Shown in pieces: positions 1 to 64,000 of a DNA stretch of 64,000 nt (within the stretch, counting starts at the first letter, position 1; the number at the start of each line of letters is the position of its first letter). The notes under the pieces are model-generated. The model was not told where the DNA came from, made no database searches, and saw only the letters and a list, made by a program, of their open reading frames with translations. The position numbers and the translations under genes were made by a program. Origin of the DNA: Chryseobacterium sp. YIM B08800 (GTDB lineage Bacteria > Bacteroidota > Bacteroidia > Flavobacteriales > Weeksellaceae); assembly GCF_026163565.1 (NCBI RefSeq), contig NZ_JAPDKN010000011.1, forward strand, positions 1 to 64,000, given 5' to 3'.

Positions 1-53
1 TTTAACCTAAAGAATTTGCATATTAACATAGAACATCGGGGCTATAAAAACCC

Positions 54-86
54 AAACCTAACAGGTCTTTAAAACCTGTTAGGTTT
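54..86. repeat. Perfect palindrome (REP-like hairpin)
   Basis: Two perfect 13-bp arms, AAACCTAACAGGT (54-66) and its complement (74-86), enclose the 7-nt loop CTTTAAA. It lies beyond the 3' end of the exosortase-F genes and lacks a clean T-tract on either side. Palindromes built on AACCTAACAGGTT are, from memory, common dispersed intergenic repeats in Flavobacteriia, so a dispersed repeat fits better than a gene-specific terminator. Confidence 0.7.
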
Positions 87-187
87 AATTATGCATGAAT
101 TAAGGTAATGTGGTCAAGAATACTTGCTGTTTTTACGAGAATAATTCATTAATCTATACAAAATCATTCTTATAAATTTCTCAAAAA

Positions 188-257
188 CACTCCGGAAGAG
201 TGATATCTGTGTAGCCAAAAATTAAAACGAACACAACGAGGCGATCCGTAGGAGCGC
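188..257. repeat. Pair of small GC-rich hairpins in repeat-like intergenic DNA
   Basis: A hairpin with arms CACTC (188-192) and GAGTG (198-202) is followed by an imperfect one at 241-257 (outer GCG/CGC, inner TCC/GGA). Both have CCGGA/CCGTA-type tips, unlike the AT-rich surroundings. Together with the palindrome at 54-86 they fill the 272-base gene-free left edge, which otherwise shows no ORF. They resemble REP-type dispersed repeats. Confidence 0.45.
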
Positions 258-272
258 TATCTTAAATTAAAA

Positions 273-716
273 TTAATAATCTGAATTCCTCAACATCATT
301 TGCTGTCTATAATAAAACAAAGGAATGATCAAAAGCAGAATCAAAGGCTGTATCACAAACCTTCTCATATAAAAAGAGAAAAGATGACCAATGTCAAATC
401 TATCTGAAATACAATACAAATAAATAGGGAAAGTAATAACAAAAATAATTGTAATCAAAATGGCTCCTTGAATCGTCCATTCCTTATTTTTAAATAAAAA
501 ATGAATGATAATACATGAAAAAAATAGGTTTAAAATAAATCTGAAAACGTAGCTGATAATCAGTTTTCCCCACTCAAAATGAGGAAATGCAATTTGATAA
601 TCTGCTTCGTGAAAGTAGTTCAGAAAAGGATCATAGAAAATATGGTCTTCCAGCATTCTTACTGCGATGAGCCCGCAAATTCCGACGATAACTAAAAACC
701 AACTAAGAATTTTCAT
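273..716 (-). CDS. Exosortase F system-associated membrane protein
   Basis: A 147-residue protein with about four hydrophobic segments (near residues 3-20, 50-75, 83-102 and 120-138) and basic connecting loops, as expected for an inner-membrane protein. It overlaps the 3' end of the exosortase gene by 14 bp, so the two are co-transcribed and probably translationally coupled. Small membrane proteins in this position accompany XrtF in Flavobacteriia; their molecular role is not established. The identification rests mainly on size, topology and the overlap with xrtF, because no catalytic motif is visible. No dedicated terminator was seen downstream, only the repeat hairpins. Confidence 0.7.
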   Translation of the reverse strand: MKILSWFLVIVGICGLIAVRMLEDHIFYDPFLNYFHEADYQIAFPHFEWGKLIISYVFRFILNLFFSCIIIHFLFKNKEWTIQGAILITIIFVITFPIYLYCISDRFDIGHLFSFYMRRFVIQPLILLLIIPLFYYRQQMMLRNSDY

Positions 717-1233
717 TTTTCAAAGCAAAAAATTTAATCCAGACTAGCCAAAGAACAACCACGCTACCGTAAATGATGGCAGGAAAAACGTAATCGTGAG
801 ACATTTTGCCGTAATGAGGATAATCACTATAAACAATATTAAGACCCGCAATTCTCAATACATTCATGATGTGAAGTAAAATTAAACCTACGCCCACAAA
901 AACAAATGTTTTAGCTCCCTTGTAGAATGCAAAAACAAAAGATAAAAACAAGATCATTACCGAAATTGCATTACAGCCTTCCACCATTCGGGTAACAAAA
1001 CCGGTCTTTACATGAAACCAAATCTGTTGTTTGGGTACATCATCATACAAAGCCGATGGGTATCCTAATGTATTTTGTACAAACATCACCTGTTTCGCTA
1101 CCATACGGGAAAAAGGATCAAGCCCCTGTTCTTTAAAACTGGTAAGATAAAATTGATACGCAAAAAGCAACACCAAATAAATGATGATAAAGCGCAGCAA
1201 AATCCCCAAAATAGGCTTAAAGTCTTTTAACAT
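703..1233 (-). CDS. xrtF: Exosortase family protein XrtF
   Basis: A 176-residue polytopic membrane protein with the exosortase catalytic set: Cys87 in EGCNAIS, Arg127 in LRIAG and His146 in SHDYVFP. Exosortases are membrane cysteine proteases/transpeptidases that process C-terminal sorting signals of exported proteins. XrtF is the short flavobacterial branch and, as far as I know, has no defined substrate. No PEP-CTERM-like substrate is encoded in this window; the sorting domains seen here are T9SS type. A -7 box (1238-1245) lies only 4 nt before the ATG, suggesting a leaderless transcript. Transcription diverges from the AmgK-like gene. Confidence 0.88.
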   Translation of the reverse strand: MLKDFKPILGILLRFIIIYLVLLFAYQFYLTSFKEQGLDPFSRMVAKQVMFVQNTLGYPSALYDDVPKQQIWFHVKTGFVTRMVEGCNAISVMILFLSFVFAFYKGAKTFVFVGVGLILLHIMNVLRIAGLNIVYSDYPHYGKMSHDYVFPAIIYGSVVVLWLVWIKFFALKNENS

Positions 1234-1237
1234 GCTG

Positions 1238-1245
1238 CAAAGATA
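1238..1245 (-). promoter_or_regulatory. -7 box of xrtF, 4 nt from ATG
   Basis: TATCTTTG on the minus strand matches the Bacteroidetes TAnnTTTG element. Only CAGC separates it from the xrtF ATG, so initiation is predicted at or next to the start codon. No clear -33 TTG was seen. Confidence 0.6.
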
Positions 1246-1265
1246 GCAATTAGCATGTAAATTAG

Positions 1266-1273
1266 TATATTTG
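1266..1273 (+). promoter_or_regulatory. -7 box of the AmgK-like gene
   Basis: TATATTTG on the plus strand lies 10 nt before the ATG at 1284, giving a very short leader. It is only about 20 bp from the divergent xrtF box, so the two promoters share a roughly 50-bp intergenic region. Confidence 0.6.
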
Positions 1274-1283
1274 TTACCATATT

Positions 1284-2306
1284 ATGACTTCTGAAAACGC
1301 AAAAAGATTTTTTGAAAACCATTTTGGTGAAAAATCAACTCAATTTGTTACGTTAGCTCAAAGCGGTTCTGCAAGGGTCAATTTTTTGGCTCAAAATCAT
1401 ATCGGGAAATACATTATTACCTATAACGAGAATATTTCCGAAAACGAAAGTTTTCTGTATTTTTCAGAGATTTTTTCTGAGTTAAATCTCAATACGCCAA
1501 AAATATTTTCTGTTTCAGGCGACCGCAAAATGTATATTCAGGAATTTTTAGGAGAAAAAACTTTTTCAGAAATCATTACCGAAGAAGGTTTGTCTGAAAA
1601 TGTAAAGACTTTGGTAAAACAAACTCTTAAACAACTTTTTGAGCTTCAGGTAAAAACCAACGGAAAAATAGATTTCCAAAAAACTTTTGAATACGAAAGT
1701 TATGACGAGCTTCCGGTAATGCATGATTTGTATTACTTTAAAAATTTCGTTGCTGATGTTTTAGAACTTGAATATCACAAATCTTCTTTGCTGAAAGAAT
1801 TTAAAGAAATCATTAAGCTGATAGAAAGCCTTGAGCCAAAAGGTATTATGATTCGCGATTTTCAGGCAAGAAATATCATGGTAAATAATCAAAATAAAGT
1901 TTCTTTTATAGACTATCAGTCAGCAATGAAGGGTCCTTTAATGTACGATGTCATTTCTTTTTTGTTTCAGGCTAAAGCTAATTTTCCTGAAAATTTCAAA
2001 AGCGAAATGCTTGAATTTTACATTCAACAGTTTGAAGACAAAGAAATTCAGCCTCAACTAAAAAATTCGGTAAAGCCGATTCAGATGATGAGGTTTTTGC
2101 AGGTTTTGGGAGCGTACGGTTTCCGTGGACTGATTCAGAGAAAACAACATTTCATTGCAAGCATCGATAAGGGCATTCAAAATATTACAGAATTTTCAGA
2201 AAATTGGGATCAGATGAAAAATTATCCGGAACTGAAAAAGGTAATTGAACAATTGGGCTCTGAAAAAGTAAAACTTAAAATATTAGAAATATTAAAGGTT
2301 AATTAA
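1284..2306 (+). CDS. Aminoglycoside-phosphotransferase-fold sugar kinase, AmgK-like
   Basis: A 340-residue APH/choline-kinase-fold phosphotransferase. The catalytic loop IRDFQARNIMV (near residue 190) and the metal-binding IDYQSAMKGPLMYD segment (near 210) match the AmgK pattern (RDxxxxN, then DFQDAxxGPxxYD). AmgK phosphorylates the anomeric hydroxyl of N-acetylmuramic acid or GlcNAc in the recycling route to UDP-MurNAc that bypasses de novo MurA/MurB. A MurU-like nucleotidyltransferase follows at 3367, which strongly supports this role. The ATG at 1284 is preceded by TATATTTG. Sugar specificity is inferred, since APH-fold enzymes also act on other small molecules. Confidence 0.72.
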   Translation: MTSENAKRFFENHFGEKSTQFVTLAQSGSARVNFLAQNHIGKYIITYNENISENESFLYFSEIFSELNLNTPKIFSVSGDRKMYIQEFLGEKTFSEIITEEGLSENVKTLVKQTLKQLFELQVKTNGKIDFQKTFEYESYDELPVMHDLYYFKNFVADVLELEYHKSSLLKEFKEIIKLIESLEPKGIMIRDFQARNIMVNNQNKVSFIDYQSAMKGPLMYDVISFLFQAKANFPENFKSEMLEFYIQQFEDKEIQPQLKNSVKPIQMMRFLQVLGAYGFRGLIQRKQHFIASIDKGIQNITEFSENWDQMKNYPELKKVIEQLGSEKVKLKILEILKVN

Positions 2307-2813
2307 ACCATTAAGATTTATTTAAGAAGTTAAGAATATTAAGAATGATAACGAAAAAAGAGGTCACTCAATTATCATACGAAATTACAGGACTTGCAAT
2401 AAAAGTTCATAAGGCACTTGGTCCTGGTTTGCTGGAAAGTATCTATGAAGAATGCTTAAAAATAGAACTGATAAAAAATGGGTATGATGTAAAACAACAA
2501 CTTTATACTACCATCGATTATGAAGGAGTAACTATTGAAACAAAATTAGTAGTCGATTTATTAGTCAACGATTTAATAATTGTAGAACTCAAAGCTGTGG
2601 AGGAAATACTCCCTATTCACGAAGCTCAACTTTTAACATACATGAAAGTTCTGAAAAAACCAGAGGGATTGCTGATTAACTTTTTCACAAATAATATCAC
2701 CAAATCTTTAAAACCGTTTATCAACGAATATTTTAAAGAGCTTCCGGACTAAAAATTTTGATTTATCAAAATACCTTAATAAAACTTAACTTCTTAAATG
2801 AATCTTAATGGTT
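2306..2813. repeat. Imperfect inverted repeat enclosing the GxxExxY gene
   Basis: The left arm (2306-2343) and the reverse complement of the right arm (2775-2813) agree at all but one of the first 29 positions, then diverge slightly with a 1-nt indel. Within each arm TTAAG recurs about every 8-11 bp. The left arm starts in the stop codon of the AmgK-like gene and ends one base before the ATG of the GxxExxY gene. The unit is about 508 bp, with no transposase and no obvious target duplication. Confidence 0.8.
2345..2752 (+). CDS. GxxExxY family protein
   Basis: A 135-residue protein with the family motif at Gly28-Leu-Leu-Glu31-Ser-Ile-Tyr34. Residues Asp72, Glu82 and Lys84 (VELK) form a PD-(D/E)XK-like core, which suggests a nuclease fold. 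The biological role of the family is not established. The gene sits between the AmgK-like kinase and the RapZ-like gene in the same direction, but the long inverted repeat around it indicates that it is a later insertion. The ATG begins two bases after the left arm ends, so its ribosome-binding region lies inside the repeat. Confidence 0.85.
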   Translation: MITKKEVTQLSYEITGLAIKVHKALGPGLLESIYEECLKIELIKNGYDVKQQLYTTIDYEGVTIETKLVVDLLVNDLIIVELKAVEEILPIHEAQLLTYMKVLKKPEGLLINFFTNNITKSLKPFINEYFKELPD

Positions 2814-2858
2814 CAAAAAAGAAATAAATTATCAACAATCAATTATAAATAATAAAAC

Positions 2859-3269
2859 ATGCTACACATAGACATTCACAGTTTTTCATATAAAAAAGGA
2901 GGAATTCCCAAAGACAACTCTGGAAACGGTGGTGGTTTTACATTCGATTGCCGAGGAATTTTAAATCCGGGAAGAGTAGAAGAATATAAAATCCAGACCG
3001 GAAACGATATTGGAGTTCAGGAATATTTAGAAACAAAAACAGAGATGCCTCAGTTTTTAGAATTAATTAAAAACTTAGTTTCAATTAACATCGATAATTA
3101 TTTGGGAAGAGGTTTTGAAAACCTGCAAATCAATTTCGGATGTACCGGAGGACAACACAGATCGGTTTATTCAGCCATCAAAATTGCTCATTTTATTGAA
3201 GAAAAATATGGTGATAAAGTAGAAATAAGTCTTCACCACGACGAGCAACACCAACTTAATCATAAGTAA
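2859..3269 (+). CDS. Stand-alone RapZ C-terminal domain protein
   Basis: This 136-residue protein corresponds to the C-terminal domain of RapZ. It begins with [11 protein letters not shown] and [10 protein letters not shown], which align with the RapZ SFGYK...FDVRxLPNP segment, and ends with [14 protein letters not shown] (residues 94-107), the conserved CTGGxHRSV loop. The N-terminal P-loop kinase domain of proteobacterial RapZ is absent. In E. coli the C-terminal domain binds glucosamine-6-phosphate and RNA and controls GlmS. Here it lies between AmgK-like and MurU-like genes, so sensing or handling an amino-sugar phosphate is a reasonable inference. Its stop codon lies within the left arm of the repeat at 3263-3358. 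Confidence 0.85.
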
Positions 3270-3358
3270 TAGGTGATGTGCAATAAGTAATATATTAGCT
3301 TCGCTATTATTATTTATTTACATTTTTTTAAATTACTCATTACCAATTACTCATTACC
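3263..3358. repeat. Empty inverted-repeat unit made of short tandem repeats
   Basis: The right arm is an exact 14-bp tandem pair, AATTACTCATTACC at 3331-3344 and 3345-3358. The left arm (about 3263-3292) carries two degenerate copies of its complement (AAGTAATAGGTGATG and AATAAGTAAT). Between them is a small palindrome around 3294-3309 and no ORF. The left arm overlaps the RapZ-like stop codon. The plan matches the repeats at 2306-2813, 10992-11067 and 58824-59306. Confidence 0.65.
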
Positions 3359-3366
3359 CATAATTT

Positions 3367-4080
3367 ATGAAGGCATTAATTTTTGCAGCAGGAAAAGGCA
3401 CCCGATTGAAACCTTTTACAGATCATCATCCTAAAGCTTTGGCTAAAGTGAATGACGTTCCGCTTTTGGAAAGAAATATAAAATATCTCAAAAGTTTCGG
3501 GATTACTGACTTTGTGATCAATATCCATCATTTTGGGGATCAAATTGTTACGTTTTTAAAGAAAAATGATAATTTTGGCTGTAAGATTGAAATCTCTGAT
3601 GAGTCTGATGAATTACTGGAAACCGGAGGTGGTTTGATTTTTGCTAAAGAATTCCTCAATCATGGTGAAGACTTCCTAATTATGAATGCAGATATCCTTA
3701 CCAAGATTAATATTGATGATTTTGTAAGCTACCACAAAGAAATCAAAGATTTTGCTACCTTAGCGGTTTCAGACAGAGAGAGTTCTAGAAAACTTTTGTT
3801 TAATGATGACTTGGTTTTACGAGGCTGGCTGAATGTACAGACAGGAGAACAACGTCTTGCAGAATTCAACAAGGGATTCAGACCTTTGGCTTTTAGCGGG
3901 GTGCATTGCATTAATCCTGTGATTTTTGATAAAATAAAGAGAACAGGAAAGTTTTCTGTGATGGAAGAATATCTGGATTTGATGCAGACCGAAAAAATTC
4001 ACGGTTTTGTACACGACAGCATTTTAGTTGATGTAGGAAGACCAGAGTCTGTGATTGAAGCAGAAAAATATTTTAAATAA
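3367..4080 (+). CDS. Sugar-1-phosphate nucleotidyltransferase, MurU-like
   Basis: A 237-residue GT-A-fold nucleotidyltransferase. The N-terminal signature AAGKGTRLKPFTDHHPKAL (residues 7-25) binds the NTP and acts in catalysis. NADILTKI (near 111) supplies the metal-binding Asp, and VDVGRPESV near the C-terminus is typical of the MobA-like/MurU group. MurU converts MurNAc-1-phosphate and UTP to UDP-MurNAc. Co-occurrence with the AmgK-like kinase supports this over a mannose-1-phosphate guanylyltransferase role, though substrate cannot be proved from sequence. The next gene starts 5 bp after its stop. Confidence 0.75.
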   Translation: MKALIFAAGKGTRLKPFTDHHPKALAKVNDVPLLERNIKYLKSFGITDFVINIHHFGDQIVTFLKKNDNFGCKIEISDESDELLETGGGLIFAKEFLNHGEDFLIMNADILTKINIDDFVSYHKEIKDFATLAVSDRESSRKLLFNDDLVLRGWLNVQTGEQRLAEFNKGFRPLAFSGVHCINPVIFDKIKRTGKFSVMEEYLDLMQTEKIHGFVHDSILVDVGRPESVIEAEKYFK

Positions 4081-4085
4081 TTTGA

Positions 4086-4838
4086 ATGAAAACTGAAGGA
4101 ACAAGAGACGAAAGTTTAGAAAATAAAGAATTAGATATCAACGAAACTAAATTACATAATAGTTTACGCGAAAAAACTTGGGACGAAACCATTACCAAAG
4201 ACAGCTGGATGGTTTTTAAAGTAATGGCAGAGTTTGTAGATGGCTACGAAAAAATGGCCAGAATAGGACCTTGCGTTTCTATTTTCGGGTCTGCTAGATT
4301 GAAGCCTGAAAGTAAATATTACCAAATGGCTGTTGAAATTGCTGAGAAGATCACCAAAATAGGTTTTGGTGTAATTACAGGAGGTGGTCCCGGAATTATG
4401 GAAGCAGGAAACAAAGGTGCTTTCAATGCAAAAGGGAAATCAATCGGGCTAAATATCGACCTTCCTTTCGAACAACATTTTAATCCGTATATTAACAAAC
4501 TGTATTCGCTGAATTTTGATTATTTCTTTGTAAGAAAAGTGATGTTTGTAAAATACTCTCAAGGATTTATTGTTATGCCGGGAGGTTTTGGTACATTAGA
4601 CGAACTTACTGAAGCGATTACACTAATCCAGACCAACAAAATAGGGCAGTTCCCAATTGTTTTGGTAGGATCTGAATTTTGGGGCGGTTTACTGGAATGG
4701 TTTAAAGAAACTTTACTAAAAGAAGGAATGATTTCTGAAGGTGATCTTGATCTTTACCGTGTGGTAGACAGTGCAGACGAAGCGGTAGCTCACATTAAGG
4801 CTTTTTATGACAAGTACTCTGTGAACGTTAACTTTTAA
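4086..4838 (+). CDS. LOG-family (TIGR00730) Rossmann-fold protein
   Basis: A 250-residue protein with the LOG hallmarks GGGPGIMEAGNKGA (near residue 99) and PGGFGTLDE (near 160), which form the nucleotide-monophosphate site. Characterised members are cytokinin riboside 5'-monophosphate phosphoribohydrolases; many bacterial ones are mislabelled lysine decarboxylases. Compared with the roughly 190-residue minimal LOG there is an N-terminal extension of about 50 charged residues. It starts 5 bp after the MurU-like gene, so it is part of that operon, although a link to wall recycling is not obvious. Confidence 0.85.
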   Translation: MKTEGTRDESLENKELDINETKLHNSLREKTWDETITKDSWMVFKVMAEFVDGYEKMARIGPCVSIFGSARLKPESKYYQMAVEIAEKITKIGFGVITGGGPGIMEAGNKGAFNAKGKSIGLNIDLPFEQHFNPYINKLYSLNFDYFFVRKVMFVKYSQGFIVMPGGFGTLDELTEAITLIQTNKIGQFPIVLVGSEFWGGLLEWFKETLLKEGMISEGDLDLYRVVDSADEAVAHIKAFYDKYSVNVNF

Positions 4839-4895
4839 TTGGCATCAAATTTGACAAAATATATTTAGCAATATGCTGTAAATCTATAAATTGAG

Positions 4896-5366
4896 ATGAA
4901 AAAATTTTTATATATATCGAGTGTTTTTACATTGATTATACTGATGAGTTTTTCTGTGGCAGACTTTTTTTCTTCCATGACAAAGGCAGATTATGTTGAT
5001 GGAAGCAAAACGCTAAAGTTTACGATGAAAGTAAATACAAGCCATATTTCTGATGCGATTAAAATCAACAGGAATACCGCAGGCTTTGAAGCTGAAGTAA
5101 AACGATATGTAAATAATAACTTTGATGTATTTGTAAATGGTTCTCCAAAATCTTTAACTTTCACAGGAAGTCAGGTAAGCGGAGAAACGGTTTGGGTGTA
5201 TTTTGAAGCCGGAGGTATTTCTGATATTAATACTTTAAAAATAAAAAACACGTTACTTTTAAGTGCGTTTCCTAAGCAAATAAACCTAGTAAGCATTGCG
5301 TATAAAGGAAACCAGAAAATGATGAATTTTCAGCGCGGAAAAGAGGTCAATGAAGTTTCTTTCTAA
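4896..5366 (+). CDS. Small exported protein, DUF6702-like
   Basis: A 156-residue protein with an N-terminal hydrophobic signal segment (residues 4-22). The mature part is mostly beta-strand-like, with a segment reading FTMKVNTSHISDAIKI and the C-terminal motif LVSIAYKGNQKMMNF. The overall pattern resembles the Bacteroidetes DUF6702 family, whose function is unknown. No catalytic residues are recognisable. It ends the plus-strand run and is followed by an intrinsic terminator at 5391. Confidence 0.6.
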   Translation: MKKFLYISSVFTLIILMSFSVADFFSSMTKADYVDGSKTLKFTMKVNTSHISDAIKINRNTAGFEAEVKRYVNNNFDVFVNGSPKSLTFTGSQVSGETVWVYFEAGGISDINTLKIKNTLLLSAFPKQINLVSIAYKGNQKMMNFQRGKEVNEVSF

Positions 5367-5390
5367 AAGAGATTTCAAATATGAATAACG

Positions 5391-5422
5391 AAACCATTGC
5401 TTTTGCAGTGGTTTTTTTGTTT
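5391..5422 (+). terminator. Intrinsic terminator
   Basis: Arms AAACCATTGC and GCAGTGGTTT (one G-T pair) with loop TTTT, followed by a run of T. It closes the plus-strand run that ends with the DUF6702-like gene. Confidence 0.8.
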
Positions 5423-5573
5423 TTTATAATGATGATATTTAATCGATAAAACTTTTCAATGAGGATTGGTATCTGACGATATTAAGCTTACTGAATATAT
5501 TAGGTATTTCTTTTAATTCATTAAATCTTTAGATTTTAAATAACTTATAGATAGCAGCGAATAAAATTTAAAA

Positions 5574-5607
5574 AAAGAATCCATCTCACGGATGAGACAG
5601 ATTCTTT
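5574..5607 (-). terminator. Intrinsic terminator, probably bidirectional
   Basis: Arms AAAGAATC and GATTCTTT with inner TCTCA/TGAGA pairing around CGGA. A-rich DNA on the left gives U-runs for minus-strand transcripts. It lies 28 bp past the T9SS gene at 5635, between convergent genes. Confidence 0.75.
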
Positions 5608-5634
5608 AAAATTAAGTATAGTTTGAAAAAAAAA

Positions 5635-7905
5635 TTATTCTCTGTTTTTTACAACAATCCAACCGGATAATTTTACCGGAGTTTTGGTTTTATTGTTTTC
5701 GTTCCATGTTACAGAATACCAGTAGCTTCCTGTAGGAACTTTTCTTCCACCTGCAGTTCCGTCCCATTTGTAATTATTGGTTTTGTCTCCCTGGTGAATT
5801 TTTGCTCCGTAACGGTTGTAAACACTAAATGTTAAATCTATTTTACTTCCCAATGCAGAGTAATCTATCACATCATTACGGCCGTCTCCGTTTGGCGTGA
5901 TTACGTTAATGATATTAGGAACCGTAACTTCAGTTTCCATTGGTTCGCAATCGTAAGAGTCTTTTACGAAAATTTTGTGTACTCCTCTTGAAAGTCCTTT
6001 AAATACATTAGAAGCTTGCCAGTTTACATTATCTAAAGAATATTGGTAAGCTGGAGTTCCACCATTAGCATAAACCGTTATTGTTGTTGCAGCTACATCA
6101 ACTGATGTAATTACGGGTTGCTCCGAAGCAAATACTTTTACGTTTTGAAGAGCGGTACAATCTCCTGTTTTTAGTTTTACCCAATGGGTTCCAACTCCTA
6201 CGTTTGAAATGGTTTGAGTGGTTGCACCCGTGCTCCATTCGTAGCTATCAAAACCTGTTCCTGCATCCAATGTCGTTTTATCTTCTACACAGATGATTTT
6301 ATCTTTTAAAACTGTAGAATATACAGGTGGAATTACCGTTAAAGTCACTTTTGCGATTGCATAACATCCGTTTGCATTGGTTACTTTGATGTAAACTACT
6401 CCGTTTGGAGCAATGTAAGGGTTGGTTGTTACAATCTCATTGCTTCCGTTGATGGCGTCTTGTAATGATGGGTAATATTTTTTTGTTACCCCGGTTTGTG
6501 TGGTTACTATAGCATTGGTAAGATTAAATGATCCCATTGCAACATTATCTTCCTGGAAACATGATCTAAGAGTTGTATCATTTACAACAACAACAGGGAA
6601 GTGATTAAGAGTAATAACTGCATTGTCTGTACATCCTTGTGGAGTGGTAACTTTTACGTGAACTGTTCCTCCGTTTGCTGAAGGGTAATTTGCCCAGTTT
6701 AGGATTTCACCAGTTCCTGCATTAAGGTTGGCAAGGGTAGGATAATATCTTTTTGTGACACCCGGAAGTGTAGTTACAGCAGCGGTACTCAAGTCGAAAT
6801 AGGCAACTCCTGCATTGTTATTGTTACAAGCGCTTATCGTGGCATCATCTGCGGCAAACGGACTCGGATTTAAAATAATTCTTGCATCACCATTATCACA
6901 TAAAGTAGATGAAGGATCTTTTATAACTACAGAAATCGTTGTATTCCCAGAATATTGAAAATTCGTAGGAAAAGGAATAGGGGTGGGATTACCTAAAACA
7001 TAATAAGTGATGATATAGTTTCCTGGGTTGTTTACAAACTGATTGGCATAAGACGTTAAATCTATAAAGCCGTTTCCGGTTGCAGGGTTTGTACATACAA
7101 ATGGTGTAATGCTGTTTTGTAAAATTGGAACTTTATCAATGTATATTTTAGCATTTTTAATAGAATGTCTTGCGCTTGCCGCTCCTGTTCCTGCAGAAAA
7201 ACCGAAATATCCCTGAGTCATACCAATTGCACCACCAGAAGGAGCAAAAGAAGTATCTGTAATAAGCACACCGTCTATTCTTATCTGGATTTTCCAGTTA
7301 TTAATGTTACCCGGATCTACCTCACCATTTACTTCCACATGTTTATAATTGGCTCCTACAAAGGGTTGGGTAGGATTAAGATCTGCAGAGTGAAAAGTAC
7401 TGTTTGCGGTCATATTGTATTCAATATTCGGGTTTCCGGCAGGTACATTGTTTGTACCATATAGAACGTGCACTTTACTCATTTGTCCTTCCGTAGAGTT
7501 GTTGAATATATCAAATGCAACCATTAATCCGTTTGCGTTTGCAGGGATTCCAAGTCCACCACCTGTTGTAAAGGTAGTTGGAGGATTAGAAAGATACCAG
7601 AATGTAAGACCGTCACCTCTTCCGTAAGAGGTTGTACCGTTTCCGTCTATTCTGAAATCAAATTCAACTTTCCATTTATCGCAATATCTAAGATTGATAG
7701 GATTAGACAACTTAATCGCACCAAATTTACTGGTTTGGTCAGGAGTAAGCTGTACAAAGTCTCCGGTTGCTGTTGCAGAAGGAACAATATCCCATCCTGT
7801 TGTATTGATTACGGGTGTGCCTGTGAGCTGATAAGTTTGGGCATTGATTTTAGTATTGAATATTGTTAGTATTAACAGAAAAGTGGTGAGTAAAAGTTTT
7901 TTCAT
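5635..7905 (-). CDS. T9SS type B surface protein with L-type lectin domain
   Basis: A 756-residue exported protein. Order: signal peptide (1-22), legume-lectin-like beta-sandwich (about 23-258, with the GDGLTFWYL strand typical of bacterial L-type lectins), and two repeats of about 85 residues (start Cys-Asn-Asn or Ser-Cys, then KxYYPxL, end GCxxxAxxTL). These are followed by an Ig-like module with EWSTGATT, a SprB-like repeat (GGTPAYQYSLDN, then KDSYDC) and a gliding-motility C-terminal domain (about 662-756, starting VITPNGDGRNDVIDYS). The last is the type B signal for secretion and cell-surface attachment. A surface lectin or adhesin is inferred. It is the closest paralogue of the gene at 8105. 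Confidence 0.88.
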   Translation of the reverse strand: MKKLLLTTFLLILTIFNTKINAQTYQLTGTPVINTTGWDIVPSATATGDFVQLTPDQTSKFGAIKLSNPINLRYCDKWKVEFDFRIDGNGTTSYGRGDGLTFWYLSNPPTTFTTGGGLGIPANANGLMVAFDIFNNSTEGQMSKVHVLYGTNNVPAGNPNIEYNMTANSTFHSADLNPTQPFVGANYKHVEVNGEVDPGNINNWKIQIRIDGVLITDTSFAPSGGAIGMTQGYFGFSAGTGAASARHSIKNAKIYIDKVPILQNSITPFVCTNPATGNGFIDLTSYANQFVNNPGNYIITYYVLGNPTPIPFPTNFQYSGNTTISVVIKDPSSTLCDNGDARIILNPSPFAADDATISACNNNNAGVAYFDLSTAAVTTLPGVTKRYYPTLANLNAGTGEILNWANYPSANGGTVHVKVTTPQGCTDNAVITLNHFPVVVVNDTTLRSCFQEDNVAMGSFNLTNAIVTTQTGVTKKYYPSLQDAINGSNEIVTTNPYIAPNGVVYIKVTNANGCYAIAKVTLTVIPPVYSTVLKDKIICVEDKTTLDAGTGFDSYEWSTGATTQTISNVGVGTHWVKLKTGDCTALQNVKVFASEQPVITSVDVAATTITVYANGGTPAYQYSLDNVNWQASNVFKGLSRGVHKIFVKDSYDCEPMETEVTVPNIINVITPNGDGRNDVIDYSALGSKIDLTFSVYNRYGAKIHQGDKTNNYKWDGTAGGRKVPTGSYWYSVTWNENNKTKTPVKLSGWIVVKNRE

Positions 7906-8064
7906 ACTTACTTTAATATTTATTATTTGGTAAAATTATTCGTTTTTTTTGTTTAAAATAAGGTTAAAAAGGTAAGGAAGTAGCTATTGAGTATTAAAAA
8001 ATTATAGCTGGCTAAAATCTCTTGACTGCTTATTATTGCTTTGTTGATGAGGGTTTTGGAATAT

Positions 8065-8100
8065 AAAAAGCACCACATTAGGGTAAGGTGGTGCTTTTTT
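8065..8100 (-). terminator. Intrinsic terminator of the gene at 8105
   Basis: Arms AAAAAGCACCAC and GTGGTGCTTTTT around an 11-nt loop, directly after the stop of the minus-strand T9SS gene. Confidence 0.85.
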
Positions 8101-8104
8101 AAGG

Positions 8105-10360
8105 TTACTCCCTATTTTTTACCAATACCCATCCGTCATATTTTGTCTGTGTATTGTTTTTGTCGTTTTCTGTCCAGGTTATAGAATACCAGTAAGTACC
8201 GGTTGACAATTTTTTACCTCCGGAAGTTCCGTCCCAAGTGTAATTTCTTAGTTTGTCTGCTTGGTATTTCTTATTTCCATATCTGTCATAAACGGTGAAG
8301 ACAAGATTTTTCTTGTAAGCAAGAGCTGAATAATCAATGAAGTCGTTCACATTATCGCCATTTGGTGTAATTGCATTGATAAGATTCGGAACTGTTACCT
8401 GAATGTGTGTAGGGTCGCAATTGTAAAAATCTTTCACAAAAATTTTATTTTCACCTCTTGGAAGTCCGGTAAATACATTAGAATCTTGCCAGTTGATTCC
8501 GTCTAAAGAATATTTGTATGGAGCAATACCACCGGAAACATTCACAGTAATGGTATTGTTAGTAATGTCTATGCTTGAAATGACTGGGTTTGTTGCTAGT
8601 TTTACAGTTACAGCCTGTAATGTGTAGCAGTTTCCTGTTTTTAATCTTACCCAATAATCTCCTACTGCTACGTTTGTAATAGATGAAGTTGTTGCTCCGG
8701 TGCTCCATTCGTAGCCATCAAAGCCAGGTCCTGCGTCTAAAGTTGTTCTGTCATCAATACAGATTGTTTTATCTTTTAAAACAGAAGATCTTACAGGAGG
8801 AATTACTTTCAACGTTATTTTTTTAATAATATAACAACTGTTGGTACTCGTTATTTTTACATAAACATCTGCAGATTGAGAAGTGTACGTTATAGGAGCG
8901 ACGATTTCGTTGGTTCCTGCTAATGCATTTGCCAAAGTGGTATAAAACTTTTTAGTAATTCCTGCTTCAGTAGATACATTTGCAGAGGTTAGATTAAATA
9001 ATGCAGATGTTGGAGTTGCCTCAATAAAGCATGATTCTAATATAGCATCAGTTGATACAGGCAAAGGATAGAATACAAGAGTAATCTCTGCATTTCCGGT
9101 ACAGCCTTGAGGTGTGGTTACTTTTACATAAACCTTTCCTGGAGCTGAAACGTAAGTCGTAGGATTTGTGATTTCGTTAGTTCCTGCATTTAAATCGGCC
9201 AACGTTCTGTAATATTTTTTAGTAACACCGGGAACTGCTGTCACGTCAGCCGTAGAAAGGTTAAATGTTGCGGTAGGCGCACCATTATTGTTACATGCTG
9301 AAAGCGTTCTGTTATTGGCTGTAAACGGAGAAAGAGTAAGAAGGATTTTTCCGTCAGGATTATCGCAAAGGATTGCACTATTATCTCTGATAACTACACT
9401 TACTGTTGTATTGGCATTAAACTGATAATTAGTAGGTGTTGTAATAGGCGTACCTCCAACAGAATAAGTGAAAGTATAGTTAGCCGGATTTGCAACAAAC
9501 TGAGAATTGAATGAAGTTAAATTCACTGTGCCAAAACCTGTTGTAGGATTTGGGCAAAATGTTTGTGTAGCTGTAGGCTGTAGCAGGCTTACTTTATCAG
9601 TATATATTTTTACATTTTTAATAGAATGTCTCGATCTGTTACCACCTGTAGAAGCAGAAAACCCGAAATATCCCTGAGTCATTGTAGCAGCTGCTCCGGA
9701 AGCGGTAAATGGTTGATTACAGATTTGAGTTCCGTCAATCATTATTTTTATATTCCAAGTATTAGGAATCGATGTATTTACTTCAGCAGTAACCTCTACG
9801 TGTTTATATGTAGTTCCCTGAAAAGGTAGGGTTGTATTCATATCCGGCGAGTGAAAAGAGCTTCCCGCAGTGTTGAAGAATTCTACATTGTTGTTGTCTG
9901 TAGTGTTTGCAACTTGTCCGTAAGCAACGTGTACTTTACTCATTACGGCAGTAGTAGTATTGTTGTAAGTGTCAAAACCTACGATAAGACCTACAGCATT
10001 TTGTGAAACACCAAGACCAGATCCCAAAACACTTGCTACAGGCGGATTTGCAAGATACCAAAATGCAATACCATCTCCATTGGCTGTTTGGTTAGAATCC
10101 ATCCTGAAATCGAATTCTACGCGCCATTTATCGCAATATTTTAGGTTAATAGGATCATTTAACCTGATCGACCCAGATTGATTGTTGGTGTCCGGAGTTA
10201 ACTGAATAAAATCACCTCCTGTTCCTAATACAGTTGGAGAGACCATTGTCCATCCTGTTGTGTTAATAGGAACTCCTGAGAGCTGATAAGTTTGAGAGGA
10301 AAAATTTCCGGAAATACAAAGTACAAAAAGGGTAAAATAAAACAGTAATTTTTTATTCAT
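8105..10360 (-). CDS. T9SS type B surface protein with L-type lectin domain (paralogue 2)
   Basis: A 751-residue paralogue of the gene at 5635 with the same order: signal peptide, L-type lectin-like domain (about 23-255, GDGIAFWYL strand), two ~85-residue repeats, EWSTGATT Ig-like module, SprB-like repeat (GGIAPYKYSLDG, then KDFYNC) and type B sorting domain (AITPNGDNVNDFIDYS to the terminal VLVKNRE). Its C-terminal ~220 residues are closer to the protein at 12805 than to its lectin-bearing neighbour, whereas the N-terminus pairs with 5635. This mosaic pattern suggests recombination or gene conversion among the four copies. Secretion and surface exposure are family knowledge; ligand unknown. 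Confidence 0.87.
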   Translation of the reverse strand: MNKKLLFYFTLFVLCISGNFSSQTYQLSGVPINTTGWTMVSPTVLGTGGDFIQLTPDTNNQSGSIRLNDPINLKYCDKWRVEFDFRMDSNQTANGDGIAFWYLANPPVASVLGSGLGVSQNAVGLIVGFDTYNNTTTAVMSKVHVAYGQVANTTDNNNVEFFNTAGSSFHSPDMNTTLPFQGTTYKHVEVTAEVNTSIPNTWNIKIMIDGTQICNQPFTASGAAATMTQGYFGFSASTGGNRSRHSIKNVKIYTDKVSLLQPTATQTFCPNPTTGFGTVNLTSFNSQFVANPANYTFTYSVGGTPITTPTNYQFNANTTVSVVIRDNSAILCDNPDGKILLTLSPFTANNRTLSACNNNGAPTATFNLSTADVTAVPGVTKKYYRTLADLNAGTNEITNPTTYVSAPGKVYVKVTTPQGCTGNAEITLVFYPLPVSTDAILESCFIEATPTSALFNLTSANVSTEAGITKKFYTTLANALAGTNEIVAPITYTSQSADVYVKITSTNSCYIIKKITLKVIPPVRSSVLKDKTICIDDRTTLDAGPGFDGYEWSTGATTSSITNVAVGDYWVRLKTGNCYTLQAVTVKLATNPVISSIDITNNTITVNVSGGIAPYKYSLDGINWQDSNVFTGLPRGENKIFVKDFYNCDPTHIQVTVPNLINAITPNGDNVNDFIDYSALAYKKNLVFTVYDRYGNKKYQADKLRNYTWDGTSGGKKLSTGTYWYSITWTENDKNNTQTKYDGWVLVKNRE

Positions 10361-10516
10361 TTATTATAATACTTTTATTAGACGTGTAAAGATATTAAAT
10401 CTCTACTAATAAATGAATATAAATAGTTAATTATGTAAAATAAAGTATATTTTATGCAATAAAAAATATTAATGATAACGAAAAGTTGAATATGATAAGC
10501 TTTATCTTAGTTTAAT

Positions 10517-10993
10517 TCAAAATAAGGAATTGTTTTCTAAACCCTCAAAATACGTGTCTACATCGAGGTTTTCAGAATTTGCAGCAGCTACTGCGAGTTT
10601 ATCACAAAGCTCGTTTTCAAAATGTCCGGCGTGACCTTTCACCCAATGCATTTTTGGTGTATGTTGATTAAAAAGTACGACAAATCTTTTCCAGAGGTCA
10701 GGGTTTTTTACATTTTTCCAGCCTCGCTTAATCCATCCTGAAATCCAGTTTTGGTTGATGGCATCAGAAACATATTTGCTGTCGGTAAAAACGTGAATAT
10801 CATTTTCTGTTGATTTCAGTTTTTCCAATGCGGTGATTACAGCCAAAAGCTCCATCCGGTTGTTGGTGGTTTTTCTGAAACCTTTAGAAAATGTTTTTTG
10901 ATAGTTTTTTTCAGGAACACGCATCAAAATTCCGTAACCTCCTTTTCCGGGGTTTCCGCTGCAGGCTCCGTCAGTGTATATTTCAATTCTCAT
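10517..10993 (-). CDS. rnhA: Ribonuclease HI
   Basis: A 158-residue enzyme that cuts the RNA strand of RNA-DNA hybrids, in the cytoplasm. The catalytic carboxylates are visible: Asp8 (YTDGACSGNPG), Glu48 (RMELLA), Asp71 (FTDSKY) and Asp131 (CDKLA), plus the HAGH loop at 121-124. Length is normal for bacterial RNase HI. It lies downstream of dnaB in the same direction, separated by an inverted repeat of short tandem units (10992-11067). The pair interrupts the row of T9SS genes. Confidence 0.96.
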   Translation of the reverse strand: MRIEIYTDGACSGNPGKGGYGILMRVPEKNYQKTFSKGFRKTTNNRMELLAVITALEKLKSTENDIHVFTDSKYVSDAINQNWISGWIKRGWKNVKNPDLWKRFVVLFNQHTPKMHWVKGHAGHFENELCDKLAVAAANSENLDVDTYFEGLENNSLF

Positions 10994-11067
10994 TGAGGTT
11001 GAGGCTAAGGTTTAGGTTAATTGTTATTTAGATTAAATTTTTACCTTAACCTAAATCTTAACCTTAA
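10992..11067. repeat. Empty inverted-repeat unit between dnaB and rnhA
   Basis: The left arm (10994-11020) is built from GGTTGAGG/TAAGGTT/TAGGTTAA-like units and the right arm (11041-11067) from TTACCTTAACC/TAAATCTTAACC units. Reverse-complementing the right arm matches the left at roughly 20 of 27 positions. About 20 bp of AT-rich DNA separates the arms, with no ORF. The same plan occurs at 2306-2813, 3263-3358 and 58824-59306. Confidence 0.65.
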
Positions 11068-11070
11068 TTA

Positions 11071-12648
11071 TTAAAACGGAAAATCTTCTTCGTCATCAAG
11101 ATCATTCATAGAAGATCCCGAAAGTTTAGAATTGTCTGGTAAATCAAACGCTGCTCCTGGTTGTATGGTTGTTTTAATTTTTTCAAAACCACTTGGTTCA
11201 CCAAATGTAGATGAATAATCCATTCCATTGGTTGCTTCCTCGATATTTCCAAATTTTGCAAAATGCTTTAGGAAAGACAATCTTACATCTGCAGTAGCAC
11301 CGTTTCTGTGTTTTGCAATAATTAATTCTGCTTGGTTTTCGGTAGAAGTTTCTGCTCCATCTTCATCATTGTCCCAAACAGTAATTTTATAATATTCAGG
11401 TCTGAAAATAAATGAAACGATATCTGCATCCTGCTCAATTGCTCCGGATTCCCTTAGATCTGAAAGCTGAGGTCGCTTTCCGGGACGGGTTTCTACACTT
11501 CTCGAAAGCTGAGAAAGTGCAATTACAGGTACATTTAATTCTTTTGCAATTGCTTTTAATGAACGAGAAATCATTGATATTTCCTGTTCACGGTTTCCGC
11601 TGCCTTTTCCACCGCCTCCTGCAGTCATTAGCTGAAGGTAGTCAACCATGATGAGTCTTACTCCATGTTGCATTACCAATCTTCGGCATTTTGCTCTAAA
11701 GTCAAATATAGAAAGGGAAGGAGTTTCATCAATATATAAAGGTGCGTTTTCTAATTCTGATACATTGGAAAATAGTCTTTGCCATTCTTCGTCGTCCAAT
11801 GTTCCTTTTCTTAATTTTTCTGATGAAATTTTTGTTTCGGAAGCAATCATCCTTGTGATGAGCTGTACCGATGCCATCTCTAATGAGAATAGCGCCATCG
11901 GGATTTTGTATTCTACGGCAATATTTCTCGCCATTGAAAGGATGAATGCTGTTTTTCCCATCGCAGGACGGGCTGCAATAATAATAAGGTCAGAATTTTG
12001 CCAACCTCCGGTTTCTTTATCCACATCTCTAAATCCTGATGGTACACCGGAAATACCTTCTTTGTCTTTTAAAGCTTTAATGATGTCAATAGCTTCTTTT
12101 ACTAAAGTATTGGCAGTATCAAATCCTTTTTTGATGGTTCCGTTGGTGATTTCAAAAAAAGATTGTTCAGCTTTATCTAGAAGTTCGAAAACATCGGTAG
12201 ATTCTTTATAAGAATTGTCAATTACGTTTGCCGAAACATTAATTAAACTTCTTAAAATATATTTTTCAAGAATTACACGTACATGGTATTCGATATGGGC
12301 AGATGAGCTTACTCCCATCGTAAGCTCGATGATATAATGATCCCCACCTGCAGAACTCAATTTGTCTGTTTTTCTCATTTCCTGAATAACAGTCATAATG
12401 TCGACAGGGTGATTTCCTTCGTATAATTTTAAGATGACAGAAAATATAACCTGATGTCTAGGATCATAAAAAACTTCAGGAGTAAGCAGGTCGATAGAAT
12501 GATCAAGCCCTTTTTTATCAATTAAAAAAGTACCAATTACCAATCTTTCAAAATCTATTGCATTAGGAGGCATTTTTCCATCTGCAATCGATAGTTCCCT
12601 TGCAAAGTTCCCCTGTGTAAGAGAAGAGAGTGTTTCTTTCTGCGCCAT
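11071..12648 (-). CDS. dnaB: Replicative DNA helicase DnaB
   Basis: A 525-residue hexameric helicase that unwinds DNA at the replication fork. It has the N-terminal primase-interacting domain (about 27-130, starting PPNAIDFERLVIG) and the RecA-like core with Walker A ARPAMGKTAF (near 230), Walker B IMVDYLQLM (near 340) and the SRxLKAIAKEL segment. The C-terminus is acidic (DDEEDFPF), as in Bacteroidetes DnaB and SSB tails. No intein is present. The -7 box TATCTTTG ends 4 nt before the ATG, implying a leaderless mRNA; a start at Met26 would still leave an intact core. Confidence 0.96.
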   Translation of the reverse strand: MAQKETLSSLTQGNFARELSIADGKMPPNAIDFERLVIGTFLIDKKGLDHSIDLLTPEVFYDPRHQVIFSVILKLYEGNHPVDIMTVIQEMRKTDKLSSAGGDHYIIELTMGVSSSAHIEYHVRVILEKYILRSLINVSANVIDNSYKESTDVFELLDKAEQSFFEITNGTIKKGFDTANTLVKEAIDIIKALKDKEGISGVPSGFRDVDKETGGWQNSDLIIIAARPAMGKTAFILSMARNIAVEYKIPMALFSLEMASVQLITRMIASETKISSEKLRKGTLDDEEWQRLFSNVSELENAPLYIDETPSLSIFDFRAKCRRLVMQHGVRLIMVDYLQLMTAGGGGKGSGNREQEISMISRSLKAIAKELNVPVIALSQLSRSVETRPGKRPQLSDLRESGAIEQDADIVSFIFRPEYYKITVWDNDEDGAETSTENQAELIIAKHRNGATADVRLSFLKHFAKFGNIEEATNGMDYSSTFGEPSGFEKIKTTIQPGAAFDLPDNSKLSGSSMNDLDDEEDFPF

Positions 12649-12652
12649 AGTG

Positions 12653-12660
12653 CAAAGATA
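12653..12660 (-). promoter_or_regulatory. -7 box of dnaB, 4 nt from ATG
   Basis: TATCTTTG on the minus strand is separated from the dnaB ATG by CACT only. Sequence and spacing are almost identical to the xrtF promoter at 1238-1245. Confidence 0.6.
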
Positions 12661-12753
12661 GTTTTTTTAAAAAATAATCGGAAAATAGTATTTAAGAATT
12701 ATTGTTGATAACTTTTAAAATATGTCTATCTATAAGAGTTTGGTTGTGTTAAT

Positions 12754-12782
12754 AAAAAAATCACCCCATTGCTGAGGTGATT
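12754..12782 (-). terminator. Intrinsic terminator of the gene at 12805
   Basis: Arms AATCACC (12759-12765) and GGTGATT (12776-12782), with a run of A on the left that becomes a U-tract in minus-strand RNA. Confidence 0.75.
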
Positions 12783-12804
12783 AATTATAATTGAGAAAAA
12801 AATA

Positions 12805-14916
12805 TTATTCTCTGTTTTTTACCAATACCCATCCGTCGTATTTGGTTGGTGTACTGTTTTTGTCATTTTCATTCCAAGTGATAGTGTACCAATAAGTTCC
12901 TGTAGAGATTTTTTTACCTCCTGAAGTTCCGTTCCATTTGAAATTTCTTATTTTGTCGGCTTCATAGATTTTATTACCATATCTGTTGTAAACAACGAAT
13001 AATAAATTCTTTTTGTAAGCTAATGCAGAATAGTCTATTTCGTCATTCACATTATCTCCGTTTGGAGTAATTGCGTTAATAAGATTAGGAACAGTAACCT
13101 GAATTTGGATAGGGTTACAATCAAATGAATCTTTTACAAATATTTTGTTCTCACCTCTTGGTAAACCTGTAAATACGTTAGAATCTTGCCAATTAATTCC
13201 ATCCAGTGAATATTGGTAAGGAGCAGTTCCTCCTGAAGTATTTACTGTAATTGTATTATTTGTAATGTCGATACTTGCAATTACTGGTTGTTGTGAAGGA
13301 TAAACATATACTTGTTGAAGAGTGTAACACTTACCGGTTTTTAATTTTACCCAATAAGCTCCTACAGCAACATTTGAAATAGATTGTGTTGTAGCTCCGG
13401 TACTCCATTCGTATCCGTCGAATCCTGAACCTGCATCTAAAGTAGTTTTATCTTCCGGGCAAATAGTTTTGTTTTTAAGAACTGATGATTTTACCGGAGG
13501 TAAAACTTTTAAAGTGATTTTTGTAATAGCATAACATCCATCATTATTTGTAACTCTTACGTATACATCATTATTTGTAGAAATATAATTTGTAGCAGGG
13601 ATAATTTCGTTAGTTCCTGCTAAAGCATTCGCTTGAGAAGTGAAAAATCTTTTTGTAGTCCCTGTTTGAGATGTTACGTTAGCTTGTGTAAGATCAAAAG
13701 AAGCAGTAGTAATAGCACCTTCAATAAAACACGATTCCATCGATGCAGGTGTTACTACCACAACAGGGAAGAAGCTTAATGTGATTGTAGAATAAGCTGT
13801 ACAACCTTCCACTGATGTTACTTTTACATAAATTGTTTTAGGAGCAGATACGTATGCTGTAGGGTTTGTAATTTGATTAGTTCCCGCATTTAGATCTGCC
13901 AACGTGAGGTAGTATTTTTTTGTTGCAGTTGGGTCAGCAAATACAGCCGCAGTTGTAAGATTGAAGGTTCCTGTTCCTGCGCCGTTATTATTACATGCTT
14001 GAAGGGTCGCATTATTTGGAACAATATTTCCTTGTCTGAATTTAAATTTACCTAATTGGAAGCATCCATTAATAGGATTTGTTGGATTGGCGGGGTCTGT
14101 ATATTTAAGTCGATAATAATAAGTAGTAGTTCCATCTACCATTGTTACTGTTAAAGGATTTGCTCCTGTATTTGCATCATTATTAGAACTATGATAAGTA
14201 ACAGTGAAGTTAGGATTTCCATTGATGATTCCTGCTGATAATGTTGTAAAGTCAAACTGTGTAGGTAAGGTACACTTTAAAATTTCATTAGGTTGAGTAG
14301 GGTCTGTTGCATTAGGTACTCCAGGAGCAATAAATGGATGAGGTGTTAAAGCTGGGTCAGAAAAAGCAGATGTTAAATTTGCTGTTCCACTCCAGTGAAG
14401 AGAAAATCCTGTAGTATTCCAACTGTGGTTAGTAATGATTAGATAATATGTTTCTCCAGCGATAACATCCATATAGGGACTCCATTTGTCATTGTTTCCA
14501 TAATTTGTTGCAGGATTAGCGGGTGGAGGTAAGGTAAGATCCAAACCAGTATCTCCATTGGTTCCTGAATAATTACATCTTAAAGGTCTTACAAAAATAT
14601 TGTTGGTGTGTAGAGATGTACAACCGTTGGTGGTTGGTCCATATACTGCAAAGTCATAATCTGTAGCAGCAAGATTCGGTGCAATTGTAAATGCAAGCGT
14701 ACCAGAAGTTGCAATTGTAAATGTGTACCAAACAGAAAAACGTTCGTTTGATGCCAAACATCCATTTGTGCTTAACCCTTCTGCTATCAATCCGGCTCCA
14801 TCAGGAGTATAGGGGATGTCAGAGTTGCCACAAACAGGTAATGCCGAGACACAATCTGATTGTGAATAATATAGCTGTGAAGTAATTAAAATAAAAAAAA
14901 GTAGTAGTTTTCTCAT
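12805..14916 (-). CDS. T9SS type B surface protein (paralogue 3)
   Basis: A 703-residue exported protein: signal peptide (1-18), a Cys-rich N-terminal beta domain (about 20-190, with CVSALPVCGNSDIPYTP and SVWYTFTIATSGTLAFTI), a linker domain, two ~85-residue repeats (ACNNNGAGTGTFNLT...; ESCFIEGA...), EWSTGATT Ig-like module, SprB-like repeat and type B gliding-motility C-terminal domain (AITPNGDNVNDEIDYS to the end). The N-terminal domain resembles those common in T9SS-exported proteins with pre-peptidase-like or CUB-like folds; this assignment is tentative. It shares the N-terminal type with its neighbour at 15028 and the C-terminal sequence with 8105. Confidence 0.86.
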   Translation of the reverse strand: MRKLLLFFILITSQLYYSQSDCVSALPVCGNSDIPYTPDGAGLIAEGLSTNGCLASNERFSVWYTFTIATSGTLAFTIAPNLAATDYDFAVYGPTTNGCTSLHTNNIFVRPLRCNYSGTNGDTGLDLTLPPPANPATNYGNNDKWSPYMDVIAGETYYLIITNHSWNTTGFSLHWSGTANLTSAFSDPALTPHPFIAPGVPNATDPTQPNEILKCTLPTQFDFTTLSAGIINGNPNFTVTYHSSNNDANTGANPLTVTMVDGTTTYYYRLKYTDPANPTNPINGCFQLGKFKFRQGNIVPNNATLQACNNNGAGTGTFNLTTAAVFADPTATKKYYLTLADLNAGTNQITNPTAYVSAPKTIYVKVTSVEGCTAYSTITLSFFPVVVVTPASMESCFIEGAITTASFDLTQANVTSQTGTTKRFFTSQANALAGTNEIIPATNYISTNNDVYVRVTNNDGCYAITKITLKVLPPVKSSVLKNKTICPEDKTTLDAGSGFDGYEWSTGATTQSISNVAVGAYWVKLKTGKCYTLQQVYVYPSQQPVIASIDITNNTITVNTSGGTAPYQYSLDGINWQDSNVFTGLPRGENKIFVKDSFDCNPIQIQVTVPNLINAITPNGDNVNDEIDYSALAYKKNLLFVVYNRYGNKIYEADKIRNFKWNGTSGGKKISTGTYWYTITWNENDKNSTPTKYDGWVLVKNRE

Positions 14917-14935
14917 TTCTAAATGATTTTAATCA

Positions 14936-14943
14936 CAAATTTA
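14936..14943 (-). promoter_or_regulatory. Likely -7 box of the T9SS gene at 12805
   Basis: TAAATTTG on the minus strand, 19 nt upstream of the ATG at 14916, matches TAnnTTTG. Confidence 0.45.
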
Positions 14944-14980
14944 ACAAAAATTTAATTAATTATACGATATATCATTTAAA

Positions 14981-15015
14981 ATTGAAAAATCCGCTCAAAA
15001 AGCGGATTTTTCAAT
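14981..15015 (-). terminator. Intrinsic terminator of the gene at 15028
   Basis: Perfect 15-bp arms (14981-14995 and 15001-15015; core AAAAATCCGCT/AGCGGATTTTT) around a CAAAA loop. Symmetrical A/T flanks would also work on the plus strand. Confidence 0.9.
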
Positions 15016-15027
15016 TTAATTTTTATT

Positions 15028-17106
15028 TTATTCTCTGTTTTTCAATAATACCCATCCAGAGAATTTAATAGGTGTACTTTGTTTATTATTTTCATTCCAG
15101 GTTACTGAATACCAGTAATTTCCTGTTGGAGCTTTCTTGCCTCCGTTGGCTGTACCATCCCACTTATATCCATTTGTTTTATCAGCTTGATAGATTTTTG
15201 CTCCATATCTATCAAAAATACTAAGGACTAAGTTTTGTTTTCCAGATAACGCAGAGTAGTCAATTACATCATTCATACCATCTCCATTTGGAGTAATCAC
15301 ATTTGTAATATTTGGTACAACTACATTTACCTGAATAGGTTCGCAATTGTAATTGTCTTTAACGAAAATAGTATAATCTCCTCTTGATAAATTGGTGAAA
15401 ACATTAGAGTCTTGCCAATTTATATTATCAATTGAGTATTTATAAGGCGGTGTTCCACCAATTACGTGTACAGTAATTGTGTTGTTTGAAATGTCAATAT
15501 TAGAAATAACAGGTAGTTCTGAAGCATAAACTTTTACAGTTTGTTTTACGGTACAGTCTCCCGTCTTTAATTTTACCCAATAAGTTCCAACTCCAACGTT
15601 TGAAATGGTTTGAGTGGTTGCGCCTGTGCTCCATTCGTAACCATCAAATCCAGTGCCTGCATCTAAAGTTGTCTTGCCTTCTGCGCAGATAATTTTATCT
15701 ACCAGAACGGTTGAGTAAACAGGTGGAATAACAATTAAGTTTACTTTTGCTACATTATAACAACCGTTAGCATTAGAAACTCTTACATATGCGTATCCCG
15801 TAGGAGCAATGTGAGTTGCCGGAGTTAGTATTTCGTTGGTTTGGTTTACTGCATCTGCCATTGAAGGGTAGTACTTCTTGGTCATGTTCGCTTGCCCATT
15901 TACGATTGCTGTCGTAAGGTTAAACAATCCTGTTGATGGATTTGTTTCGATAGAACAAGCTCTTAAAGTAGCTTCGGTTACAATAATCTCAGGATAAAAA
16001 TTTAATTTAATTTCTCCTATATCTGTACATCCAAATTGTGAAGTAACCAAAACAAAAACAGATCCTGCTGCAGATACATATTGGTAAGGATTTGTAATTT
16101 CACCAGTTCCATTGTTTAAATCAACAAGTGAAGGGTAGTATTTCTTAATAACCGTGGGGTCATTAATTACGTTGGCTGTAGTTAAATCATACATTGCCGT
16201 TCCTGCATTGTTGTTGTTGCAACTTGTTAAGGTGGCGTCAACTACATTTATGGCACGTTGTACAAATTTAAATGTTCCTGGCATTCTACACCTACTGATG
16301 GCTCCACCAGGCGCACTCGGATCGGAATAAGTAATTACATAATAGTAAGTATCTGTTGTGTTTACAGGAATAGATCCTAAAATAGGGTTGTTTCCACTGA
16401 TCGCATCATTAGAATTCTTATAATATGAAACTATGAAATTAGGGTTACCATTGATAATTCCGGCAGATAATGTGCTGAAATTAAATACAGGAGGTTCAGT
16501 ACAAACAATTACTTCATTAGGTGCGGTAGGGTTTGCAGCCGGACTTCCTGGCGGAATGAATGGGTTTGGCTGGAATGCTGAAGTAAACGGCGATACTAAT
16601 GTTGCTGTTCCACCCCAGTTTAGTACAAATCCACTAGCAGATTGTGAGAAATTATCTACAACAATATAGTAGGTTTGACCAGCTACAACATTCAGAAACG
16701 AACAAAAAGGAGATCCTGTAGCATCTGATGAAGTATTCGTGTTGGTAAAATTTAATCCAGTAAGACCAGAGGTTCCTGAATAATTACATCTTATAGGTGT
16801 TCCTAAACTACCACACGATACATCTGGACCGTATAATGCCCAATCGTAATCATTAGACATTGTGTTGGGTACAATCATAAACGTTAGAGTTCCTGATGTA
16901 GCAACGGTAAAAGTGTACCAAATAGAAAAGTGCTCATCAGTTGTCATACATCCTCCTAAATCTTCCCTGATATCACCGGGACCGGTGGGAGTAAAAGAAA
17001 TAGGTGTATTTCCACAGACCTGAACTGTTCCGCCACAATCAGAGCTTGATTGTGCAAAGATCATCTGGGAAATAATCATTAAAAAAATAAGTAGAGTTTT
17101 TTTCAT
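15028..17106 (-). CDS. T9SS type B surface protein (paralogue 4)
   Basis: A 692-residue exported protein: signal peptide (1-18), Cys-rich N-terminal domain (about 20-180, CGGTVQVCGNTPISFTP and IWYTFTVATSGTLTFMI), a linker segment, two ~85-residue repeats (TSCNNNNAGTAMYDLT...; RACSIETN...), EWSTGATT Ig-like module, SprB-like repeat (GGTPPYKYSIDN, then KDNYNC) and type B C-terminal sorting domain (VITPNGDGMNDVIDYS...). Its C-terminal module is closest to that of the gene at 5635, again crossing the N-terminal pairing. It has its own -7 box and terminator, so each T9SS gene here appears to be a separate transcription unit. Confidence 0.86.
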   Translation of the reverse strand: MKKTLLIFLMIISQMIFAQSSSDCGGTVQVCGNTPISFTPTGPGDIREDLGGCMTTDEHFSIWYTFTVATSGTLTFMIVPNTMSNDYDWALYGPDVSCGSLGTPIRCNYSGTSGLTGLNFTNTNTSSDATGSPFCSFLNVVAGQTYYIVVDNFSQSASGFVLNWGGTATLVSPFTSAFQPNPFIPPGSPAANPTAPNEVIVCTEPPVFNFSTLSAGIINGNPNFIVSYYKNSNDAISGNNPILGSIPVNTTDTYYYVITYSDPSAPGGAISRCRMPGTFKFVQRAINVVDATLTSCNNNNAGTAMYDLTTANVINDPTVIKKYYPSLVDLNNGTGEITNPYQYVSAAGSVFVLVTSQFGCTDIGEIKLNFYPEIIVTEATLRACSIETNPSTGLFNLTTAIVNGQANMTKKYYPSMADAVNQTNEILTPATHIAPTGYAYVRVSNANGCYNVAKVNLIVIPPVYSTVLVDKIICAEGKTTLDAGTGFDGYEWSTGATTQTISNVGVGTYWVKLKTGDCTVKQTVKVYASELPVISNIDISNNTITVHVIGGTPPYKYSIDNINWQDSNVFTNLSRGDYTIFVKDNYNCEPIQVNVVVPNITNVITPNGDGMNDVIDYSALSGKQNLVLSIFDRYGAKIYQADKTNGYKWDGTANGGKKAPTGNYWYSVTWNENNKQSTPIKFSGWVLLKNRE

Positions 17107-17126
17107 TTTCGAAAAATTTGTTAATA

Positions 17127-17134
17127 CAAATATA
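17127..17134 (-). promoter_or_regulatory. Likely -7 box of the T9SS gene at 15028
   Basis: TATATTTG on the minus strand, 20 nt before the ATG at 17106. Confidence 0.5.
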
Positions 17135-17197
17135 AAGAAATTATTATTTTTTCATTAAAGTTTTTATTATATATCAGAGTATAACGATAGAATACGT

Positions 17198-18433
17198 TTA
17201 ATATTGCATTTTTCTCAATTTAGAGTTGGTACTTCCTACAATTAATGCAATGAGTACTGTCATGCTTCCTCCAAAAATTACAGACCGCACCACACCTAAA
17301 AGTTTAGCCATTAATCCGCTCTCAAACTGCCCCATTTCATTGCTCGACATGATGAAAATTGAGTTCACGCTTAAGACTCTTCCTCGGATGTGATCTGGTG
17401 TTTTCAATTGTACAATAGTTCCACGGATGACAACGGAAATCCCATCCAGCATTCCGCTTAGAACTAAAAACATAAAGGAAAGCCAATAGTAATGAGATAA
17501 TCCGAATCCGATAATGCACATTCCGAAACCTGCTACAACAGCCAATAGAATTTTACCCTGATTTTTTCTTAAAGGAACTAAAGATAATGTAGTAATAATA
17601 ATCATCGAACCAATATCTGAAGCAGCATTAAGCAATCCGAAACCTTCCGCACCCGATTTTAAAATATCTGTAGCAAAGACTGGAATCATCGCAACGGCAC
17701 CTCCAAAAAGCACTGCAAACATATCAAGACAAAGTGCTCCTAAGATTTCTTTAGTTTTAAAAATATAAGCAATTCCTTCGCGCATACTTTCCATGACTTT
17801 GATTTCTTCCTTTTTATGCTCAGAAAATTGTTGATTCAGTTGCCAGAAAAACAGAGAAGCAACCAGTAAAAGCGAAACAATAACCACTAAAGTCCACTTT
17901 ACGCCAAAAAAACCAATTAAAAACCCACCAATTGCATGGCCGCAAACTGAAGAAACCAAAAATGTGGCTTGGTTTAAAGTAATTGCATTCGGAAGGTTGA
18001 CTTTCTTTACGATTTTAGGAATCATTGATGGAACAATTGGTCCGATAAAAGCTCTTGCGATTCCGGTAAAGAAAATAACGCCGTAAATGAAATAGGTGAT
18101 TTCGTGACCTGTAAAATGAAGTTCCACATCAAAAAATGCTGGAATCATTAATAAACTGATGAGGAAAACGTAGACGTAATTGCAGATCAGGAGAAGTCTT
18201 TTCTTTTCGTTCATATCGATCACATGACCAGCATACAAAGCGCAACTTACTGCGGGAATTACCTCAGATAACCCGATAAGTCCGATAGAAAAAGGATCTT
18301 TAGTTAATTGATAAACCCACCATCCGAGTAAAGTAGCGAGCATTCTGAAGGCTAAAACAATAAAAAATCTTCCCGTAAGAAGATTTCTGAATTCTACATT
18401 TTGTAATGTTTTGAGCGGTAATAAAGAAATCAT
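17198..18433 (-). CDS. MFS transporter (EntS/MFS_3-like)
   Basis: A 411-residue protein with about 12 membrane segments and no soluble insert. The N-terminal region (FRNLLTGRFFIVLAFRMLATLLGWWVYQLT) and the loop 2-3 motif (AGHVIDMNEKKRLL) fit the MFS_3/EntS-like group of drug or siderophore exporters. The substrate cannot be named. Neighbours give no hint of one, since the upstream gene is a small lipoprotein. A TATTTTTG box ends 4 nt before the ATG, predicting a leaderless mRNA. Confidence 0.85.
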   Translation of the reverse strand: MISLLPLKTLQNVEFRNLLTGRFFIVLAFRMLATLLGWWVYQLTKDPFSIGLIGLSEVIPAVSCALYAGHVIDMNEKKRLLLICNYVYVFLISLLMIPAFFDVELHFTGHEITYFIYGVIFFTGIARAFIGPIVPSMIPKIVKKVNLPNAITLNQATFLVSSVCGHAIGGFLIGFFGVKWTLVVIVSLLLVASLFFWQLNQQFSEHKKEEIKVMESMREGIAYIFKTKEILGALCLDMFAVLFGGAVAMIPVFATDILKSGAEGFGLLNAASDIGSMIIITTLSLVPLRKNQGKILLAVVAGFGMCIIGFGLSHYYWLSFMFLVLSGMLDGISVVIRGTIVQLKTPDHIRGRVLSVNSIFIMSSNEMGQFESGLMAKLLGVVRSVIFGGSMTVLIALIVGSTNSKLRKMQY

Positions 18434-18437
18434 TCCA

Positions 18438-18445
18438 CAAAAATA
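18438..18445 (-). promoter_or_regulatory. -7 box of the MFS gene, 4 nt from ATG
   Basis: TATTTTTG on the minus strand, then TGGA and the ATG at 18433. The spacing equals that of xrtF, dnaB and the GH3-family gene. Confidence 0.55.
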
Positions 18446-18527
18446 GCCCTAAATATTCATTTAAGGCCATCGATATTTTCAGTTTTCAAAAGATAAATAA
18501 AATACCTTCTGAAAGATATTGTCTATT

Positions 18528-18890
18528 TTAGTCAGCTCTCAAAGAACCTACTACAATGGCAGCAGCAGCGGCAGCACCAATTACAACAGCGCCTCCAGCA
18601 ACTCTTGCTTTAGATCTGTCTTTTACAGCAGCAACATTAGATTTAGGGATGATTATTTCTGTACTGTCTTTTTTTCCTGCGGTACCGATAATGTTGTCTC
18701 CATCAATGTTACGGAATAAAAATTTCTGTTTTTTAGTTCCGTCTTTGTGAGTAACGATGTAGATTTTACCCGCTTCAAGGTTAGAGTAATTGTTTTGTGC
18801 AATATCTTCGCTGTACTTTGTAGTTGCACAAGATGAGATTACAAATAAAGACGTTAATAATGATGATTTTAAAAGTACAGATGCTTTCAT
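18528..18890 (-). CDS. Small lipoprotein with C-terminal Gly/Ala-rich segment
   Basis: A 120-residue predicted lipoprotein. A signal sequence ends in the lipobox-like VISSC, giving Cys21 as the lipidated residue. A beta-rich middle (IYIVTHKDGTKKQKFLFRNI) and basic KDRSKAR stretch precede a C-terminal glycine/alanine-rich hydrophobic segment that could insert in a membrane. It is a paralogue of the gene at 19022 with the same order of elements. No family function is recognised. The -7 box TAAATTTG lies 18 nt before the ATG. Confidence 0.75.
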   Translation of the reverse strand: MKASVLLKSSLLTSLFVISSCATTKYSEDIAQNNYSNLEAGKIYIVTHKDGTKKQKFLFRNIDGDNIIGTAGKKDSTEIIIPKSNVAAVKDRSKARVAGGAVVIGAAAAAAIVVGSLRAD

Positions 18891-18908
18891 TATAATTTTT
18901 TAGTTTTT

Positions 18909-18916
18909 CAAATTTA
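18909..18916 (-). promoter_or_regulatory. Likely -7 box of the lipoprotein at 18528
   Basis: TAAATTTG on the minus strand, 18 nt upstream of the ATG. Confidence 0.45.
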
Positions 18917-19021
18917 TAATTTTTTTTGAATATACGTTTTCATTAAAGGGGAAAATCTTATATTTTTTGTAATATTAAAGTAGAAAATGAAGAAATTTTA
19001 TATTTGAAAGATTATTTTTTG

Positions 19022-19402
19022 TTAATTAATTAAACCTGTTCCAAACGCTGTTGCAACATCTTGTATATCATCAGTCGCATTTTTTATACCTATAACAAGT
19101 ACAGTAGCGGCGGCAATTCCTCCGGCTGTGGCAACCACGGCGACTGCGGTTCTGTCCTTTCTTATTTCCGTAATATTGTTTTTTGAAATAGAAATTCTTT
19201 CTTTTTTTCTGATTCCGATGATGCTATCTTTAGAAATTGATGTGATAGTCATTGGGATTTTACTTCCGTCTTCTTGATGAAAAGTATATTTATTCCCAGC
19301 CTTTATATTTTTATAATTGTCAGGATTTTTTGTAGCGCTGTATTTTAGCGAGCTACAAGATGTAAATGAAATAACGACTAAAAGGAACAAGATTCTTTTC
19401 AT
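19022..19402 (-). CDS. Small lipoprotein, paralogue of the gene at 18528
   Basis: A 126-residue predicted lipoprotein with lipobox SFTSC (Cys16). Like its neighbour it has a YSATKNPDNYKNIKAG-type start, an ITSISKDSIIGI strand pair, a basic KDRTAV segment and a hydrophobic Gly/Ala-rich stretch (about 88-106), here followed by a 20-residue polar tail. The two genes are separated by about 130 AT-rich bases, so they look like an old tandem duplication. The gene begins 12 bp after the stop of the GH3-family gene and may be co-transcribed with it. Function unknown. Confidence 0.75.
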   Translation of the reverse strand: MKRILFLLVVISFTSCSSLKYSATKNPDNYKNIKAGNKYTFHQEDGSKIPMTITSISKDSIIGIRKKERISISKNNITEIRKDRTAVAVVATAGGIAAATVLVIGIKNATDDIQDVATAFGTGLIN

Positions 19403-19414
19403 AGAATGTGATTT

Positions 19415-20923
19415 TTATGGTGTCTTATTTTTATAAATTTTTAATAAATCTGCAATTTTTCTATCGTTTGCTAATCTTGGTATTTTATTTTGTCCGCCCA
19501 ATTTTCCTTCAGATTTTGCATATTCCTGAAAAGCATTTTTTTGAAGCTTAGAGATATGGAGTTTCTGCAGAATGTTTCCTGAAATCAAATCATCATAATA
19601 AGTATTGCGTTTTCTCAACTGATCATCCAGTTCATTTTTAAATACATCTAGATTTTCAGGCTCTTTTTCAAACTCAATAAACCACTCGTGATAAGGTAAA
19701 CCTTCTTCCGGATTTACTTCCGGAGCCAAATGAAATTCTGTAATCTGCGCCGGAAATTTTTCTACTGTGGCTTTTATCGCTTCTTCCACTTCAAAAGCAA
19801 TAACGTGTTCGCCAAAAGCTGAAGTGAAATGTTTTGTTCTTCCGCTTACCAAAATTCTGTGCGGATTTTTATCAATAAACCTCACGACATCGCCTATAGA
19901 ATACGCCCATAAACCGGAATTGGTTGTTAAAATTAAAGCATAGTCTTTATTAAGCTCAATATCTTTTAAAGTTAATCTTTGAGCATTGGGTTTTCCGTAT
20001 TGTTCTAAAGGAATGAATTCGTAAAAAATTCCGTGATTGGTTAAAAGCAATAAACCTTCTTTGGTGTAATCATCCTGAAATGCAAAAAAACCTTCCGAAG
20101 CCGGAAACGTCTGTACAATATCTACTTTTCCGCCTAAAAGTTCTTCCATTTTCTCGCGGTAAGGTTCGTAATTTACGCCACCTGTAACGATGAGTTGAAG
20201 ATTAGGAAAAATCTGCTTGATTTTTTTTCCGTTTTTCTCAATCAGTTTTTCAAAATACATAATCAGCCAAGGCGGAATTCCCGAGATCAAAGTCATGTTT
20301 TCTTTCTCGGTTTCCTCAACGATTTTATCTACTTTGGCTTCCCAGTCTTCCATCATATTGGTTTCCCAGCTTGGTAGACGGTTTTTCTGAAGATAATTGG
20401 GGATGTGATGCGCTACAATTCCTGAAAGTCTGCCGGTTTTTACTCCAAAAACTTCTTCCAATTCAGGGCTTCCCTGCAGGAAAATCATTTTTCCGCCTAC
20501 AAAATCAGCGTTATTTTTTTTAGCAATATAATGGAAAAGTGCGCTCTGAGCTCCTTTCACCTGAAAAGGCATTCCTTCTTTAGAAATCGGGATATATTTT
20601 GAGCCGGAAGTTGTGCCGGAAGTTTTCGCAAAATATTCGGGAGTTTCTATCCACAGAATATCTTTTTGTCCGCGTTTTACTTTTTCGATGTAAGGCTTCA
20701 GATCTTCATAATCTGCAACGGGAACTTTTTCCTGAAAATCTTTTACAGATTTAATGTTTTCAAAATCGTATGTTCTTCCAAAAAGAGTTTTTTTAGCTGT
20801 GTTTAGAAGAGAAAACAATAATTCTTCCTGATTCTTTTCCGCATTTTTCTTGAATTCTTCTGCTTTTTGAACATGCTTTTTTGCCCAAATCAACGCTGCA
20901 TTTTTCTTTAGAAAGTTTAACAT
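19415..20923 (-). CDS. GH3 auxin-responsive-promoter family protein
   Basis: A 502-residue member of the GH3 branch of the acyl-adenylate-forming superfamily. The ATP-binding motif AKTSGTTSGSKYIPIS is near residue 105, and the second nucleotide-binding motif lies around FPASEGFF (near 279) and YSIGDVVRF (near 342). Plant GH3 enzymes adenylate hormones such as jasmonate or auxin and join them to amino acids. Bacterial homologues occur in Bacteroidetes, but their substrate is unknown. No biosynthetic partner lies nearby. The -7 box ends 4 nt before the ATG. Confidence 0.88.
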   Translation of the reverse strand: MLNFLKKNAALIWAKKHVQKAEEFKKNAEKNQEELLFSLLNTAKKTLFGRTYDFENIKSVKDFQEKVPVADYEDLKPYIEKVKRGQKDILWIETPEYFAKTSGTTSGSKYIPISKEGMPFQVKGAQSALFHYIAKKNNADFVGGKMIFLQGSPELEEVFGVKTGRLSGIVAHHIPNYLQKNRLPSWETNMMEDWEAKVDKIVEETEKENMTLISGIPPWLIMYFEKLIEKNGKKIKQIFPNLQLIVTGGVNYEPYREKMEELLGGKVDIVQTFPASEGFFAFQDDYTKEGLLLLTNHGIFYEFIPLEQYGKPNAQRLTLKDIELNKDYALILTTNSGLWAYSIGDVVRFIDKNPHRILVSGRTKHFTSAFGEHVIAFEVEEAIKATVEKFPAQITEFHLAPEVNPEEGLPYHEWFIEFEKEPENLDVFKNELDDQLRKRNTYYDDLISGNILQKLHISKLQKNAFQEYAKSEGKLGGQNKIPRLANDRKIADLLKIYKNKTP

Positions 20924-20927
20924 GGTT

Positions 20928-20935
20928 CAAATTTA
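20928..20935 (-). promoter_or_regulatory. -7 box of the GH3-family gene, 4 nt from ATG
   Basis: TAAATTTG on the minus strand with a TTTG 17 nt further upstream (20953-20956), a fit to TTTG-N17-TAnnTTTG. Four bases separate the box from the ATG at 20923. Confidence 0.65.
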
Positions 20936-20980
20936 TAAATAAGTATAGAATTCAAAGAATATTTTAAAATTTAAAAATAA

Positions 20981-21005
20981 AAAAACCGATGATCTAGGCA
21001 TCGGC
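20981..21005 (-). terminator. Intrinsic terminator of the gene at 21048
   Basis: Arms CCGATG (20986-20991) and CATCGG (20999-21004), with a run of A on the left forming the U-tract in minus-strand RNA. Confidence 0.75.
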
Positions 21006-21047
21006 TTATTGAAAATTTGATTATGAATGACAGCTATCTGCCTTTTT

Positions 21048-21305
21048 TTATTTGTTTACTTTATATCTTTTATCAGGAGTTCCGTCTTTTTTTAGTTTCT
21101 GATTTTCTTTGTATCGTTTATCGGGTGTACCGTCTTTTTTCAACTTTTGAGCTGGCTTTGCCATTTTGGCTTCAGTCGCTTTTACAGGTTGTACAGCTTT
21201 TGTAGTCGTTGTTTTTACAGCTGTTTTAGTTGCAGGAGCAACTTGTTGAGCGCTTGCAAATCCTAATCCTAAGATGATAGACATTGCAGTAAGAATTTTT
21301 TTCAT
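21048..21305 (-). CDS. Small secreted basic protein with twin KKDGTPDKRYK repeats
   Basis: An 85-residue protein: signal peptide (1-19, cleavage near ASA-QQ), a Thr/Lys/Ala/Pro-rich linker (20-50), then two 14-residue copies of QKLKKDGTPDKRYK spaced 16 residues apart. The repeat resembles, from memory, the short basic motif called PBCV-specific basic adaptor in chlorella viruses, also seen in some Bacteroidetes proteins. The copies are identical in protein, yet 8 of 14 codons differ by synonymous changes. Role unknown; the high positive charge suggests binding of an acidic partner or surface. It has its own terminator. Confidence 0.75.
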   Translation of the reverse strand: MKKILTAMSIILGLGFASAQQVAPATKTAVKTTTTKAVQPVKATEAKMAKPAQKLKKDGTPDKRYKENQKLKKDGTPDKRYKVNK

Positions 21306-21416
21306 TTGCTTGATTTTTAGTATAGTAAATTTATAAAAAAACTAAATAGAAAAATATTTTTATTGAATCTTAACTAAACTTTATTAATTATTAAATTGAA
21401 ATTAATTCGAAAGAAT

Positions 21417-21448
21417 AAAAAAGCCCGCCTCCAAATTTGGAAACGGGC
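21417..21448 (-). terminator. Intrinsic terminator of the gene at 21474
   Basis: Outer arms GCCCG (21423-21427) and CGGGC (21444-21448), inner TCCAAA/TTTGGA, with A-rich DNA on the left giving the minus-strand U-tract. Confidence 0.8.
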
Positions 21449-21473
21449 AACATATGAATGAATAGTTATTGTC

Positions 21474-21863
21474 TTATCTCATACAGTTGGCTCTCCATGT
21501 TTTGCCATCTGCGGTATAAAGCATTTTAAGTTCGTTGTTATCAATTCTTACATAAACTAATGCGGTTGAATTTACCATTACTAAAGTATTGTCACCTTGT
21601 TTTTGAAATTCTAATCCGTTAAGGTCAGGAATTCCGTTAGAAAATCTAAAGTTATATTTAGTTCCGCTTGCGATTTTCGTTACGAAAACTTCGCCATTAT
21701 CTGTCGCGATATCATTATCGTTATCTTTGTAACCAATGCTTCCTTTATAGGTTCCTGCGAAAAAATCATTGTCTGCCGGATCATCATCTTTACTACACGA
21801 GGAAATCGACATGAAGGTAAACAGAAGCATTAAAGCCCCCAGAATTTTGAATGCATTTTTCAT
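21474..21863 (-). CDS. Hypothetical lipoprotein
   Basis: A 129-residue predicted lipoprotein with lipobox SISSC (Cys23) followed by the acidic SKDDDPADND linker common in surface-directed Bacteroidetes lipoproteins. The mature part looks like a small beta-barrel or sandwich (FAGTYKGSIGYKDNDND, FRFSNGIPDLNGLEF, KTWRANCMR). It resembles small lipocalin-like lipoproteins, but no family is recognised with confidence. It has its own terminator and no functionally linked neighbour. Confidence 0.75.
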   Translation of the reverse strand: MKNAFKILGALMLLFTFMSISSCSKDDDPADNDFFAGTYKGSIGYKDNDNDIATDNGEVFVTKIASGTKYNFRFSNGIPDLNGLEFQKQGDNTLVMVNSTALVYVRIDNNELKMLYTADGKTWRANCMR

Positions 21864-22000
21864 AATATTTTATTTTTTGGTTTATGCTGTTTAATTTTCC
21901 AAAGATTATGCCGTGAGCAAAATGATTAAAAATTTTAACTTTTTTTAAACCTTATAAGGAAAATATTATGAAATAGGAGTTTTTCGCTTTTTTAAAGGAT

Positions 22001-23830
22001 TTATTTCTTGACAGACATTTTGAAATTTCTAATTAAGTTACCTGATTTTGAAGTAATATTCACCATGTAATTTCCTGTAGTAAGCTTATTTTCAAGAGAA
22101 AAATGATGTTCGCCATTGGCTGTTTTGCCGATATCTTCTCTGTGTATCAACTTTCCGGAAAGATCAAAAATGATTATTCTATGTTCTTCTTTTTTAAATA
22201 GGTCTCCGCTTATTGTAAAATTACCGTTGTTCGGATTGTTGTATAGTTTTATTTCAGAAATCTTTGTTAGTTCTTGTGTGTCCAGATTTTTAACATCAAA
22301 TTTTGCTAAGAAAGTCACATTTTTTTCAGCTACCGCAGACGGATTGGGATCTACATATTGAGGTTGCCAACTTCCCGGAGTTGAAAATCCTGTGGTAGAA
22401 GTGGTTTCACCATAAAGATAAAGAGAGTTATTGTTTATCGCAATATTAATAGGCTCATTCCCATTTTGGCTGGTTCCACCGTAGTAAGATGACCATTGTA
22501 AAATTCCGTCTGAATTGAATTTTGAAAAAAATCGGTTGGTTGATGTGTTTACATTTTGACCGGGATTTTGTTGATACACATTTGGAGTAGCAATATTGTT
22601 GCTGATTCTCCAAATAAGACCACAAATGTAAATATTGTCGCCCGAAACTGCGAGAGGTTGTTGAGATGACTGGGTAGTTTCTCTGCCGTTGCCTCCTACA
22701 TAAGTACTCCAAAGTCTTTCACCGGAATGACTAAATTTTGTTAAGAAAAGATCAGATTCACCAGACATTTGTGGTTGATGACTTCCTGCTGTTCCATAAT
22801 AATTAGGGCTGTTTGTAGTGCTGTTGTTGATGAAAGTTTCGTCTCCTAAAATATAAATACCAGTTTCGTTTACTTCAAATTTTCTGATAGAACTAAACCC
22901 TGTAGGATAACCATAGTAAGTTCCCCATTCTCTGGTGCCATTATTTGCGTTCATTTTTAAAAGCGCAAAATGAGATTTTGTAGTTTGAAAAGCATTCGGT
23001 GTTGTTAAGGGAATTTGATTTGATGAAGGTTCCTGACCAATGCCGATGTATAAAGCATTGTTATGATAATGAATAATTGAAGCGTAACCCGGATAATAAG
23101 TTCCCCATACTCTTTGTCCGTTTGCATCTAATTTTACTAAGAAACCATTTGGATAAGGACTTCCGTTGACTGTAATGTCTTGATAGTTTTCTTGAAAAAC
23201 ACCGGGTGTACCCACATCTTGTGCGCTGTATGTAGTTCCTGAAATGTAAACATTTCCTGAAGGATCGGTGATCACTCTCCCCAATGAAGGCATATAAGTT
23301 GACCAGATTAAATTATCGTTTGCGTCATATTTGGCTAAAAGATATTGAGAGTTTGTGGTCATCCAGGCTCCTGCGCTTACTGTAATTGGTGGTGTATTTG
23401 AATTGTGCTGATATTGAAAATATTTATTGTTTTGCTGATCAATAAACATCAATTCTTTAGTGTAACTTCCGGGAACACCGTAATGAAGCTGATTATATTC
23501 ATACGAAAGCATATTTCCCGAACTGTTAAATTTTGAAGTGACATTTGTATAAGAATAGTTATTGCCAAGATAGAAATTTTGACCAACACCCATACTGAAT
23601 TGCTGATAATACGATGTCCCGTAGCTTACGATAGGAACAATTAAACCTTTAGTATAAATATTATTTTGAGTATCAAAAAACAGTTGCTTGCCTTGAAATG
23701 TTGATGACCATGATCTTCCACCAACTGGTCCGAAATAGGTTCCCCAAGTTCTTTGGAATTCGAAATTACTTTGTGCGTTTCCTGAAAAATAGGCAAGGAG
23801 AAGCCCAATAAAGGATAGTTTTTTTAGCAT
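22001..23830 (-). CDS. T9SS type A sorting-domain protein with propeller-like repeats
   Basis: A 609-residue exported protein. The signal peptide (1-19) is followed by about 480 residues of irregular repeats centred on W-G/S-T-Y-Y/F-G (WGTYFGPVGG, WSTYMPSLG, WGTYYPGY, WGTYYGYP, WSTYVGGNG, WSSYYGGTS), each followed by a DxxGNxYxxG-like strand. This is an SBBP-like beta-propeller pattern. The last ~80 residues (IKLYNNPNNGNF, then FDLSGKLIHRED, TGNYMVNI, end FKMSVKK) form a type A T9SS C-terminal domain, which directs secretion across the outer membrane and is usually removed or used for attachment. The ligand or role is unknown. Confidence 0.85.
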   Translation of the reverse strand: MLKKLSFIGLLLAYFSGNAQSNFEFQRTWGTYFGPVGGRSWSSTFQGKQLFFDTQNNIYTKGLIVPIVSYGTSYYQQFSMGVGQNFYLGNNYSYTNVTSKFNSSGNMLSYEYNQLHYGVPGSYTKELMFIDQQNNKYFQYQHNSNTPPITVSAGAWMTTNSQYLLAKYDANDNLIWSTYMPSLGRVITDPSGNVYISGTTYSAQDVGTPGVFQENYQDITVNGSPYPNGFLVKLDANGQRVWGTYYPGYASIIHYHNNALYIGIGQEPSSNQIPLTTPNAFQTTKSHFALLKMNANNGTREWGTYYGYPTGFSSIRKFEVNETGIYILGDETFINNSTTNSPNYYGTAGSHQPQMSGESDLFLTKFSHSGERLWSTYVGGNGRETTQSSQQPLAVSGDNIYICGLIWRISNNIATPNVYQQNPGQNVNTSTNRFFSKFNSDGILQWSSYYGGTSQNGNEPINIAINNNSLYLYGETTSTTGFSTPGSWQPQYVDPNPSAVAEKNVTFLAKFDVKNLDTQELTKISEIKLYNNPNNGNFTISGDLFKKEEHRIIIFDLSGKLIHREDIGKTANGEHHFSLENKLTTGNYMVNITSKSGNLIRNFKMSVKK

Positions 23831-23953
23831 ATTATTAGTTTTTAAAATTTGATGGATGTAAATTTATAAAATAATAGTCATATCGATGGGAAATATTTTA
23901 AATAGCTGCTAAATTATTGTGTTTTATTCAAATTAAATGTTTTTCATTTTGTG

Positions 23954-23961
23954 TATCTTTG
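23954..23961 (+). promoter_or_regulatory. Likely -7 box of mfd
   Basis: TATCTTTG matches TAnnTTTG. It predicts a leader of about 55-60 nt before the ATG at 24027, which includes a hairpin at 23976-23999. Confidence 0.5.
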
Positions 23962-23975
23962 TTAGGCAAGATTAA

Positions 23976-23999
23976 CGATTTCGGAAAACCCCGAAATCG
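23976..23999 (+). promoter_or_regulatory. Perfect hairpin in the mfd leader
   Basis: Perfect 9-bp arms CGATTTCGG and CCGAAATCG around AAAACC, just after the predicted start of transcription. The T-run after it is short and interrupted, so it is not a clear terminator. RNA stability or protein binding are alternatives. Confidence 0.55.
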
Positions 24000-24026
24000 A
24001 TTTTGTCGTTTATACCTACATTATTT

Positions 24027-27000
24027 ATGCAGTTAAAAAATATCAGCGAAAAATTTCTTCCCGATTTGCTTAAAAATGAATTTGGAAAAGAAATTTTCTC
24101 ACAAATTGATACTCAGCCGCATCTTTCTGTAAGAGGAAGTGCAGGTTCTTCAGCTTCTGTTTTTGCAGCCGAGCTCTTCCTTACTCACAAAAAAACGGTT
24201 CTTTTTCTTTCAGATGACAAAGAGGAAGCATTATACATTAACAGTGAAATGGAAGATTTGCTGGGAAAAGAAAGTGTACTTTATTTTCCGGCAACGCACA
24301 TGGAGCCTTATCAGGTTGAGAAAACTCAGAATGCCAATTTGGTATTGAGAACTGAGGTTTTAAATAAAATAAATTCAGAAAAATCTCCAAAAGTTATTGT
24401 GGCTTACGTGGGAGCTTTGTCTGAAAAAGTTTTGAAGAAAGAAGATTTTAAGGCGATTTCTCATAACATTAAAACTGGCGATCAGCTCGATTTTGATTTT
24501 GTGGATGAATTGCTGAATCATTATCAGTTCAATCAAACAGATTTTGTTTCTGAGCCGGGAGAATTTTCCGTTCGTGGCGGAATTGTCGATGTATTTTCTT
24601 ACTCCAATGAAAAACCTTATCGTATTACTTTCTTCGGAAATGAAGTGGAGAATATTAAAACGTTTGACATCGAAACCCAACTTTCTGTTGATAAAGTAGA
24701 CGGTTTTCAGTTGGTTTCAAATATGAATTTTTCGGTTTCGGGAACAAGAGTTTCTTTTCTTGAAATTTTGCCTAAAGAAAGTTTTGTTATTTCTAAAAAT
24801 GGAATTGTTGGTCTTCAAAAACTTAGGACGTTTTACGAAAAATCTTTGGTAAAGTATGAAGATTTAAATAAAGATATTGCACACCGTACTCCACAGGAGC
24901 TTTTTATCTCTGATGAAGAGTTTTTATTTGATTATAAAAAATTTAAAACCGTTGATTTCAGCAGTGTTGGAATTGAAAGCATAAAATCTCAAGAAGTAAA
25001 GCTTAATCAAACTGCACAACCTTCGTTTCATAAGAATTTTCAGTTATTGATTGAAGATTTACAGGAGAAAAAAGAAGAGGGTTTTGATATCTGGATCTCT
25101 TTTTCTACTGAAAAACAAAAAGAAAGATTAGAATCCATTTTTGAAGAACTGGGTCATCAGTTGGCTTTTAAAAGCTTTAAATCTGAATTGCATGAAGGTT
25201 TTGTGGATCCCGATCACAAAATTCTGGTCTACACCGATCACCAAATTTTTGACCGTTATCAAAGATATAAAGCTAAAAATACATTCGCCAAATCTGAGCA
25301 GTTAACACTGAAAGATTTAATGTCGCTGAAAGTTGGAGATTTTATCGCCCATATCGATCACGGGATCGGAAAATTTATGGGATTGGTAAAAGTAAACAAT
25401 GACGGGAAAATTCAGGAATGTTTTAAACTCACTTATAAAAATGGAGATTTATTATATGTAAGTATTCATTCACTTCATAAAATTTCAAAATACAACGGTC
25501 CGGATGGAAAAGAGATTGTTCTGAGCAAGCTTGGTTCCCCTGCATGGAAATCATTAAAACAAAAAACAAAAGCGAGAGTTAAGCAAATTGCTTTCGATTT
25601 GATTAAATTATATGCGGAAAGAAAAACCGCAAAAGGATTCCAGTATTCGCCAGATTCTTATCTTCAAAATGAGTTGGAGGCAAGTTTTGCTTATGAAGAC
25701 ACGCCAGATCAGGAAAAAGCGACTCTTGATGTGAAAAAAGATATGGAAGATGAAGGAGTGATGGATCGTTTGATTTGTGGTGACGTTGGTTTCGGAAAAA
25801 CAGAAGTTGCCATTCGTGCCGCTTTTAAAGCTGCTACAGACGGCAAACAAGTTGCGATTTTGGTTCCGACTACCATTCTGGCTTTTCAACATTACAGAAG
25901 TTTCAAGGAAAGGTTGAAAGATTTTCCGGTGACTATTTCTTACTTAAACCGTTTCAGAACAGCGAAACAAAAATCTGAAACTTTACAGGGATTAGAAGAT
26001 GGGAAAGTGGACATCGTTATTGGGACGCACCAGTTGGCTGCCGATAAAGTGAAATTTAAAAATTTAGGTTTATTAATTATTGATGAAGAGCATAAATTTG
26101 GAGTTTCTGTAAAAGATAAACTGAAAACGATGAAAACCAATGTTGATACCTTAACATTGACTGCGACTCCGATTCCGAGAACTTTACAATTTTCTCTGAT
26201 GGCTGCACGAGATCTTTCGGTGATCAAAACGCCACCGCCAAACAGACAACCAGTTGATACAAATATTATTGGATTTAGCGAAGAAGTTATTCGTGATGCG
26301 GTTTCTTATGAATTGCAACGTGACGGACAGGTTTATTTCATCAATAACAGAATCGAAAATCTGAAAGATATTGCAGGTTTGATTCAAAGATTGGTTCCCG
26401 ATGCAAGAGTCATTACTGCACACGGACAAATGGAAGGGAAACAAATGGAACAGAATGTCCTGGATTTTATGGATGGAAAGTATGATGTTTTGGTAGCAAC
26501 CACGATTATTGAAAGTGGAGTAGATGTTCCGAATGCGAATACGATTTTCATTAACGATGCGCAACGTTTTGGAATGGCAGATCTTCACCAAATGAGAGGA
26601 AGGGTTGGGCGAAGCAATAGAAAAGCATTTTGTTACCTGATTACGCCGCCATTTGATATGATGACTTCTGATGCAAGAAAAAGGCTGGAAGCGATTGAGC
26701 AGTTTTCAGATTTGGGAAGTGGTTTTCAGATTGCGATGAAAGATTTGGAAATTCGTGGTGCAGGAGATTTATTGGGTGGTGAACAAAGCGGATTTATCAA
26801 TGAAATGGGATTCGAAACCTATCAAAAAATGATGCAGGAAGCGCTTGAAGAATTGAAAGATGATGAAAATTTTGAAAATCTTTTTGAAAATGAAGAAGAC
26901 AGAAATAAACTTTTCAAATCGGTAAAAGAAGTAAATATTGATACCGATTTGGAACTGATGCTTCCGGATTTTTATGTTTCCAGTACCGAAGAAAGATTGC

Positions 27001-27389
27001 TGCTTTATCAAAAATTAGCCGAAATAGATAACGAAAAAGATCTGCAGAAATTTGAAGCTGAACTGAAAGACCGTTTTGGAAATCTGCCAAGTGAAGCTGT
27101 TAACTTACTGAAAAGTGTTGCTCTGAAATGGTTGGCTGCCGAAATTGGGTTCGAAAAAATTGTAATGAAAAACGGAATTTTCTTAGGATATTTTCCAAGT
27201 AACCCGCAAGATAAGTTTTATCAGACCGATAAATTCAGGCATATTATATCTTACTTAACGCAAAACCCTGCGCAAGCTCAATTGAAAGAGAAGGCTGGCA
27301 AAGATGGAAATAATCTGATGATGCGAAAAGATAAGGTGAAAAATGTAGATGAGGTAAATGTTTTGCTGAAATCGATTTTAGGAATTTAA
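24027..27389 (+). CDS. mfd: Transcription-repair coupling factor Mfd
   Basis: About 1,120 residues from the ATG at 24027 (MQLKNISEKFLPDLL). A TTG at 24003 would add eight residues but is less likely. Mfd pushes stalled RNA polymerase off DNA lesions and recruits UvrA. Domain order: UvrB-like N-terminus, RNA-polymerase-interacting domain (VGDFIAHIDHGIGKFMGL), RecG-like translocase with Walker A GDVGFGKTEVA, DEEH box (IIDEEHKFGV), TATPIPRTL and QMRGRVGRSN, and a C-terminal TRCF domain (DTDLELMLPDFYV). Length and motifs are complete. Monocistronic with its own leader and terminator. Confidence 0.96.
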   Translation: MQLKNISEKFLPDLLKNEFGKEIFSQIDTQPHLSVRGSAGSSASVFAAELFLTHKKTVLFLSDDKEEALYINSEMEDLLGKESVLYFPATHMEPYQVEKTQNANLVLRTEVLNKINSEKSPKVIVAYVGALSEKVLKKEDFKAISHNIKTGDQLDFDFVDELLNHYQFNQTDFVSEPGEFSVRGGIVDVFSYSNEKPYRITFFGNEVENIKTFDIETQLSVDKVDGFQLVSNMNFSVSGTRVSFLEILPKESFVISKNGIVGLQKLRTFYEKSLVKYEDLNKDIAHRTPQELFISDEEFLFDYKKFKTVDFSSVGIESIKSQEVKLNQTAQPSFHKNFQLLIEDLQEKKEEGFDIWISFSTEKQKERLESIFEELGHQLAFKSFKSELHEGFVDPDHKILVYTDHQIFDRYQRYKAKNTFAKSEQLTLKDLMSLKVGDFIAHIDHGIGKFMGLVKVNNDGKIQECFKLTYKNGDLLYVSIHSLHKISKYNGPDGKEIVLSKLGSPAWKSLKQKTKARVKQIAFDLIKLYAERKTAKGFQYSPDSYLQNELEASFAYEDTPDQEKATLDVKKDMEDEGVMDRLICGDVGFGKTEVAIRAAFKAATDGKQVAILVPTTILAFQHYRSFKERLKDFPVTISYLNRFRTAKQKSETLQGLEDGKVDIVIGTHQLAADKVKFKNLGLLIIDEEHKFGVSVKDKLKTMKTNVDTLTLTATPIPRTLQFSLMAARDLSVIKTPPPNRQPVDTNIIGFSEEVIRDAVSYELQRDGQVYFINNRIENLKDIAGLIQRLVPDARVITAHGQMEGKQMEQNVLDFMDGKYDVLVATTIIESGVDVPNANTIFINDAQRFGMADLHQMRGRVGRSNRKAFCYLITPPFDMMTSDARKRLEAIEQFSDLGSGFQIAMKDLEIRGAGDLLGGEQSGFINEMGFETYQKMMQEALEELKDDENFENLFENEEDRNKLFKSVKEVNIDTDLELMLPDFYVSSTEERLLLYQKLAEIDNEKDLQKFEAELKDRFGNLPSEAVNLLKSVALKWLAAEIGFEKIVMKNGIFLGYFPSNPQDKFYQTDKFRHIISYLTQNPAQAQLKEKAGKDGNNLMMRKDKVKNVDEVNVLLKSILGI

Positions 27390-27410
27390 TTAGCTATTTC
27401 CTTAATTTAT

Positions 27411-27445
27411 AAAAGATCTAAAAGTTGTTTTAGGTCTTTTTTTAT
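27411..27445 (+). terminator. Intrinsic terminator of mfd
   Basis: Arms AAAGATCTAAAA and TTTTAGGTCTTT (one G-T pair) around GTTG, followed by a T-run. Confidence 0.8.
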
Positions 27446-27486
27446 TAAATTTTTAAAATAAATCTTTTGTTGTTGAAAATAATTTC

Positions 27487-27494
27487 TATTTTTG
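27487..27494 (+). promoter_or_regulatory. Likely -7 box of the lipoprotein at 27515
   Basis: TATTTTTG, 20 nt before the ATG at 27515; it supports the ATG over an upstream TTG at 27467. Confidence 0.5.
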
Positions 27495-27514
27495 AGATTA
27501 ATAATAAACAAATC

Positions 27515-28408
27515 ATGATTAAAAATTTATTCAAAGGCTTATCGGTCTTACTTCTTGGCTTCATGTTTTCATGCGATAACACAACTGCAGATCCCATTAA
27601 TAATACACTTAATAATCCCAATAATCCGGGAAGCAGTGGTGGAAGTACACCCACAATTACTGGACCTCGAATTTTGCATAAAGTTGTTGTCAATAATGTG
27701 ACGAATCACGAATTTGTAACTACTGGAAATGTTCTTGATAAGGCAATTTTTAAAGAAGATAGCGCCCCTAATTCTTTCTTAGTCGCAACAACGACATACA
27801 CTTTAGGAAAGATTACAAGAGTGAAGTTTACGCAGGAAGTTAACGGAGCTGTTCCTACGAATGGTTTGTCGTACGATTATAATATTACTTATGATTCAGG
27901 TGGGAAAATTAATTATACAACTTGTAATACAATGTTGGGAACTACGCCACATTTTAACATGGAATATACTTATACTTATGATACTTCCGGGAAAATGACA
28001 AAGATTGCGGAAAAGAAAAAAATGGGCTCTACTTACACTCATTTTATTAACTATAACCTTACCAATACAGGAGACAATATTACAAAGCTTGTAACAGAAA
28101 ACGGAATAACAAGTGATACAGGTGTTCCTGATATGTCTACAGTGATAACCTACACATATAATTTCTCTTCTTATGACACAAAAATAAATCCTTATACGAC
28201 GTTACCTAAAACATTTTTTGTGATGTGGAGCTTACTACATCCTACTAATTTTTCAACATTATCGGCTAATAACCTTATAGACTTTAGTCTTGCATTTCCA
28301 TCTCCGGCTCCGGTAATTTCTGGAACATATTCCTATTTATATGATACACAGAATTATCCGGTTTCAGCTCAGTCTCAGACTCAGAAGTATATTTATAAGG
28401 CTTTATAA
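27515..28408 (+). CDS. Hypothetical lipoprotein (paralogous pair, copy 1)
   Basis: A 297-residue predicted lipoprotein from the ATG at 27515, with lipobox LGFMFSC (Cys20). A low-complexity Asn/Pro/Gly/Ser linker (about 26-47) leads to a beta-rich domain with recurring Tyr-rich strands (SYDYNITYDSGGKINYT, MEYTYTYDTSGKMTKIA). These look like YD-repeat-like hairpins seen in several Bacteroidetes lipoproteins. The start GPRILHKVV and the end YLYDTQNYPV...YIYKAL align with the next gene, so the two are paralogues. Function unknown. Confidence 0.78.
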   Translation: MIKNLFKGLSVLLLGFMFSCDNTTADPINNTLNNPNNPGSSGGSTPTITGPRILHKVVVNNVTNHEFVTTGNVLDKAIFKEDSAPNSFLVATTTYTLGKITRVKFTQEVNGAVPTNGLSYDYNITYDSGGKINYTTCNTMLGTTPHFNMEYTYTYDTSGKMTKIAEKKKMGSTYTHFINYNLTNTGDNITKLVTENGITSDTGVPDMSTVITYTYNFSSYDTKINPYTTLPKTFFVMWSLLHPTNFSTLSANNLIDFSLAFPSPAPVISGTYSYLYDTQNYPVSAQSQTQKYIYKAL

Positions 28409-28473
28409 TGAGTTTTCTATTATTAGTTTTGCTAGAATATTAATTAAAAGATGATTTTTATACAAAAAAAAAT

Positions 28474-28481
28474 TATATTTG
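28474..28481 (+). promoter_or_regulatory. Likely -7 box of the lipoprotein at 28509
   Basis: TATATTTG on the plus strand, 27 nt before the ATG. Confidence 0.5.
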
Positions 28482-28508
28482 TGGAAAAATAAATAATCCC
28501 ATTACATA

Positions 28509-29435
28509 ATGAAAAGACTTTTCTATTTTATTTTGCTAATAGCAGGTTTTTCTTCAATACATTCTTGTAAAGATTTGACTGACGAAGAAGGGAATCCACT
28601 TTTGGATTTGAATGACAATACTGGTTTGAATGGTCCAAGAGCTTTATCAAGAGAGGTAACAGATTTTGGCTTAATTGCACAGTATCAGTATAATGGTTTG
28701 CTTCTTTCTAGCGTTATTACAGAAAAAGCTTCTTTAACGAATGTAGAATGGAGTGGTGATAAAATCAGTAAAATAACATTTAATGGTTTTTTAGATTTAG
28801 ATAGTGACGGTACAATAGATACAGACAGTGTTTCTTATACTCAGCAATATACTTACGGTAATTTAGGTAAATTAACATTGATCTCTGAAAACAGAACAAT
28901 ATTTAGAAGAGCTGCTCCTGTGCCTCCTTCTACAACTCCGGGTCCTTATGCTGTTTTTGCAAAAACAAAATCGATGTATAATCTAACGTATAGCTCTACA
29001 ACATCAAAATTAGCTTCTATTGTGATGAAAAAAGGTGATGATGTTACTCCATTTGTTTACACAGATTATACCAAAGCTACTTACAGTTATTTAGGAGATA
29101 ACGTTTCTTCAGTAACTAAAGAAGTAGGTAAATTAACGGGGACTGTTTTTGAACCTGCTGTACAAAACTATAAATTTGATTTTAGCAGCTACGATTCTTA
29201 TATCAGCGGATATACTTTGTTGCCATTCGAATATAAAGTTTCTGTGCTTATTTCTACAAATATTAATGACGACAGAAGTTTAATATTGTCACCAAACAGT
29301 CCTAAAAGAGCTGCTGTGACAGATATGACGCAGCCGGTTCCTACACCGATTGTAGTTTCTACCAATTACAGATATGATCCACAGACTTATATGACTCAAG
29401 GATTTGGAATCAATTATTTCTACAAACCTTTGTAA
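28509..29435 (+). CDS. Hypothetical lipoprotein (paralogous pair, copy 2)
   Basis: A 308-residue predicted lipoprotein with lipobox SIHSC (Cys20). After an acidic linker it shares the plan of the preceding gene: GPRALSREV near residue 43, Tyr-rich beta-hairpins (YTQQYTYGNLGKLTLIS, YNLTYSSTTSKLASIV), a VQNYKFDFSSYDSYISGYTLLP segment matching the neighbour's YTYNFSSYDTKINPYTTLP, and a terminal YRYDPQTYM...YFYKPL. Identity is modest, so the duplication is old. Role unknown; it has its own promoter and terminator. Confidence 0.78.
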   Translation: MKRLFYFILLIAGFSSIHSCKDLTDEEGNPLLDLNDNTGLNGPRALSREVTDFGLIAQYQYNGLLLSSVITEKASLTNVEWSGDKISKITFNGFLDLDSDGTIDTDSVSYTQQYTYGNLGKLTLISENRTIFRRAAPVPPSTTPGPYAVFAKTKSMYNLTYSSTTSKLASIVMKKGDDVTPFVYTDYTKATYSYLGDNVSSVTKEVGKLTGTVFEPAVQNYKFDFSSYDSYISGYTLLPFEYKVSVLISTNINDDRSLILSPNSPKRAAVTDMTQPVPTPIVVSTNYRYDPQTYMTQGFGINYFYKPL

Positions 29436-29460
29436 TTATTACAATATTTAAAAATATTTA

Positions 29461-29490
29461 AACTCAATCCTTTTTAGGGTTGAGTTTTTT
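29461..29490 (+). terminator. Intrinsic terminator of the lipoprotein at 28509
   Basis: Arms AACTCAATCC and GGGTTGAGTT (one G-T pair) around TTTTTA, followed by T-runs. The descending arm may overlap the -33 region of pth (TTGAG at 29480). Confidence 0.8.
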
Positions 29491-29503
29491 ATTTTAGAAC
29501 CCT

Positions 29504-29511
29504 TAATTTTG
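29504..29511 (+). promoter_or_regulatory. Likely -7 box of pth
   Basis: TAATTTTG lies 19 nt after a TTGAG (29480-29484) and 13 nt before the ATG, a good fit to the flavobacterial promoter. Confidence 0.6.
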
Positions 29512-29524
29512 CAAAAAATTTCTC

Positions 29525-30088
29525 ATGAAATATTTAATTGCCGGTCTTGGAAATAAAGGCCCTGAATACGAAAATACACGTCACAATATAGGTTTTAAAG
29601 TTGCTGAAAAAATTGCAGAAACTTTAGAAGCATCATTCAATACCACTAATTTTGGTTGGATGGCTGAAGGAAAATATAAAGGAAGAAAAGTTTTGGTTCT
29701 AAAACCCGATACTTATATGAATCTTTCTGGAAATGCCGTAAAATATTGGATGCAGAAAGAAAATATTCCTTTAGAAAATGTAATGATTGTTACCGATGAT
29801 CTGGCTTTGCCTTTTGGAACATTAAGAATGAAAATGAAAGGTTCTGATGCAGGACACAACGGACTTAAAAATATTCAGGAGGTTTTGCAGACTCAGAATT
29901 ATGCAAGGCTACGTTTTGGTATTTCTGCCGAATTTTCTGAAGGAAAACAGGTTGATTATGTTTTGGGAACCTGGAATGAAGAAGAACGTGAAAAACTTCC
30001 TGAAAGAATAGAAAAATTTTCAAAAGCCTGTCTGTCTTTTGTTTTTGCAGGAATCAATAATACGATGTCTGCTTTTAACGGAAAATAA
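29525..30088 (+). CDS. pth: Peptidyl-tRNA hydrolase
   Basis: A 187-residue cytoplasmic enzyme that hydrolyses the ester bond of peptidyl-tRNA released from stalled ribosomes. Family signatures are complete: AGLGNKGPEYENTRHNIGF (residues 6-24, with catalytic His near 20), KPDTYMNLSGNAV (near 61), DDLALPFG (catalytic Asp near 92) and GSDAGHNGLKNI (near 108). Length is normal. It is followed by a GC-rich palindrome separating it from the convergent carbonic anhydrase. Confidence 0.96.
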   Translation: MKYLIAGLGNKGPEYENTRHNIGFKVAEKIAETLEASFNTTNFGWMAEGKYKGRKVLVLKPDTYMNLSGNAVKYWMQKENIPLENVMIVTDDLALPFGTLRMKMKGSDAGHNGLKNIQEVLQTQNYARLRFGISAEFSEGKQVDYVLGTWNEEEREKLPERIEKFSKACLSFVFAGINNTMSAFNGK

Positions 30089-30096
30089 AAAACAGA

Positions 30097-30125
30097 TTCG
30101 GGCGGAAGCAAAGCTTCCGCCCGAA
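30097..30125 (-). terminator. GC-rich palindromic terminator between convergent genes
   Basis: Perfect 13-bp arms TTCGGGCGGAAGC and GCTTCCGCCCGAA with an AAA loop. A-runs on the left give a U-tract for the minus-strand carbonic anhydrase transcript, and weaker T-rich DNA lies on the right. Confidence 0.75.
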
Positions 30126-30151
30126 TTATTAAATGAAAGATGAATGTTTTA

Positions 30152-30787
30152 TTATAACCAAGTTACCGTTCCGGTTTCAACATCATAGTTAGCTCCAACT
30201 ATTTTAATTTTGCCCTCCTCTTCAAGGTTTTTCAAAGTAGAACTTTGTTTACGGATTTCTTCAATCGCATTTTTTACGTTATGCTGATTCAGTCTTTCCA
30301 AAAGATCTGCATTAGCAGAAGAACGCTCTTCACCATCCTTGATGATTGTTTTAATGATAGGATCGAAATGACCAATTAAATGATTCAGGTTATCCATTCC
30401 CATTCCTTCGATTTTAGCAGCATCTAGTCCGCCTTTAAGAGCTCCACATTTTGTGTGTCCTAAAACAACAACCAGCTTAGAGCCTGCTACATTACAGCCA
30501 AATTCCATAGATCCAAGAATATCCTGATTTACAAAATTTCCTGCTATTCTGATACTGAAAACATCTCCTAATCCTTGATCAAAGATTAATTCTGCAGAAG
30601 TACGACTGTCGATACAGCTCAAAACTACTGCGAAAGGCCACTGTCCTTCACGCGTAGCATTCACTTGCTCCAAAAGATCTCTGTTTGCCTTTAGGTTATT
30701 TACAAATCTTTGGTTTCCTTCCTTTAAAAAGTTTAATGCTTTTTCAGGAGTAATGGTAGACTGGGTTTCTGATGTATGTGCTTTCAT
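30152..30787 (-). CDS. Beta-class carbonic anhydrase
   Basis: A 211-residue zinc enzyme interconverting CO2 and bicarbonate. Zinc ligands and the catalytic dyad are visible: Cys58, Asp60 and Arg62 in SCIDSR, His111 and Cys114 in GHTKCGAL. It lacks a signal peptide and should be cytoplasmic. It follows the SulP transporter gene by about 48 bp in the same direction, and a second, different beta-carbonic anhydrase lies at 32902, so this one could act on bicarbonate delivered by the transporter. A SulP-carbonic anhydrase pairing is a recurrent bacterial theme. Confidence 0.94.
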   Translation of the reverse strand: MKAHTSETQSTITPEKALNFLKEGNQRFVNNLKANRDLLEQVNATREGQWPFAVVLSCIDSRTSAELIFDQGLGDVFSIRIAGNFVNQDILGSMEFGCNVAGSKLVVVLGHTKCGALKGGLDAAKIEGMGMDNLNHLIGHFDPIIKTIIKDGEERSSANADLLERLNQHNVKNAIEEIRKQSSTLKNLEEEGKIKIVGANYDVETGTVTWL

Positions 30788-30835
30788 ATAATTTGTTTAT
30801 TTTTTGAATTATTAAAGTTAAATATTTTTTTGAGC

Positions 30836-32431
30836 TTACATTGCTCTTTTATGGGTAATGACGATGTGAGAGTCTTCATCGGTCTCGTAGTCTTTGTACG
30901 AAGTTTTGAAGCCTAATAGTTCCACATTAATGTCTTCTTCTTTCGCTCTGATGTTAGAGAAATCCTGAATCATTTCAAGTACATCTGTTGCGATATATGA
31001 TGTTCCTCTCGCATCAATCGTTACCGTAGAATTTGATTTTATGTTTTTTAATGTCTTTTTAATAGCAGCTTTATTCAGGAAAGATACTTCTTCTGCCAAT
31101 TTTATCTTAATACCGTCCGCATCGCTAAGTTTTTCTCGGCTCAAATAATAAGCACGCTTCATGTTTCCTTGCAAAATATAGAAAACAGAGATTGCCAAAC
31201 CAATTCCTACACCTTTCAGCAAATCTGTAGCTACAATAGCTATTACAGTCGCTACAAATGGTATAAACTGGAATTTTCCTAAATGCCAGAAATGTTTGAA
31301 TGTAGCTGGTTTTGCCAATTTATATCCTACCAAAAGTAAAACTGCAGCAAGAGTTGATAAAGGAATCAAATTTAAAATAAAAGGAATAGATAATACACAA
31401 ACCAGTAGTAAAACTCCGTGAATCATCGCAGATACTTTAGAAGTTGCTCCTGCATTTGCATTTGCCGAACTTCTTACCACTACAGATGTCATTGGCAATC
31501 CGCCAATAAATGAACTTATAAGATTACCAATTCCCTGAGCTTTTAATTCTAAATTGGTATCGGTAATTCTTCTCTGAACATCTAATCGGTCTGAAGCCTC
31601 AATACAAAGTAGCGTTTCAATAGATGCTACAATAGCAATTGTTGCTCCTACAATCCAAACCTTAGGATTTGTGAAACCATTGAAATCTGGAAGTATGATC
31701 AGGTTTTTAAAATCATCAAGACTTTGAGGAACTGGTAAAGAAACCAAATGCTCTGTACCAATTGCTAAAGAGCTTCCTGATAATTTAAATAGTTCATTTA
31801 ATAAAATTCCTACCACAACAGCAACTAGTGCACCGGGTAACATTTTCATTCTTTTTAAAACAGGAATCTTATCCCATGCTAAAAGTAATCCTACAGAAAC
31901 CAATGTAACAATAACCGCTCCCGGATGTATTGCACCCATTAATTCTGTGAAATAATTGAAGTTGATTCCGTTAGAAAATAAAGTTTCATTTCCTTCATAA
32001 TCTTTATCGAATCCTAAAGCATGCGGAATTTGTTTGATAATGATAATAATTCCAATAGCAGCAAGCATTCCCTCAATCACATTATTTGGAAAATAATTGG
32101 AAATACTACCTGCTCTGATGAAGCCTAAAACCAACTGTATCAATCCGGCGATAATTCCGGCACAAAGGAATAGTTCGAAAGCTCCAAGATCTGTAATTGC
32201 AGTTAAAACAATTGCAGTAAGACCTGCAGCTGGTCCTGAAACCGAAATATTCGAATTACTGATTGCTCCAACGACTAAACCTCCTACAATACCAGCAATA
32301 ATACCAGATAATGGTGGTGCACCAGATGCTAAAGCAATCCCTAAACATAAAGGGAGAGCTACTAAAAATACAACGAGGCCTGAAGGGAAATTCTCCTTAA
32401 TTCCTCCAAATAATGAATTTGATTTTTTCAT
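30836..32431 (-). CDS. SulP-family anion (probably bicarbonate) transporter
   Basis: A 531-residue inner-membrane transporter with 12-14 membrane segments. The SLC26/SulP hallmark ASGAPPLSGIIAGIVGG (near residue 35), the GPAAGLTA segment (near 67), and a C-terminal STAS domain (about 445-515, with TVTIDARGTSYIATDVLEM) are present. SulP proteins carry sulfate, bicarbonate or dicarboxylates. Location between two carbonic anhydrases makes bicarbonate the best inference; no sulfate-assimilation genes are nearby. Confidence 0.9.
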   Translation of the reverse strand: MKKSNSLFGGIKENFPSGLVVFLVALPLCLGIALASGAPPLSGIIAGIVGGLVVGAISNSNISVSGPAAGLTAIVLTAITDLGAFELFLCAGIIAGLIQLVLGFIRAGSISNYFPNNVIEGMLAAIGIIIIIKQIPHALGFDKDYEGNETLFSNGINFNYFTELMGAIHPGAVIVTLVSVGLLLAWDKIPVLKRMKMLPGALVAVVVGILLNELFKLSGSSLAIGTEHLVSLPVPQSLDDFKNLIILPDFNGFTNPKVWIVGATIAIVASIETLLCIEASDRLDVQRRITDTNLELKAQGIGNLISSFIGGLPMTSVVVRSSANANAGATSKVSAMIHGVLLLVCVLSIPFILNLIPLSTLAAVLLLVGYKLAKPATFKHFWHLGKFQFIPFVATVIAIVATDLLKGVGIGLAISVFYILQGNMKRAYYLSREKLSDADGIKIKLAEEVSFLNKAAIKKTLKNIKSNSTVTIDARGTSYIATDVLEMIQDFSNIRAKEEDINVELLGFKTSYKDYETDEDSHIVITHKRAM

Positions 32432-32578
32432 GACAGCGAAAAATACTTAGTGTAACCGATTCATCTTAATTAAATAAAATATTTAACCAAAATCATCGGC
32501 GATAAAATTGAAATTAATTTAAAAAGAGGCATTTATTCAACATCAAATCTGATATGAATATTTGCGAATGTATTTCAA

Positions 32579-32878
32579 CTAAGCTTCCGGAGGTGGAGAA
32601 AATATGGTAAGAAATGGTGATAGATGAAAGGAATCATCAACCAGCACAAAAGATTTGCGCTCGAGATCAGGCTCGAAAAACTTTAGAAAATCATGTACGT
32701 TTAAAGTCTTTGGTAAAGTCTTTTCGTACACCGTAAATGATGAATAATGCGAGTGTGTTTCTTCTTCGTTTAAAATTACATTGGTTCTCTGTATTTTCCA
32801 GCCACAAATCGCAGCGATGCTCGGCAAGGCTGTGAAGTTTAGGATAAACAGTAATGTAATAATACTCCAGAATTTCAT
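32579..32878 (-). CDS. Small exported protein in the carbonic anhydrase cluster
   Basis: A 99-residue protein with a clear N-terminal signal segment (residues 5-23, ending PSIAA) and a mature part containing two His residues in ETHSHYSSF, acidic/aromatic stretches (DFLKFFEPDLE) and a C-terminal SPPPEA. I do not recognise the family. An overlapping frame (32691-32882) is less likely because it lacks a signal and typical composition. It lies 23 bp after the carbonic anhydrase gene at 32902 and before sulP, so it is probably part of this transcription unit; the histidines could bind a metal. Confidence 0.55.
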   Translation of the reverse strand: MKFWSIITLLFILNFTALPSIAAICGWKIQRTNVILNEEETHSHYSSFTVYEKTLPKTLNVHDFLKFFEPDLERKSFVLVDDSFHLSPFLTIFSPPPEA

Positions 32879-32901
32879 TCACTCAATTTTTTAAAGAAAG
32901 A

Positions 32902-33570
32902 TTATTTCGTCTTTCTGCTCATAACCCAATCTGAGCCTGTAAGATTATAAATCTTCTGAATGTCTTTTAAGGTTTTCTCAAAATCAATTTCAAGATCAAT
33001 AATTTTACCTGTTCTTAGGTCAAAAACCCAGCCGTGAACAATAGGATATTCTTCTAAAATATACCTTTTCTGCACACAGGCCATTTTAATTACGTTTATA
33101 CATTGCTCTTGAACGTTCAGTTCTACAAGCCTGTCATAACGTTTACTCTCATCTTCGATAGAATCTAGCTCTGCTTGATGCAATCTGTAAACATCACGAA
33201 TATTTCTCAGCCAAGGATTTAAAAGTCCCAAATCTTGAGGAGTCATCGCTGCTTTTACACCTCCGCAATTGTAATGTCCGCAAATGATAATGTGTTTTAC
33301 CTTCAAGTGCTCTACGGCGTACTGTATAACAGCGGTGGAGCTCATGTCTAATGTATTTACAACATTTGCAATATTTCTGTGGACAAAAACTTCTCCCGGT
33401 TTTGCTCCCATAAGTTCTTCTGCCGTTGCTCTGCTATCTGAACATCCTATGTAAAGGTATTCAGGATTCTGAGTTTTTGCAAGATCCTCAAAGAAGTTGG
33501 GATTGTCTGCTACTTTAGATTCTACCCATTTTCTGTTGTTCTCAAAAATAACTTCGTACGAATTCTTCAT
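32902..33570 (-). CDS. Beta-class carbonic anhydrase (Can-like)
   Basis: A 222-residue cytoplasmic zinc enzyme with Cys43, Asp45 and Arg47 (GCSDSRA) and His99/Cys102 (GHYNCGG). The long form, with the RNIANVV stretch and the LNPWLRNIRDVY segment, resembles E. coli Can (YadF). It is the first gene of a minus-strand run: carbonic anhydrase, small exported protein, SulP transporter, second carbonic anhydrase. The promoter box is at 33649-33656. Confidence 0.94.
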   Translation of the reverse strand: MKNSYEVIFENNRKWVESKVADNPNFFEDLAKTQNPEYLYIGCSDSRATAEELMGAKPGEVFVHRNIANVVNTLDMSSTAVIQYAVEHLKVKHIIICGHYNCGGVKAAMTPQDLGLLNPWLRNIRDVYRLHQAELDSIEDESKRYDRLVELNVQEQCINVIKMACVQKRYILEEYPIVHGWVFDLRTGKIIDLEIDFEKTLKDIQKIYNLTGSDWVMSRKTK

Positions 33571-33648
33571 TAATTAAATTTTAAAAAGTATAATTATTTA
33601 TTTCGTTTAAATTATTTTCAAATTCAATAGACTGAATCAATAATTATG

Positions 33649-33656
33649 CAAAAATA
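33649..33656 (-). promoter_or_regulatory. Likely -7 box of the carbonic anhydrase cluster
   Basis: TATTTTTG on the minus strand, about 78 nt before the ATG at 33570, in an AT-rich 156-bp intergenic region. Confidence 0.4.
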
Positions 33657-33726
33657 TTAATTTTGTAGAATTATCTATCATTTTTAACAAAGTTTAATAC
33701 ACTTAAAAATATGATAAAATTCAGGT

Positions 33727-34281
33727 TTAAATCCTGTTATTAATATATCCTTCCGTTGCATTTTCGTTCGGATAAATCTTTGCAGGATTGCCCGAAACCA
33801 CCGAATTGTCTGGAACATCAAAATTTACATAGGCATTCGGAGCTATCAAAACATTTTTACCAATATTTATTTTTCCAACAATCACAGCATTCGGACCGAT
33901 CCAAACCTCATCGCCAATGACGGGACAACCTTCGTTTTTCCCTCTGTTTTGCTGTCCGATGGTTACACCTTGAGCAATATTGCAGTTTTTTCCTATTATC
34001 GTTTTTGGGTTAATCACCAAGCTTCCCCAATGTCCGAGATAAAAACCTTCCCCAATCTGAGTTTCAGGGTAAATCTGAAAACCATATTTAATTTGGAAAT
34101 GTCTTAAAACAATTCTCCAATAAAGTCCTAAAACAGGGGTCTTACTATACTTTTGAGTTTTCCGTAGAACATAAATAAAATGCAAATTTGGATTAACGCA
34201 TTTTGCCAAAATTTTGAAACTAGAAAGCCATTTTCCGCTTTCCCGGTAGAAATCTTTCTGTATAGTAGAGTAGTCTGCCAT
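33727..34281 (-). CDS. Serine-acetyltransferase-like hexapeptide acyltransferase
   Basis: A 184-residue left-handed beta-helix enzyme. Its C-terminal half (about 90-175) carries hexapeptide repeats (KTIIGKNCNIAQGVTIG, IGDEVWIGPNAVIVGKINIGKNVLIAPN) and ends SVVSGNPAKIYP, as in serine O-acetyltransferase and polysaccharide O-acetyltransferases. The alpha-helical N-terminus is shorter than in CysE. Its place at the end of the glycosyltransferase run suggests it acetylates the surface polysaccharide and does not make cysteine. It starts 55 bp after the upstream GT4 gene. Confidence 0.82.
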   Translation of the reverse strand: MADYSTIQKDFYRESGKWLSSFKILAKCVNPNLHFIYVLRKTQKYSKTPVLGLYWRIVLRHFQIKYGFQIYPETQIGEGFYLGHWGSLVINPKTIIGKNCNIAQGVTIGQQNRGKNEGCPVIGDEVWIGPNAVIVGKINIGKNVLIAPNAYVNFDVPDNSVVSGNPAKIYPNENATEGYINNRI

Positions 34282-34336
34282 ATAACAAATTTAAAAAATC
34301 TAAATGGTCTTAAAGCTAAAATCAATAAAAATTAAT

Positions 34337-35488
34337 CTACATTTCGTCAAGAATAGAAATGATTTTCTGCACAGAGTTCTCAAGATTAAAAGGCATTTCG
34401 TAATTTTTTAGCCTATCGGTATATTTTTCAAAATACTCAGAATTCGACAGCGCTTTCTTCATTCCTGAATAAATTCCTTCTTCAGAATTTTCAACAATTA
34501 AGCCCAATTCTCCGTTATTCAACATTTCTTTAACGCCGGAAACTTCTGTTGCAATAATTTTCTTTTTTAAAGTAATCGCCTCAAACAAAACGGTTGGGAA
34601 ACCTTCATATCTTGAGCTTAAAATATAAAAATCTGCATTTTTGAAATATGGATACGGATTGTCTGTAAAACCTAACATTGTTGCAGTTTCATCAAGATTG
34701 AGTTCGGTTTTTAGTTTTTTGATATTCTCAAAATCATATCCGTCGCCGACAATCAGAATTTTGTGTTTAAAACCTTCGTCTAAAAGTTTTTTATGCACTC
34801 TCAAAAGCCTGTCAAACCCTTTTTGCGGAAATACGGTTCCTACAGAAATAAAGGTTGGAACTTTCTGATCAAACTCATAATCATTGACGACTTGTTCTGC
34901 TTTAGACAAAATTTCTTCTGTGTCTAAAGGATTGTAGATTTTAACGATTTTCTGTTTCTGAGTTTCATTTTCGGCTAATTCAAGAAAAAGTGTTTCTATT
35001 TTCTCTGAAATCACCATGATTTTATCAAAACCGAAGAATTTTTTTATTTCTGTTTCGGTGTATTCTTTCACTTGGGAAAGATCATTATGAATCCAGACTA
35101 TTTTTTTTGAAGATTGAAGCGGAGAATTAAGAATTTCATCCCGCATTCCGTGAATCGCTGCAAACTCGATATCGTATTTTTTTCCTTTTAATTTTCCGTT
35201 ATAAAGAAGAGTAGGGAATTTTTTCAATGCGTTCTGATAAATGACTCTGGTCGCCTTTTTCGGAATATCCTGAATTCTGTTGGTGGTGATCATTTCACCT
35301 TTGTTCAGATAAATGATATTAATCCAGTCGGGAACTTCGTTTACATATTTCCCGGAATATAAATTTAAAAGCAAATCGATCTCATAATGATTCTGCGGAA
35401 GATTTTTCAGAAAAGTAACCAAGACTTTTTCTGCACCACCATGACGAAGTGAACCAATACGAATGAGGATTTTCTTTTTTTGAGGCAT
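34337..35488 (-). CDS. Glycosyltransferase family 4
   Basis: A 383-residue GT-B retaining glycosyltransferase. The N-terminal Rossmann domain has the glycine-rich acceptor loop (IGSLRHGGAEKVL), and the C-terminal nucleotide-sugar domain has SVGTVFPQKGFDRLL, ILIVGDGYD and the E-x7-E motif EGFPTVLFE (near 300). It is paralogous to the GT4 at 36414 (both begin MPQKxK and share the long linker). Sugar donor unknown. Confidence 0.88.
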   Translation of the reverse strand: MPQKKKILIRIGSLRHGGAEKVLVTFLKNLPQNHYEIDLLLNLYSGKYVNEVPDWINIIYLNKGEMITTNRIQDIPKKATRVIYQNALKKFPTLLYNGKLKGKKYDIEFAAIHGMRDEILNSPLQSSKKIVWIHNDLSQVKEYTETEIKKFFGFDKIMVISEKIETLFLELAENETQKQKIVKIYNPLDTEEILSKAEQVVNDYEFDQKVPTFISVGTVFPQKGFDRLLRVHKKLLDEGFKHKILIVGDGYDFENIKKLKTELNLDETATMLGFTDNPYPYFKNADFYILSSRYEGFPTVLFEAITLKKKIIATEVSGVKEMLNNGELGLIVENSEEGIYSGMKKALSNSEYFEKYTDRLKNYEMPFNLENSVQKIISILDEM

Positions 35489-35520
35489 TTATTTTAATGT
35501 ATATTCTTTTGATTTTTAGA

Positions 35521-36417
35521 TTAAATTAATTTTGAAAAAGGGTAGAGCAGTGCTGTAATTATTTTAACGGGTAAAGAATTCAGCTCAGATATTGTTTTTC
35601 CAAAATTTCTCTTATCCAGTGCTGCAAATTTCAAATAACCGCCCAAATTTCTAAAAATGGTAACAGGATTGCTCCAAATTTTTGAGCTGTAAGTATTCAG
35701 AAATGCTTTGTAATTTTCTGCAAGCCCAAATGCATTTTTTTTATCATAGAACTGATTGGCGAGCGATTGCTCATCATCTTTATCCCGGAAATAAATTCTC
35801 GTTACTTCATTAATGCAGTAATGAAACCCTAGTTTATCAAACTGAAACTGGAAAACTCCTTCAGGAATAAAGCCTTTTCCTGAAAGATTTTCAAAATTCA
35901 GCTTCATTTTTTTATAAATATCCGTTTTTCCCATTCCCCATTTATCACCTTTGATTTTATATTTGTATCGCATATCAAAAATGGTACAGATTAATGGTGA
36001 TTCAGGGAAGTGATCTCCTACAATATTTCCAAACTGATCTTCACAAAGTGTCGATACAAAAACAATATTTTGACTGTCGTTGATGCTTTCCCAAGTGTTG
36101 ACAAGAATTTCCATAGAATCTTTTGGCAGTGCATCATCAGAATCTAAAGGTGAAAAATATTTGCCTTCTGCAAGATCAATTCCTCGGAAAAAAGTTAAAA
36201 ATTTATGCTGGTTTTCCTGATGATAATACCGAATTTGAAAGTCAGATACTTTTTGAAATTCTTCAACGAGTTCTTTCGTTTTATCGGTGGAACCATCATC
36301 GATGACGAGCCATTCAAAATCTTTAAAAGTCTGATTTTGTAAAGATTCGAAAACCCGAGGCAAAGTATGTGCTCGGTTATAAGTGGGCGTAAGAATGGTA
36401 ACTAATGGTTTTTTCAT
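35521..36417 (-). CDS. Glycosyltransferase family 2
   Basis: A 298-residue inverting GT-A enzyme: TILTPTYNRAHTLPRVFESL at the N-terminus, VIDDGSTDKT for nucleotide binding, and the metal-binding LDSDDAL (near 95). The GDKWGMGKTDIYKKM and EGVFQFQFDKLGF segments are shared with the GT2 at 47623, so the two form a subfamily. Its start overlaps the end of the upstream GT4 gene by 4 bp (ATGA), indicating coupling. Confidence 0.88.
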   Translation of the reverse strand: MKKPLVTILTPTYNRAHTLPRVFESLQNQTFKDFEWLVIDDGSTDKTKELVEEFQKVSDFQIRYYHQENQHKFLTFFRGIDLAEGKYFSPLDSDDALPKDSMEILVNTWESINDSQNIVFVSTLCEDQFGNIVGDHFPESPLICTIFDMRYKYKIKGDKWGMGKTDIYKKMKLNFENLSGKGFIPEGVFQFQFDKLGFHYCINEVTRIYFRDKDDEQSLANQFYDKKNAFGLAENYKAFLNTYSSKIWSNPVTIFRNLGGYLKFAALDKRNFGKTISELNSLPVKIITALLYPFSKLI

Positions 36418-37568
36418 TCTTTCAGTTGATATTGTTTTTGAAAAACAGAAGTTACCTGATCGTAAATTTTTTCATTATCAAATTTCTCTACAGATTGTAT
36501 CAGGTTTTTCTTAAATTTTTCTGTAATATCTTTATTTGTAAGGAATAACTTCATTCCTTCATAAATAGAGTTTTCGTCTGGTTCTACAAGATAACCGTCA
36601 AAATCGTGTTCGATCATTTCGGGAATTCCGCCTACGTTTGTACTTACAATTGGAATATTTAATCCCATTACTTCACCTATCGTTAAAGGATAAGATTCGG
36701 ATTCTGAAGGTAAAACAAAATAATCCGAATTTTTGATATAAGGATATGGATTGATCTGGCTGTCAAGAAGAAGAAAGGTTTTTTCTACTTTTAATTCTTT
36801 TGCCTGTTTTTGTAAATTTTCCATTTCTGAACCGCCTCCGATTACTGCGATAGAATGAAGAAATCCTTCGTCTAAAAGTCTTTTGTGTACTTTCATCAAA
36901 GTATGGTAGTTTTTGCGGCTGTGCAATCTTCCCATCGACGAAAATACAGGAGTCGTGTCGTAATCAACAGGAAATTCTAATGCTTTTATCTTTACTTCAT
37001 CAATCTTTATAGAATTATAAATGACAGAGCTTTTAGGATATTCAATCTGATATAAATCTTTAATAACGTCTCTGGTTTGTTTAGAACCAAAAATCACCCA
37101 ATCAAATTTCTTGAGTGCATTGATTCTGCTTAAAACTCTTTTTTCGTCGAGATCATAACTTACATCAGTATGAAACCATGCTATTTTTCTTGATTGTAAA
37201 GGACTTGACAGAATATTCTCAAATTCAGCGTAAGTGGGTGCAATTTCGAGATCAAAATCTTTTTTAATGATTTTACGGTATAATATTTTCGGATTATTAC
37301 GGTAAAAAGCGAGAATTATACTTCTTTTAACAAGCTGTAAGGTTCTTATAAATTTATTGCTGCTCATATCTTCTCTCCCTTTTTGCAGAGTGATAAGATC
37401 GATGTCTTCAGGAATACTTTTTCTAAGTTCTCCCTGGTCAATTGTCAGAAAAAAAGTAATGTCAAACAGCTCTCTTGGAAGGTTTTCCAACAGATCAAGA
37501 AGAACCCTTTCAACTCCTCCCATTTCCATGGAGCGATGACGGAACAAAACCTTTATTTTTTGAGGCAT
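36414..37568 (-). CDS. Glycosyltransferase family 4
   Basis: A 384-residue GT-B enzyme: FRHRSMEMGGVERVLLDLL acceptor loop, SSMGRLHSRKNYHTLM at the start of the C-terminal domain and the E-x7-E region SESESYPLTIGE (near 300). It is first in a coupled trio with the GT2 at 35521 and the paralogous GT4 at 34337. A -7 box at 37604-37611 lies in the 93-bp divergent region shared with the methyltransferase gene. Confidence 0.88.
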   Translation of the reverse strand: MPQKIKVLFRHRSMEMGGVERVLLDLLENLPRELFDITFFLTIDQGELRKSIPEDIDLITLQKGREDMSSNKFIRTLQLVKRSIILAFYRNNPKILYRKIIKKDFDLEIAPTYAEFENILSSPLQSRKIAWFHTDVSYDLDEKRVLSRINALKKFDWVIFGSKQTRDVIKDLYQIEYPKSSVIYNSIKIDEVKIKALEFPVDYDTTPVFSSMGRLHSRKNYHTLMKVHKRLLDEGFLHSIAVIGGGSEMENLQKQAKELKVEKTFLLLDSQINPYPYIKNSDYFVLPSESESYPLTIGEVMGLNIPIVSTNVGGIPEMIEHDFDGYLVEPDENSIYEGMKLFLTNKDITEKFKKNLIQSVEKFDNEKIYDQVTSVFQKQYQLKE

Positions 37569-37603
37569 TTGTGTATTTTAAAAAAAATTAATCCTTAAAG
37601 AAA

Positions 37604-37611
37604 CAAATATA
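37604..37611 (-). promoter_or_regulatory. Likely -7 box of the GT4-GT2-GT4 run
   Basis: TATATTTG on the minus strand, 35 nt upstream of the ATG at 37568. Confidence 0.45.
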
Positions 37612-37661
37612 AGACTGTTTGAGCAATTCTTTTGTATTTTTACCTCTCAAAACATAACTGT

Positions 37662-38438
37662 ATGAGTAAAGTTTCAGAAATTGCAACCACATTTGTCGCC
37701 TATCTAAAGCGTCCCGATCTATATCCTGAATTAAGACGTAAGATATGGAAAAATATATTCAACCGTTCATCTGGCTTACGAGGTAAAGAGGAAGCCGAAA
37801 AATGGTGTAAAAACATCTCTATATCAGAGAAAGATTTTATAGAAAATATTTTAAAGATGAATTTTGTTCCTTTTGAAAAAAAATTCCCTCAAGAATATGA
37901 AAATGCACTGCAAGCGCAAGAAAAAGCACCTGTGAAAATGGGTGGAGCAGGGTCTTTAAGTGTTATTTATTACATCAACGAATTTGCAAATGCAAAAAGT
38001 TCTATTGAAACAGGAGTAGCCTATGGCTGGTCTTCTTTTGCTGCTTTAGCGTCTTTGGTTTCCAGAAACGGAACGCTTTACAGTTCAGATATGCCTTATA
38101 TTTTGCAAAACCAGAGTGAAGATTTTGTAGGATGTGTAATTCCTGAAAAATACAAAAGCAACTGGGATCTTTACAGATTTGCAGATAAAGAATCTCTTCC
38201 GAAAATTTTTGAAAAAGAAAACACTTTCGATGTGGTGCATTACGACAGTGATAAAACCTATGACGGAAGAATGTGGGCTTATAAAATTTTATGGGACAGA
38301 TTGAGAAAAGGAGGCGTTTTTATGAGCGATGATGTGGGAGATAATGCTGCATTTAAAGATTATTGCGAACAAAATAACCACAAACCACATATTATTGAAT
38401 TTGACGGTAAGTTTGCAGGCGTTATTATAAAAGAATAA
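37662..38438 (+). CDS. Class I SAM-dependent methyltransferase
   Basis: About 258 residues from the ATG at 37662 (an upstream in-frame start at 37632 is unlikely). A Rossmann methyltransferase of the Methyltransf_24 type: SIETGVAYGWSSFAAL forms motif I, SDMPY follows beta-2, and DVVHYDSDKTYDGRMWAY with GVFMSDDVGDN gives the later motifs and metal-type acidic residues. It is one of three plus-strand genes set singly among minus-strand glycan genes, so it has its own promoter. Methylation of a sugar, possibly the chain terminus, is inferred from context. A terminator follows at 38441. Confidence 0.8.
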   Translation: MSKVSEIATTFVAYLKRPDLYPELRRKIWKNIFNRSSGLRGKEEAEKWCKNISISEKDFIENILKMNFVPFEKKFPQEYENALQAQEKAPVKMGGAGSLSVIYYINEFANAKSSIETGVAYGWSSFAALASLVSRNGTLYSSDMPYILQNQSEDFVGCVIPEKYKSNWDLYRFADKESLPKIFEKENTFDVVHYDSDKTYDGRMWAYKILWDRLRKGGVFMSDDVGDNAAFKDYCEQNNHKPHIIEFDGKFAGVIIKE

Positions 38439-38440
38439 AG

Positions 38441-38469
38441 AAAAACCACAGAATTGTCTGTGGTTTTTT
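38441..38469. terminator. Bidirectional intrinsic terminator
   Basis: Arms AAAAACCACAGA and TCTGTGGTTTTT around ATTG, between the convergent methyltransferase and GT2 genes. U-tracts are available on both strands. Confidence 0.88.
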
Positions 38470-38472
38470 AGT

Positions 38473-39279
38473 TTACAAAAACTTTCTGAGGATTTTTGTG
38501 ATAATATTATTCTGCTTTATTTTCAAAAACTCTGGAAGATTTTGTATTTCGTTGATTTTTTTGCCATAGAGAGATTCTATGTTTCTTCGCTTTGCGGTAT
38601 CAAGAATTACTTGGTGCCAATTATTATTAAGTTTTTCTTTTTTTGAAGACTCCTGCGAAACTCCTTTTTCGTGTAAACGGTAATAATAAAGCGGAGTATT
38701 AATGAAATGAAATTTACCTACTTCATAAAGCTTAAGATATAAATCCTGATCAACAGCTGAAGTAAGTTCTGGGTTAATTCCAACCGTTTTATTATATGCT
38801 TCTTTTTTAAATGTAAAAAAATGATTGGCTTCTAAGAAAACATTAAAAAATTCTTTCTTCCCGTTTTTCACAGCACGCGAATGTTGAAAAATACGTACAG
38901 GCTTTAATTCGCTGTCGCACAAGTGAAATTTAGAATAAGTAACAACATTATCTTTTGTATGATTTTCTATACTTATTTGTAAAGCATTTTCGGTAATTGC
39001 ATCATCGGGATCTACAAATCCGCAGATTTCTCCGGATGCCATTTCTGCACATCTTCGTTTTGTGTATCCAACCCCTTTGTTTTCTTCGTTCCTTAAAATT
39101 TTTACCTTGGCATTGTCTTTAGTGAGCTCTACAATCTTTTGGTAAGAATCATCGGTTGAGCAATCATCTACGATTATAATTTCAAAATTCTGATGGGTTT
39201 GATTGATAATACTATTATAGCACTCTACGAAATAATTATAGTTGTTGTAATGCGCAATGAGAATCGAAAATTTTACCAT
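38473..39279 (-). CDS. Glycosyltransferase family 2
   Basis: A 268-residue GT-A enzyme with FSILIAHYNNYNYFVECYNSI, VDDCSTDDS and the metal-binding VDPDDAI (near 92). The C-terminal part has the LYYYRLHEKGVSQ motif seen in many polysaccharide GT2 enzymes. It lies downstream of the acyltransferase at 39339 in the same direction, about 60 bp apart. Confidence 0.88.
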   Translation of the reverse strand: MVKFSILIAHYNNYNYFVECYNSIINQTHQNFEIIIVDDCSTDDSYQKIVELTKDNAKVKILRNEENKGVGYTKRRCAEMASGEICGFVDPDDAITENALQISIENHTKDNVVTYSKFHLCDSELKPVRIFQHSRAVKNGKKEFFNVFLEANHFFTFKKEAYNKTVGINPELTSAVDQDLYLKLYEVGKFHFINTPLYYYRLHEKGVSQESSKKEKLNNNWHQVILDTAKRRNIESLYGKKINEIQNLPEFLKIKQNNIITKILRKFL

Positions 39280-39338
39280 AAAATCGGATTGAATGTAGTT
39301 TAAGACAATTAAACATTTCTATACTATTAAATTATAAT

Positions 39339-39902
39339 TTATAGAGATATTATTTGCTGATCTTGCTTATTAATGATAATTGAATTTGCAGGTACATCTT
39401 TATGAATTACACATCCCGCTCCCAAAATAACATTGTCGCCAATAGTAACATCTTTTAGAATAGTAACGTTGGCTCCGGTCCAGACGTTATTTCCTAGTTT
39501 TACCTTTCCAATATTAAAATCTGATTTTGAAACAGAGAACGGTTGTTTTGAATATTGATGATTGTGGTCAAAAATTTTCATTCCTTCACCAAGAATACAG
39601 TTTTCTCCTATTTCAATTTCACCAAGACAAGAGATTGTAGCTCTCGTAATATAAGTTCCTTCACCTATGCTAAATTTAGCATTAGATTTTATGGTAATAA
39701 AGTTGTTTTGGTTGATAAACACATTTTTTCCAAACTGAAATTCAGAATCAGGAGAAATATCTAAAAAATTACCGGAACCCAACTTGAAGGAATGATGAAC
39801 GGAACTTTTGCGAGTAAAAAAAAGATCACGATTTTTTGCATTAATGCAACTATTCGCAAAATTTTTCAATTTTATAAAACATAAACCTAAAACCTTTTTC
39901 AT
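39339..39902 (-). CDS. Hexapeptide-repeat acyltransferase (WcaF/NodL-like)
   Basis: A 187-residue left-handed beta-helix acyltransferase. Repeats run through FSIGEGTYITRATISC, EIEIGENCILGEGM and VKLGNNVWTGANVTILKDVTIGDNVILGAGCVI, with the catalytic-type His in DHNHQYSKQP (near 113). It resembles O-acetyltransferases of capsule and colanic-acid pathways. The acceptor is unknown. It begins the two-gene minus unit with the GT2 at 38473. Confidence 0.85.
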   Translation of the reverse strand: MKKVLGLCFIKLKNFANSCINAKNRDLFFTRKSSVHHSFKLGSGNFLDISPDSEFQFGKNVFINQNNFITIKSNAKFSIGEGTYITRATISCLGEIEIGENCILGEGMKIFDHNHQYSKQPFSVSKSDFNIGKVKLGNNVWTGANVTILKDVTIGDNVILGAGCVIHKDVPANSIIINKQDQQIISL

Positions 39903-39938
39903 CTAAAATGTTTTATCCAAAAGTATTAAATATTCTTT

Positions 39939-39946
39939 TAATTTTG
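39939..39946 (+). promoter_or_regulatory. Likely -7 box of the GT2 at 39972
   Basis: TAATTTTG on the plus strand, 25 nt before the ATG. Confidence 0.45.
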
Positions 39947-39971
39947 TAATAATTAACAGCAAAACAATTTG

Positions 39972-40979
39972 ATGAGTACCAATCAGCCTTTAATCAGTAT
40001 TAATATTCCTGTCTTTAAATGTGAGAAATATATTCTTCGATGTTTGGAATCTGTAAAAAATCAAACCTACAAAAATTTTGAAATTATTTTGGTAAATGAC
40101 TGTACTCCTGATGAAAGTATGACTATTATCGAAAAATTTGTTCAAGAAAATCCCAATCTTCATGTTGAAATCTATGAACATGAAAAAAATTCAGGTCTTT
40201 CAGTTGTAAGAAATACAGGAATTAAACTTTCTAAAGGAGAATACATCTATTTTTTAGACAGCGATGATGAGATTACAGAAGATTGTATCAAATTGCTGGT
40301 TAAGAATGCTTTAAAAACAGATGCACAAATAACAATAGCGCAAAACCGATGGATTAATACGTTTGATAATTCGACGAAAGATTTCGGTTTCCCAACAACT
40401 GCAAGTAAAAAATATTACAGCGATAAGCTAGAAATTTTTTCTGTTTACAGCAATGGCGATTTTCCTTCGTCGTCATGGAATAAATTAATCAAAAGAGATT
40501 TTATCGTCGATAATGAAATTTATTTTGTACCGGGATTATTTGCTCAGGATGAGTTATGGTTTTTCCACCTTCTTTTAAAAACAGATACTTTAGCTGTTAT
40601 TGACGACATTACTTACCTGTATTATTTACACGGAGAATCTGTGATTTTTAATAGAACGAAGAAAAATTTCGAGAACTTTTTAACCATTTTAGAGTACTTT
40701 ACTCAAGCTTATCATAAAGAAATAAATGAAGCTTTAAAAAAACTGATCAAAAAGAAAATTATCCTGTTCAAAGAGATGGTGCTTATCATGCAATGGAAAG
40801 CTCTGAAAGATAAAGACTATCTGCAAACAAATATTTCAAGAATGCAGACTCTTGCGAGATTAAATATGTCAGATTATTTTAATTCAGATTTTTCTGTCAG
40901 TCTTAAAAAGAAAAACTTTTTTCAAAATATTCCGGCACGTTTTGCTGCGAAATTATTTATCTGGAGGTTTGAACGATAA
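39972..40979 (+). CDS. Glycosyltransferase family 2
   Basis: A 335-residue GT-A enzyme from the ATG at 39972; the open frame also allows a TTG one codon earlier. Motifs: SINIPVFKCEKYILRCLESV, VNDCTPDES and YFLDSDDEI (near 90), with a later LFAQDELWFFHLL segment supplying the base-type acid and the YYLHGESVIF motif. It is a single plus-strand gene between minus-strand genes and ends only 2 bp from the convergent GT2 stop at 40982. Confidence 0.86.
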   Translation: MSTNQPLISINIPVFKCEKYILRCLESVKNQTYKNFEIILVNDCTPDESMTIIEKFVQENPNLHVEIYEHEKNSGLSVVRNTGIKLSKGEYIYFLDSDDEITEDCIKLLVKNALKTDAQITIAQNRWINTFDNSTKDFGFPTTASKKYYSDKLEIFSVYSNGDFPSSSWNKLIKRDFIVDNEIYFVPGLFAQDELWFFHLLLKTDTLAVIDDITYLYYLHGESVIFNRTKKNFENFLTILEYFTQAYHKEINEALKKLIKKKIILFKEMVLIMQWKALKDKDYLQTNISRMQTLARLNMSDYFNSDFSVSLKKKNFFQNIPARFAAKLFIWRFER

Positions 40980-40981
40980 TT

Positions 40982-41998
40982 TTAGTTTTTAAATTTGTAA
41001 AACCAAAGCATTAAAGAAAAATTTGATAATAAAACTGAATTGTAAAGTTTACTGATTCCCTCAAATTGTGATTTTACGGTTTCTTTGTCAAGCTCAATAT
41101 AAGATTCTAAAAGTCTTTTTTTCTGTGCTGATTTTTCTTCATCGCTCATTTTTTTGGCAAAATGATGGAAAATTTTAATAGCATTTACCAGGTTTTTATA
41201 AGCTACAAATTCAAAAATTGATTTTCTAGGTTCAAAAATTTCTTTTTCTTTAAAAATTCTTCGCAGTAGATAATCTGTTCTGGTAATATCAATTTTCTTC
41301 TGCGAAAGCAACTTGGCCGATGAATCAGGATGAATGTAATGAGTATAAACTGCATCACAATTTCCGACGAGTTTTGCTTCTTCAAGAATTAATCTTTCTA
41401 CAATTTCATCTGCATTTAAAAGAGGCTCGGTAAAAGCAAATGAATGCGATTTAAAAACAAAAGATTTATAAAGTCCGCGAATGTGAATGTCATATCTACC
41501 GACGGTATCTTTTATCAATTGTTTACCCGAAAATTGCTTGTATTCAAATTCTTTATCTAAAGTATTTTCAGAGTAGATGTTGTTGATGTTTTTTATGTTG
41601 CCGTCAGTGAATTTTGTAATGACAATGGGAGTTACAATATCCAATTCCGGGTGTTCCAAAAATGTATTGTAGCATTTTTCTATGGTATCTAAATCTATCA
41701 AATCATCATGATCAAATAAAAAAATAAATTCACCTTTAGCTTTTTCTTGTCCGTAAGCTTTAGAATATTGAGCGTACTTTTGATTTTCTTTCGAATAAAT
41801 TTTTATCCTTGAGTCTTGTTTTGCAAAATATTCCAAATCCTCTAACGTAGAATCTGTAGAACCATCATTTACACAGATAAATTCAATGTTTGCATACGTC
41901 TGATTTAGAAGACAATTCATAGAAGTCTTAACGAAATCACCCAATTGTACAGAGTTGTAATAGGTGGTAATAACAGATATTAAAGGGAAGTTTTGCAT
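40982..41998 (-). CDS. Glycosyltransferase family 2
   Basis: A 338-residue GT-A enzyme: ISVITTYYNSVQLGDFVKT, CVNDGSTDST and LFDHDDLID (near 95). The C-terminal helical region (KSIFEFVAYKNLVNAIKIFHHFAKK) is longer than in the neighbours. It lies tail to tail with the plus-strand GT2 at 39972 with 2 bp between stop codons and no terminator, so the two transcripts should overlap. Confidence 0.86.
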   Translation of the reverse strand: MQNFPLISVITTYYNSVQLGDFVKTSMNCLLNQTYANIEFICVNDGSTDSTLEDLEYFAKQDSRIKIYSKENQKYAQYSKAYGQEKAKGEFIFLFDHDDLIDLDTIEKCYNTFLEHPELDIVTPIVITKFTDGNIKNINNIYSENTLDKEFEYKQFSGKQLIKDTVGRYDIHIRGLYKSFVFKSHSFAFTEPLLNADEIVERLILEEAKLVGNCDAVYTHYIHPDSSAKLLSQKKIDITRTDYLLRRIFKEKEIFEPRKSIFEFVAYKNLVNAIKIFHHFAKKMSDEEKSAQKKRLLESYIELDKETVKSQFEGISKLYNSVLLSNFSLMLWFYKFKN

Positions 41999-42091
41999 AT
42001 ACTACAAATATCTGAAATAAAATTGTCTATCAAACAATAAATTCTTAATGTTATCGCACACAATATCAAACTGTTTTTCACAAAATAATCT

Positions 42092-42099
42092 TAGATTTG
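42092..42099 (+). promoter_or_regulatory. Likely -7 box of asnB
   Basis: TAGATTTG on the plus strand, 17 nt before the ATG at 42117. Confidence 0.5.
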
Positions 42100-42116
42100 T
42101 ATCTTAATATTGCTAT

Positions 42117-43940
42117 ATGTGCGGAATTGCGGGGATTGTAAAGAAGAATATTCTTGAAGAAAATTTCTACAAAGAGACCTTGAAAAATATGACCGATTCC
42201 ATCATCCATCGTGGTCCGGATGATGAAGGTCACGAGTTTTTTCAAAATTGTTTTTTAGGTTTCAGAAGGTTGGCGATTGTAGATCTTTCTAAAGATGGGC
42301 ATCAACCAATGTATTCCAATACCAAAAATGAATGTATTGTTTTTAATGGTGAAATTTATGGCTACCGCGAGCTGAAAAAAGATTTATCTCATTATCCTTT
42401 TCATAGCAATACCGATACAGAGGTGATCTTATCTCTATTTCAAAAATACGGTTCTGAGCTTCCTAAACATCTCAACGGAATGTTTGCAGTGGCAATCTGG
42501 GATGAAGAAAAACAGCAATTATTTTGTGCAAGAGACCGTTTCGGAGAAAAGCCTTTTTATTATGCAATCGGTAAAAATGGTGAATTTATTTTCGCTTCTG
42601 AAATCAAAGCGATATTAGCAACGGGTTTGATTGGCGCAGAGTTGAATGATGAAGCTGTTTATCATTTTTTGAGACATATGTACGTTGACAGTCAGCAAAG
42701 TATTTATAAAAACATTAAAGTTTTACCACCCGCTCATCAGTTGATTTTTAAAGATGGAAAAATTGATATTTCTCAATATTGGAATTTTCCTACAGAAGAA
42801 TTGAATATTTCGGAAGAAGAAGCAATCTCTACATTTAAAGATTTAGTTGAAGATTCTGTAGAAAAACAATTAATTGCAGATGTCAAAGTGGGAGCTTTTT
42901 TGAGTGGAGGTTTAGACTCAGGAACATTGGTCGCCCTTTCTTCAAAAAAAACTCAAAATTTAACAACTTTGGGCTTCCAATACGAAGGTGATTGGGATGA
43001 AATGCCCGATGCCCGAAGTATTGCTGAAAAATATAAAACCGATCATAAAGAAGTAGCTCTTCAAGGTTCTGAAATTCCAAAGGTTTTGGTTGAGGTTCTG
43101 AAAAAAATGGATGAGCCGATTGCTGATACAGCCATTTTAGCGACTTATACTATTTGTAAAGAAGCAGCCAAAAACATGACTGTTGTTATCACAGGAAATG
43201 CGGGTGATGAATTGTTCGGAGGTTATAAATGGTATCAAAAAGAAAACGAAATCCTTGAAAAAGAAAGTGTAAACTCTGCATTTTTGCCTTTCTATAAAAT
43301 AGGTTCTACAATGAGTAAGAAACTTGATTTAGAAAAATCGAGACAATATTTTTTAGATAAAATTTTCAGGTCTAAATTTCCGGATATTGTTTCTTACCAG
43401 AAAGGGAAGGTGCATAATAATTTTTCTCATGATGAAACTTTATTACTGCTTAAAACCAGCCAAAATTATGAACATCAGTATCCATTTAATTTAGATAAAA
43501 ACAATCTGAATACCTGTATGAAGATGGATCTTACGAATATTATTCCCGGAGATTATCTGGTAAAAGATGATCGTATTGCGATGATGCATTCTATCGAATT
43601 GAGAACTCCGTTTTTAGATAAAAATCTGGTTGAATTCTGCTCGGCTCTTCCTGCAAAATATAAAGTAGACTCGTCTCAGACTAAAATTATCTTAAGAAAA
43701 GCTTACGGAAATTTACTTACCTCAAATATTCTGACCAAGAAAAAGCAAGGTTTTGGAGCTCCAATTGCGGATTGGTTGAAAATTCCGGAAATGGAAAGCC
43801 TGACTACAAAAATTTTAAAAAATCCTTCCTCGGAAGTCTTTAAAAAATTAGATTTTGATGTGGTTCAGAAGCAATTACAATATAATTATAAACATTGGTC
43901 TTTGCTTATATTAGGAATTTGGATGGAAGAGCATGCCTGA
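42117..43940 (+). CDS. asnB: Asparagine synthase (glutamine-hydrolysing) family protein
   Basis: A 607-residue AsnB-type amidotransferase. Cys2 (MCGIAGI) is the glutaminase nucleophile, HRGPDDEG and the VFNGEIYGY segment complete that domain, and the PP-loop FLSGGLDSGTL (near 260) with TGNAGDELFGGY forms the synthetase site. Homologues inside polysaccharide loci, such as WbpS-type proteins, amidate uronic acids instead of making asparagine. Given the neighbouring Ugd and glycosyltransferases, sugar amidation is a serious alternative. It stops 3 bp before the convergent GT2 at 43944. Confidence 0.88.
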   Translation: MCGIAGIVKKNILEENFYKETLKNMTDSIIHRGPDDEGHEFFQNCFLGFRRLAIVDLSKDGHQPMYSNTKNECIVFNGEIYGYRELKKDLSHYPFHSNTDTEVILSLFQKYGSELPKHLNGMFAVAIWDEEKQQLFCARDRFGEKPFYYAIGKNGEFIFASEIKAILATGLIGAELNDEAVYHFLRHMYVDSQQSIYKNIKVLPPAHQLIFKDGKIDISQYWNFPTEELNISEEEAISTFKDLVEDSVEKQLIADVKVGAFLSGGLDSGTLVALSSKKTQNLTTLGFQYEGDWDEMPDARSIAEKYKTDHKEVALQGSEIPKVLVEVLKKMDEPIADTAILATYTICKEAAKNMTVVITGNAGDELFGGYKWYQKENEILEKESVNSAFLPFYKIGSTMSKKLDLEKSRQYFLDKIFRSKFPDIVSYQKGKVHNNFSHDETLLLLKTSQNYEHQYPFNLDKNNLNTCMKMDLTNIIPGDYLVKDDRIAMMHSIELRTPFLDKNLVEFCSALPAKYKVDSSQTKIILRKAYGNLLTSNILTKKKQGFGAPIADWLKIPEMESLTTKILKNPSSEVFKKLDFDVVQKQLQYNYKHWSLLILGIWMEEHA

Positions 43941-43943
43941 AAT

Positions 43944-44849
43944 TTATTTGGTAAATTTCCATTTTAATTCCCTCAAAATATAAAAAAGCTGTCCTTTGAT
44001 GCCTCCATATTTACCGTAAAGTGTGAAAATTGAGGTTGGCAACTTGTTTTTAAGTTGGTAATAATGAAGTACGGCATGGTATTTTTTGATTAAAAATAAA
44101 CGTTGCGAGTCACTGAATTTATCATGATAATCTGAAAAAATAATTTCATAGACCATAGCTTCACCTACCTGTTTCTGATCTTTGAAAGAATCTACTCTGC
44201 TGAGGTTGATTTCTGAAGATCTCACACACATTTGGGTGGAGTTTAAGCCATAAATTAATCCTCCTTCAGAATAATCGATCCACGCTACTAAAGGAGTTCC
44301 CCATGCTAAAGGAAATCCTCTGAAACCAATTTTTTCGTAAGAACTTCTTCTGAATATATTTTCGCTTATGCTTGTGTGTGTTTGGTTATTTCGGTCTCGC
44401 CAAAACGTATTTATTGAGGTGTCGTATTCCGGGTGAACCAGATCTGCACCTCGTATTTTAGAATTTGTGTCTATTGAAGTTATTGCCGTTTTAATAACAT
44501 TGATGTTTTTTTCGTCAACAACAGGTAAAATTTTATAAAATTCTTCTACAAAATTCTTTTTTGGGCAGTCGTCATCTCCCAAAATACATATCCATTCTTC
44601 GTCATTTGATAAATCGATACACCTGATCCATTGTCCTTCCAGATCTTTAGCTCCTAAATTGGTTTCAAATTTTTTGTAAGTAATGTTTAAACTGCGGTAT
44701 TTTTTTATTATATCAATAGGGTCATTAGGGCTATTATCATTACCAATATAAACACTGAAGTTTTTATTGGTCTGCTCTTCTAATGATTGTAAAGTTTCTT
44801 CGAAAAAATCAATCTTATAATAGGGAATTACGAAGGCAAGTTTATTCAT
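43944..44849 (-). CDS. Glycosyltransferase family 2
   Basis: A 301-residue GT-A enzyme: AFVIPYYKIDFFEETLQSL, IGNDNSPNDP and ILGDDDCP (near 95) for nucleotide and metal binding. The GFRGFPLAWGTPLVAW stretch is unusual among the GT2 proteins here. Lowest gene of a minus run with the reductase at 44907 (57 bp apart). Confidence 0.84.
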   Translation of the reverse strand: MNKLAFVIPYYKIDFFEETLQSLEEQTNKNFSVYIGNDNSPNDPIDIIKKYRSLNITYKKFETNLGAKDLEGQWIRCIDLSNDEEWICILGDDDCPKKNFVEEFYKILPVVDEKNINVIKTAITSIDTNSKIRGADLVHPEYDTSINTFWRDRNNQTHTSISENIFRRSSYEKIGFRGFPLAWGTPLVAWIDYSEGGLIYGLNSTQMCVRSSEINLSRVDSFKDQKQVGEAMVYEIIFSDYHDKFSDSQRLFLIKKYHAVLHYYQLKNKLPTSIFTLYGKYGGIKGQLFYILRELKWKFTK

Positions 44850-44906
44850 TTTTAGTATAATTTTGTGTTTGATCTTAGTTCTAAATAAAACGGATTTATT
44901 TAAAAA

Positions 44907-45584
44907 TTAAAAATATTTTTGAAGAATATTATAAAGATAAATTTCTTTGTTTACCTGATTGTTTTCTATAAAATACTGTTCTATTTCAGGAGCATTAATA
45001 TCATAACCAGATCCGCTTTTAATAAGATTGGTACTAACTTTTTTGTTATAAAAACGTTCTACAATCTCCAGAATTTCAATGACCGAGTAATTTCTGATGT
45101 AAGCAACATTCACAATTCTGTTTAACAATCGACTTTCAAGAATATCAAAAGTGATGTTTCTGATATCATCCACATCAATAAGATTACGGGTTGCTTTTGT
45201 GTGAACATTTATGGTCTCATTATTTTTAACTGCTCTTACAATATAATTCATCAAAAGATTGGGATTTCCGCCATTTCCCACAGCATTGCTTACTCTCAAA
45301 ATTAGAAACTGATTACATGAATTCTTAATCAGCTGTTCCATTTTTAGCTTGTGAAGAACATAATCGCTTCCCGTTTTAGACGAATCATAAATACTACAGG
45401 TAGAAAAGTAAACAAAAACTTTGTCTTGATTTTTGGTTATTGTATCATTAATAAGGTTTTCTTCTCTGAGAAATTGTTCAGGTCTTGTTTCCAGCGAGTT
45501 TGAAACACCAGATGCAAAGAAAATAGTATTTTCTCTGTCAGAATCTTTAAATATAGAAGCAATAAGACCTTTGCCTACAATCAT
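44907..45584 (-). CDS. NAD-dependent nucleotide-sugar epimerase/dehydratase-like protein
   Basis: A 225-residue short extended-SDR protein. The N-terminal GKGLIASIF replaces the usual GxxGxxG. The YFSTCSIYD strand supplies the catalytic Ser/Thr, and YVLHKLKME provides the Tyr-x3-Lys. LRVSNAVGNGGNP and RNLIDVDDI are epimerase-family motifs. Its start overlaps the 2-epimerase stop by 4 bp, so the two probably act in one nucleotide-sugar pathway, perhaps a CapF/FnlB-like reductase step. Length is shorter than typical (about 300), with little substrate domain. Confidence 0.7.
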   Translation of the reverse strand: MIVGKGLIASIFKDSDRENTIFFASGVSNSLETRPEQFLREENLINDTITKNQDKVFVYFSTCSIYDSSKTGSDYVLHKLKMEQLIKNSCNQFLILRVSNAVGNGGNPNLLMNYIVRAVKNNETINVHTKATRNLIDVDDIRNITFDILESRLLNRIVNVAYIRNYSVIEILEIVERFYNKKVSTNLIKSGSGYDINAPEIEQYFIENNQVNKEIYLYNILQKYF

Positions 45585-46660
45585 TCTAATATTTTTTTTA
45601 CAATTTTCTCTGAAGCTTTTCCGTCACCGAAAGGATTATCTTCGCTTTTGAAAATATATTTTTGTGGATTATTGTAGATTACATTAAAATTAGTTTTAAT
45701 CTTTCCAATATCAGAACCTACTAAAACACCACAATCACATGCGACAACTTCCGGTCTTTCCGTTTCTTCACGAAGAATCAATACCCTTTTTTGCAAACTT
45801 GGTGCTTCTTCCTGTATTCCTCCGGAATCTGAAATAATCAGCTTAGATTTAGCCATTTTTTTAATGGCTTCAAGGTACGAAAGTGGTTCTGTAAAATTGA
45901 TGTTTTTGGGTATATCGTTTTCAAATGATTCAAGAATTATTTTTCTTGTATTCGGGTTCGGATGAAGTGCCCAATCAAATTGCGTATTCGGGTTTTCTTC
46001 AGACAGCTCTTTGATAGCCTGAGCGATATTTTTTAATGGTTGACCTATATTTTCACGTCGGTGGGCTGTAATAAATACCAAATCCTGATATTCAATGGAA
46101 ATATTTTCTTTTTTTGTGACATATTCAATCATATCTACAATGCTGTTTCCTACAAGTGAGATATGAGTTTCTGAAACATTTTCTCGCAAAAGATTCTGTT
46201 TGGCTACAGTAGTTGGGGCAAAATTTACATCTGCAGTCATTGAAACCACTCTTCGGTTAAATTCTTCAGGAAAAGGAAGCTTTATATCTGAAGTACGAAG
46301 CCCTGCTTCAATATGATAGAATTTTCTTTGTTCTAAAAAAGCGACCATTGACGAAGCAAGCACAGTGAAAGTGTCACCCTGTGCAATGATTTTTTGAATA
46401 TTTTCCTGATGAACCAAATTGGATAATTCATTGATTAATTTTGCAATCAGGTTTGAATTTGTAAATGATAAAGATTGTACAGAAAGTCTGTGATGAGGCT
46501 CAATTTCGAAACTTTTTTCCATTTCTGTCAATAAAGAGTCGTGTTGCCCTGTATTGACAATGCAGATTTCCTGATTTTGCCTTTTAAATTCGGTGATGAC
46601 GGGGAAAACCTTTAGAAATTCGGGTCTCGTTCCGTATATGATTGCAATTTTTTCTCTCAT
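45581..46660 (-). CDS. wecB: UDP-N-acetylglucosamine 2-epimerase (non-hydrolysing)
   Basis: A 359-residue GT-B-fold epimerase that makes UDP-ManNAc from UDP-GlcNAc or the equivalent C2 epimer of a related sugar. Motifs: IIYGTRPEFLKVFPV, QGDTFTVLASSMVAF, HIEAGLRT, VFITAHRRENIG and ISDSGGIQEEAP with LREETERPE. It is translationally coupled to the SDR gene at 44907. With a reductase partner it could be CapG/FnlC-like (FucNAc-type pathway); alone it would feed ManNAc derivatives. The dehydratase FnlA/CapE was not seen in the window. Confidence 0.9.
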   Translation of the reverse strand: MREKIAIIYGTRPEFLKVFPVITEFKRQNQEICIVNTGQHDSLLTEMEKSFEIEPHHRLSVQSLSFTNSNLIAKLINELSNLVHQENIQKIIAQGDTFTVLASSMVAFLEQRKFYHIEAGLRTSDIKLPFPEEFNRRVVSMTADVNFAPTTVAKQNLLRENVSETHISLVGNSIVDMIEYVTKKENISIEYQDLVFITAHRRENIGQPLKNIAQAIKELSEENPNTQFDWALHPNPNTRKIILESFENDIPKNINFTEPLSYLEAIKKMAKSKLIISDSGGIQEEAPSLQKRVLILREETERPEVVACDCGVLVGSDIGKIKTNFNVIYNNPQKYIFKSEDNPFGDGKASEKIVKKILE

Positions 46661-46692
46661 CAGAAATGTTTTTCAGTAAAAGTAATAAAAAC

Positions 46693-47475
46693 TTAAGATT
46701 TTAAACGCTTTACGATATGTTTTAAAAGCATTTTTAAAGGAAACTGATTAAGAATTTCATCTGCAGAATACATCTTCATGTTATTAACAACATTATGTAT
46801 TTCTTTTTTTCCGTTTTTCATTTCCACAATATTTTTTAAATGAAAATTTGCGTGAACAAAATCTTTAAAAGGATTGGGAATATCTCTTTCGTGCCATGTT
46901 CCTACAAAATGATGACTGGCATAGTTCTTTGGTAAATCTAAACAGAAATAGGTGGATGGATAAATAATAATTCCGTCTTCTAATTCCTGATATTCATCTT
47001 TATTGGGATCTGCTTTATATTCGTTAACCAAAAGTTCCGAAACAAAAACGGTATTGGTGGTAAGGTTAAAGTCTGTTTTTTGGTCATAAAAATCCATCAC
47101 TTTCTTGGGCCATGGATGTCCTGCTTCAGTAGCCCAAAGTGCAGTAAAGGGAGAACCGGTAATTTCAAAACCTGAAAATGCACGGTGAGCTAAAAACTCA
47201 TCCAAAGAAAATTTTACCTCGACATCAATATCCATATAAATTCCGCCGTGATTAAATAAAGCCAATGCTCTTGCATAATCTGAAACAAATGCCCATTTTT
47301 TCTGCTCAGAAGCGAGACGCACATATTCGCAGCAATTAATATCGAAATTCGACTCATTCCATTCTATAATCTCGTAATCCGGAAGGTTTTTCTTCCATGA
47401 ATCGAGACAGATGTAGAAAGATTCTGGTTTTGGTTTTCCGCCAAACCAGCAGTAATGTATTTTTTTTGGAATCAT
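46693..47475 (-). CDS. GT32-like capsular glycosyltransferase
   Basis: A 260-residue GT-A enzyme starting IPKKIHYCWFGGKPKP, the signature of the bacterial OCH1/TcdB-like group. GGIYMDIDVEV (near 95) carries the DXD metal site, and YYASHHFVGTWHER-type sequence (NYASHHFVGTW) closes the active site. Related proteins transfer hexoses or hexosamines to capsule or O-antigen. Separated by 32 bp from wecB, same strand. Confidence 0.85.
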   Translation of the reverse strand: MIPKKIHYCWFGGKPKPESFYICLDSWKKNLPDYEIIEWNESNFDINCCEYVRLASEQKKWAFVSDYARALALFNHGGIYMDIDVEVKFSLDEFLAHRAFSGFEITGSPFTALWATEAGHPWPKKVMDFYDQKTDFNLTTNTVFVSELLVNEYKADPNKDEYQELEDGIIIYPSTYFCLDLPKNYASHHFVGTWHERDIPNPFKDFVHANFHLKNIVEMKNGKKEIHNVVNNMKMYSADEILNQFPLKMLLKHIVKRLKS

Positions 47476-47622
47476 TGTTTATCTTTTACAGGCATATCTT
47501 TTACTAAGTTACCAAGAATTTTGTTGTTGTAAAAATGATGTATTTCTACTTTTAAGAATATTTTATTTTTCAAAGCATTATCGGGTGTTTTTTTGCTGAA
47601 TTATAAATCGGTAACGAAACTT

Positions 47623-48498
47623 TTATTTTTTGTCTAAAATTCTTTTTATGAAATAACCAATCATGTGAAGTTTCAATTGTAAGCTTTGTATGTTGTTCAG
47701 TTTTGAAACAAAACTTTTGTTATTTAAACTTTCATAATCCCAATAATTTTTAGCAAATATTTTTCTGTGGTTTAGAGGGATTTTACTATTGTTCATTTTT
47801 TGTTTATAAGCTAAAGCAGAACCTTGAGGGTTGTTCAAGAGTAATTTTTTTCCTTGAGCGGTAAGTCCGTCTTCTCTGTATTCAGCATTTACGATAGAAG
47901 CGTTGATGTATAAAAATTTATAGTCACTATCCATTCTGTCGAAAACTACAGATTCAAGCATAAATTTTTCACCTTTAAAAATCGGGTATTCAAATTTTTT
48001 TGCCAAATCTGTTTTAAAAATTAAAGTGAGTTCTCCTTCATAACCATATTTGAATTTAAGCTCATTGGTCGTCACTGCAATGTCTCTATCTATATCTTTC
48101 TTGTTTCGAGCGGTATTATTTAAAATATTTATTGGCGATGCTATGCCGATAATTTTATTTTCTTGAGTAATAGAGGGTATTTTTTTTTCAACGATTTCTA
48201 TACCATTTTTTTGTAAAAAATCATCACTGTCTACAGTAGCGAAATAAGCTGTTTTTATATGACTAAGTGCTGTATTTATAGCAACATGTTTACCCTGATT
48301 TTCCTGACAGATGTATATTATTTTAAAATCTGCTTTGCTTTTAAAGTCTTCTATTAGATTTTTGGTATTATCAGAAGAGCCATCATCTACAATCAGCCAC
48401 TCAAAATTTTTGTTTGTTTGCGCAAGAAGCGAATCAAAAAGTTGTGGAAGAATGTACGCACGATTATAGGTTGGCGTAAAAATGGTCAACTCAATCAT
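47623..48498 (-). CDS. Glycosyltransferase family 2
   Basis: A 291-residue GT-A enzyme from the ATG at 48498 (MIELTIFTPTYNR). The open frame extends 15 codons upstream, but this start overlaps the GT4 stop by 4 bp (ATGA), as elsewhere in the cluster. Motifs: IVDDGSSDNT and TVDSDDFL (near 90). Paralogous to the GT2 at 35521. About 147 bp of AT-rich DNA without an ORF follows before the GT32-like gene. Confidence 0.86.
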   Translation of the reverse strand: MIELTIFTPTYNRAYILPQLFDSLLAQTNKNFEWLIVDDGSSDNTKNLIEDFKSKADFKIIYICQENQGKHVAINTALSHIKTAYFATVDSDDFLQKNGIEIVEKKIPSITQENKIIGIASPINILNNTARNKKDIDRDIAVTTNELKFKYGYEGELTLIFKTDLAKKFEYPIFKGEKFMLESVVFDRMDSDYKFLYINASIVNAEYREDGLTAQGKKLLLNNPQGSALAYKQKMNNSKIPLNHRKIFAKNYWDYESLNNKSFVSKLNNIQSLQLKLHMIGYFIKRILDKK

Positions 48499-49616
48499 AG
48501 CTGTTTTACAATTTTTGAAAATTCGATTCCCCAATTTTTCCAATTGAGCTCTTTGTCATAAAGTTGGCGGGCATTCTCCGAATATTCCTGAGCTTTCTGA
48601 GGAAGCTTTAATAATTTTTCGATCTCATCTGCATAATCATTTGCCTGAGCTTCGGGAGAAAGCAAAATACCATTGTAACCATCCACAACGTGAGCCGAAA
48701 CTCCGCCTGTATTTGTAGAAATTATGGGTAAACCATATCCTGCAGCTTCGCAGAAAGCAATAGGAGTGCAGTCTGCCTTTGTAGGGACAAACAAAAAATG
48801 AGAACTTAATAAATGCTGCTGAATCTGCTTAAACTCATCAGGATTATTCTTATTAAGAAAAGGAATTATTGTTACCCAATCTGCTTTTATTTCCGGATTG
48901 CAGCCTACAATTAGCATTTTTACGGGGTAGCCTTTTTCTTTTAAAATCTTTAAACTTTCATAAGCAAGTGCTCCTCTTTTTCTGATCCAGTCTACAGCAA
49001 GAAATAGAAAAGTAAATTCATCGGTATTTTTTTTATACTCAATTTTTTCCGGGACGATTATATTGGCACCAAACTTAATGGTTTTAACCCTATCTTTACT
49101 TATCCCATAAGTATTAATCGCAAAATCTCTTGCCCAATCTGATGAAAAAACAGAATAGGTGGCATTTTGTAATGCCTTTTTTTCTAAAAATTTAGTTTCT
49201 AACTTTGAGAGTATTCCAAAACCTGAGTAATAAGGATAATAATTCAGCAATTGGGCAACATTTGCGTCATTCAGATAGATGATGGGCGTTTTGGTTTTTA
49301 GATAGACAAAATCGTTAACATGAGTCGGATTAAAGAGTGCATCCAGCTTATATTCTTTTAAATTTTTTTCGAGTCGTCTTGCTGCAATTTTTGCTTTATA
49401 GGTGAATAAATGTCGATTGTACCCTCTGTTGAAAATTTTATTAAACCATTTTTCAATCTGCTTAAACCTGTTTTCTTCCTTTTCGGTAAATTTTACTTTT
49501 GGAACCCAAATAACCTCATACCCTTGGATGAGTAGTTGCTCGTACATTTTAAACATGGTTCCGGACCAGTTTTTTTTGTCTTCTAATGGCATTGAACTGT
49601 AAAATCCGATCTTCAT
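48495..49616 (-). CDS. Glycosyltransferase family 4
   Basis: A 373-residue GT-B enzyme. The C-terminal domain shows FLFLAVDWIRKRGALAYESL, MLIVGCNPE and the E-x7-E-like FVPTKADCTPIAFCEAAGYGLPI. The N-terminal SGTMFKMYEQLL is the acceptor loop. Differs from the two MPQKxK GT4 paralogues and probably has another donor. Overlaps both neighbours by 4 bp. Confidence 0.86.
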   Translation of the reverse strand: MKIGFYSSMPLEDKKNWSGTMFKMYEQLLIQGYEVIWVPKVKFTEKEENRFKQIEKWFNKIFNRGYNRHLFTYKAKIAARRLEKNLKEYKLDALFNPTHVNDFVYLKTKTPIIYLNDANVAQLLNYYPYYSGFGILSKLETKFLEKKALQNATYSVFSSDWARDFAINTYGISKDRVKTIKFGANIIVPEKIEYKKNTDEFTFLFLAVDWIRKRGALAYESLKILKEKGYPVKMLIVGCNPEIKADWVTIIPFLNKNNPDEFKQIQQHLLSSHFLFVPTKADCTPIAFCEAAGYGLPIISTNTGGVSAHVVDGYNGILLSPEAQANDYADEIEKLLKLPQKAQEYSENARQLYDKELNWKNWGIEFSKIVKQL

Positions 49617-50710
49617 TTTAGTATTTTGTCTCTTAAAGTTAAAAATGGCAGCTCTAATTTTTTATACAGAATCGTAGAGATTACCAGTGTAATACCCCAA
49701 AATAAGAAAAAATTTATAAAATCTGTCTGTATTTTAAATAATGGCAAGATCCAAAAAGTTACAAGTGAAAGGTTAATCAGATACATCGAATATGATATCA
49801 GCGATATATGAACGATGCTGTACTGCAAGGCTTTAAATTTTATCTGCTTCATATTATTCAGAAACGGTAAAGTAAGCATAATTGCTATTGATGTTAATGA
49901 AAAGGAAAGAAGATATTGAAATGGTTGATACAGTGATTCAAAATTATGAATAAGCAATATAGTGATACAGCCTAAAATAAAATTTATTACCTTATTCTTA
50001 TTAAATATGGCTGGATAGTAAACATACACCCATGCAGCCAAAACGCCATAAATAATAGCGTCGATTCTTGTGATAACCTGTCGTACAAAGTAGCGATCGT
50101 AAGTGAAATAGTTTTTAGATCCAAGATCAAAATAGTAGTATACTCTTACAATGTTTGCAGATAATATGACCAGCAAAATTCCACCAAAAAAGATGTTTTT
50201 TTTGCTTTGTTTTTTTACAAAAGAATAAATTAAAAAAAATAATAAAGGACAAACCAGGTAAAACCATTCTTCAACAGCCAAGCTCCAGGATTCCGGGAAA
50301 AAATCTACAATAGGATAGTATAAATTTTGAAGGAAAAAAGAATATTTAAAAATATAAGGCGTAATATCTTTATTATTTACGATGCCTTCAAGACCAATAA
50401 GAATCAATAAAATGAAATAATAATTAGGAAGTGTTCTTAGCCATCGTCTTGCCCAAAAATTGAAAATCTGCTTAAACGAAATTTCTTTGGTAAAAACCTT
50501 AATCATTATTCTGCCAATTAAAAAACCGCTCAAAACAAAGAAAACTGCAACACCGTCTATTAAAAAAAAAGATAAAAAACTCTGAATGTTTTCAGGCAGA
50601 TAAGTTTTGCTGTGAGAAATCATAACCAATAATATGGCTATTGTCCGCAAAATATCTAACCCAACAGTTCTTTGTTCTGAAGTTGGTAATAAAAACAACT
50701 TTTTAAACAT
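49613..50710 (-). CDS. Membrane acyltransferase (OafA/YrhL, acyltransferase_3)
   Basis: A 365-residue inner-membrane protein with about ten hydrophobic segments. The start GLDILRTIAILLVMISHSKT contains the family Arg and His, and FFLIDGVAVFFVLSGFLIGRI and ESWSLAVEEWFYLVCP are hallmark stretches. Such enzymes O-acylate polysaccharide sugars on the periplasmic side using cytoplasmic acyl donors. No SGNH domain is fused. Overlaps both neighbours, so it lies in the coupled run 47623-51593. Confidence 0.9.
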   Translation of the reverse strand: MFKKLFLLPTSEQRTVGLDILRTIAILLVMISHSKTYLPENIQSFLSFFLIDGVAVFFVLSGFLIGRIMIKVFTKEISFKQIFNFWARRWLRTLPNYYFILLILIGLEGIVNNKDITPYIFKYSFFLQNLYYPIVDFFPESWSLAVEEWFYLVCPLLFFLIYSFVKKQSKKNIFFGGILLVILSANIVRVYYYFDLGSKNYFTYDRYFVRQVITRIDAIIYGVLAAWVYVYYPAIFNKNKVINFILGCITILLIHNFESLYQPFQYLLSFSLTSIAIMLTLPFLNNMKQIKFKALQYSIVHISLISYSMYLINLSLVTFWILPLFKIQTDFINFFLFWGITLVISTILYKKLELPFLTLRDKILK

Positions 50711-51593
50711 ATTTTTTTTTCAGGTATATCCTTAGATTTCCTTTCTTTTTTAAAATCCATTGTAAGTGTTGAAGAGCCAGTCTTATTTTTCCTTGTTTTA
50801 AAAGCTGAGAAAAAGCAATTCTGCTTCGCGAAAAAATCTGCCAGTTGGCTTGTTCTTTAATTTTTCCGCCATAAGTTTCAGCAATAATTTCATCCAGATG
50901 ATTATGTTTTAAATCTCTTTTGTAATTAATGCCATTAGATATTCCTTCTTCGTGACGCAGATAACACGACATAGTCTTACTTGATCCATGTATTTTTCCG
51001 TTTAAAGAACAAGCCATGTAAAGAAAAGTATCAAAATAGAGCAATTCTGGATGTTTAAGGAGTGTTTGCGCTGCTTTGTTTTTTAAAACTTTTGCATTCA
51101 TAAACACAGAAGTGGTATGTACAATCCAATGTTGAAAAATTTCAATGGCAGAGTAATCTCTGTCTTCTACTTTTGCAAATATTGTATCGTTTATTAAAGG
51201 GTTTGATGAGATGTTTTTCACCTGATGAAAACACATAGAATATTCTGGATTGTTTTCTAAAAAATCATATTGTGTCTGAAGCTTGTTTTCATCTGTCCAA
51301 TAATCGTCACCTTCACAAAATGCTATATAATCTCCGGTGCATTGATTTAGTGCATAATAGAAATTAGGTGTTGAGCCTAAATTTTTTTCATGTTTTGTAA
51401 ATTTAATTTCTACGTGAGAAGGTTTGTTTTTGATGTATTCTTCAATGATAAATGATGTATTGTCTGGCGAACAGTCATCACTAATAATGAGCTCTACCGG
51501 AAAATTTACTTTCTGCATAAAAATGCCCTGCAAATTTTTTTCAATAAAATTTTCTTGATTATAGGTGAGGACAATTATGGAAACTTTATTCAT
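50703..51593 (-). CDS. Glycosyltransferase family 2
   Basis: A 296-residue GT-A enzyme: SIIVLTYNQENFIEKNLQGI, ISDDCSPDNT and FCEGDDYWTD (near 95), the last typical of the EGDDYW subgroup found in O-antigen loci. The 3' end overlaps the acyltransferase start by 8 bp. Confidence 0.88.
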   Translation of the reverse strand: MNKVSIIVLTYNQENFIEKNLQGIFMQKVNFPVELIISDDCSPDNTSFIIEEYIKNKPSHVEIKFTKHEKNLGSTPNFYYALNQCTGDYIAFCEGDDYWTDENKLQTQYDFLENNPEYSMCFHQVKNISSNPLINDTIFAKVEDRDYSAIEIFQHWIVHTTSVFMNAKVLKNKAAQTLLKHPELLYFDTFLYMACSLNGKIHGSSKTMSCYLRHEEGISNGINYKRDLKHNHLDEIIAETYGGKIKEQANWQIFSRSRIAFSQLLKQGKIRLALQHLQWILKKKGNLRIYLKKKYV

Positions 51594-51626
51594 AAAGAAA
51601 TGTAATACTATTTCTGTCTAATAATT

Positions 51627-52568
51627 TTAATGACCCTTAAAAAACATTTTAAAATACTTTGTAAAACGCTGTATTTCTAGTACAACTCTATAAATTTTCG
51701 GATTGTAATTGTTTTTTATAAATCTTTCTGAGAAAGACTTTACAGGGTAATAACTATAAAAAACGGTATGCTCATTGGTTAATAATTTCTCACGATAAAT
51801 GCTTTCTAAATGTACAAATAATATATCTCTTACTCTTATGTTGTTGGTGTGTTTAATGAAGATTTTGAAGAAAGCATTATAGTTGATTACATTTTTTTTT
51901 CGGTGAGAATTGTTGTCATGTAATCGATAGCTGCATGTTATGACATCATCAAACAAAAAGCTGTAATTTTTACTTAACCGTAGCCACATATCATAATCCT
52001 CAAAAGGCAAAGACTCATCCCATCCGTTTTCTTCAATGATATTTTTCCTTTTCATGAGTACAGACATCGCAGGAATAAAGTTTTTGCTTAGCAGCATCTC
52101 ATAATAATTTTGAGACTCTAAACTCAGATAAGAATAATGTCGGGCGATAAATTTGTTTTGATAAAGCTTAGAATTATTATTCATTAAATGAGCATCCGAA
52201 AAAACCAAAGCATACTCATCTGATGAGTTCTCCAGCATTGCAACATGCCGTTCCAATTTATCTTTCACCAAAGTATCATCAAGTGCTAAAATCTGAATAT
52301 ACTTTCCCTGAGAAATTATAAACAACTCATTCAGTGTTTTTGTGATGCCTATATTTTGAGAATGCTTTACAAACTTTATTTTTAGATCTGTATTTTCCGA
52401 CATCCAAGATTCTATCATCTCAACTGACTGATCATGTGAGAAATCATCACAAATAATAATTTCGAAATTTTTATACGTTTGTGCTTTTATGCTTTCAAGA
52501 GACTCTTTGACGAATTTTTCCTGATTATAACATAAACACAAAATACTAACTAAAGGATTATCGGTCAT
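51627..52568 (-). CDS. Glycosyltransferase family 2
   Basis: A 313-residue GT-A enzyme: SILCLCYNQEKFVKESLESI, ICDDFSHDQS and ILALDDTLV (near 95), with MWLRLSKNYSF and CSYRLHDNNSHR in the second half. It resembles rhamnosyl/N-acetylglucosaminyl transferases in plan, but the donor is not predictable. It follows the aminotransferase gene by 9 bp, suggesting it may use the amino sugar made there. Confidence 0.86.
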   Translation of the reverse strand: MTDNPLVSILCLCYNQEKFVKESLESIKAQTYKNFEIIICDDFSHDQSVEMIESWMSENTDLKIKFVKHSQNIGITKTLNELFIISQGKYIQILALDDTLVKDKLERHVAMLENSSDEYALVFSDAHLMNNNSKLYQNKFIARHYSYLSLESQNYYEMLLSKNFIPAMSVLMKRKNIIEENGWDESLPFEDYDMWLRLSKNYSFLFDDVITCSYRLHDNNSHRKKNVINYNAFFKIFIKHTNNIRVRDILFVHLESIYREKLLTNEHTVFYSYYPVKSFSERFIKNNYNPKIYRVVLEIQRFTKYFKMFFKGH

Positions 52569-52577
52569 TTGAAGTTT

Positions 52578-53678
52578 TTAGAAATGGTTTAATGCCTTAA
52601 TAATCGTCTGAACTTCTTCATCTTCTAAAACCGGGGAAATAGGAAGGCTCAGTACTTCGTTATGGATCTTCTCACTAATTGGGAAAGACAGATCGTTCCA
52701 CTCTTTGTAAGCGTTTTGCTGATGAGGTGGAATAGGGTAGTGAATGAGTGTTTGGATATTTTTTTCGCTCAGATAATTTTGCAATTCATCTCTGTTTTCT
52801 GTTCTTATCACAAAAAGATGCCATACATGTTCATTCTCATTTTCGGGCAACTCAGGAAGAATTATTTTCGGGTTTTTAATCTCGGAAATATAGCGTTTTG
52901 CAATCTCTGTTCTTCTTTTATTTTCAGAATCGATATATTTTAATTTTACATCTAAAATCGCAGCCTGAATTTCGTCTAATCTTGAATTAAGGCCTTTGTA
53001 AATATTAACATATTTTTGATTAGAACCATAATTTGCCAACGCTCTGATTGTTGTTGCAAGCTGATCGTCGTTTGTGGTAATAGCACCTGCATCACCCAAT
53101 GCACCAAGATTTTTCCCGGGATAAAAGCTAAAACCTGCTGCGTCACCTAGATTTCCGGATTTTTTGCCATTCCATTCTGCGCCAATTGCTTGTGCGTTAT
53201 CTTCGATTATTTTAAGATTTTTTTCTTTAGCTATTTGCTGTAGTTGGTCAGAAAAAATAATGCGTCCGTACAAATGAACAATTAATATCGCCTTTGTTTT
53301 TGAACTTATTTTCTCTTGAATTTTAGAAACATCAATATTATAAGAATTGATGTCAGGTTCTACCAAAACAGGAACAAGATCGTTGTCTGAAATTGCCAAA
53401 ATTGAGGCAATATAAGTATTGGAAGGAACAATAATCTCATCTCCTGCAGCCATTATTCCCATTTCTATATATGCTTTTAGAATAAGGCGTAATGCATCTA
53501 ATCCGTTGGCAACACCAATGGCGTGAGAACTTCCGATGTAAGAGGAAAGGTTACTCTCAAAACTTTTCAATTTTTCTCCCATCAAATACCAACCAGAACG
53601 GAAAACTTCTAAAAGCTGTGCTTCTATTTCTGTTTGATGCTTTAAGTTTATTTTTTGTAAATCAAGAAATTTTATCAT
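52578..53678 (-). CDS. fdtB: DegT/DnrJ/EryC1/StrS aminotransferase, FdtB-like
   Basis: A 366-residue PLP-dependent sugar aminotransferase. The PLP lysine is Lys189 in [14 protein letters not shown]. Other family features are [25 protein letters not shown] and the [11 protein letters not shown] loop. With the ketoisomerase and acetyltransferase genes immediately upstream it fits FdtB or QdtB, which install the 3-amino group on dTDP-3-keto-6-deoxyhexose from glutamate. Its start overlaps the acetyltransferase gene by 17 bp. Confidence 0.85.
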
Positions 53679-54162
53679 TAGTGTTTGTATATATTAGTTC
53701 TCTGTTTTCGTTAAAAAAACCTTTTTGTTTTGCGGGATTTCCAAACCAAACTGTATTTTCAGGAATGTTTTTAGTAACCACGCTTCCTGCACCGATAAGA
53801 GAGTTTTCTCCAATGGTGATTCCTGCTAAAATAGTAGCATTTGCACCAATCGAAGCCCCTTTTTTTACGATTGTTTTTTTTAGCTCAAAATCTTTGTTTT
53901 TAGATTTTGGAAAAAGGTCGTTAGTAAAAGTCACATTCGGACCCACGAATACATCGTCTTCCAAAGATACTCCGTCCCATATCTGTACTCCTGGTTTAAT
54001 GGTCACATTATCTCCTATAATGACATCATTTTCAATAAAAACCTGACAATTGATATTGCAGTTTTTGCCAATTTTAGCACCTTTCAGTACAATACTGAAT
54101 TGCCAAATAGAAGTGCCTTCACCAATGTTGGTAGACTGTACATCTGCTAATGAGTGTATCAT
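53662..54162 (-). CDS. Nucleotide-sugar 3-N-acetyltransferase, FdtC/QdtC-like
   Basis: A 166-residue left-handed beta-helix acetyltransferase. It opens [20 protein letters not shown] and continues with hexapeptide repeats ([61 protein letters not shown]). This start-plus-WDGV pattern is shared with WlbB- and FdtC/QdtC-type enzymes that acetylate UDP- or dTDP-linked 3-amino sugars. Flanked and overlapped by the isomerase (4 bp) and aminotransferase (17 bp), so the three are one module. Confidence 0.85.
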
Positions 54163-54563
54163 GGCTCGTAATTTTTAAATTCTTCAAAGTCTCTGAAATA
54201 ATCTTTTTCATCATAAAGCTCAGACGCAAGACAAAGCAAAACTGCGCTGTGGCTGAATTTTATGTCTCTCCAGATAAGATGAGGAAGGTATAATCCTTTT
54301 GCTGGAGAATCTAAGATGAAAGTATCTGTATTACCTTGAAGATCGAGGGTGTTAAATTCTATAGTTCCGGATACGGCAAAAATAATCTGCTGAAGTTTTT
54401 TATGAGCATGACCTCCTCTGATGATATCTTGAGGGGTGTAATACGTCCAATAAACTCTTTTTATATCGAAAGGGACATTTTTCTGAGCTTCGGCTACAGT
54501 AATATATCCTAAATCCGGCGAACCTATTTTCGAAAATTCTATGATATGGGGAATATTCATCAT
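54159..54563 (-). CDS. fdtA: dTDP-4-keto-6-deoxyglucose 3,4-ketoisomerase, FdtA/QdtA-type cupin
   Basis: A 134-residue cupin with the WxcM/FdtA signature [11 protein letters not shown] (His52, His54), VYWTYYT, and [19 protein letters not shown]. These enzymes move the keto group of dTDP-4-keto-6-deoxyglucose from C4 to C3; FdtA-type products have galacto, QdtA-type products gluco configuration at C4. Sequence alone does not settle which. RmlA and RmlB, which supply the substrate, are encoded at 57952 and 59306. Two adjacent ATGs make the start uncertain by one codon. Confidence 0.88.
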
Positions 54564-54567
54564 CGTA

Positions 54568-55548
54568 TTATTCTAATTGTTCTTTTGCACCTTCAATTCC
54601 TAAAAGACCCTGTACTTTTTTTCCGTGATCATCTAAAGAATAAATGAGCTCTTTATGATTACCTTTTACAAGATAAATTTCAGAAGGTACTATGTTGGCA
54701 TTATCTATTTTCTCGGGGATTACGAGTTCTAAAGTGTAACCGTCGAGAAATTTTTCATTTAAAAAATCCGGCTTTATATGAATGGTAGGGTTAAGGGAGT
54801 CCTGGGAAACCCTATTTAATTTTGTAGCAACAAGCAATGATTTTATAGGACTAAGACCAATACGCATCAATTTGTTTTTGCACATATATCTAAAGCCTCT
54901 ATCTTCTAATGTAACAGGGTTGTGATACAATGTTTTTTCTAAATGCTTTAGAAGACCTTTGGTGTGGTAAATGGTTGCATCAACTGAAAATGGAAATGAC
55001 CAATGATGTATCTCTTTATCAGCGTAATAATCCCATTGATAATAATCTCCTTTGTTGTCGAGATAATCTGGGCATCCTTCCAGATTATCGCCTACATACA
55101 ATCGATAAGAAGCGTTGTCCGGGTTTTTTCTTATAATATCGAATACTTCTTCAGGAATAATCACATCATTAAAGTAAACGCCATCATCTGTATTGAACAT
55201 TACAAATTCACACTTGCTTTTTCGCATGATTTTTTGAAGTAAACCTTTGAAATTGTCACCCTTTTTATTGAGTAAGTTTTTATCTAAAAAAAATCTAAGA
55301 CTGGTTCTTGTTCTTACTGTTTTTAGAAATGAAAAATCGAAAAGAACGTTCTTTCGTTCATAAAAAGTTACATCTTTATCTGCATATTTTTCTTTAAGCA
55401 AATCATACCCCTCTTTGTGTAATCCTGTAGTATGATACAAAATAACTGTTTTCGTTGGTGTCTTAAAATGCTTTAGCGAAGTCTGCAGCAAGTAATCTAG
55501 CTGTATCGCACGGTTAAAAGAAAAAATAATATTAAGAATCATAATCAA
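54568..55548 (-). CDS. Uncharacterised glycosyltransferase-like protein
   Basis: A 326-residue protein I cannot place in a family. It starts like a GT-A enzyme (LNIIFSFNRAIQLDYLLQTSL, then VILYHTTG), and FVMFNTDDGVYFND (near 118) is a DXD-like site. A later segment reads PVTLEDRGFRYMCKNKL. This plan is seen in poorly described galactosyl/GT-A-like proteins of polysaccharide loci. It lies 4 bp upstream of fdtA and downstream of wzt, so it is within the export/sugar module. Glycosyl transfer is an inference. Confidence 0.6.
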   Translation of the reverse strand: MIMILNIIFSFNRAIQLDYLLQTSLKHFKTPTKTVILYHTTGLHKEGYDLLKEKYADKDVTFYERKNVLFDFSFLKTVRTRTSLRFFLDKNLLNKKGDNFKGLLQKIMRKSKCEFVMFNTDDGVYFNDVIIPEEVFDIIRKNPDNASYRLYVGDNLEGCPDYLDNKGDYYQWDYYADKEIHHWSFPFSVDATIYHTKGLLKHLEKTLYHNPVTLEDRGFRYMCKNKLMRIGLSPIKSLLVATKLNRVSQDSLNPTIHIKPDFLNEKFLDGYTLELVIPEKIDNANIVPSEIYLVKGNHKELIYSLDDHGKKVQGLLGIEGAKEQLE

Positions 55549-55581
55549 TTCAATTTTTAATTAATTCTGACATATACAAAA

Positions 55582-56847
55582 TTAAATATTATTACCATAA
55601 GAGACCTTGTGAACTATTTTAGGGAATAAAACCCCGGGAGATTTCACAATTTCTCCAAACTGATTTTTCATCCCATGTATTTCAAAACCAAAAGATTCTG
55701 TTCTGTAGGCAATTTCTGATCTGTTTACACCCCAGAAAAAATCGAAATAATACGAATCTTCATTAAGCGTATAAGGAGGAATTTCAAAGCTAACGGTAAA
55801 TTCTCCCTTTTGCGAATCTTTATTTTCTGTAAGAACCAAACCGGTACTCATTACGGTAAGATCCTGACTGTTTTTAAGCATAAAAGATAAATCCAGATTA
55901 ATGCTTTCCAGCTTTGATGTAAATGAGACTGTAACAAGAATACCCGATTTAATGTCGACAATATCACCATTAATAGGCTCTGTTTTATAATGATTTACTT
56001 TAATTTTTTCGTTTTCGAAATTCTCTTTATCTTCTTTTGAGTTGTAAGAAAATTTGATGTCGCTGTTTTTTTGATATTCGATGATGCATTGATTAACATC
56101 ACCCTGATTGATTAATCTTCCTTTATCCAGCAAAATTCCGGTATTACAAAGCTCTTTAATAGCCGTAATATTGTGGCTTACAAACAAGACGGTTCTGCCT
56201 TCTCCTTTTGTTACAGAACCCATTTTACCAAGACATTTTTTCTGAAATTCTGCATCTCCTACAGCAAGTACTTCATCTACAATTAAGATTTCAGATTCTA
56301 AATGTGCGGCAACAGCAAAAGCTAAACGCACGTACATTCCTGAGGAATACCTTTTTACGGGAGTATCTATATATCTTTCTACACCGGAAAAATCTACAAT
56401 TTCATCAAATTTTCTCTTGATTTCTTTTCGTGTCATCCCTAAAATAGCACCATTAAGATATACATTTTCACGCCCTGTCATTTCAGGATGAAAACCTGTA
56501 CCTACTTCTAGCAAAGATGCTATTCTTCCGTTGGTGTATATTTTTCCTGTCGTCGGTTTTGTTACTTTGCTTAAAAGTTTGAGTAGAGTAGATTTTCCGG
56601 CACCGTTTCGCCCGATGATTCCTACTGCATCACCCTGTTTTATTTCAAAATTAATGTCCTGAAGAGACCATACATAATCTGAAATACCTTTTGTAGATCT
56701 GTCGTTGGCCTCACCAATTTTTAAGTAAGGATCTTCTTTCCCTCTTACGGTATGCCAAAACCTGTTAAGGTCATGCGACAATGTGCCTGTTCCTACCTGA
56801 CCCAGACGATATTGTTTTGATATATTTTCTGCCTTTAATGCAAGCAT
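55582..56847 (-). CDS. wzt: Polysaccharide ABC transporter ATPase with C-terminal chain-recognition domain
   Basis: A 421-residue ATPase: Walker A GRNGAGKSTLLKLL (near 79), signature YSSGMYVRLAFAVAAH, Walker B ILIVDEVLAVGD and the H-loop VSHNI. After the nucleotide-binding domain (to about 245) a beta-sandwich domain of about 140 residues (from about 280; IKSGILVTVSFTSKLESINLDLSF, then YYFDFFWGVNRSE) matches the Wzt-C type. In E. coli O8/O9a this domain binds the modified end of the finished chain. Partner permease at 56932. Confidence 0.92.
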   Translation of the reverse strand: MLALKAENISKQYRLGQVGTGTLSHDLNRFWHTVRGKEDPYLKIGEANDRSTKGISDYVWSLQDINFEIKQGDAVGIIGRNGAGKSTLLKLLSKVTKPTTGKIYTNGRIASLLEVGTGFHPEMTGRENVYLNGAILGMTRKEIKRKFDEIVDFSGVERYIDTPVKRYSSGMYVRLAFAVAAHLESEILIVDEVLAVGDAEFQKKCLGKMGSVTKGEGRTVLFVSHNITAIKELCNTGILLDKGRLINQGDVNQCIIEYQKNSDIKFSYNSKEDKENFENEKIKVNHYKTEPINGDIVDIKSGILVTVSFTSKLESINLDLSFMLKNSQDLTVMSTGLVLTENKDSQKGEFTVSFEIPPYTLNEDSYYFDFFWGVNRSEIAYRTESFGFEIHGMKNQFGEIVKSPGVLFPKIVHKVSYGNNI

Positions 56848-56931
56848 TTTTTTTAATTTAAATGTAAGACTATAATTTCTGATGAAGTTTTTAAATTAAA
56901 ATATTTCATCAATAATCATTTATTACTCATG

Positions 56932-57780
56932 TTAAACCGTGTCCATAAAAGTTTTTTCCACCTTATTAAAAATAACTGTCCCTAAAGCCAGAATGAAAAA
57001 AATAATAAGGGTACTAATTCCTAACATCGGAACAGAAAAGTCTCCTTTCCCCAACCAGCCGTATTTAAAGCATTCAAAAATTCCGGTCAAAGGATTGTAA
57101 TAAGCAATTTCTTTATAGATTCCTTTTAGTTCAGAAATAGGATAGATTACTGGTGTTGCATACATGTATAAACTTACTCCGAAGCCTAATAACATGTTGA
57201 GATCTTTGTACTTTGTGGTCAACGCAGAAAAAATCATGCCTGTGCCCAATGCAAATACCGCCATAAGTATAATTAAAAATGGTGTAGCAAACATCCATAT
57301 ATTGGGCTGTATTTCTCCGTTAAAAAGGAAGTAAAGCCAGAATGCTAAAAAAAGCAAAAACTGCACACCAAATCTCATCAGATTTGAAATAACAACAGAT
57401 ATAGGAGTTACCAATCTCGGGAAATATACCTTTCCGAAGATTCCGGCATTTCCTGCAAAAGTAGAGGAGGTACCTGTAAGACATGTTGAAAAGTAATTCC
57501 AAAGCATTACACCGGCAAGATAGAAAAGAACTTTCGGTATCCCATCTGTAGATAGACCTGCAATATTTCCAAATATAATAAGGTAAGCGAGGGTTGTAAA
57601 AATAGGGTTGATAAAAAACCAGACAGGTCCTAAAATAGTTTGTTTGAAGCTGGATACAAAATCTCTTTTCACAAACATATAAATAAGATCTTTGTACTTC
57701 CAGACTTCCTTAAGCTTTAAATCAAATAACGAATGGCTGTCTTCAATAGTTTCTGTCCACTTTTGTTGTGGTTCACTCAT
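56932..57780 (-). CDS. wzm: Polysaccharide ABC transporter permease
   Basis: A 282-residue ABC-2-type inner-membrane protein with six hydrophobic segments after a ~50-residue cytoplasmic start (KDLIYMFVKRDFVSSFKQTILGPVWFFINPI is the family motif). TTKYKDLNMLLGFGVSLYMYATPVIYP and AYYNPLTGIFECFKYGWLG are conserved in Wzm/TagG proteins. With Wzt it exports an undecaprenyl-linked polysaccharide to the periplasm. The gap of 84 bp before wzt is short enough for one operon. Confidence 0.92.
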   Translation of the reverse strand: MSEPQQKWTETIEDSHSLFDLKLKEVWKYKDLIYMFVKRDFVSSFKQTILGPVWFFINPIFTTLAYLIIFGNIAGLSTDGIPKVLFYLAGVMLWNYFSTCLTGTSSTFAGNAGIFGKVYFPRLVTPISVVISNLMRFGVQFLLFLAFWLYFLFNGEIQPNIWMFATPFLIILMAVFALGTGMIFSALTTKYKDLNMLLGFGVSLYMYATPVIYPISELKGIYKEIAYYNPLTGIFECFKYGWLGKGDFSVPMLGISTLIIFFILALGTVIFNKVEKTFMDTV

Positions 57781-57795
57781 TTGTGGGAATTTTTA

Positions 57796-57803
57796 CAAAT
57801 TTA
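57796..57803 (-). promoter_or_regulatory. Likely -7 box of wzm-wzt
   Basis: TAAATTTG on the minus strand, 15 nt before the wzm ATG, just after the rmlA terminator. Confidence 0.45.
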
Positions 57804-57892
57804 AAATAATTAATTGATTTCCAATTCGCTGAATTTTGAAATGTTTTTCATACTCAGACAAAAGCATAGCTAATATATTAATAATTATTTCT

Positions 57893-57931
57893 CTGAACAA
57901 AAAAAGCTACCGGTTTCAAACCGATAGCTTT
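57893..57931 (-). terminator. Intrinsic terminator of rmlA
   Basis: Arms AAGCTACCGGTTT and AAACCGATAGCTT (one mismatch) almost without loop, and A-runs on the left that yield a minus-strand U-tract. It separates the ugd-rmlB-rmlA unit from wzm. Confidence 0.85.
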
Positions 57932-57951
57932 GCATATTTTAGAATATTTTA

Positions 57952-58815
57952 TTATTTAATAACGAGTTTTTTAAGATATTCACCATATCCACTCTTTCCG
58001 TACTTCGTTGCCGTTTCCAATAGCTTTTCTTCATTGATGAATCCGTTTCTGAAGGCTATTTCTTCAATACAACCGATTTTGAAACCTTGTCTTTTTTCGA
58101 TAACACTCACAAATTCTGAAGCATCGTTTAGGGAATCGAAAGTTCCTGTATCCAGCCATGCGGTTCCTCTGTCGAGAACGGCTACTTCCAATTTTCCTTT
58201 GCTTAAGTAAACATTGTTTACATCGGTGATTTCCAATTCTCCTCGTGGAGAAGGTTTAATATTTTTGGCAATTTCTACTACTTCATTATCATAAAAATAT
58301 AATCCCGGAACAGCGTAATTCGATTTTGGTGTCAAAGGTTTTTCTTCAATAGAAACTGCTTTAAATTCATTATCAAATTCTACAACGCCGTACCTTTCAG
58401 GGTCTGAAACATGATAGGCAAAAACGACACCTCCTTCCGGATTTGTTTTGTTTTTCAACAAAGTTCCCATTTCTGAACCGTAAAAAATATTATCTCCTAA
58501 AACTAAAGCTACAGAATCGTCACCAATAAATTGGTCTCCAAGAATAAAAGCCTGTGCAAGACCATCCGGACTTGGTTGTACAACATATTCAATGTTGCAG
58601 CCAATTTGTGATCCGTCGCCTAAGAGTTTGATGAATCCGGCTTGGTCATGTGGAGTGGTGATAATTAAAATATCCTTAATTCCTGCTAAAAGCAATGTGG
58701 AAAGAGGATAATAAATCATCGGTTTGTCATAAACAGGCATTAGTTGCTTGCTTACAGCGATAGTAAGAGGGTAAAGTCTTGTTCCGGAACCTCCGGCTAA
58801 TATTATTCCTTTCAT
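57952..58815 (-). CDS. rmlA: Glucose-1-phosphate thymidylyltransferase
   Basis: A 287-residue enzyme making dTDP-glucose from dTTP and glucose-1-phosphate. Signatures: [20 protein letters not shown] (residues 4-23), [31 protein letters not shown] (metal Asp near 110) and [20 protein letters not shown]. Length is typical. It is separated from rmlB only by the inserted four-helix-bundle unit, so rmlB-rmlA was probably a direct operon before that insertion. Confidence 0.95.
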
Positions 58816-58823
58816 AATTTAGT

Positions 58824-59306
58824 GCTTGAGTTATTGGGTATTTGAGTTATTGGGTGGTGTGCCTTTTGTTTCGGAGAACGTCCATTTTTTAGAATTCACG
58901 GTCATTGAAACAATTATACTCAAAATTTCGTCATATTTTTTATATAAATCTAAATGTGTTTTTTCATCAATATATTTACATGCAAATGCAAAGTCCAGCC
59001 AGTTTTGTGTTTCTGCGGCTTCTCCATCTGCATCGTTGAGTTTGTTTATAAATGATTTTTCGTACCGCCGTTTTCTCCATGCTTCTGTAATATTGGCATT
59101 TACAGAACGTGAACTCCTTCTTATTTGATCGGTTAATGAATATTTTTCTTCCGCTGGAAATAATTTTGAAATATGAAAAATTTCCATAGCTGCAGAAAAG
59201 GCTTTTTGATAGACAATTAAATCTTTATGGAATTTTATAAAGGTCATTCTTTAAAATTATAATTAGAACTAAACTCAAAAACTCAATTATTCAAAAACTC
59301 AATTAC
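58824..59306. repeat. Inverted arms of 16-bp tandem repeats enclosing the four-helix-bundle gene
   Basis: The left arm has two copies of TTGAGTTATTGGGT (58826-58839, 58842-58855), period 16. The right arm has two exact copies of CAAAAACTCAATTA (59276-59289, 59292-59305), also period 16. The 16-mers TTGAGTTATTGGGTAT and TTGAGTTTTTGAATAA (right arm, complemented) match at about 12 of 16 positions. The right arm ends on the rmlB stop codon, and the left arm holds the stop of the enclosed gene. Confidence 0.8.
58831..59247 (-). CDS. Four-helix-bundle protein (S23 / 23S rRNA intervening-sequence type)
   Basis: A 138-residue helical protein with family marks KDLIVYQKAFSAAMEIF (near residue 8), YSLTDQIRRSSRSVNANITEAW (residues 36-57) and ETQNWLDFAFACKYI. 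The family is known from ORFs inside 23S rRNA intervening sequences and is related to the Avd accessory protein of diversity-generating retroelements; its function is unclear. No rRNA or reverse transcriptase lies in this window. It sits between rmlB and rmlA inside an inverted repeat, and its last residues (PPNNSNTQ) and stop are encoded by the repeat arm. Confidence 0.9.
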   Translation of the reverse strand: MTFIKFHKDLIVYQKAFSAAMEIFHISKLFPAEEKYSLTDQIRRSSRSVNANITEAWRKRRYEKSFINKLNDADGEAAETQNWLDFAFACKYIDEKTHLDLYKKYDEILSIIVSMTVNSKKWTFSETKGTPPNNSNTQ

Positions 59307-60385
59307 TACGAATATTGTTTGTTATAGTAATCTTGGTAGTTTCCAGAGGTTACATTTTCCAGCCATTCTTTGTTTTCTAGGAACCAGTCGATTGTTTTTC
59401 CTAATCCTTGTTCGAATGTTACAGAAGGTTTCCAGCCTAATTCTTTATTAAGTTTTGTAGCATCAATTGCATAACGTTTGTCATGACCTGGTCTGTCTTT
59501 TACATAAGTGATTAACTTTTCAGAATGACCAACAGGATTTCCAAGCTTTTCATCCATTTGCTTAATCAATTCTTTTACCAAGTCGATATTCTGCCATTCG
59601 TTGAAACCTCCGATGTTATACGTTTCTCCTGTTTTAGCCTCATTAAAAATCTGATGAATGGCTTTAGCATGATCGATGACGAATAACCAATCTCTTGTAT
59701 ATTTACCATCACCGTAAATTGGCAAAGGTTTTTCATTAATAATATTCGAAATGCAAAGCGGAATCAATTTTTCAGGAAAATGATTGGGTCCGTAATTGTT
59801 TGAACAATTTGAAACAATAAAAGGCATTCCGTAAGTATTTCCGTAAGCTCTTACCAAATGGTCTGAAGCCGCTTTTGAAGCTGAATATGGAGATTGCGGA
59901 TCGTAAGAAGTGGTTTCTAAAAAGAATCCTGTTTCGCCTAAACTTCCATAAACTTCGTCTGTGGAAACATGATAGAAAAGATTGGTTCTTTTTTCGTTTG
60001 GGAATCTTCCGTGAGTGTGATCAGGATTCAAAGTCCAGAATTCTTTACAAAGATTCAAAAGATTGGCAGTTCCGTTTACATTGGTGTTAATAAATGCCAT
60101 CGGATCTGTGATGCTTCTGTCTACATGACTTTCCGCTGCTAAGTGGATAACTGCATCTGGATTATATTTTTCAAAAACCTTTCTTAGTTCTTCAGGTTTT
60201 GTGATATCTGCTTTTTCGAAAACATAGTTAGGTTCATTTTCGATGTCCTTTAAGTTTTCAAGATTTCCGGCATAGGTTAAAGCATCCAAATTGATGATGG
60301 TAGAATCCGGATTGTTTTTTACAAATTCTCTTACAACATGTGAACCGATAAATCCTGCTCCGCCTGTGATGATGATGTTTTTCAT
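59306..60385 (-). CDS. rmlB: dTDP-glucose 4,6-dehydratase
   Basis: About 359 residues from the ATG at 60385 (MKNIIITGGAGFIGSHV); an in-frame TTG nine codons earlier is less likely. Extended SDR with NAD-binding GGAGFIGSH, YHVSTDEVYGSLG (catalytic Thr-Asp-Glu), YSASKAASDHLVR (Tyr-x3-Lys) and CSNNYGPNHFPEKLIPL. It converts dTDP-glucose to dTDP-4-keto-6-deoxyglucose, the substrate of the FdtA/QdtA-type enzyme at 54159. No RmlC or RmlD was found, so the pathway here leads to an amino sugar and not to rhamnose. Confidence 0.95.
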   Translation of the reverse strand: MKNIIITGGAGFIGSHVVREFVKNNPDSTIINLDALTYAGNLENLKDIENEPNYVFEKADITKPEELRKVFEKYNPDAVIHLAAESHVDRSITDPMAFINTNVNGTANLLNLCKEFWTLNPDHTHGRFPNEKRTNLFYHVSTDEVYGSLGETGFFLETTSYDPQSPYSASKAASDHLVRAYGNTYGMPFIVSNCSNNYGPNHFPEKLIPLCISNIINEKPLPIYGDGKYTRDWLFVIDHAKAIHQIFNEAKTGETYNIGGFNEWQNIDLVKELIKQMDEKLGNPVGHSEKLITYVKDRPGHDKRYAIDATKLNKELGWKPSVTFEQGLGKTIDWFLENKEWLENVTSGNYQDYYNKQYS

Positions 60386-60461
60386 TTGTTTTATGCTTTT
60401 AGCCGTTGGCAATTTGCTTTTGGCATTTTATTAATTAATAAATTTCAAAATTTAGTGCTAT

Positions 60462-61772
60462 TTACCTGATGGTTTTTCTTCCAATAGATTTGTAGAAAAA
60501 TCCGTTCTGTTGAGGAACTTCCAACGGATACATATTTCTTCCGTCGAAAATAGCTTTATTGTTCATTTTTTTAGCCATCATATCAAAGTTGGGATTTTTG
60601 AATTCAGGCCATTCTGTAGCGATAAATAATGCGTCTGCATTTTCTAAAGCATCATACATGGTTTTTGCGTAAGCTATTTTATCTCCTAATAATTTTCTTA
60701 CGTTTTCTTCTGCAATAAGATCGTAGGCAACAATTTTTGCGCCTTTTTGAAGAAGTAAATTGATGTTGTCTAACGAAGAGGCTTCTCTAATGTCGTCGGT
60801 ATTTGCTTTAAAAGCCAATCCCCACATTGCAATTGTTTTGCCTTCAAGATTTCCTCCGAAATATTTTTCAATTTCAGAAACCAAGATTACTTTTTGTGAA
60901 ATATTGACATTTTCTGTCGCTTCCAAAATCTGGAAATTAAAATCATCGTCTTTTCCGGATTTAATTAAAGCTTTTACATCTTTAGGGAAACAGCTTCCCC
61001 CATATCCGATTCCTGGAAATAAGAAACGGTGACCAATTCTGTCGTCACTTCCCATTCCTAATCTTACTTTATCTACATCTGCGCCTACTTTTTCGCAGTA
61101 ATTGGCAATTTCATTCATGAACGTGATTTTTACGGCTAAGAATGAGTTGGATGCATATTTTGTAAGTTCGGAAGACTTTTCATCCATAAAAATAATAGGA
61201 ATTCCGGTATTGGTAAATGGCTGATAAATTTTCTCCATAATATCTTTAGCTTTCTCTGAGCTCGATCCTACAACAACTCTTGCAGGATTCATAGAATCTT
61301 CTACTGCAAAACCTTCACGTAAAAATTCAGGATTTGAAACTACATCAAAATCAATAGTAGTTTTTGCGGAAATAGTTTCTCTTACTTTGTCGGCTGTTCC
61401 TACGGGAACGGTGCTTTTGTTAACAACCACTTTATATTCGGTCATCAGTTCGCCAATATCATTGGCTACTTTCAAAACGTAAGATAAATCTGCTGAACCA
61501 TCTTCTCCGGGTGGAGTGGGAAGGGCAAGATAAACAACCTCACTTTTATCTAAAGCTTCTTTCAGGTTGGTTGTGAAAAATAATCTTTCAGATTGAATAT
61601 TTCTGAGAAACATTTCTTCAAGATTCGGCTCGTATATGGGTACGATGCCGTTTTTCATCCCTTCTACTTTTTTTTCATCAATGTCAACACAATAAACCGA
61701 ATTACCAAGTTCTGCAAGGGTAGTTCCCGTAACCAGACCTACATAACCTGTTCCTACTATCGTTATATTCAA
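60462..61772 (-). CDS. ugd: UDP-glucose 6-dehydrogenase
   Basis: A 436-residue enzyme of the UDP-glucose/GDP-mannose dehydrogenase family. NAD-binding GTGYVGLVTGTTLAELG, substrate-contact NPEFLREGFAVED and the catalytic-Cys segment GYGGSCFPKDVKAL are present, as is a C-terminal WGLAFKANTDDIREA domain. It oxidises UDP-glucose to UDP-glucuronate; a related UDP-sugar is possible. The start codon is TTG (61770-61772); no in-frame ATG lies nearby upstream. About 77 bp separate it from rmlB. Confidence 0.9.
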   Translation of the reverse strand: MNITIVGTGYVGLVTGTTLAELGNSVYCVDIDEKKVEGMKNGIVPIYEPNLEEMFLRNIQSERLFFTTNLKEALDKSEVVYLALPTPPGEDGSADLSYVLKVANDIGELMTEYKVVVNKSTVPVGTADKVRETISAKTTIDFDVVSNPEFLREGFAVEDSMNPARVVVGSSSEKAKDIMEKIYQPFTNTGIPIIFMDEKSSELTKYASNSFLAVKITFMNEIANYCEKVGADVDKVRLGMGSDDRIGHRFLFPGIGYGGSCFPKDVKALIKSGKDDDFNFQILEATENVNISQKVILVSEIEKYFGGNLEGKTIAMWGLAFKANTDDIREASSLDNINLLLQKGAKIVAYDLIAEENVRKLLGDKIAYAKTMYDALENADALFIATEWPEFKNPNFDMMAKKMNNKAIFDGRNMYPLEVPQQNGFFYKSIGRKTIR

Positions 61773-61797
61773 AATGTATGTTTTTAAAAATTCCAGA

Positions 61798-61805
61798 CAA
61801 AAATA
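61798..61805 (-). promoter_or_regulatory. Likely -7 box of ugd-rmlB-rmlA
   Basis: TATTTTTG on the minus strand, 25 nt before the ugd TTG start. Confidence 0.5.
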
Positions 61806-61981
61806 CTAAAAATTGTCTCATGGTATTTTTTTAATAATAATAACTTACTAAAGATGACAGATTAAAAAGAGTTTGCAATGAAGATTGGTATTGTGAGAGT
61901 AGAGTTATTGTATGTTTTTTTTCTGGTAAATTCTTATTCTGTTGATTATGAAGAGTATTTGTGTATTTTATAAAAATGTCA

Positions 61982-61989
61982 TATATTTG
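61982..61989 (+). promoter_or_regulatory. Promoter of the rimP-nusA-infB operon
   Basis: TATATTTG preceded by TTTG (61958-61961) with 20 nt between, a full match to TTTG-N19-21-TAnnTTTG. Predicted start near 61995, giving a leader of about 70 nt that contains a terminator-like hairpin and a 13-codon ORF. Confidence 0.7.
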
Positions 61990-62008
61990 CAGGAGATTTA
62001 CGGAAAAA

Positions 62009-62050
62009 ATGGAAAGGCTTCTAAGAGAAAGCCTTTTTTCGTACTGTTAA
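62009..62050 (+). CDS. Possible 13-codon leader peptide upstream of rimP
   Basis: ATG at 62009 opens a frame encoding MERLLRESLFSYC, stop TAA at 62048. It lies just after the predicted transcription start and entirely spans the hairpin at 62013-62036. It includes AGG, CTA and AGA codons, which may be rare here. Whether it is translated cannot be told; a purine-rich stretch (GGAAAAA) precedes the ATG. Confidence 0.35.
   Translation: MERLLRESLFSYC
62013..62038 (+). terminator. Terminator-like hairpin (candidate attenuator) in the rimP leader
   Basis: Perfect 8-bp arms AAAGGCTT and AAGCCTTT with an 8-nt loop, and the T-run extends from the descending arm. It lies between the promoter and the rimP ATG, so it would stop transcription before the operon unless bypassed. 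Confidence 0.65.
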
Positions 62051-62067
62051 ATCAGGATATATATTAT

Positions 62068-62535
62068 ATGGAGTTTAGAAAAAATATTGAAACATTATTA
62101 AATGATTTCCTTCAGACAAGAGAAGATCTGTTTCTTATTGATTTGAAGTTTTCTGCAGGAGATGATATTACAGTAATCTTAGATGGAGATCAAGGTGTTA
62201 CTGTGCAGGATTGTCTTGATGCAAGCCGTGCAATAGAATTTAATATGGATCGTGAAGAGCACGATTTTAGTCTGCAGGTAATGTCTGCAGGATTGAGCGA
62301 GCCGCTTTCGATTCCGAGACAGTTTCGTAAAAACATCGGAAGAGAAATTGAGGTTTTGTTAACTGATTCTTCAGAAATAGAAGGTGAGCTTGCAAAAGTA
62401 GATGAAGAGAAAATTACTCTTGTACTGCGTTACCGCAAACCGAAAGAAATAGGTAAAGGTAAAGTAGACGTAGAGGAGGAAAAAGAAATTCCTTACTCTG
62501 ACATAAAAAAAGCATTAGTAGTACTTAAATTTTAA
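62068..62535 (+). CDS. rimP: Ribosome maturation factor RimP
   Basis: About 155 residues from the ATG at 62068 (MEFRKNIETLLNDFL). The open frame extends 42 codons upstream through the leader hairpin, which is not credible coding sequence. RimP assists late 30S subunit assembly. Family features: LFLIDLKFSAGDDITVILDGD, GVTVQDCLDASRAIE and the LQVMSAGLSEPLSIPRQFRKNIG segment, with a C-terminal SH3-like fold (VLLTDSSEIEGELAKV). Usual start of the rimP-nusA-infB operon. Confidence 0.93.
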   Translation: MEFRKNIETLLNDFLQTREDLFLIDLKFSAGDDITVILDGDQGVTVQDCLDASRAIEFNMDREEHDFSLQVMSAGLSEPLSIPRQFRKNIGREIEVLLTDSSEIEGELAKVDEEKITLVLRYRKPKEIGKGKVDVEEEKEIPYSDIKKALVVLKF

Positions 62536-62550
62536 AAGAAAAAAAGATAA

Positions 62551-63786
62551 ATGGATAATATAGCGTTGATTGAATCCTTTGGTGATTTTAAAGACGAAAA
62601 AGGGATCAGTAAAATTGATCTGATGGCGATCATTGAAGATTCTCTAAAGACTTTGTTGAGAAAAAGATTTGATTCTGATGATCACTTTGATGTAATTGTA
62701 AACCCTGATAAAGGTGACTTTCAGATTTTCTTAAATAAAACCATCGTTGAAGACGAAATGTCTGAAGATGATGATTTGGAAATTGAAATCACTGAAGCTA
62801 AAAAAATAGATCCAACTTTTGAAGTTGGTGAAGATTTTACCATGGAAATTCCGGTAGCGCAGTTGGGAAGAAGAAATATTTTGACGCTGAAGCAGATTTT
62901 AGCAACAAAATTGCAGGAGCATAACAATGCGATGTTGTATGATCAGTTCAGAGACAGAATCGGAGAAATTGTAATTGGAGAAATTCACCACATCCGTCAC
63001 AAGCACGTAATTTTGTTGGATGATGAAGGAAACGAATTTATCTTGCCTAAAGAAAACCAGATTCCATCAGATTTCTTCAAAAAAGGAGAAAACATCAGAG
63101 CAATTGTTGAAACGGTAGATTTTAAAGGTTCAAAACCACAGATTATCATTTCAAGAACAGCTCCGAAATTCTTAGAAAAATTATTGGAATTAGAAATTCC
63201 TGAAATCCAGGACGGAACAATCATTCTTAAAAAAGCAGTGAGAATTCCTGGTGAAAAAGCGAAAATAGCAGTGGATGCTTACGACGATAGAATAGATCCT
63301 GTAGGAGCTTGTGTCGGGGTGAAAGGTTCTAGAATTCACGGTGTCGTAAGAGAATTAAGAAACGAAAATATAGATGTGATTCAGTGGTCTAAAAACCCTG
63401 AGATTATGGTGAAGAGAGCTTTAGGAAATGTTACCATCAATAAAATTGACATCAACGAAGAGGCAAACTATGCATTGGTTTATACTCCAATTGAAGAGAT
63501 TTCTAAAGTAATCGGTAAGCAAGGACAAAATATCAGATTGGCTTCCTGGCTTTCTGGATACGAAATCGACGTGTACAGAGAAGCAAGTGAAGATGATGAT
63601 GTTGACTTGAGAGAATTCAATGACGATATCGAACAGTGGATTTTGGATGAGTTTAAGAAAGTAGGTCTTACAACTGCAAAATCTGTCTTAGATAAAGATA
63701 CGGTAAGTCTTTTAAACATGGTAGACTTAGAAGAGGAAACCATCGAAGACGTAAAACGTATATTGAAGGAGGAATTTGAAGATTAA
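62551..63786 (+). CDS. nusA: Transcription elongation/termination factor NusA
   Basis: A 411-residue RNA-polymerase-binding protein: N-terminal domain (1-125), S1 RNA-binding domain (about 135-205, IVIGEIHHIRHKHVILLDD), and two KH domains (GACVGVKGSRIHGVVREL; VIGKQGQNIRLASWLSG). It ends after the KH region with an acidic tail and lacks the E. coli AR repeats, normal for Bacteroidetes. Starts 15 bp after rimP. In E. coli NusA feeds back on its own operon; the hairpin in the rimP leader would be a natural target for that. Confidence 0.95.
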   Translation: MDNIALIESFGDFKDEKGISKIDLMAIIEDSLKTLLRKRFDSDDHFDVIVNPDKGDFQIFLNKTIVEDEMSEDDDLEIEITEAKKIDPTFEVGEDFTMEIPVAQLGRRNILTLKQILATKLQEHNNAMLYDQFRDRIGEIVIGEIHHIRHKHVILLDDEGNEFILPKENQIPSDFFKKGENIRAIVETVDFKGSKPQIIISRTAPKFLEKLLELEIPEIQDGTIILKKAVRIPGEKAKIAVDAYDDRIDPVGACVGVKGSRIHGVVRELRNENIDVIQWSKNPEIMVKRALGNVTINKIDINEEANYALVYTPIEEISKVIGKQGQNIRLASWLSGYEIDVYREASEDDDVDLREFNDDIEQWILDEFKKVGLTTAKSVLDKDTVSLLNMVDLEEETIEDVKRILKEEFED

Positions 63787-63864
63787 TATTTAGAAATAAA
63801 TTTTAATAACAGTAAAAAAGAATACTTTAATTTTAAGAATTAAAAAAAACAGTAAATAATATAG

Positions 63865-64000
63865 ATGCCAAAAATAAGATTAAATAAAGCGGTTAAGGAA
63901 TTTAACATATCGATGTCTAGGCTGGTAGAGTTTTTACAGTCTAAGGATATTGTGGTTGAAAACAATCCTAACGCTCAATTAGAAGAAGCGGCATATTCTG
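63865..64000 (+). CDS. infB: Translation initiation factor IF-2, 5' end only
   Basis: The first 45 codons are present and the gene runs off the right edge. The N-terminus MPKIRLNKAVKEFNISM and RLVEFLQSKDI match the conserved IF-2 N-terminal subdomain. Preceded by about 78 bp of AT-rich DNA after nusA, with no terminator, so it continues the rimP-nusA-infB operon. Confidence 0.88.
   Translation, partial: MPKIRLNKAVKEFNISMSRLVEFLQSKDIVVENNPNAQLEEAAYS

Follow-up and report, generated by a model that had tools for sequence, protein, structure and literature searches.

Between rmlB and rmlA in the window (the whole 64,000-nucleotide stretch of DNA analyzed here), a small gene for a four-helix-bundle protein lies inside two arms of short tandem repeats that are inverted relative to each other. 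We consider that this feature may well belong to a family of short intercistronic hairpins that are mobile and resemble REPs and MITEs, in which the four-helix-bundle gene is the element's own and gene-less copies are non-autonomous derivatives. This reading draws on the architecture, the repeat period, the potential of an element's own arms to pair, arms that stayed with the gene when some copies moved, hairpins of like build that lack the gene, and the presence or absence of elements between relatives, all of which we observed.

The repeat-flanked gene between rmlB and rmlA

The gene (positions 58831 to 59247, minus strand) is an ORF encoding a 138-amino-acid protein with a pI of 8.9. Profile searches placed the protein in PF05635 (23S_rRNA_IVP; 116 bits against a Pfam cut-off of 33.8) and TIGR02436 (105 bits against an NCBIfam cut-off of 24), whereas its scores for bAvd (34.4 against 40, Pfam) and DivGenRetAVD (30.3 against 80, NCBIfam) were below the cut-offs, so that it does not qualify as the Avd of a diversity-generating retroelement. 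Thus, the initial annotation was right in naming a family of intervening-sequence (IVS) proteins with kinship to Avd. In line with that annotation, we take the flanking ORFs to be the operon genes rmlB upstream (59306 to 60412, minus strand, with the ATG start likely near 60385) and rmlA downstream (57952 to 58815, minus strand); the neighborhood of both is conserved.

In transcript order, the 5' arm (59272 to 59305) reads TAATTGAGTTTTTGAATAATTGAGTTTTTGAG, begins directly after the rmlB stop codon (59306), and contains exact 15-nt repeats (59275 to 59289 and 59291 to 59305) at a spacing of 16 nt. The 3' arm (58815 to 58857) reads ACCCAATAACTCAAATACCCAATAACTCAAG, spans the 3' end of the four-helix-bundle gene with its final codons and stop (ORF end 58831), and extends to the rmlA start region. 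As the left arm of the window, it carries two 16-nt copies, TTGAGTTATTGGGTAT (58826 to 58841) and TTGAGTTATTGGGTGG (58842 to 58857). The right arm had already been described as adjoining the rmlB stop and the left arm as encoding the final eight residues and stop of the small protein, and both statements agree with the coordinates. The two 16-bp copies described for each arm are real as well, but the true unit is 8 nt, each 16-bp unit being a pair of these.

The arms had also been called inverted relatives, and indeed positions 58820 to 58855 and 59273 to 59308 form a 36-nt inverted pair with 78% complementarity. In the predicted minimum free energy (MFE) fold of the whole 490 nt, the two arms pair with each other and enclose the gene (MFE, -89.3; z, -2.0; 2 of 100 shuffles equally stable). 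Inverted repeats per se were not in excess in the window, where 4 reached a score of at least 17 against 5 in a Markov control. Once a repeat-period value of 0.55 or more was required on top of this score, the arm pair alone remained in the window, and Markov controls had no such pair, whether modeled on the window or on two 400-kb stretches. No target-site duplication was obvious at rmlB-rmlA, the one site searched for it, and the protein had no PADLOC defense-system match up to an E value of 0.01.

An inverted repeat that forms a predicted RNA stem around an ORF of this family is also the layout of the 23S rRNA intervening sequences, and the feature might be such an IVS that escaped from its rRNA gene. 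Besides the shared protein family and terminal inverted repeats, IVSs are excised by RNase III; a Coxiella study (PMC4990558) reports an IVS with a 28-bp terminal stem cut by this enzyme. The window copy lies between protein genes rather than inside a 23S rRNA gene, Rfam models, rRNA models included, gave no match up to an E value of 0.1 in the one region in which they were run (58000 to 60500), and long open frames stand on both sides of most other copies examined. We regard an escaped IVS as improbable.

Own-arm pairing and repeat period across the family

A search of the genome for other genes of the family, with comparison of their flanks, had been proposed, and a profile search found 18 PF05635 genes in the window's genome. 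The family was present in 58 of 59 genomes of the genus and in 116 of 148 sampled genomes of the phylum. By eye, most of the copies viewed lie between repeat arms whose letters are specific to the copy. We compared 5' with 3' arms in 106 genus copies, which derive from 111 profile matches: seven were removed (three fragments that run off the end of their locus, the truncated L016, and the split matches to two broken genes, L012 and L033), after which each of the two broken genes was restored as a single row. Outside the genus, copies were kept when the match covered at least 95 profile positions (64 rows; L186 and short fragments were left out). The samples lean toward the best-scoring members of the family.

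Own pairs of arms scored 19.1 on average, compared with 11.5 for pairs taken from copies with less than 60% protein identity, and the sum for own arms was reached in none of 20,000 permutations; with 27 protein-cluster representatives, it was reached in none of 100,000. Since just 36 of the 106 own scores exceeded the 99th percentile of other pairs, the signal is strong in the set and not in each copy. Family copies without flanking repeats had been named as the finding that would refute the association; as a set the copies do have arms, but not every copy scores well. Exchange of 3' arms between elements lowered the predicted number of MFE inter-arm pairs from 27.9 to 13.9. The proposal of a repeat-associated element is strongly supported, with copy-specific inverted arms found as a set in the genus, in the phylum, and in a few contigs of metagenome-assembled genomes (MAGs) labelled as other phyla.

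Two further explanations were examined and rejected. Chance or AT-richness as the source of the arms was ruled out by the permutations, by control small ORFs, and, for periodic pairs, by the Markov controls; conserved or perfect terminal repeats common to all copies were ruled out as well, the arms differing between sites. Within single sites, covariation was examined at eight sites with 300 permutations each: sites 0 and 1 had more paired cells than any permutation, and double changes did so at site 1 only. At sites 2 to 5, no clear excess was seen, and sites 6 and 7 had no consensus stem.

The arms share a short period rather than a sequence. Their autocorrelation peaked at 7 and 14 nt (0.395 and 0.355 in the 5' arm, 0.495 and 0.442 in the 3' arm, against a background near 0.30); a weaker increase occurred at 8 nt, and no peak was present in the coding region of the family genes. 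The best lag per element was 7 in 118 of 170 copies and 8 in 39; the two arms agreed on 7 in 100 copies and on 8 in 31, and were mixed in 6. Of the 210 elements, 192 had a best lag of 7, 14, or 8, as had 33 of 143 small ORFs used as controls, and an arm score of at least 17 together with a lag of 7 or 8 was found in 122 of 210 elements against 4 of 143 controls, which include at least one PF05635 gene, since one of these four is by its coordinates a member of the family.

Repeat letters differ between families, and unit length tracks the protein clade. For 91 arm themes, clustered at an arbitrary threshold, the protein tree requires 9 changes between periods 7 and 8, compared with a mean of 22 and a minimum of 15 after shuffling (0 of 5,000); this test took the 163 of 210 elements with a clear period and an arm score of at least 15. 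The cluster of the window protein has a period of 8 in 21 of 29 members, and its tree neighbors include period-8 copies with quite different letters from Bacteroidales and, as L209, from a contig labelled Anaerolineae, a label that may be wrong because the contig comes from a MAG. It had been suggested that arms and protein co-vary between copies; this holds for the unit length, but the letters change freely, even among orthologous rmlB-rmlA elements. The period could be conserved because unit length changes slowly as the gene itself evolves, and its conservation alone is no proof that the protein recognizes it.

Moved, absent, and gene-less copies

Thirteen elements of the window's family lie at the orthologous rmlB-rmlA site (for L195, the match is to rmlB alone), one of them in Kaistella jeonii, with 83% identity. 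By eye they fall into two themes, TTGAGT-like and TTTAGTGG-like, with both arms of one theme in most; own scores are weak in two of them (12 and 13). For the window 5' arm, pairing with its own 3' arm gives a score of 19, and pairing with the 3' arms of six other rmlB-rmlA elements, mostly of its own theme, gives 20 to 29. In four close relatives, the rmlB-rmlA spacer is only 10 to 11 bp and contains no element, and further relatives have short spacers or an unrelated small gene. The latter, seen in L057, L066, L068, L074, and L076, is about 460 bp long and encodes a possibly secreted protein, as judged by eye.

Arms are alike at the same site across copies, and in some moves of the gene they were kept. 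Among eight pairs at different sites with 70 to 80% protein identity, 3' arms scored at least 20 in six and 5' arms in two, distant pairs averaging about 11.5. The two arms scored 32 and 32 in L084/L100 and 21 and 21 in L012/L013, with L027/L025 (9 and 13) as the contrary case.

Hairpins were also present without a gene, a structure that the initial annotation had not foreseen. At the sites of L015 and L018, six relatives each that lack the gene had short gene-less hairpins of like build, often with other letters. Near one four-helix-bundle gene, three more gene-less hairpins with TTTGAAAATG letters stand in other spacers (L015, positions 1 to 90, 547 to 645, and 3011 to 3103), and an inverted repeat with CTTCGACAGGCTCAGCATGACA letters in genome G001 (L146, about 11690 to 12025) has no long ORF between its arms. 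A site that, from its conserved ends, is presumably groES-groEL has the gene-bearing arrangement in 28 of 58 genomes (in one of them truncated by the end of the contig), and G043 carries a more diverged family gene there. Among the 29 genomes without the gene at this site, 20 were inspected and had several themes, some well paired and some degenerate or remnants. In this spacer (L042 and L337 to L356), the repeat letters vary by species within the genus, with or without the four-helix-bundle gene.

In 32 gene-less segments, five of them incomplete (two of 65 nt; L340, L341, and L356 stop before the groEL start), the inverted repeat exceeded all 40 shuffles in 15 and did not in 17. The best lag was 7 or 8 in 25, where about a third would be expected by chance because six lags were compared.

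Some arm families are widely dispersed. Pattern matches to two of them reached 108 and 195 per genome, numbers that overstate the arms because tandem units give overlapping matches. With reversed patterns as controls, the first family gave 0 to 2 matches in most genomes, with 21, 13, 6, and 4 in G003, G026, G030, and G039, and the second gave 0 to 5. Theme-A matches had a median of 51 in the 10 genomes with a theme-A gene among the genes listed, compared with 6 in the 49 others, some of which may hold one too (p = 8e-6), and the association of theme B with its gene was weaker (p = 0.005); both p values treat genomes as independent of phylogeny. Theme-A matches were also frequent in genomes with no theme-A gene among those listed, such as the window's genome (73), G039 (57), G056 (53), and G047 (51). 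Twenty gene-less theme-A loci of one genome comprised some hairpins and many single arms, and in 19 both flanking frames were on one strand. The many dispersed gene-less intergenic copies were seen for arm families of other elements and not for the window's own letters, in a search of limited sensitivity: among the best six candidates per genome, the genus search gave one short arm match (G036; E value, 2.7e-4) and none elsewhere in the window's own genome.

Both neighbors are codirectional with the four-helix-bundle gene in 102 of 106 genus copies and, outside the genus, in 48 of the 60 copies with clear neighbors (12 are not). This sense-oriented position between codirectional genes, together with the finding that hairpins without a gene, a part of them well paired to this day, occupy the same sites in operons, would also suit an intercistronic RNA element that is useful to the host as a processing or stability stem and is kept for itself, the four-helix-bundle gene being a passenger that landed in the loop. 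We think this rather unlikely: pattern-match counts vary several-fold among related genomes, letters differ at the same site, arms were kept in some gene moves, and rmlB and rmlA are separated by just 10 to 11 bp in four relatives.

The window contains a second hairpin cassette of like layout and different gene family (2303 to 2816, plus strand), with a GxxExxY/PDDEXK_3 gene (2345 to 2752) between inverted arms (2303 to 2343 and 2775 to 2816). The inverted repeat is strong and copy specific; by eye, L139 and L140 from the same genome are similar and L138 is not. PF13366 genes, including this one, are flanked as a set by inverted arms of their own (16.0 against 11.9; 0 of 100,000 permutations; 33 loci, with many mutual orthologs among them and the split copy L142/L143 left out), L138 being an exception by eye, and a 7-nt period was not seen in their arms in fixed windows. 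Thus, a second small gene family uses a like hairpin layout.

Together with sites that carry hairpins with and without a gene, this layout would fit preexisting intergenic hairpins that serve as an insertion target for gene cassettes of several families. Group IIC introns, which use terminator hairpins, are a partial parallel. We hold such a target to be unlikely, as the four close relatives have no hairpin at rmlB-rmlA, and because unit length tracks the four-helix-bundle protein clade and the arms traveled with the gene in some copies that moved, the arms belong to the element.

A further possibility, that the arms are REPs mobilized by RAYT (Y1) transposases, would accord with the PF01797 matches in 53 of 59 genus genomes, some within a few kilobases of a four-helix-bundle gene. 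The gene between the window arms belongs to PF05635 and is not a Y1 transposase gene, and G023 has no PF01797 match yet has 27 theme-A matches. Thirty Y1 loci viewed by eye had palindromic REP-type flanks, at most one (L377) with a 7-nt-like tract, which disfavors RAYT REPs as the arms, and we consider this origin very unlikely.

A putative mobile hairpin and its relation to known systems

As a mobile intercistronic hairpin, a full copy would consist of two degenerate tandem arms of 7- or 8-nt units, mutually inverted around one four-helix-bundle gene, and would usually fill the spacer from the stop codon of an upstream gene to the start codon of the gene downstream, codirectional with the two. 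Within the polycistronic transcript, a long stem would form from the arms, with the small gene looped out. The protein, mostly basic and probably pentameric, may bind the arms through structure and spacing rather than exact letters, and this binding may help the hairpin to spread or persist. The family proteins have a median pI of 8.6 (10th percentile, 6.6), and the PDB relatives 2gsc and 2rld, with five chains each, fit a pentamer. By analogy with the Coxiella IVS, RNase III may cut the stem from the mRNA, which would make the insertion tolerable. Gene-less copies, with short-loop arms and then single arms, would be non-autonomous derivatives, as REPs and BIMEs are to RAYT transposases, and may be helped in trans by the protein. 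We know of no catalytic function of the four-helix-bundle protein, and thus the protein alone cannot explain transposition.

Tentatively, we extend this to a class of mobile elements in which a ring protein reads the spacing of hairpin repeats (7 or 8 nt, set by clade) and not their sequence, so that the letters of both arms could drift together without loss of mobility and gene-less hairpins would be carried in trans. If so, end recognition of this kind would be unusual among mobile elements, and a group of intergenic hairpins in these operons, that of groES-groEL included, would be explained as well. The NCBI model gives the family only the name "four helix bundle protein," and the family is as widespread in the phylum as described above; a regular partner, the inverted tract of 7- or 8-nt repeats, gives it a testable substrate and life cycle.

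In titles and abstracts of the open-access literature, a coverage that is no proof of novelty, we found no description of repeat arms around the PF05635 family. A Flavobacterium columnare paper (PMC5524665) places such a gene between those for guanylate kinase and nicotinate nucleotide adenylyltransferase.

Among known systems, Avd of the diversity-generating retroelements is a distantly related four-helix-bundle protein, with both curated cut-offs above the scores of the window protein, and a motif scan of window frames longer than 200 codons found no YxDD-like motif. Bacterial MITEs are likewise short, non-autonomous inverted-repeat elements scattered between genes, whereas for the present element no transposase family was found and no target duplication was obvious at rmlB-rmlA, and its arms are made of short-period repeats. 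The REP/BIME systems with RAYT (REP families are treated in PMC3733652) are likewise composed of a gene flanked by inverted repeats, with relatives of these repeats that lack the gene in other intergenic spacers; here, in contrast, the gene encodes a four-helix-bundle protein without known nuclease, and the arms are repeat tracts of many unrelated letter families instead of short conserved palindromes. The 23S rRNA IVSs with the S23/IVP protein in Leptospira and Coxiella share PF05635, terminal inverted repeats around an ORF, and the predicted RNA stem. Elements of the window type differ in lying between protein genes and in having gene-less copies of like build elsewhere, and their 7- or 8-nt tandem arms with site-specific letters may be a further difference.
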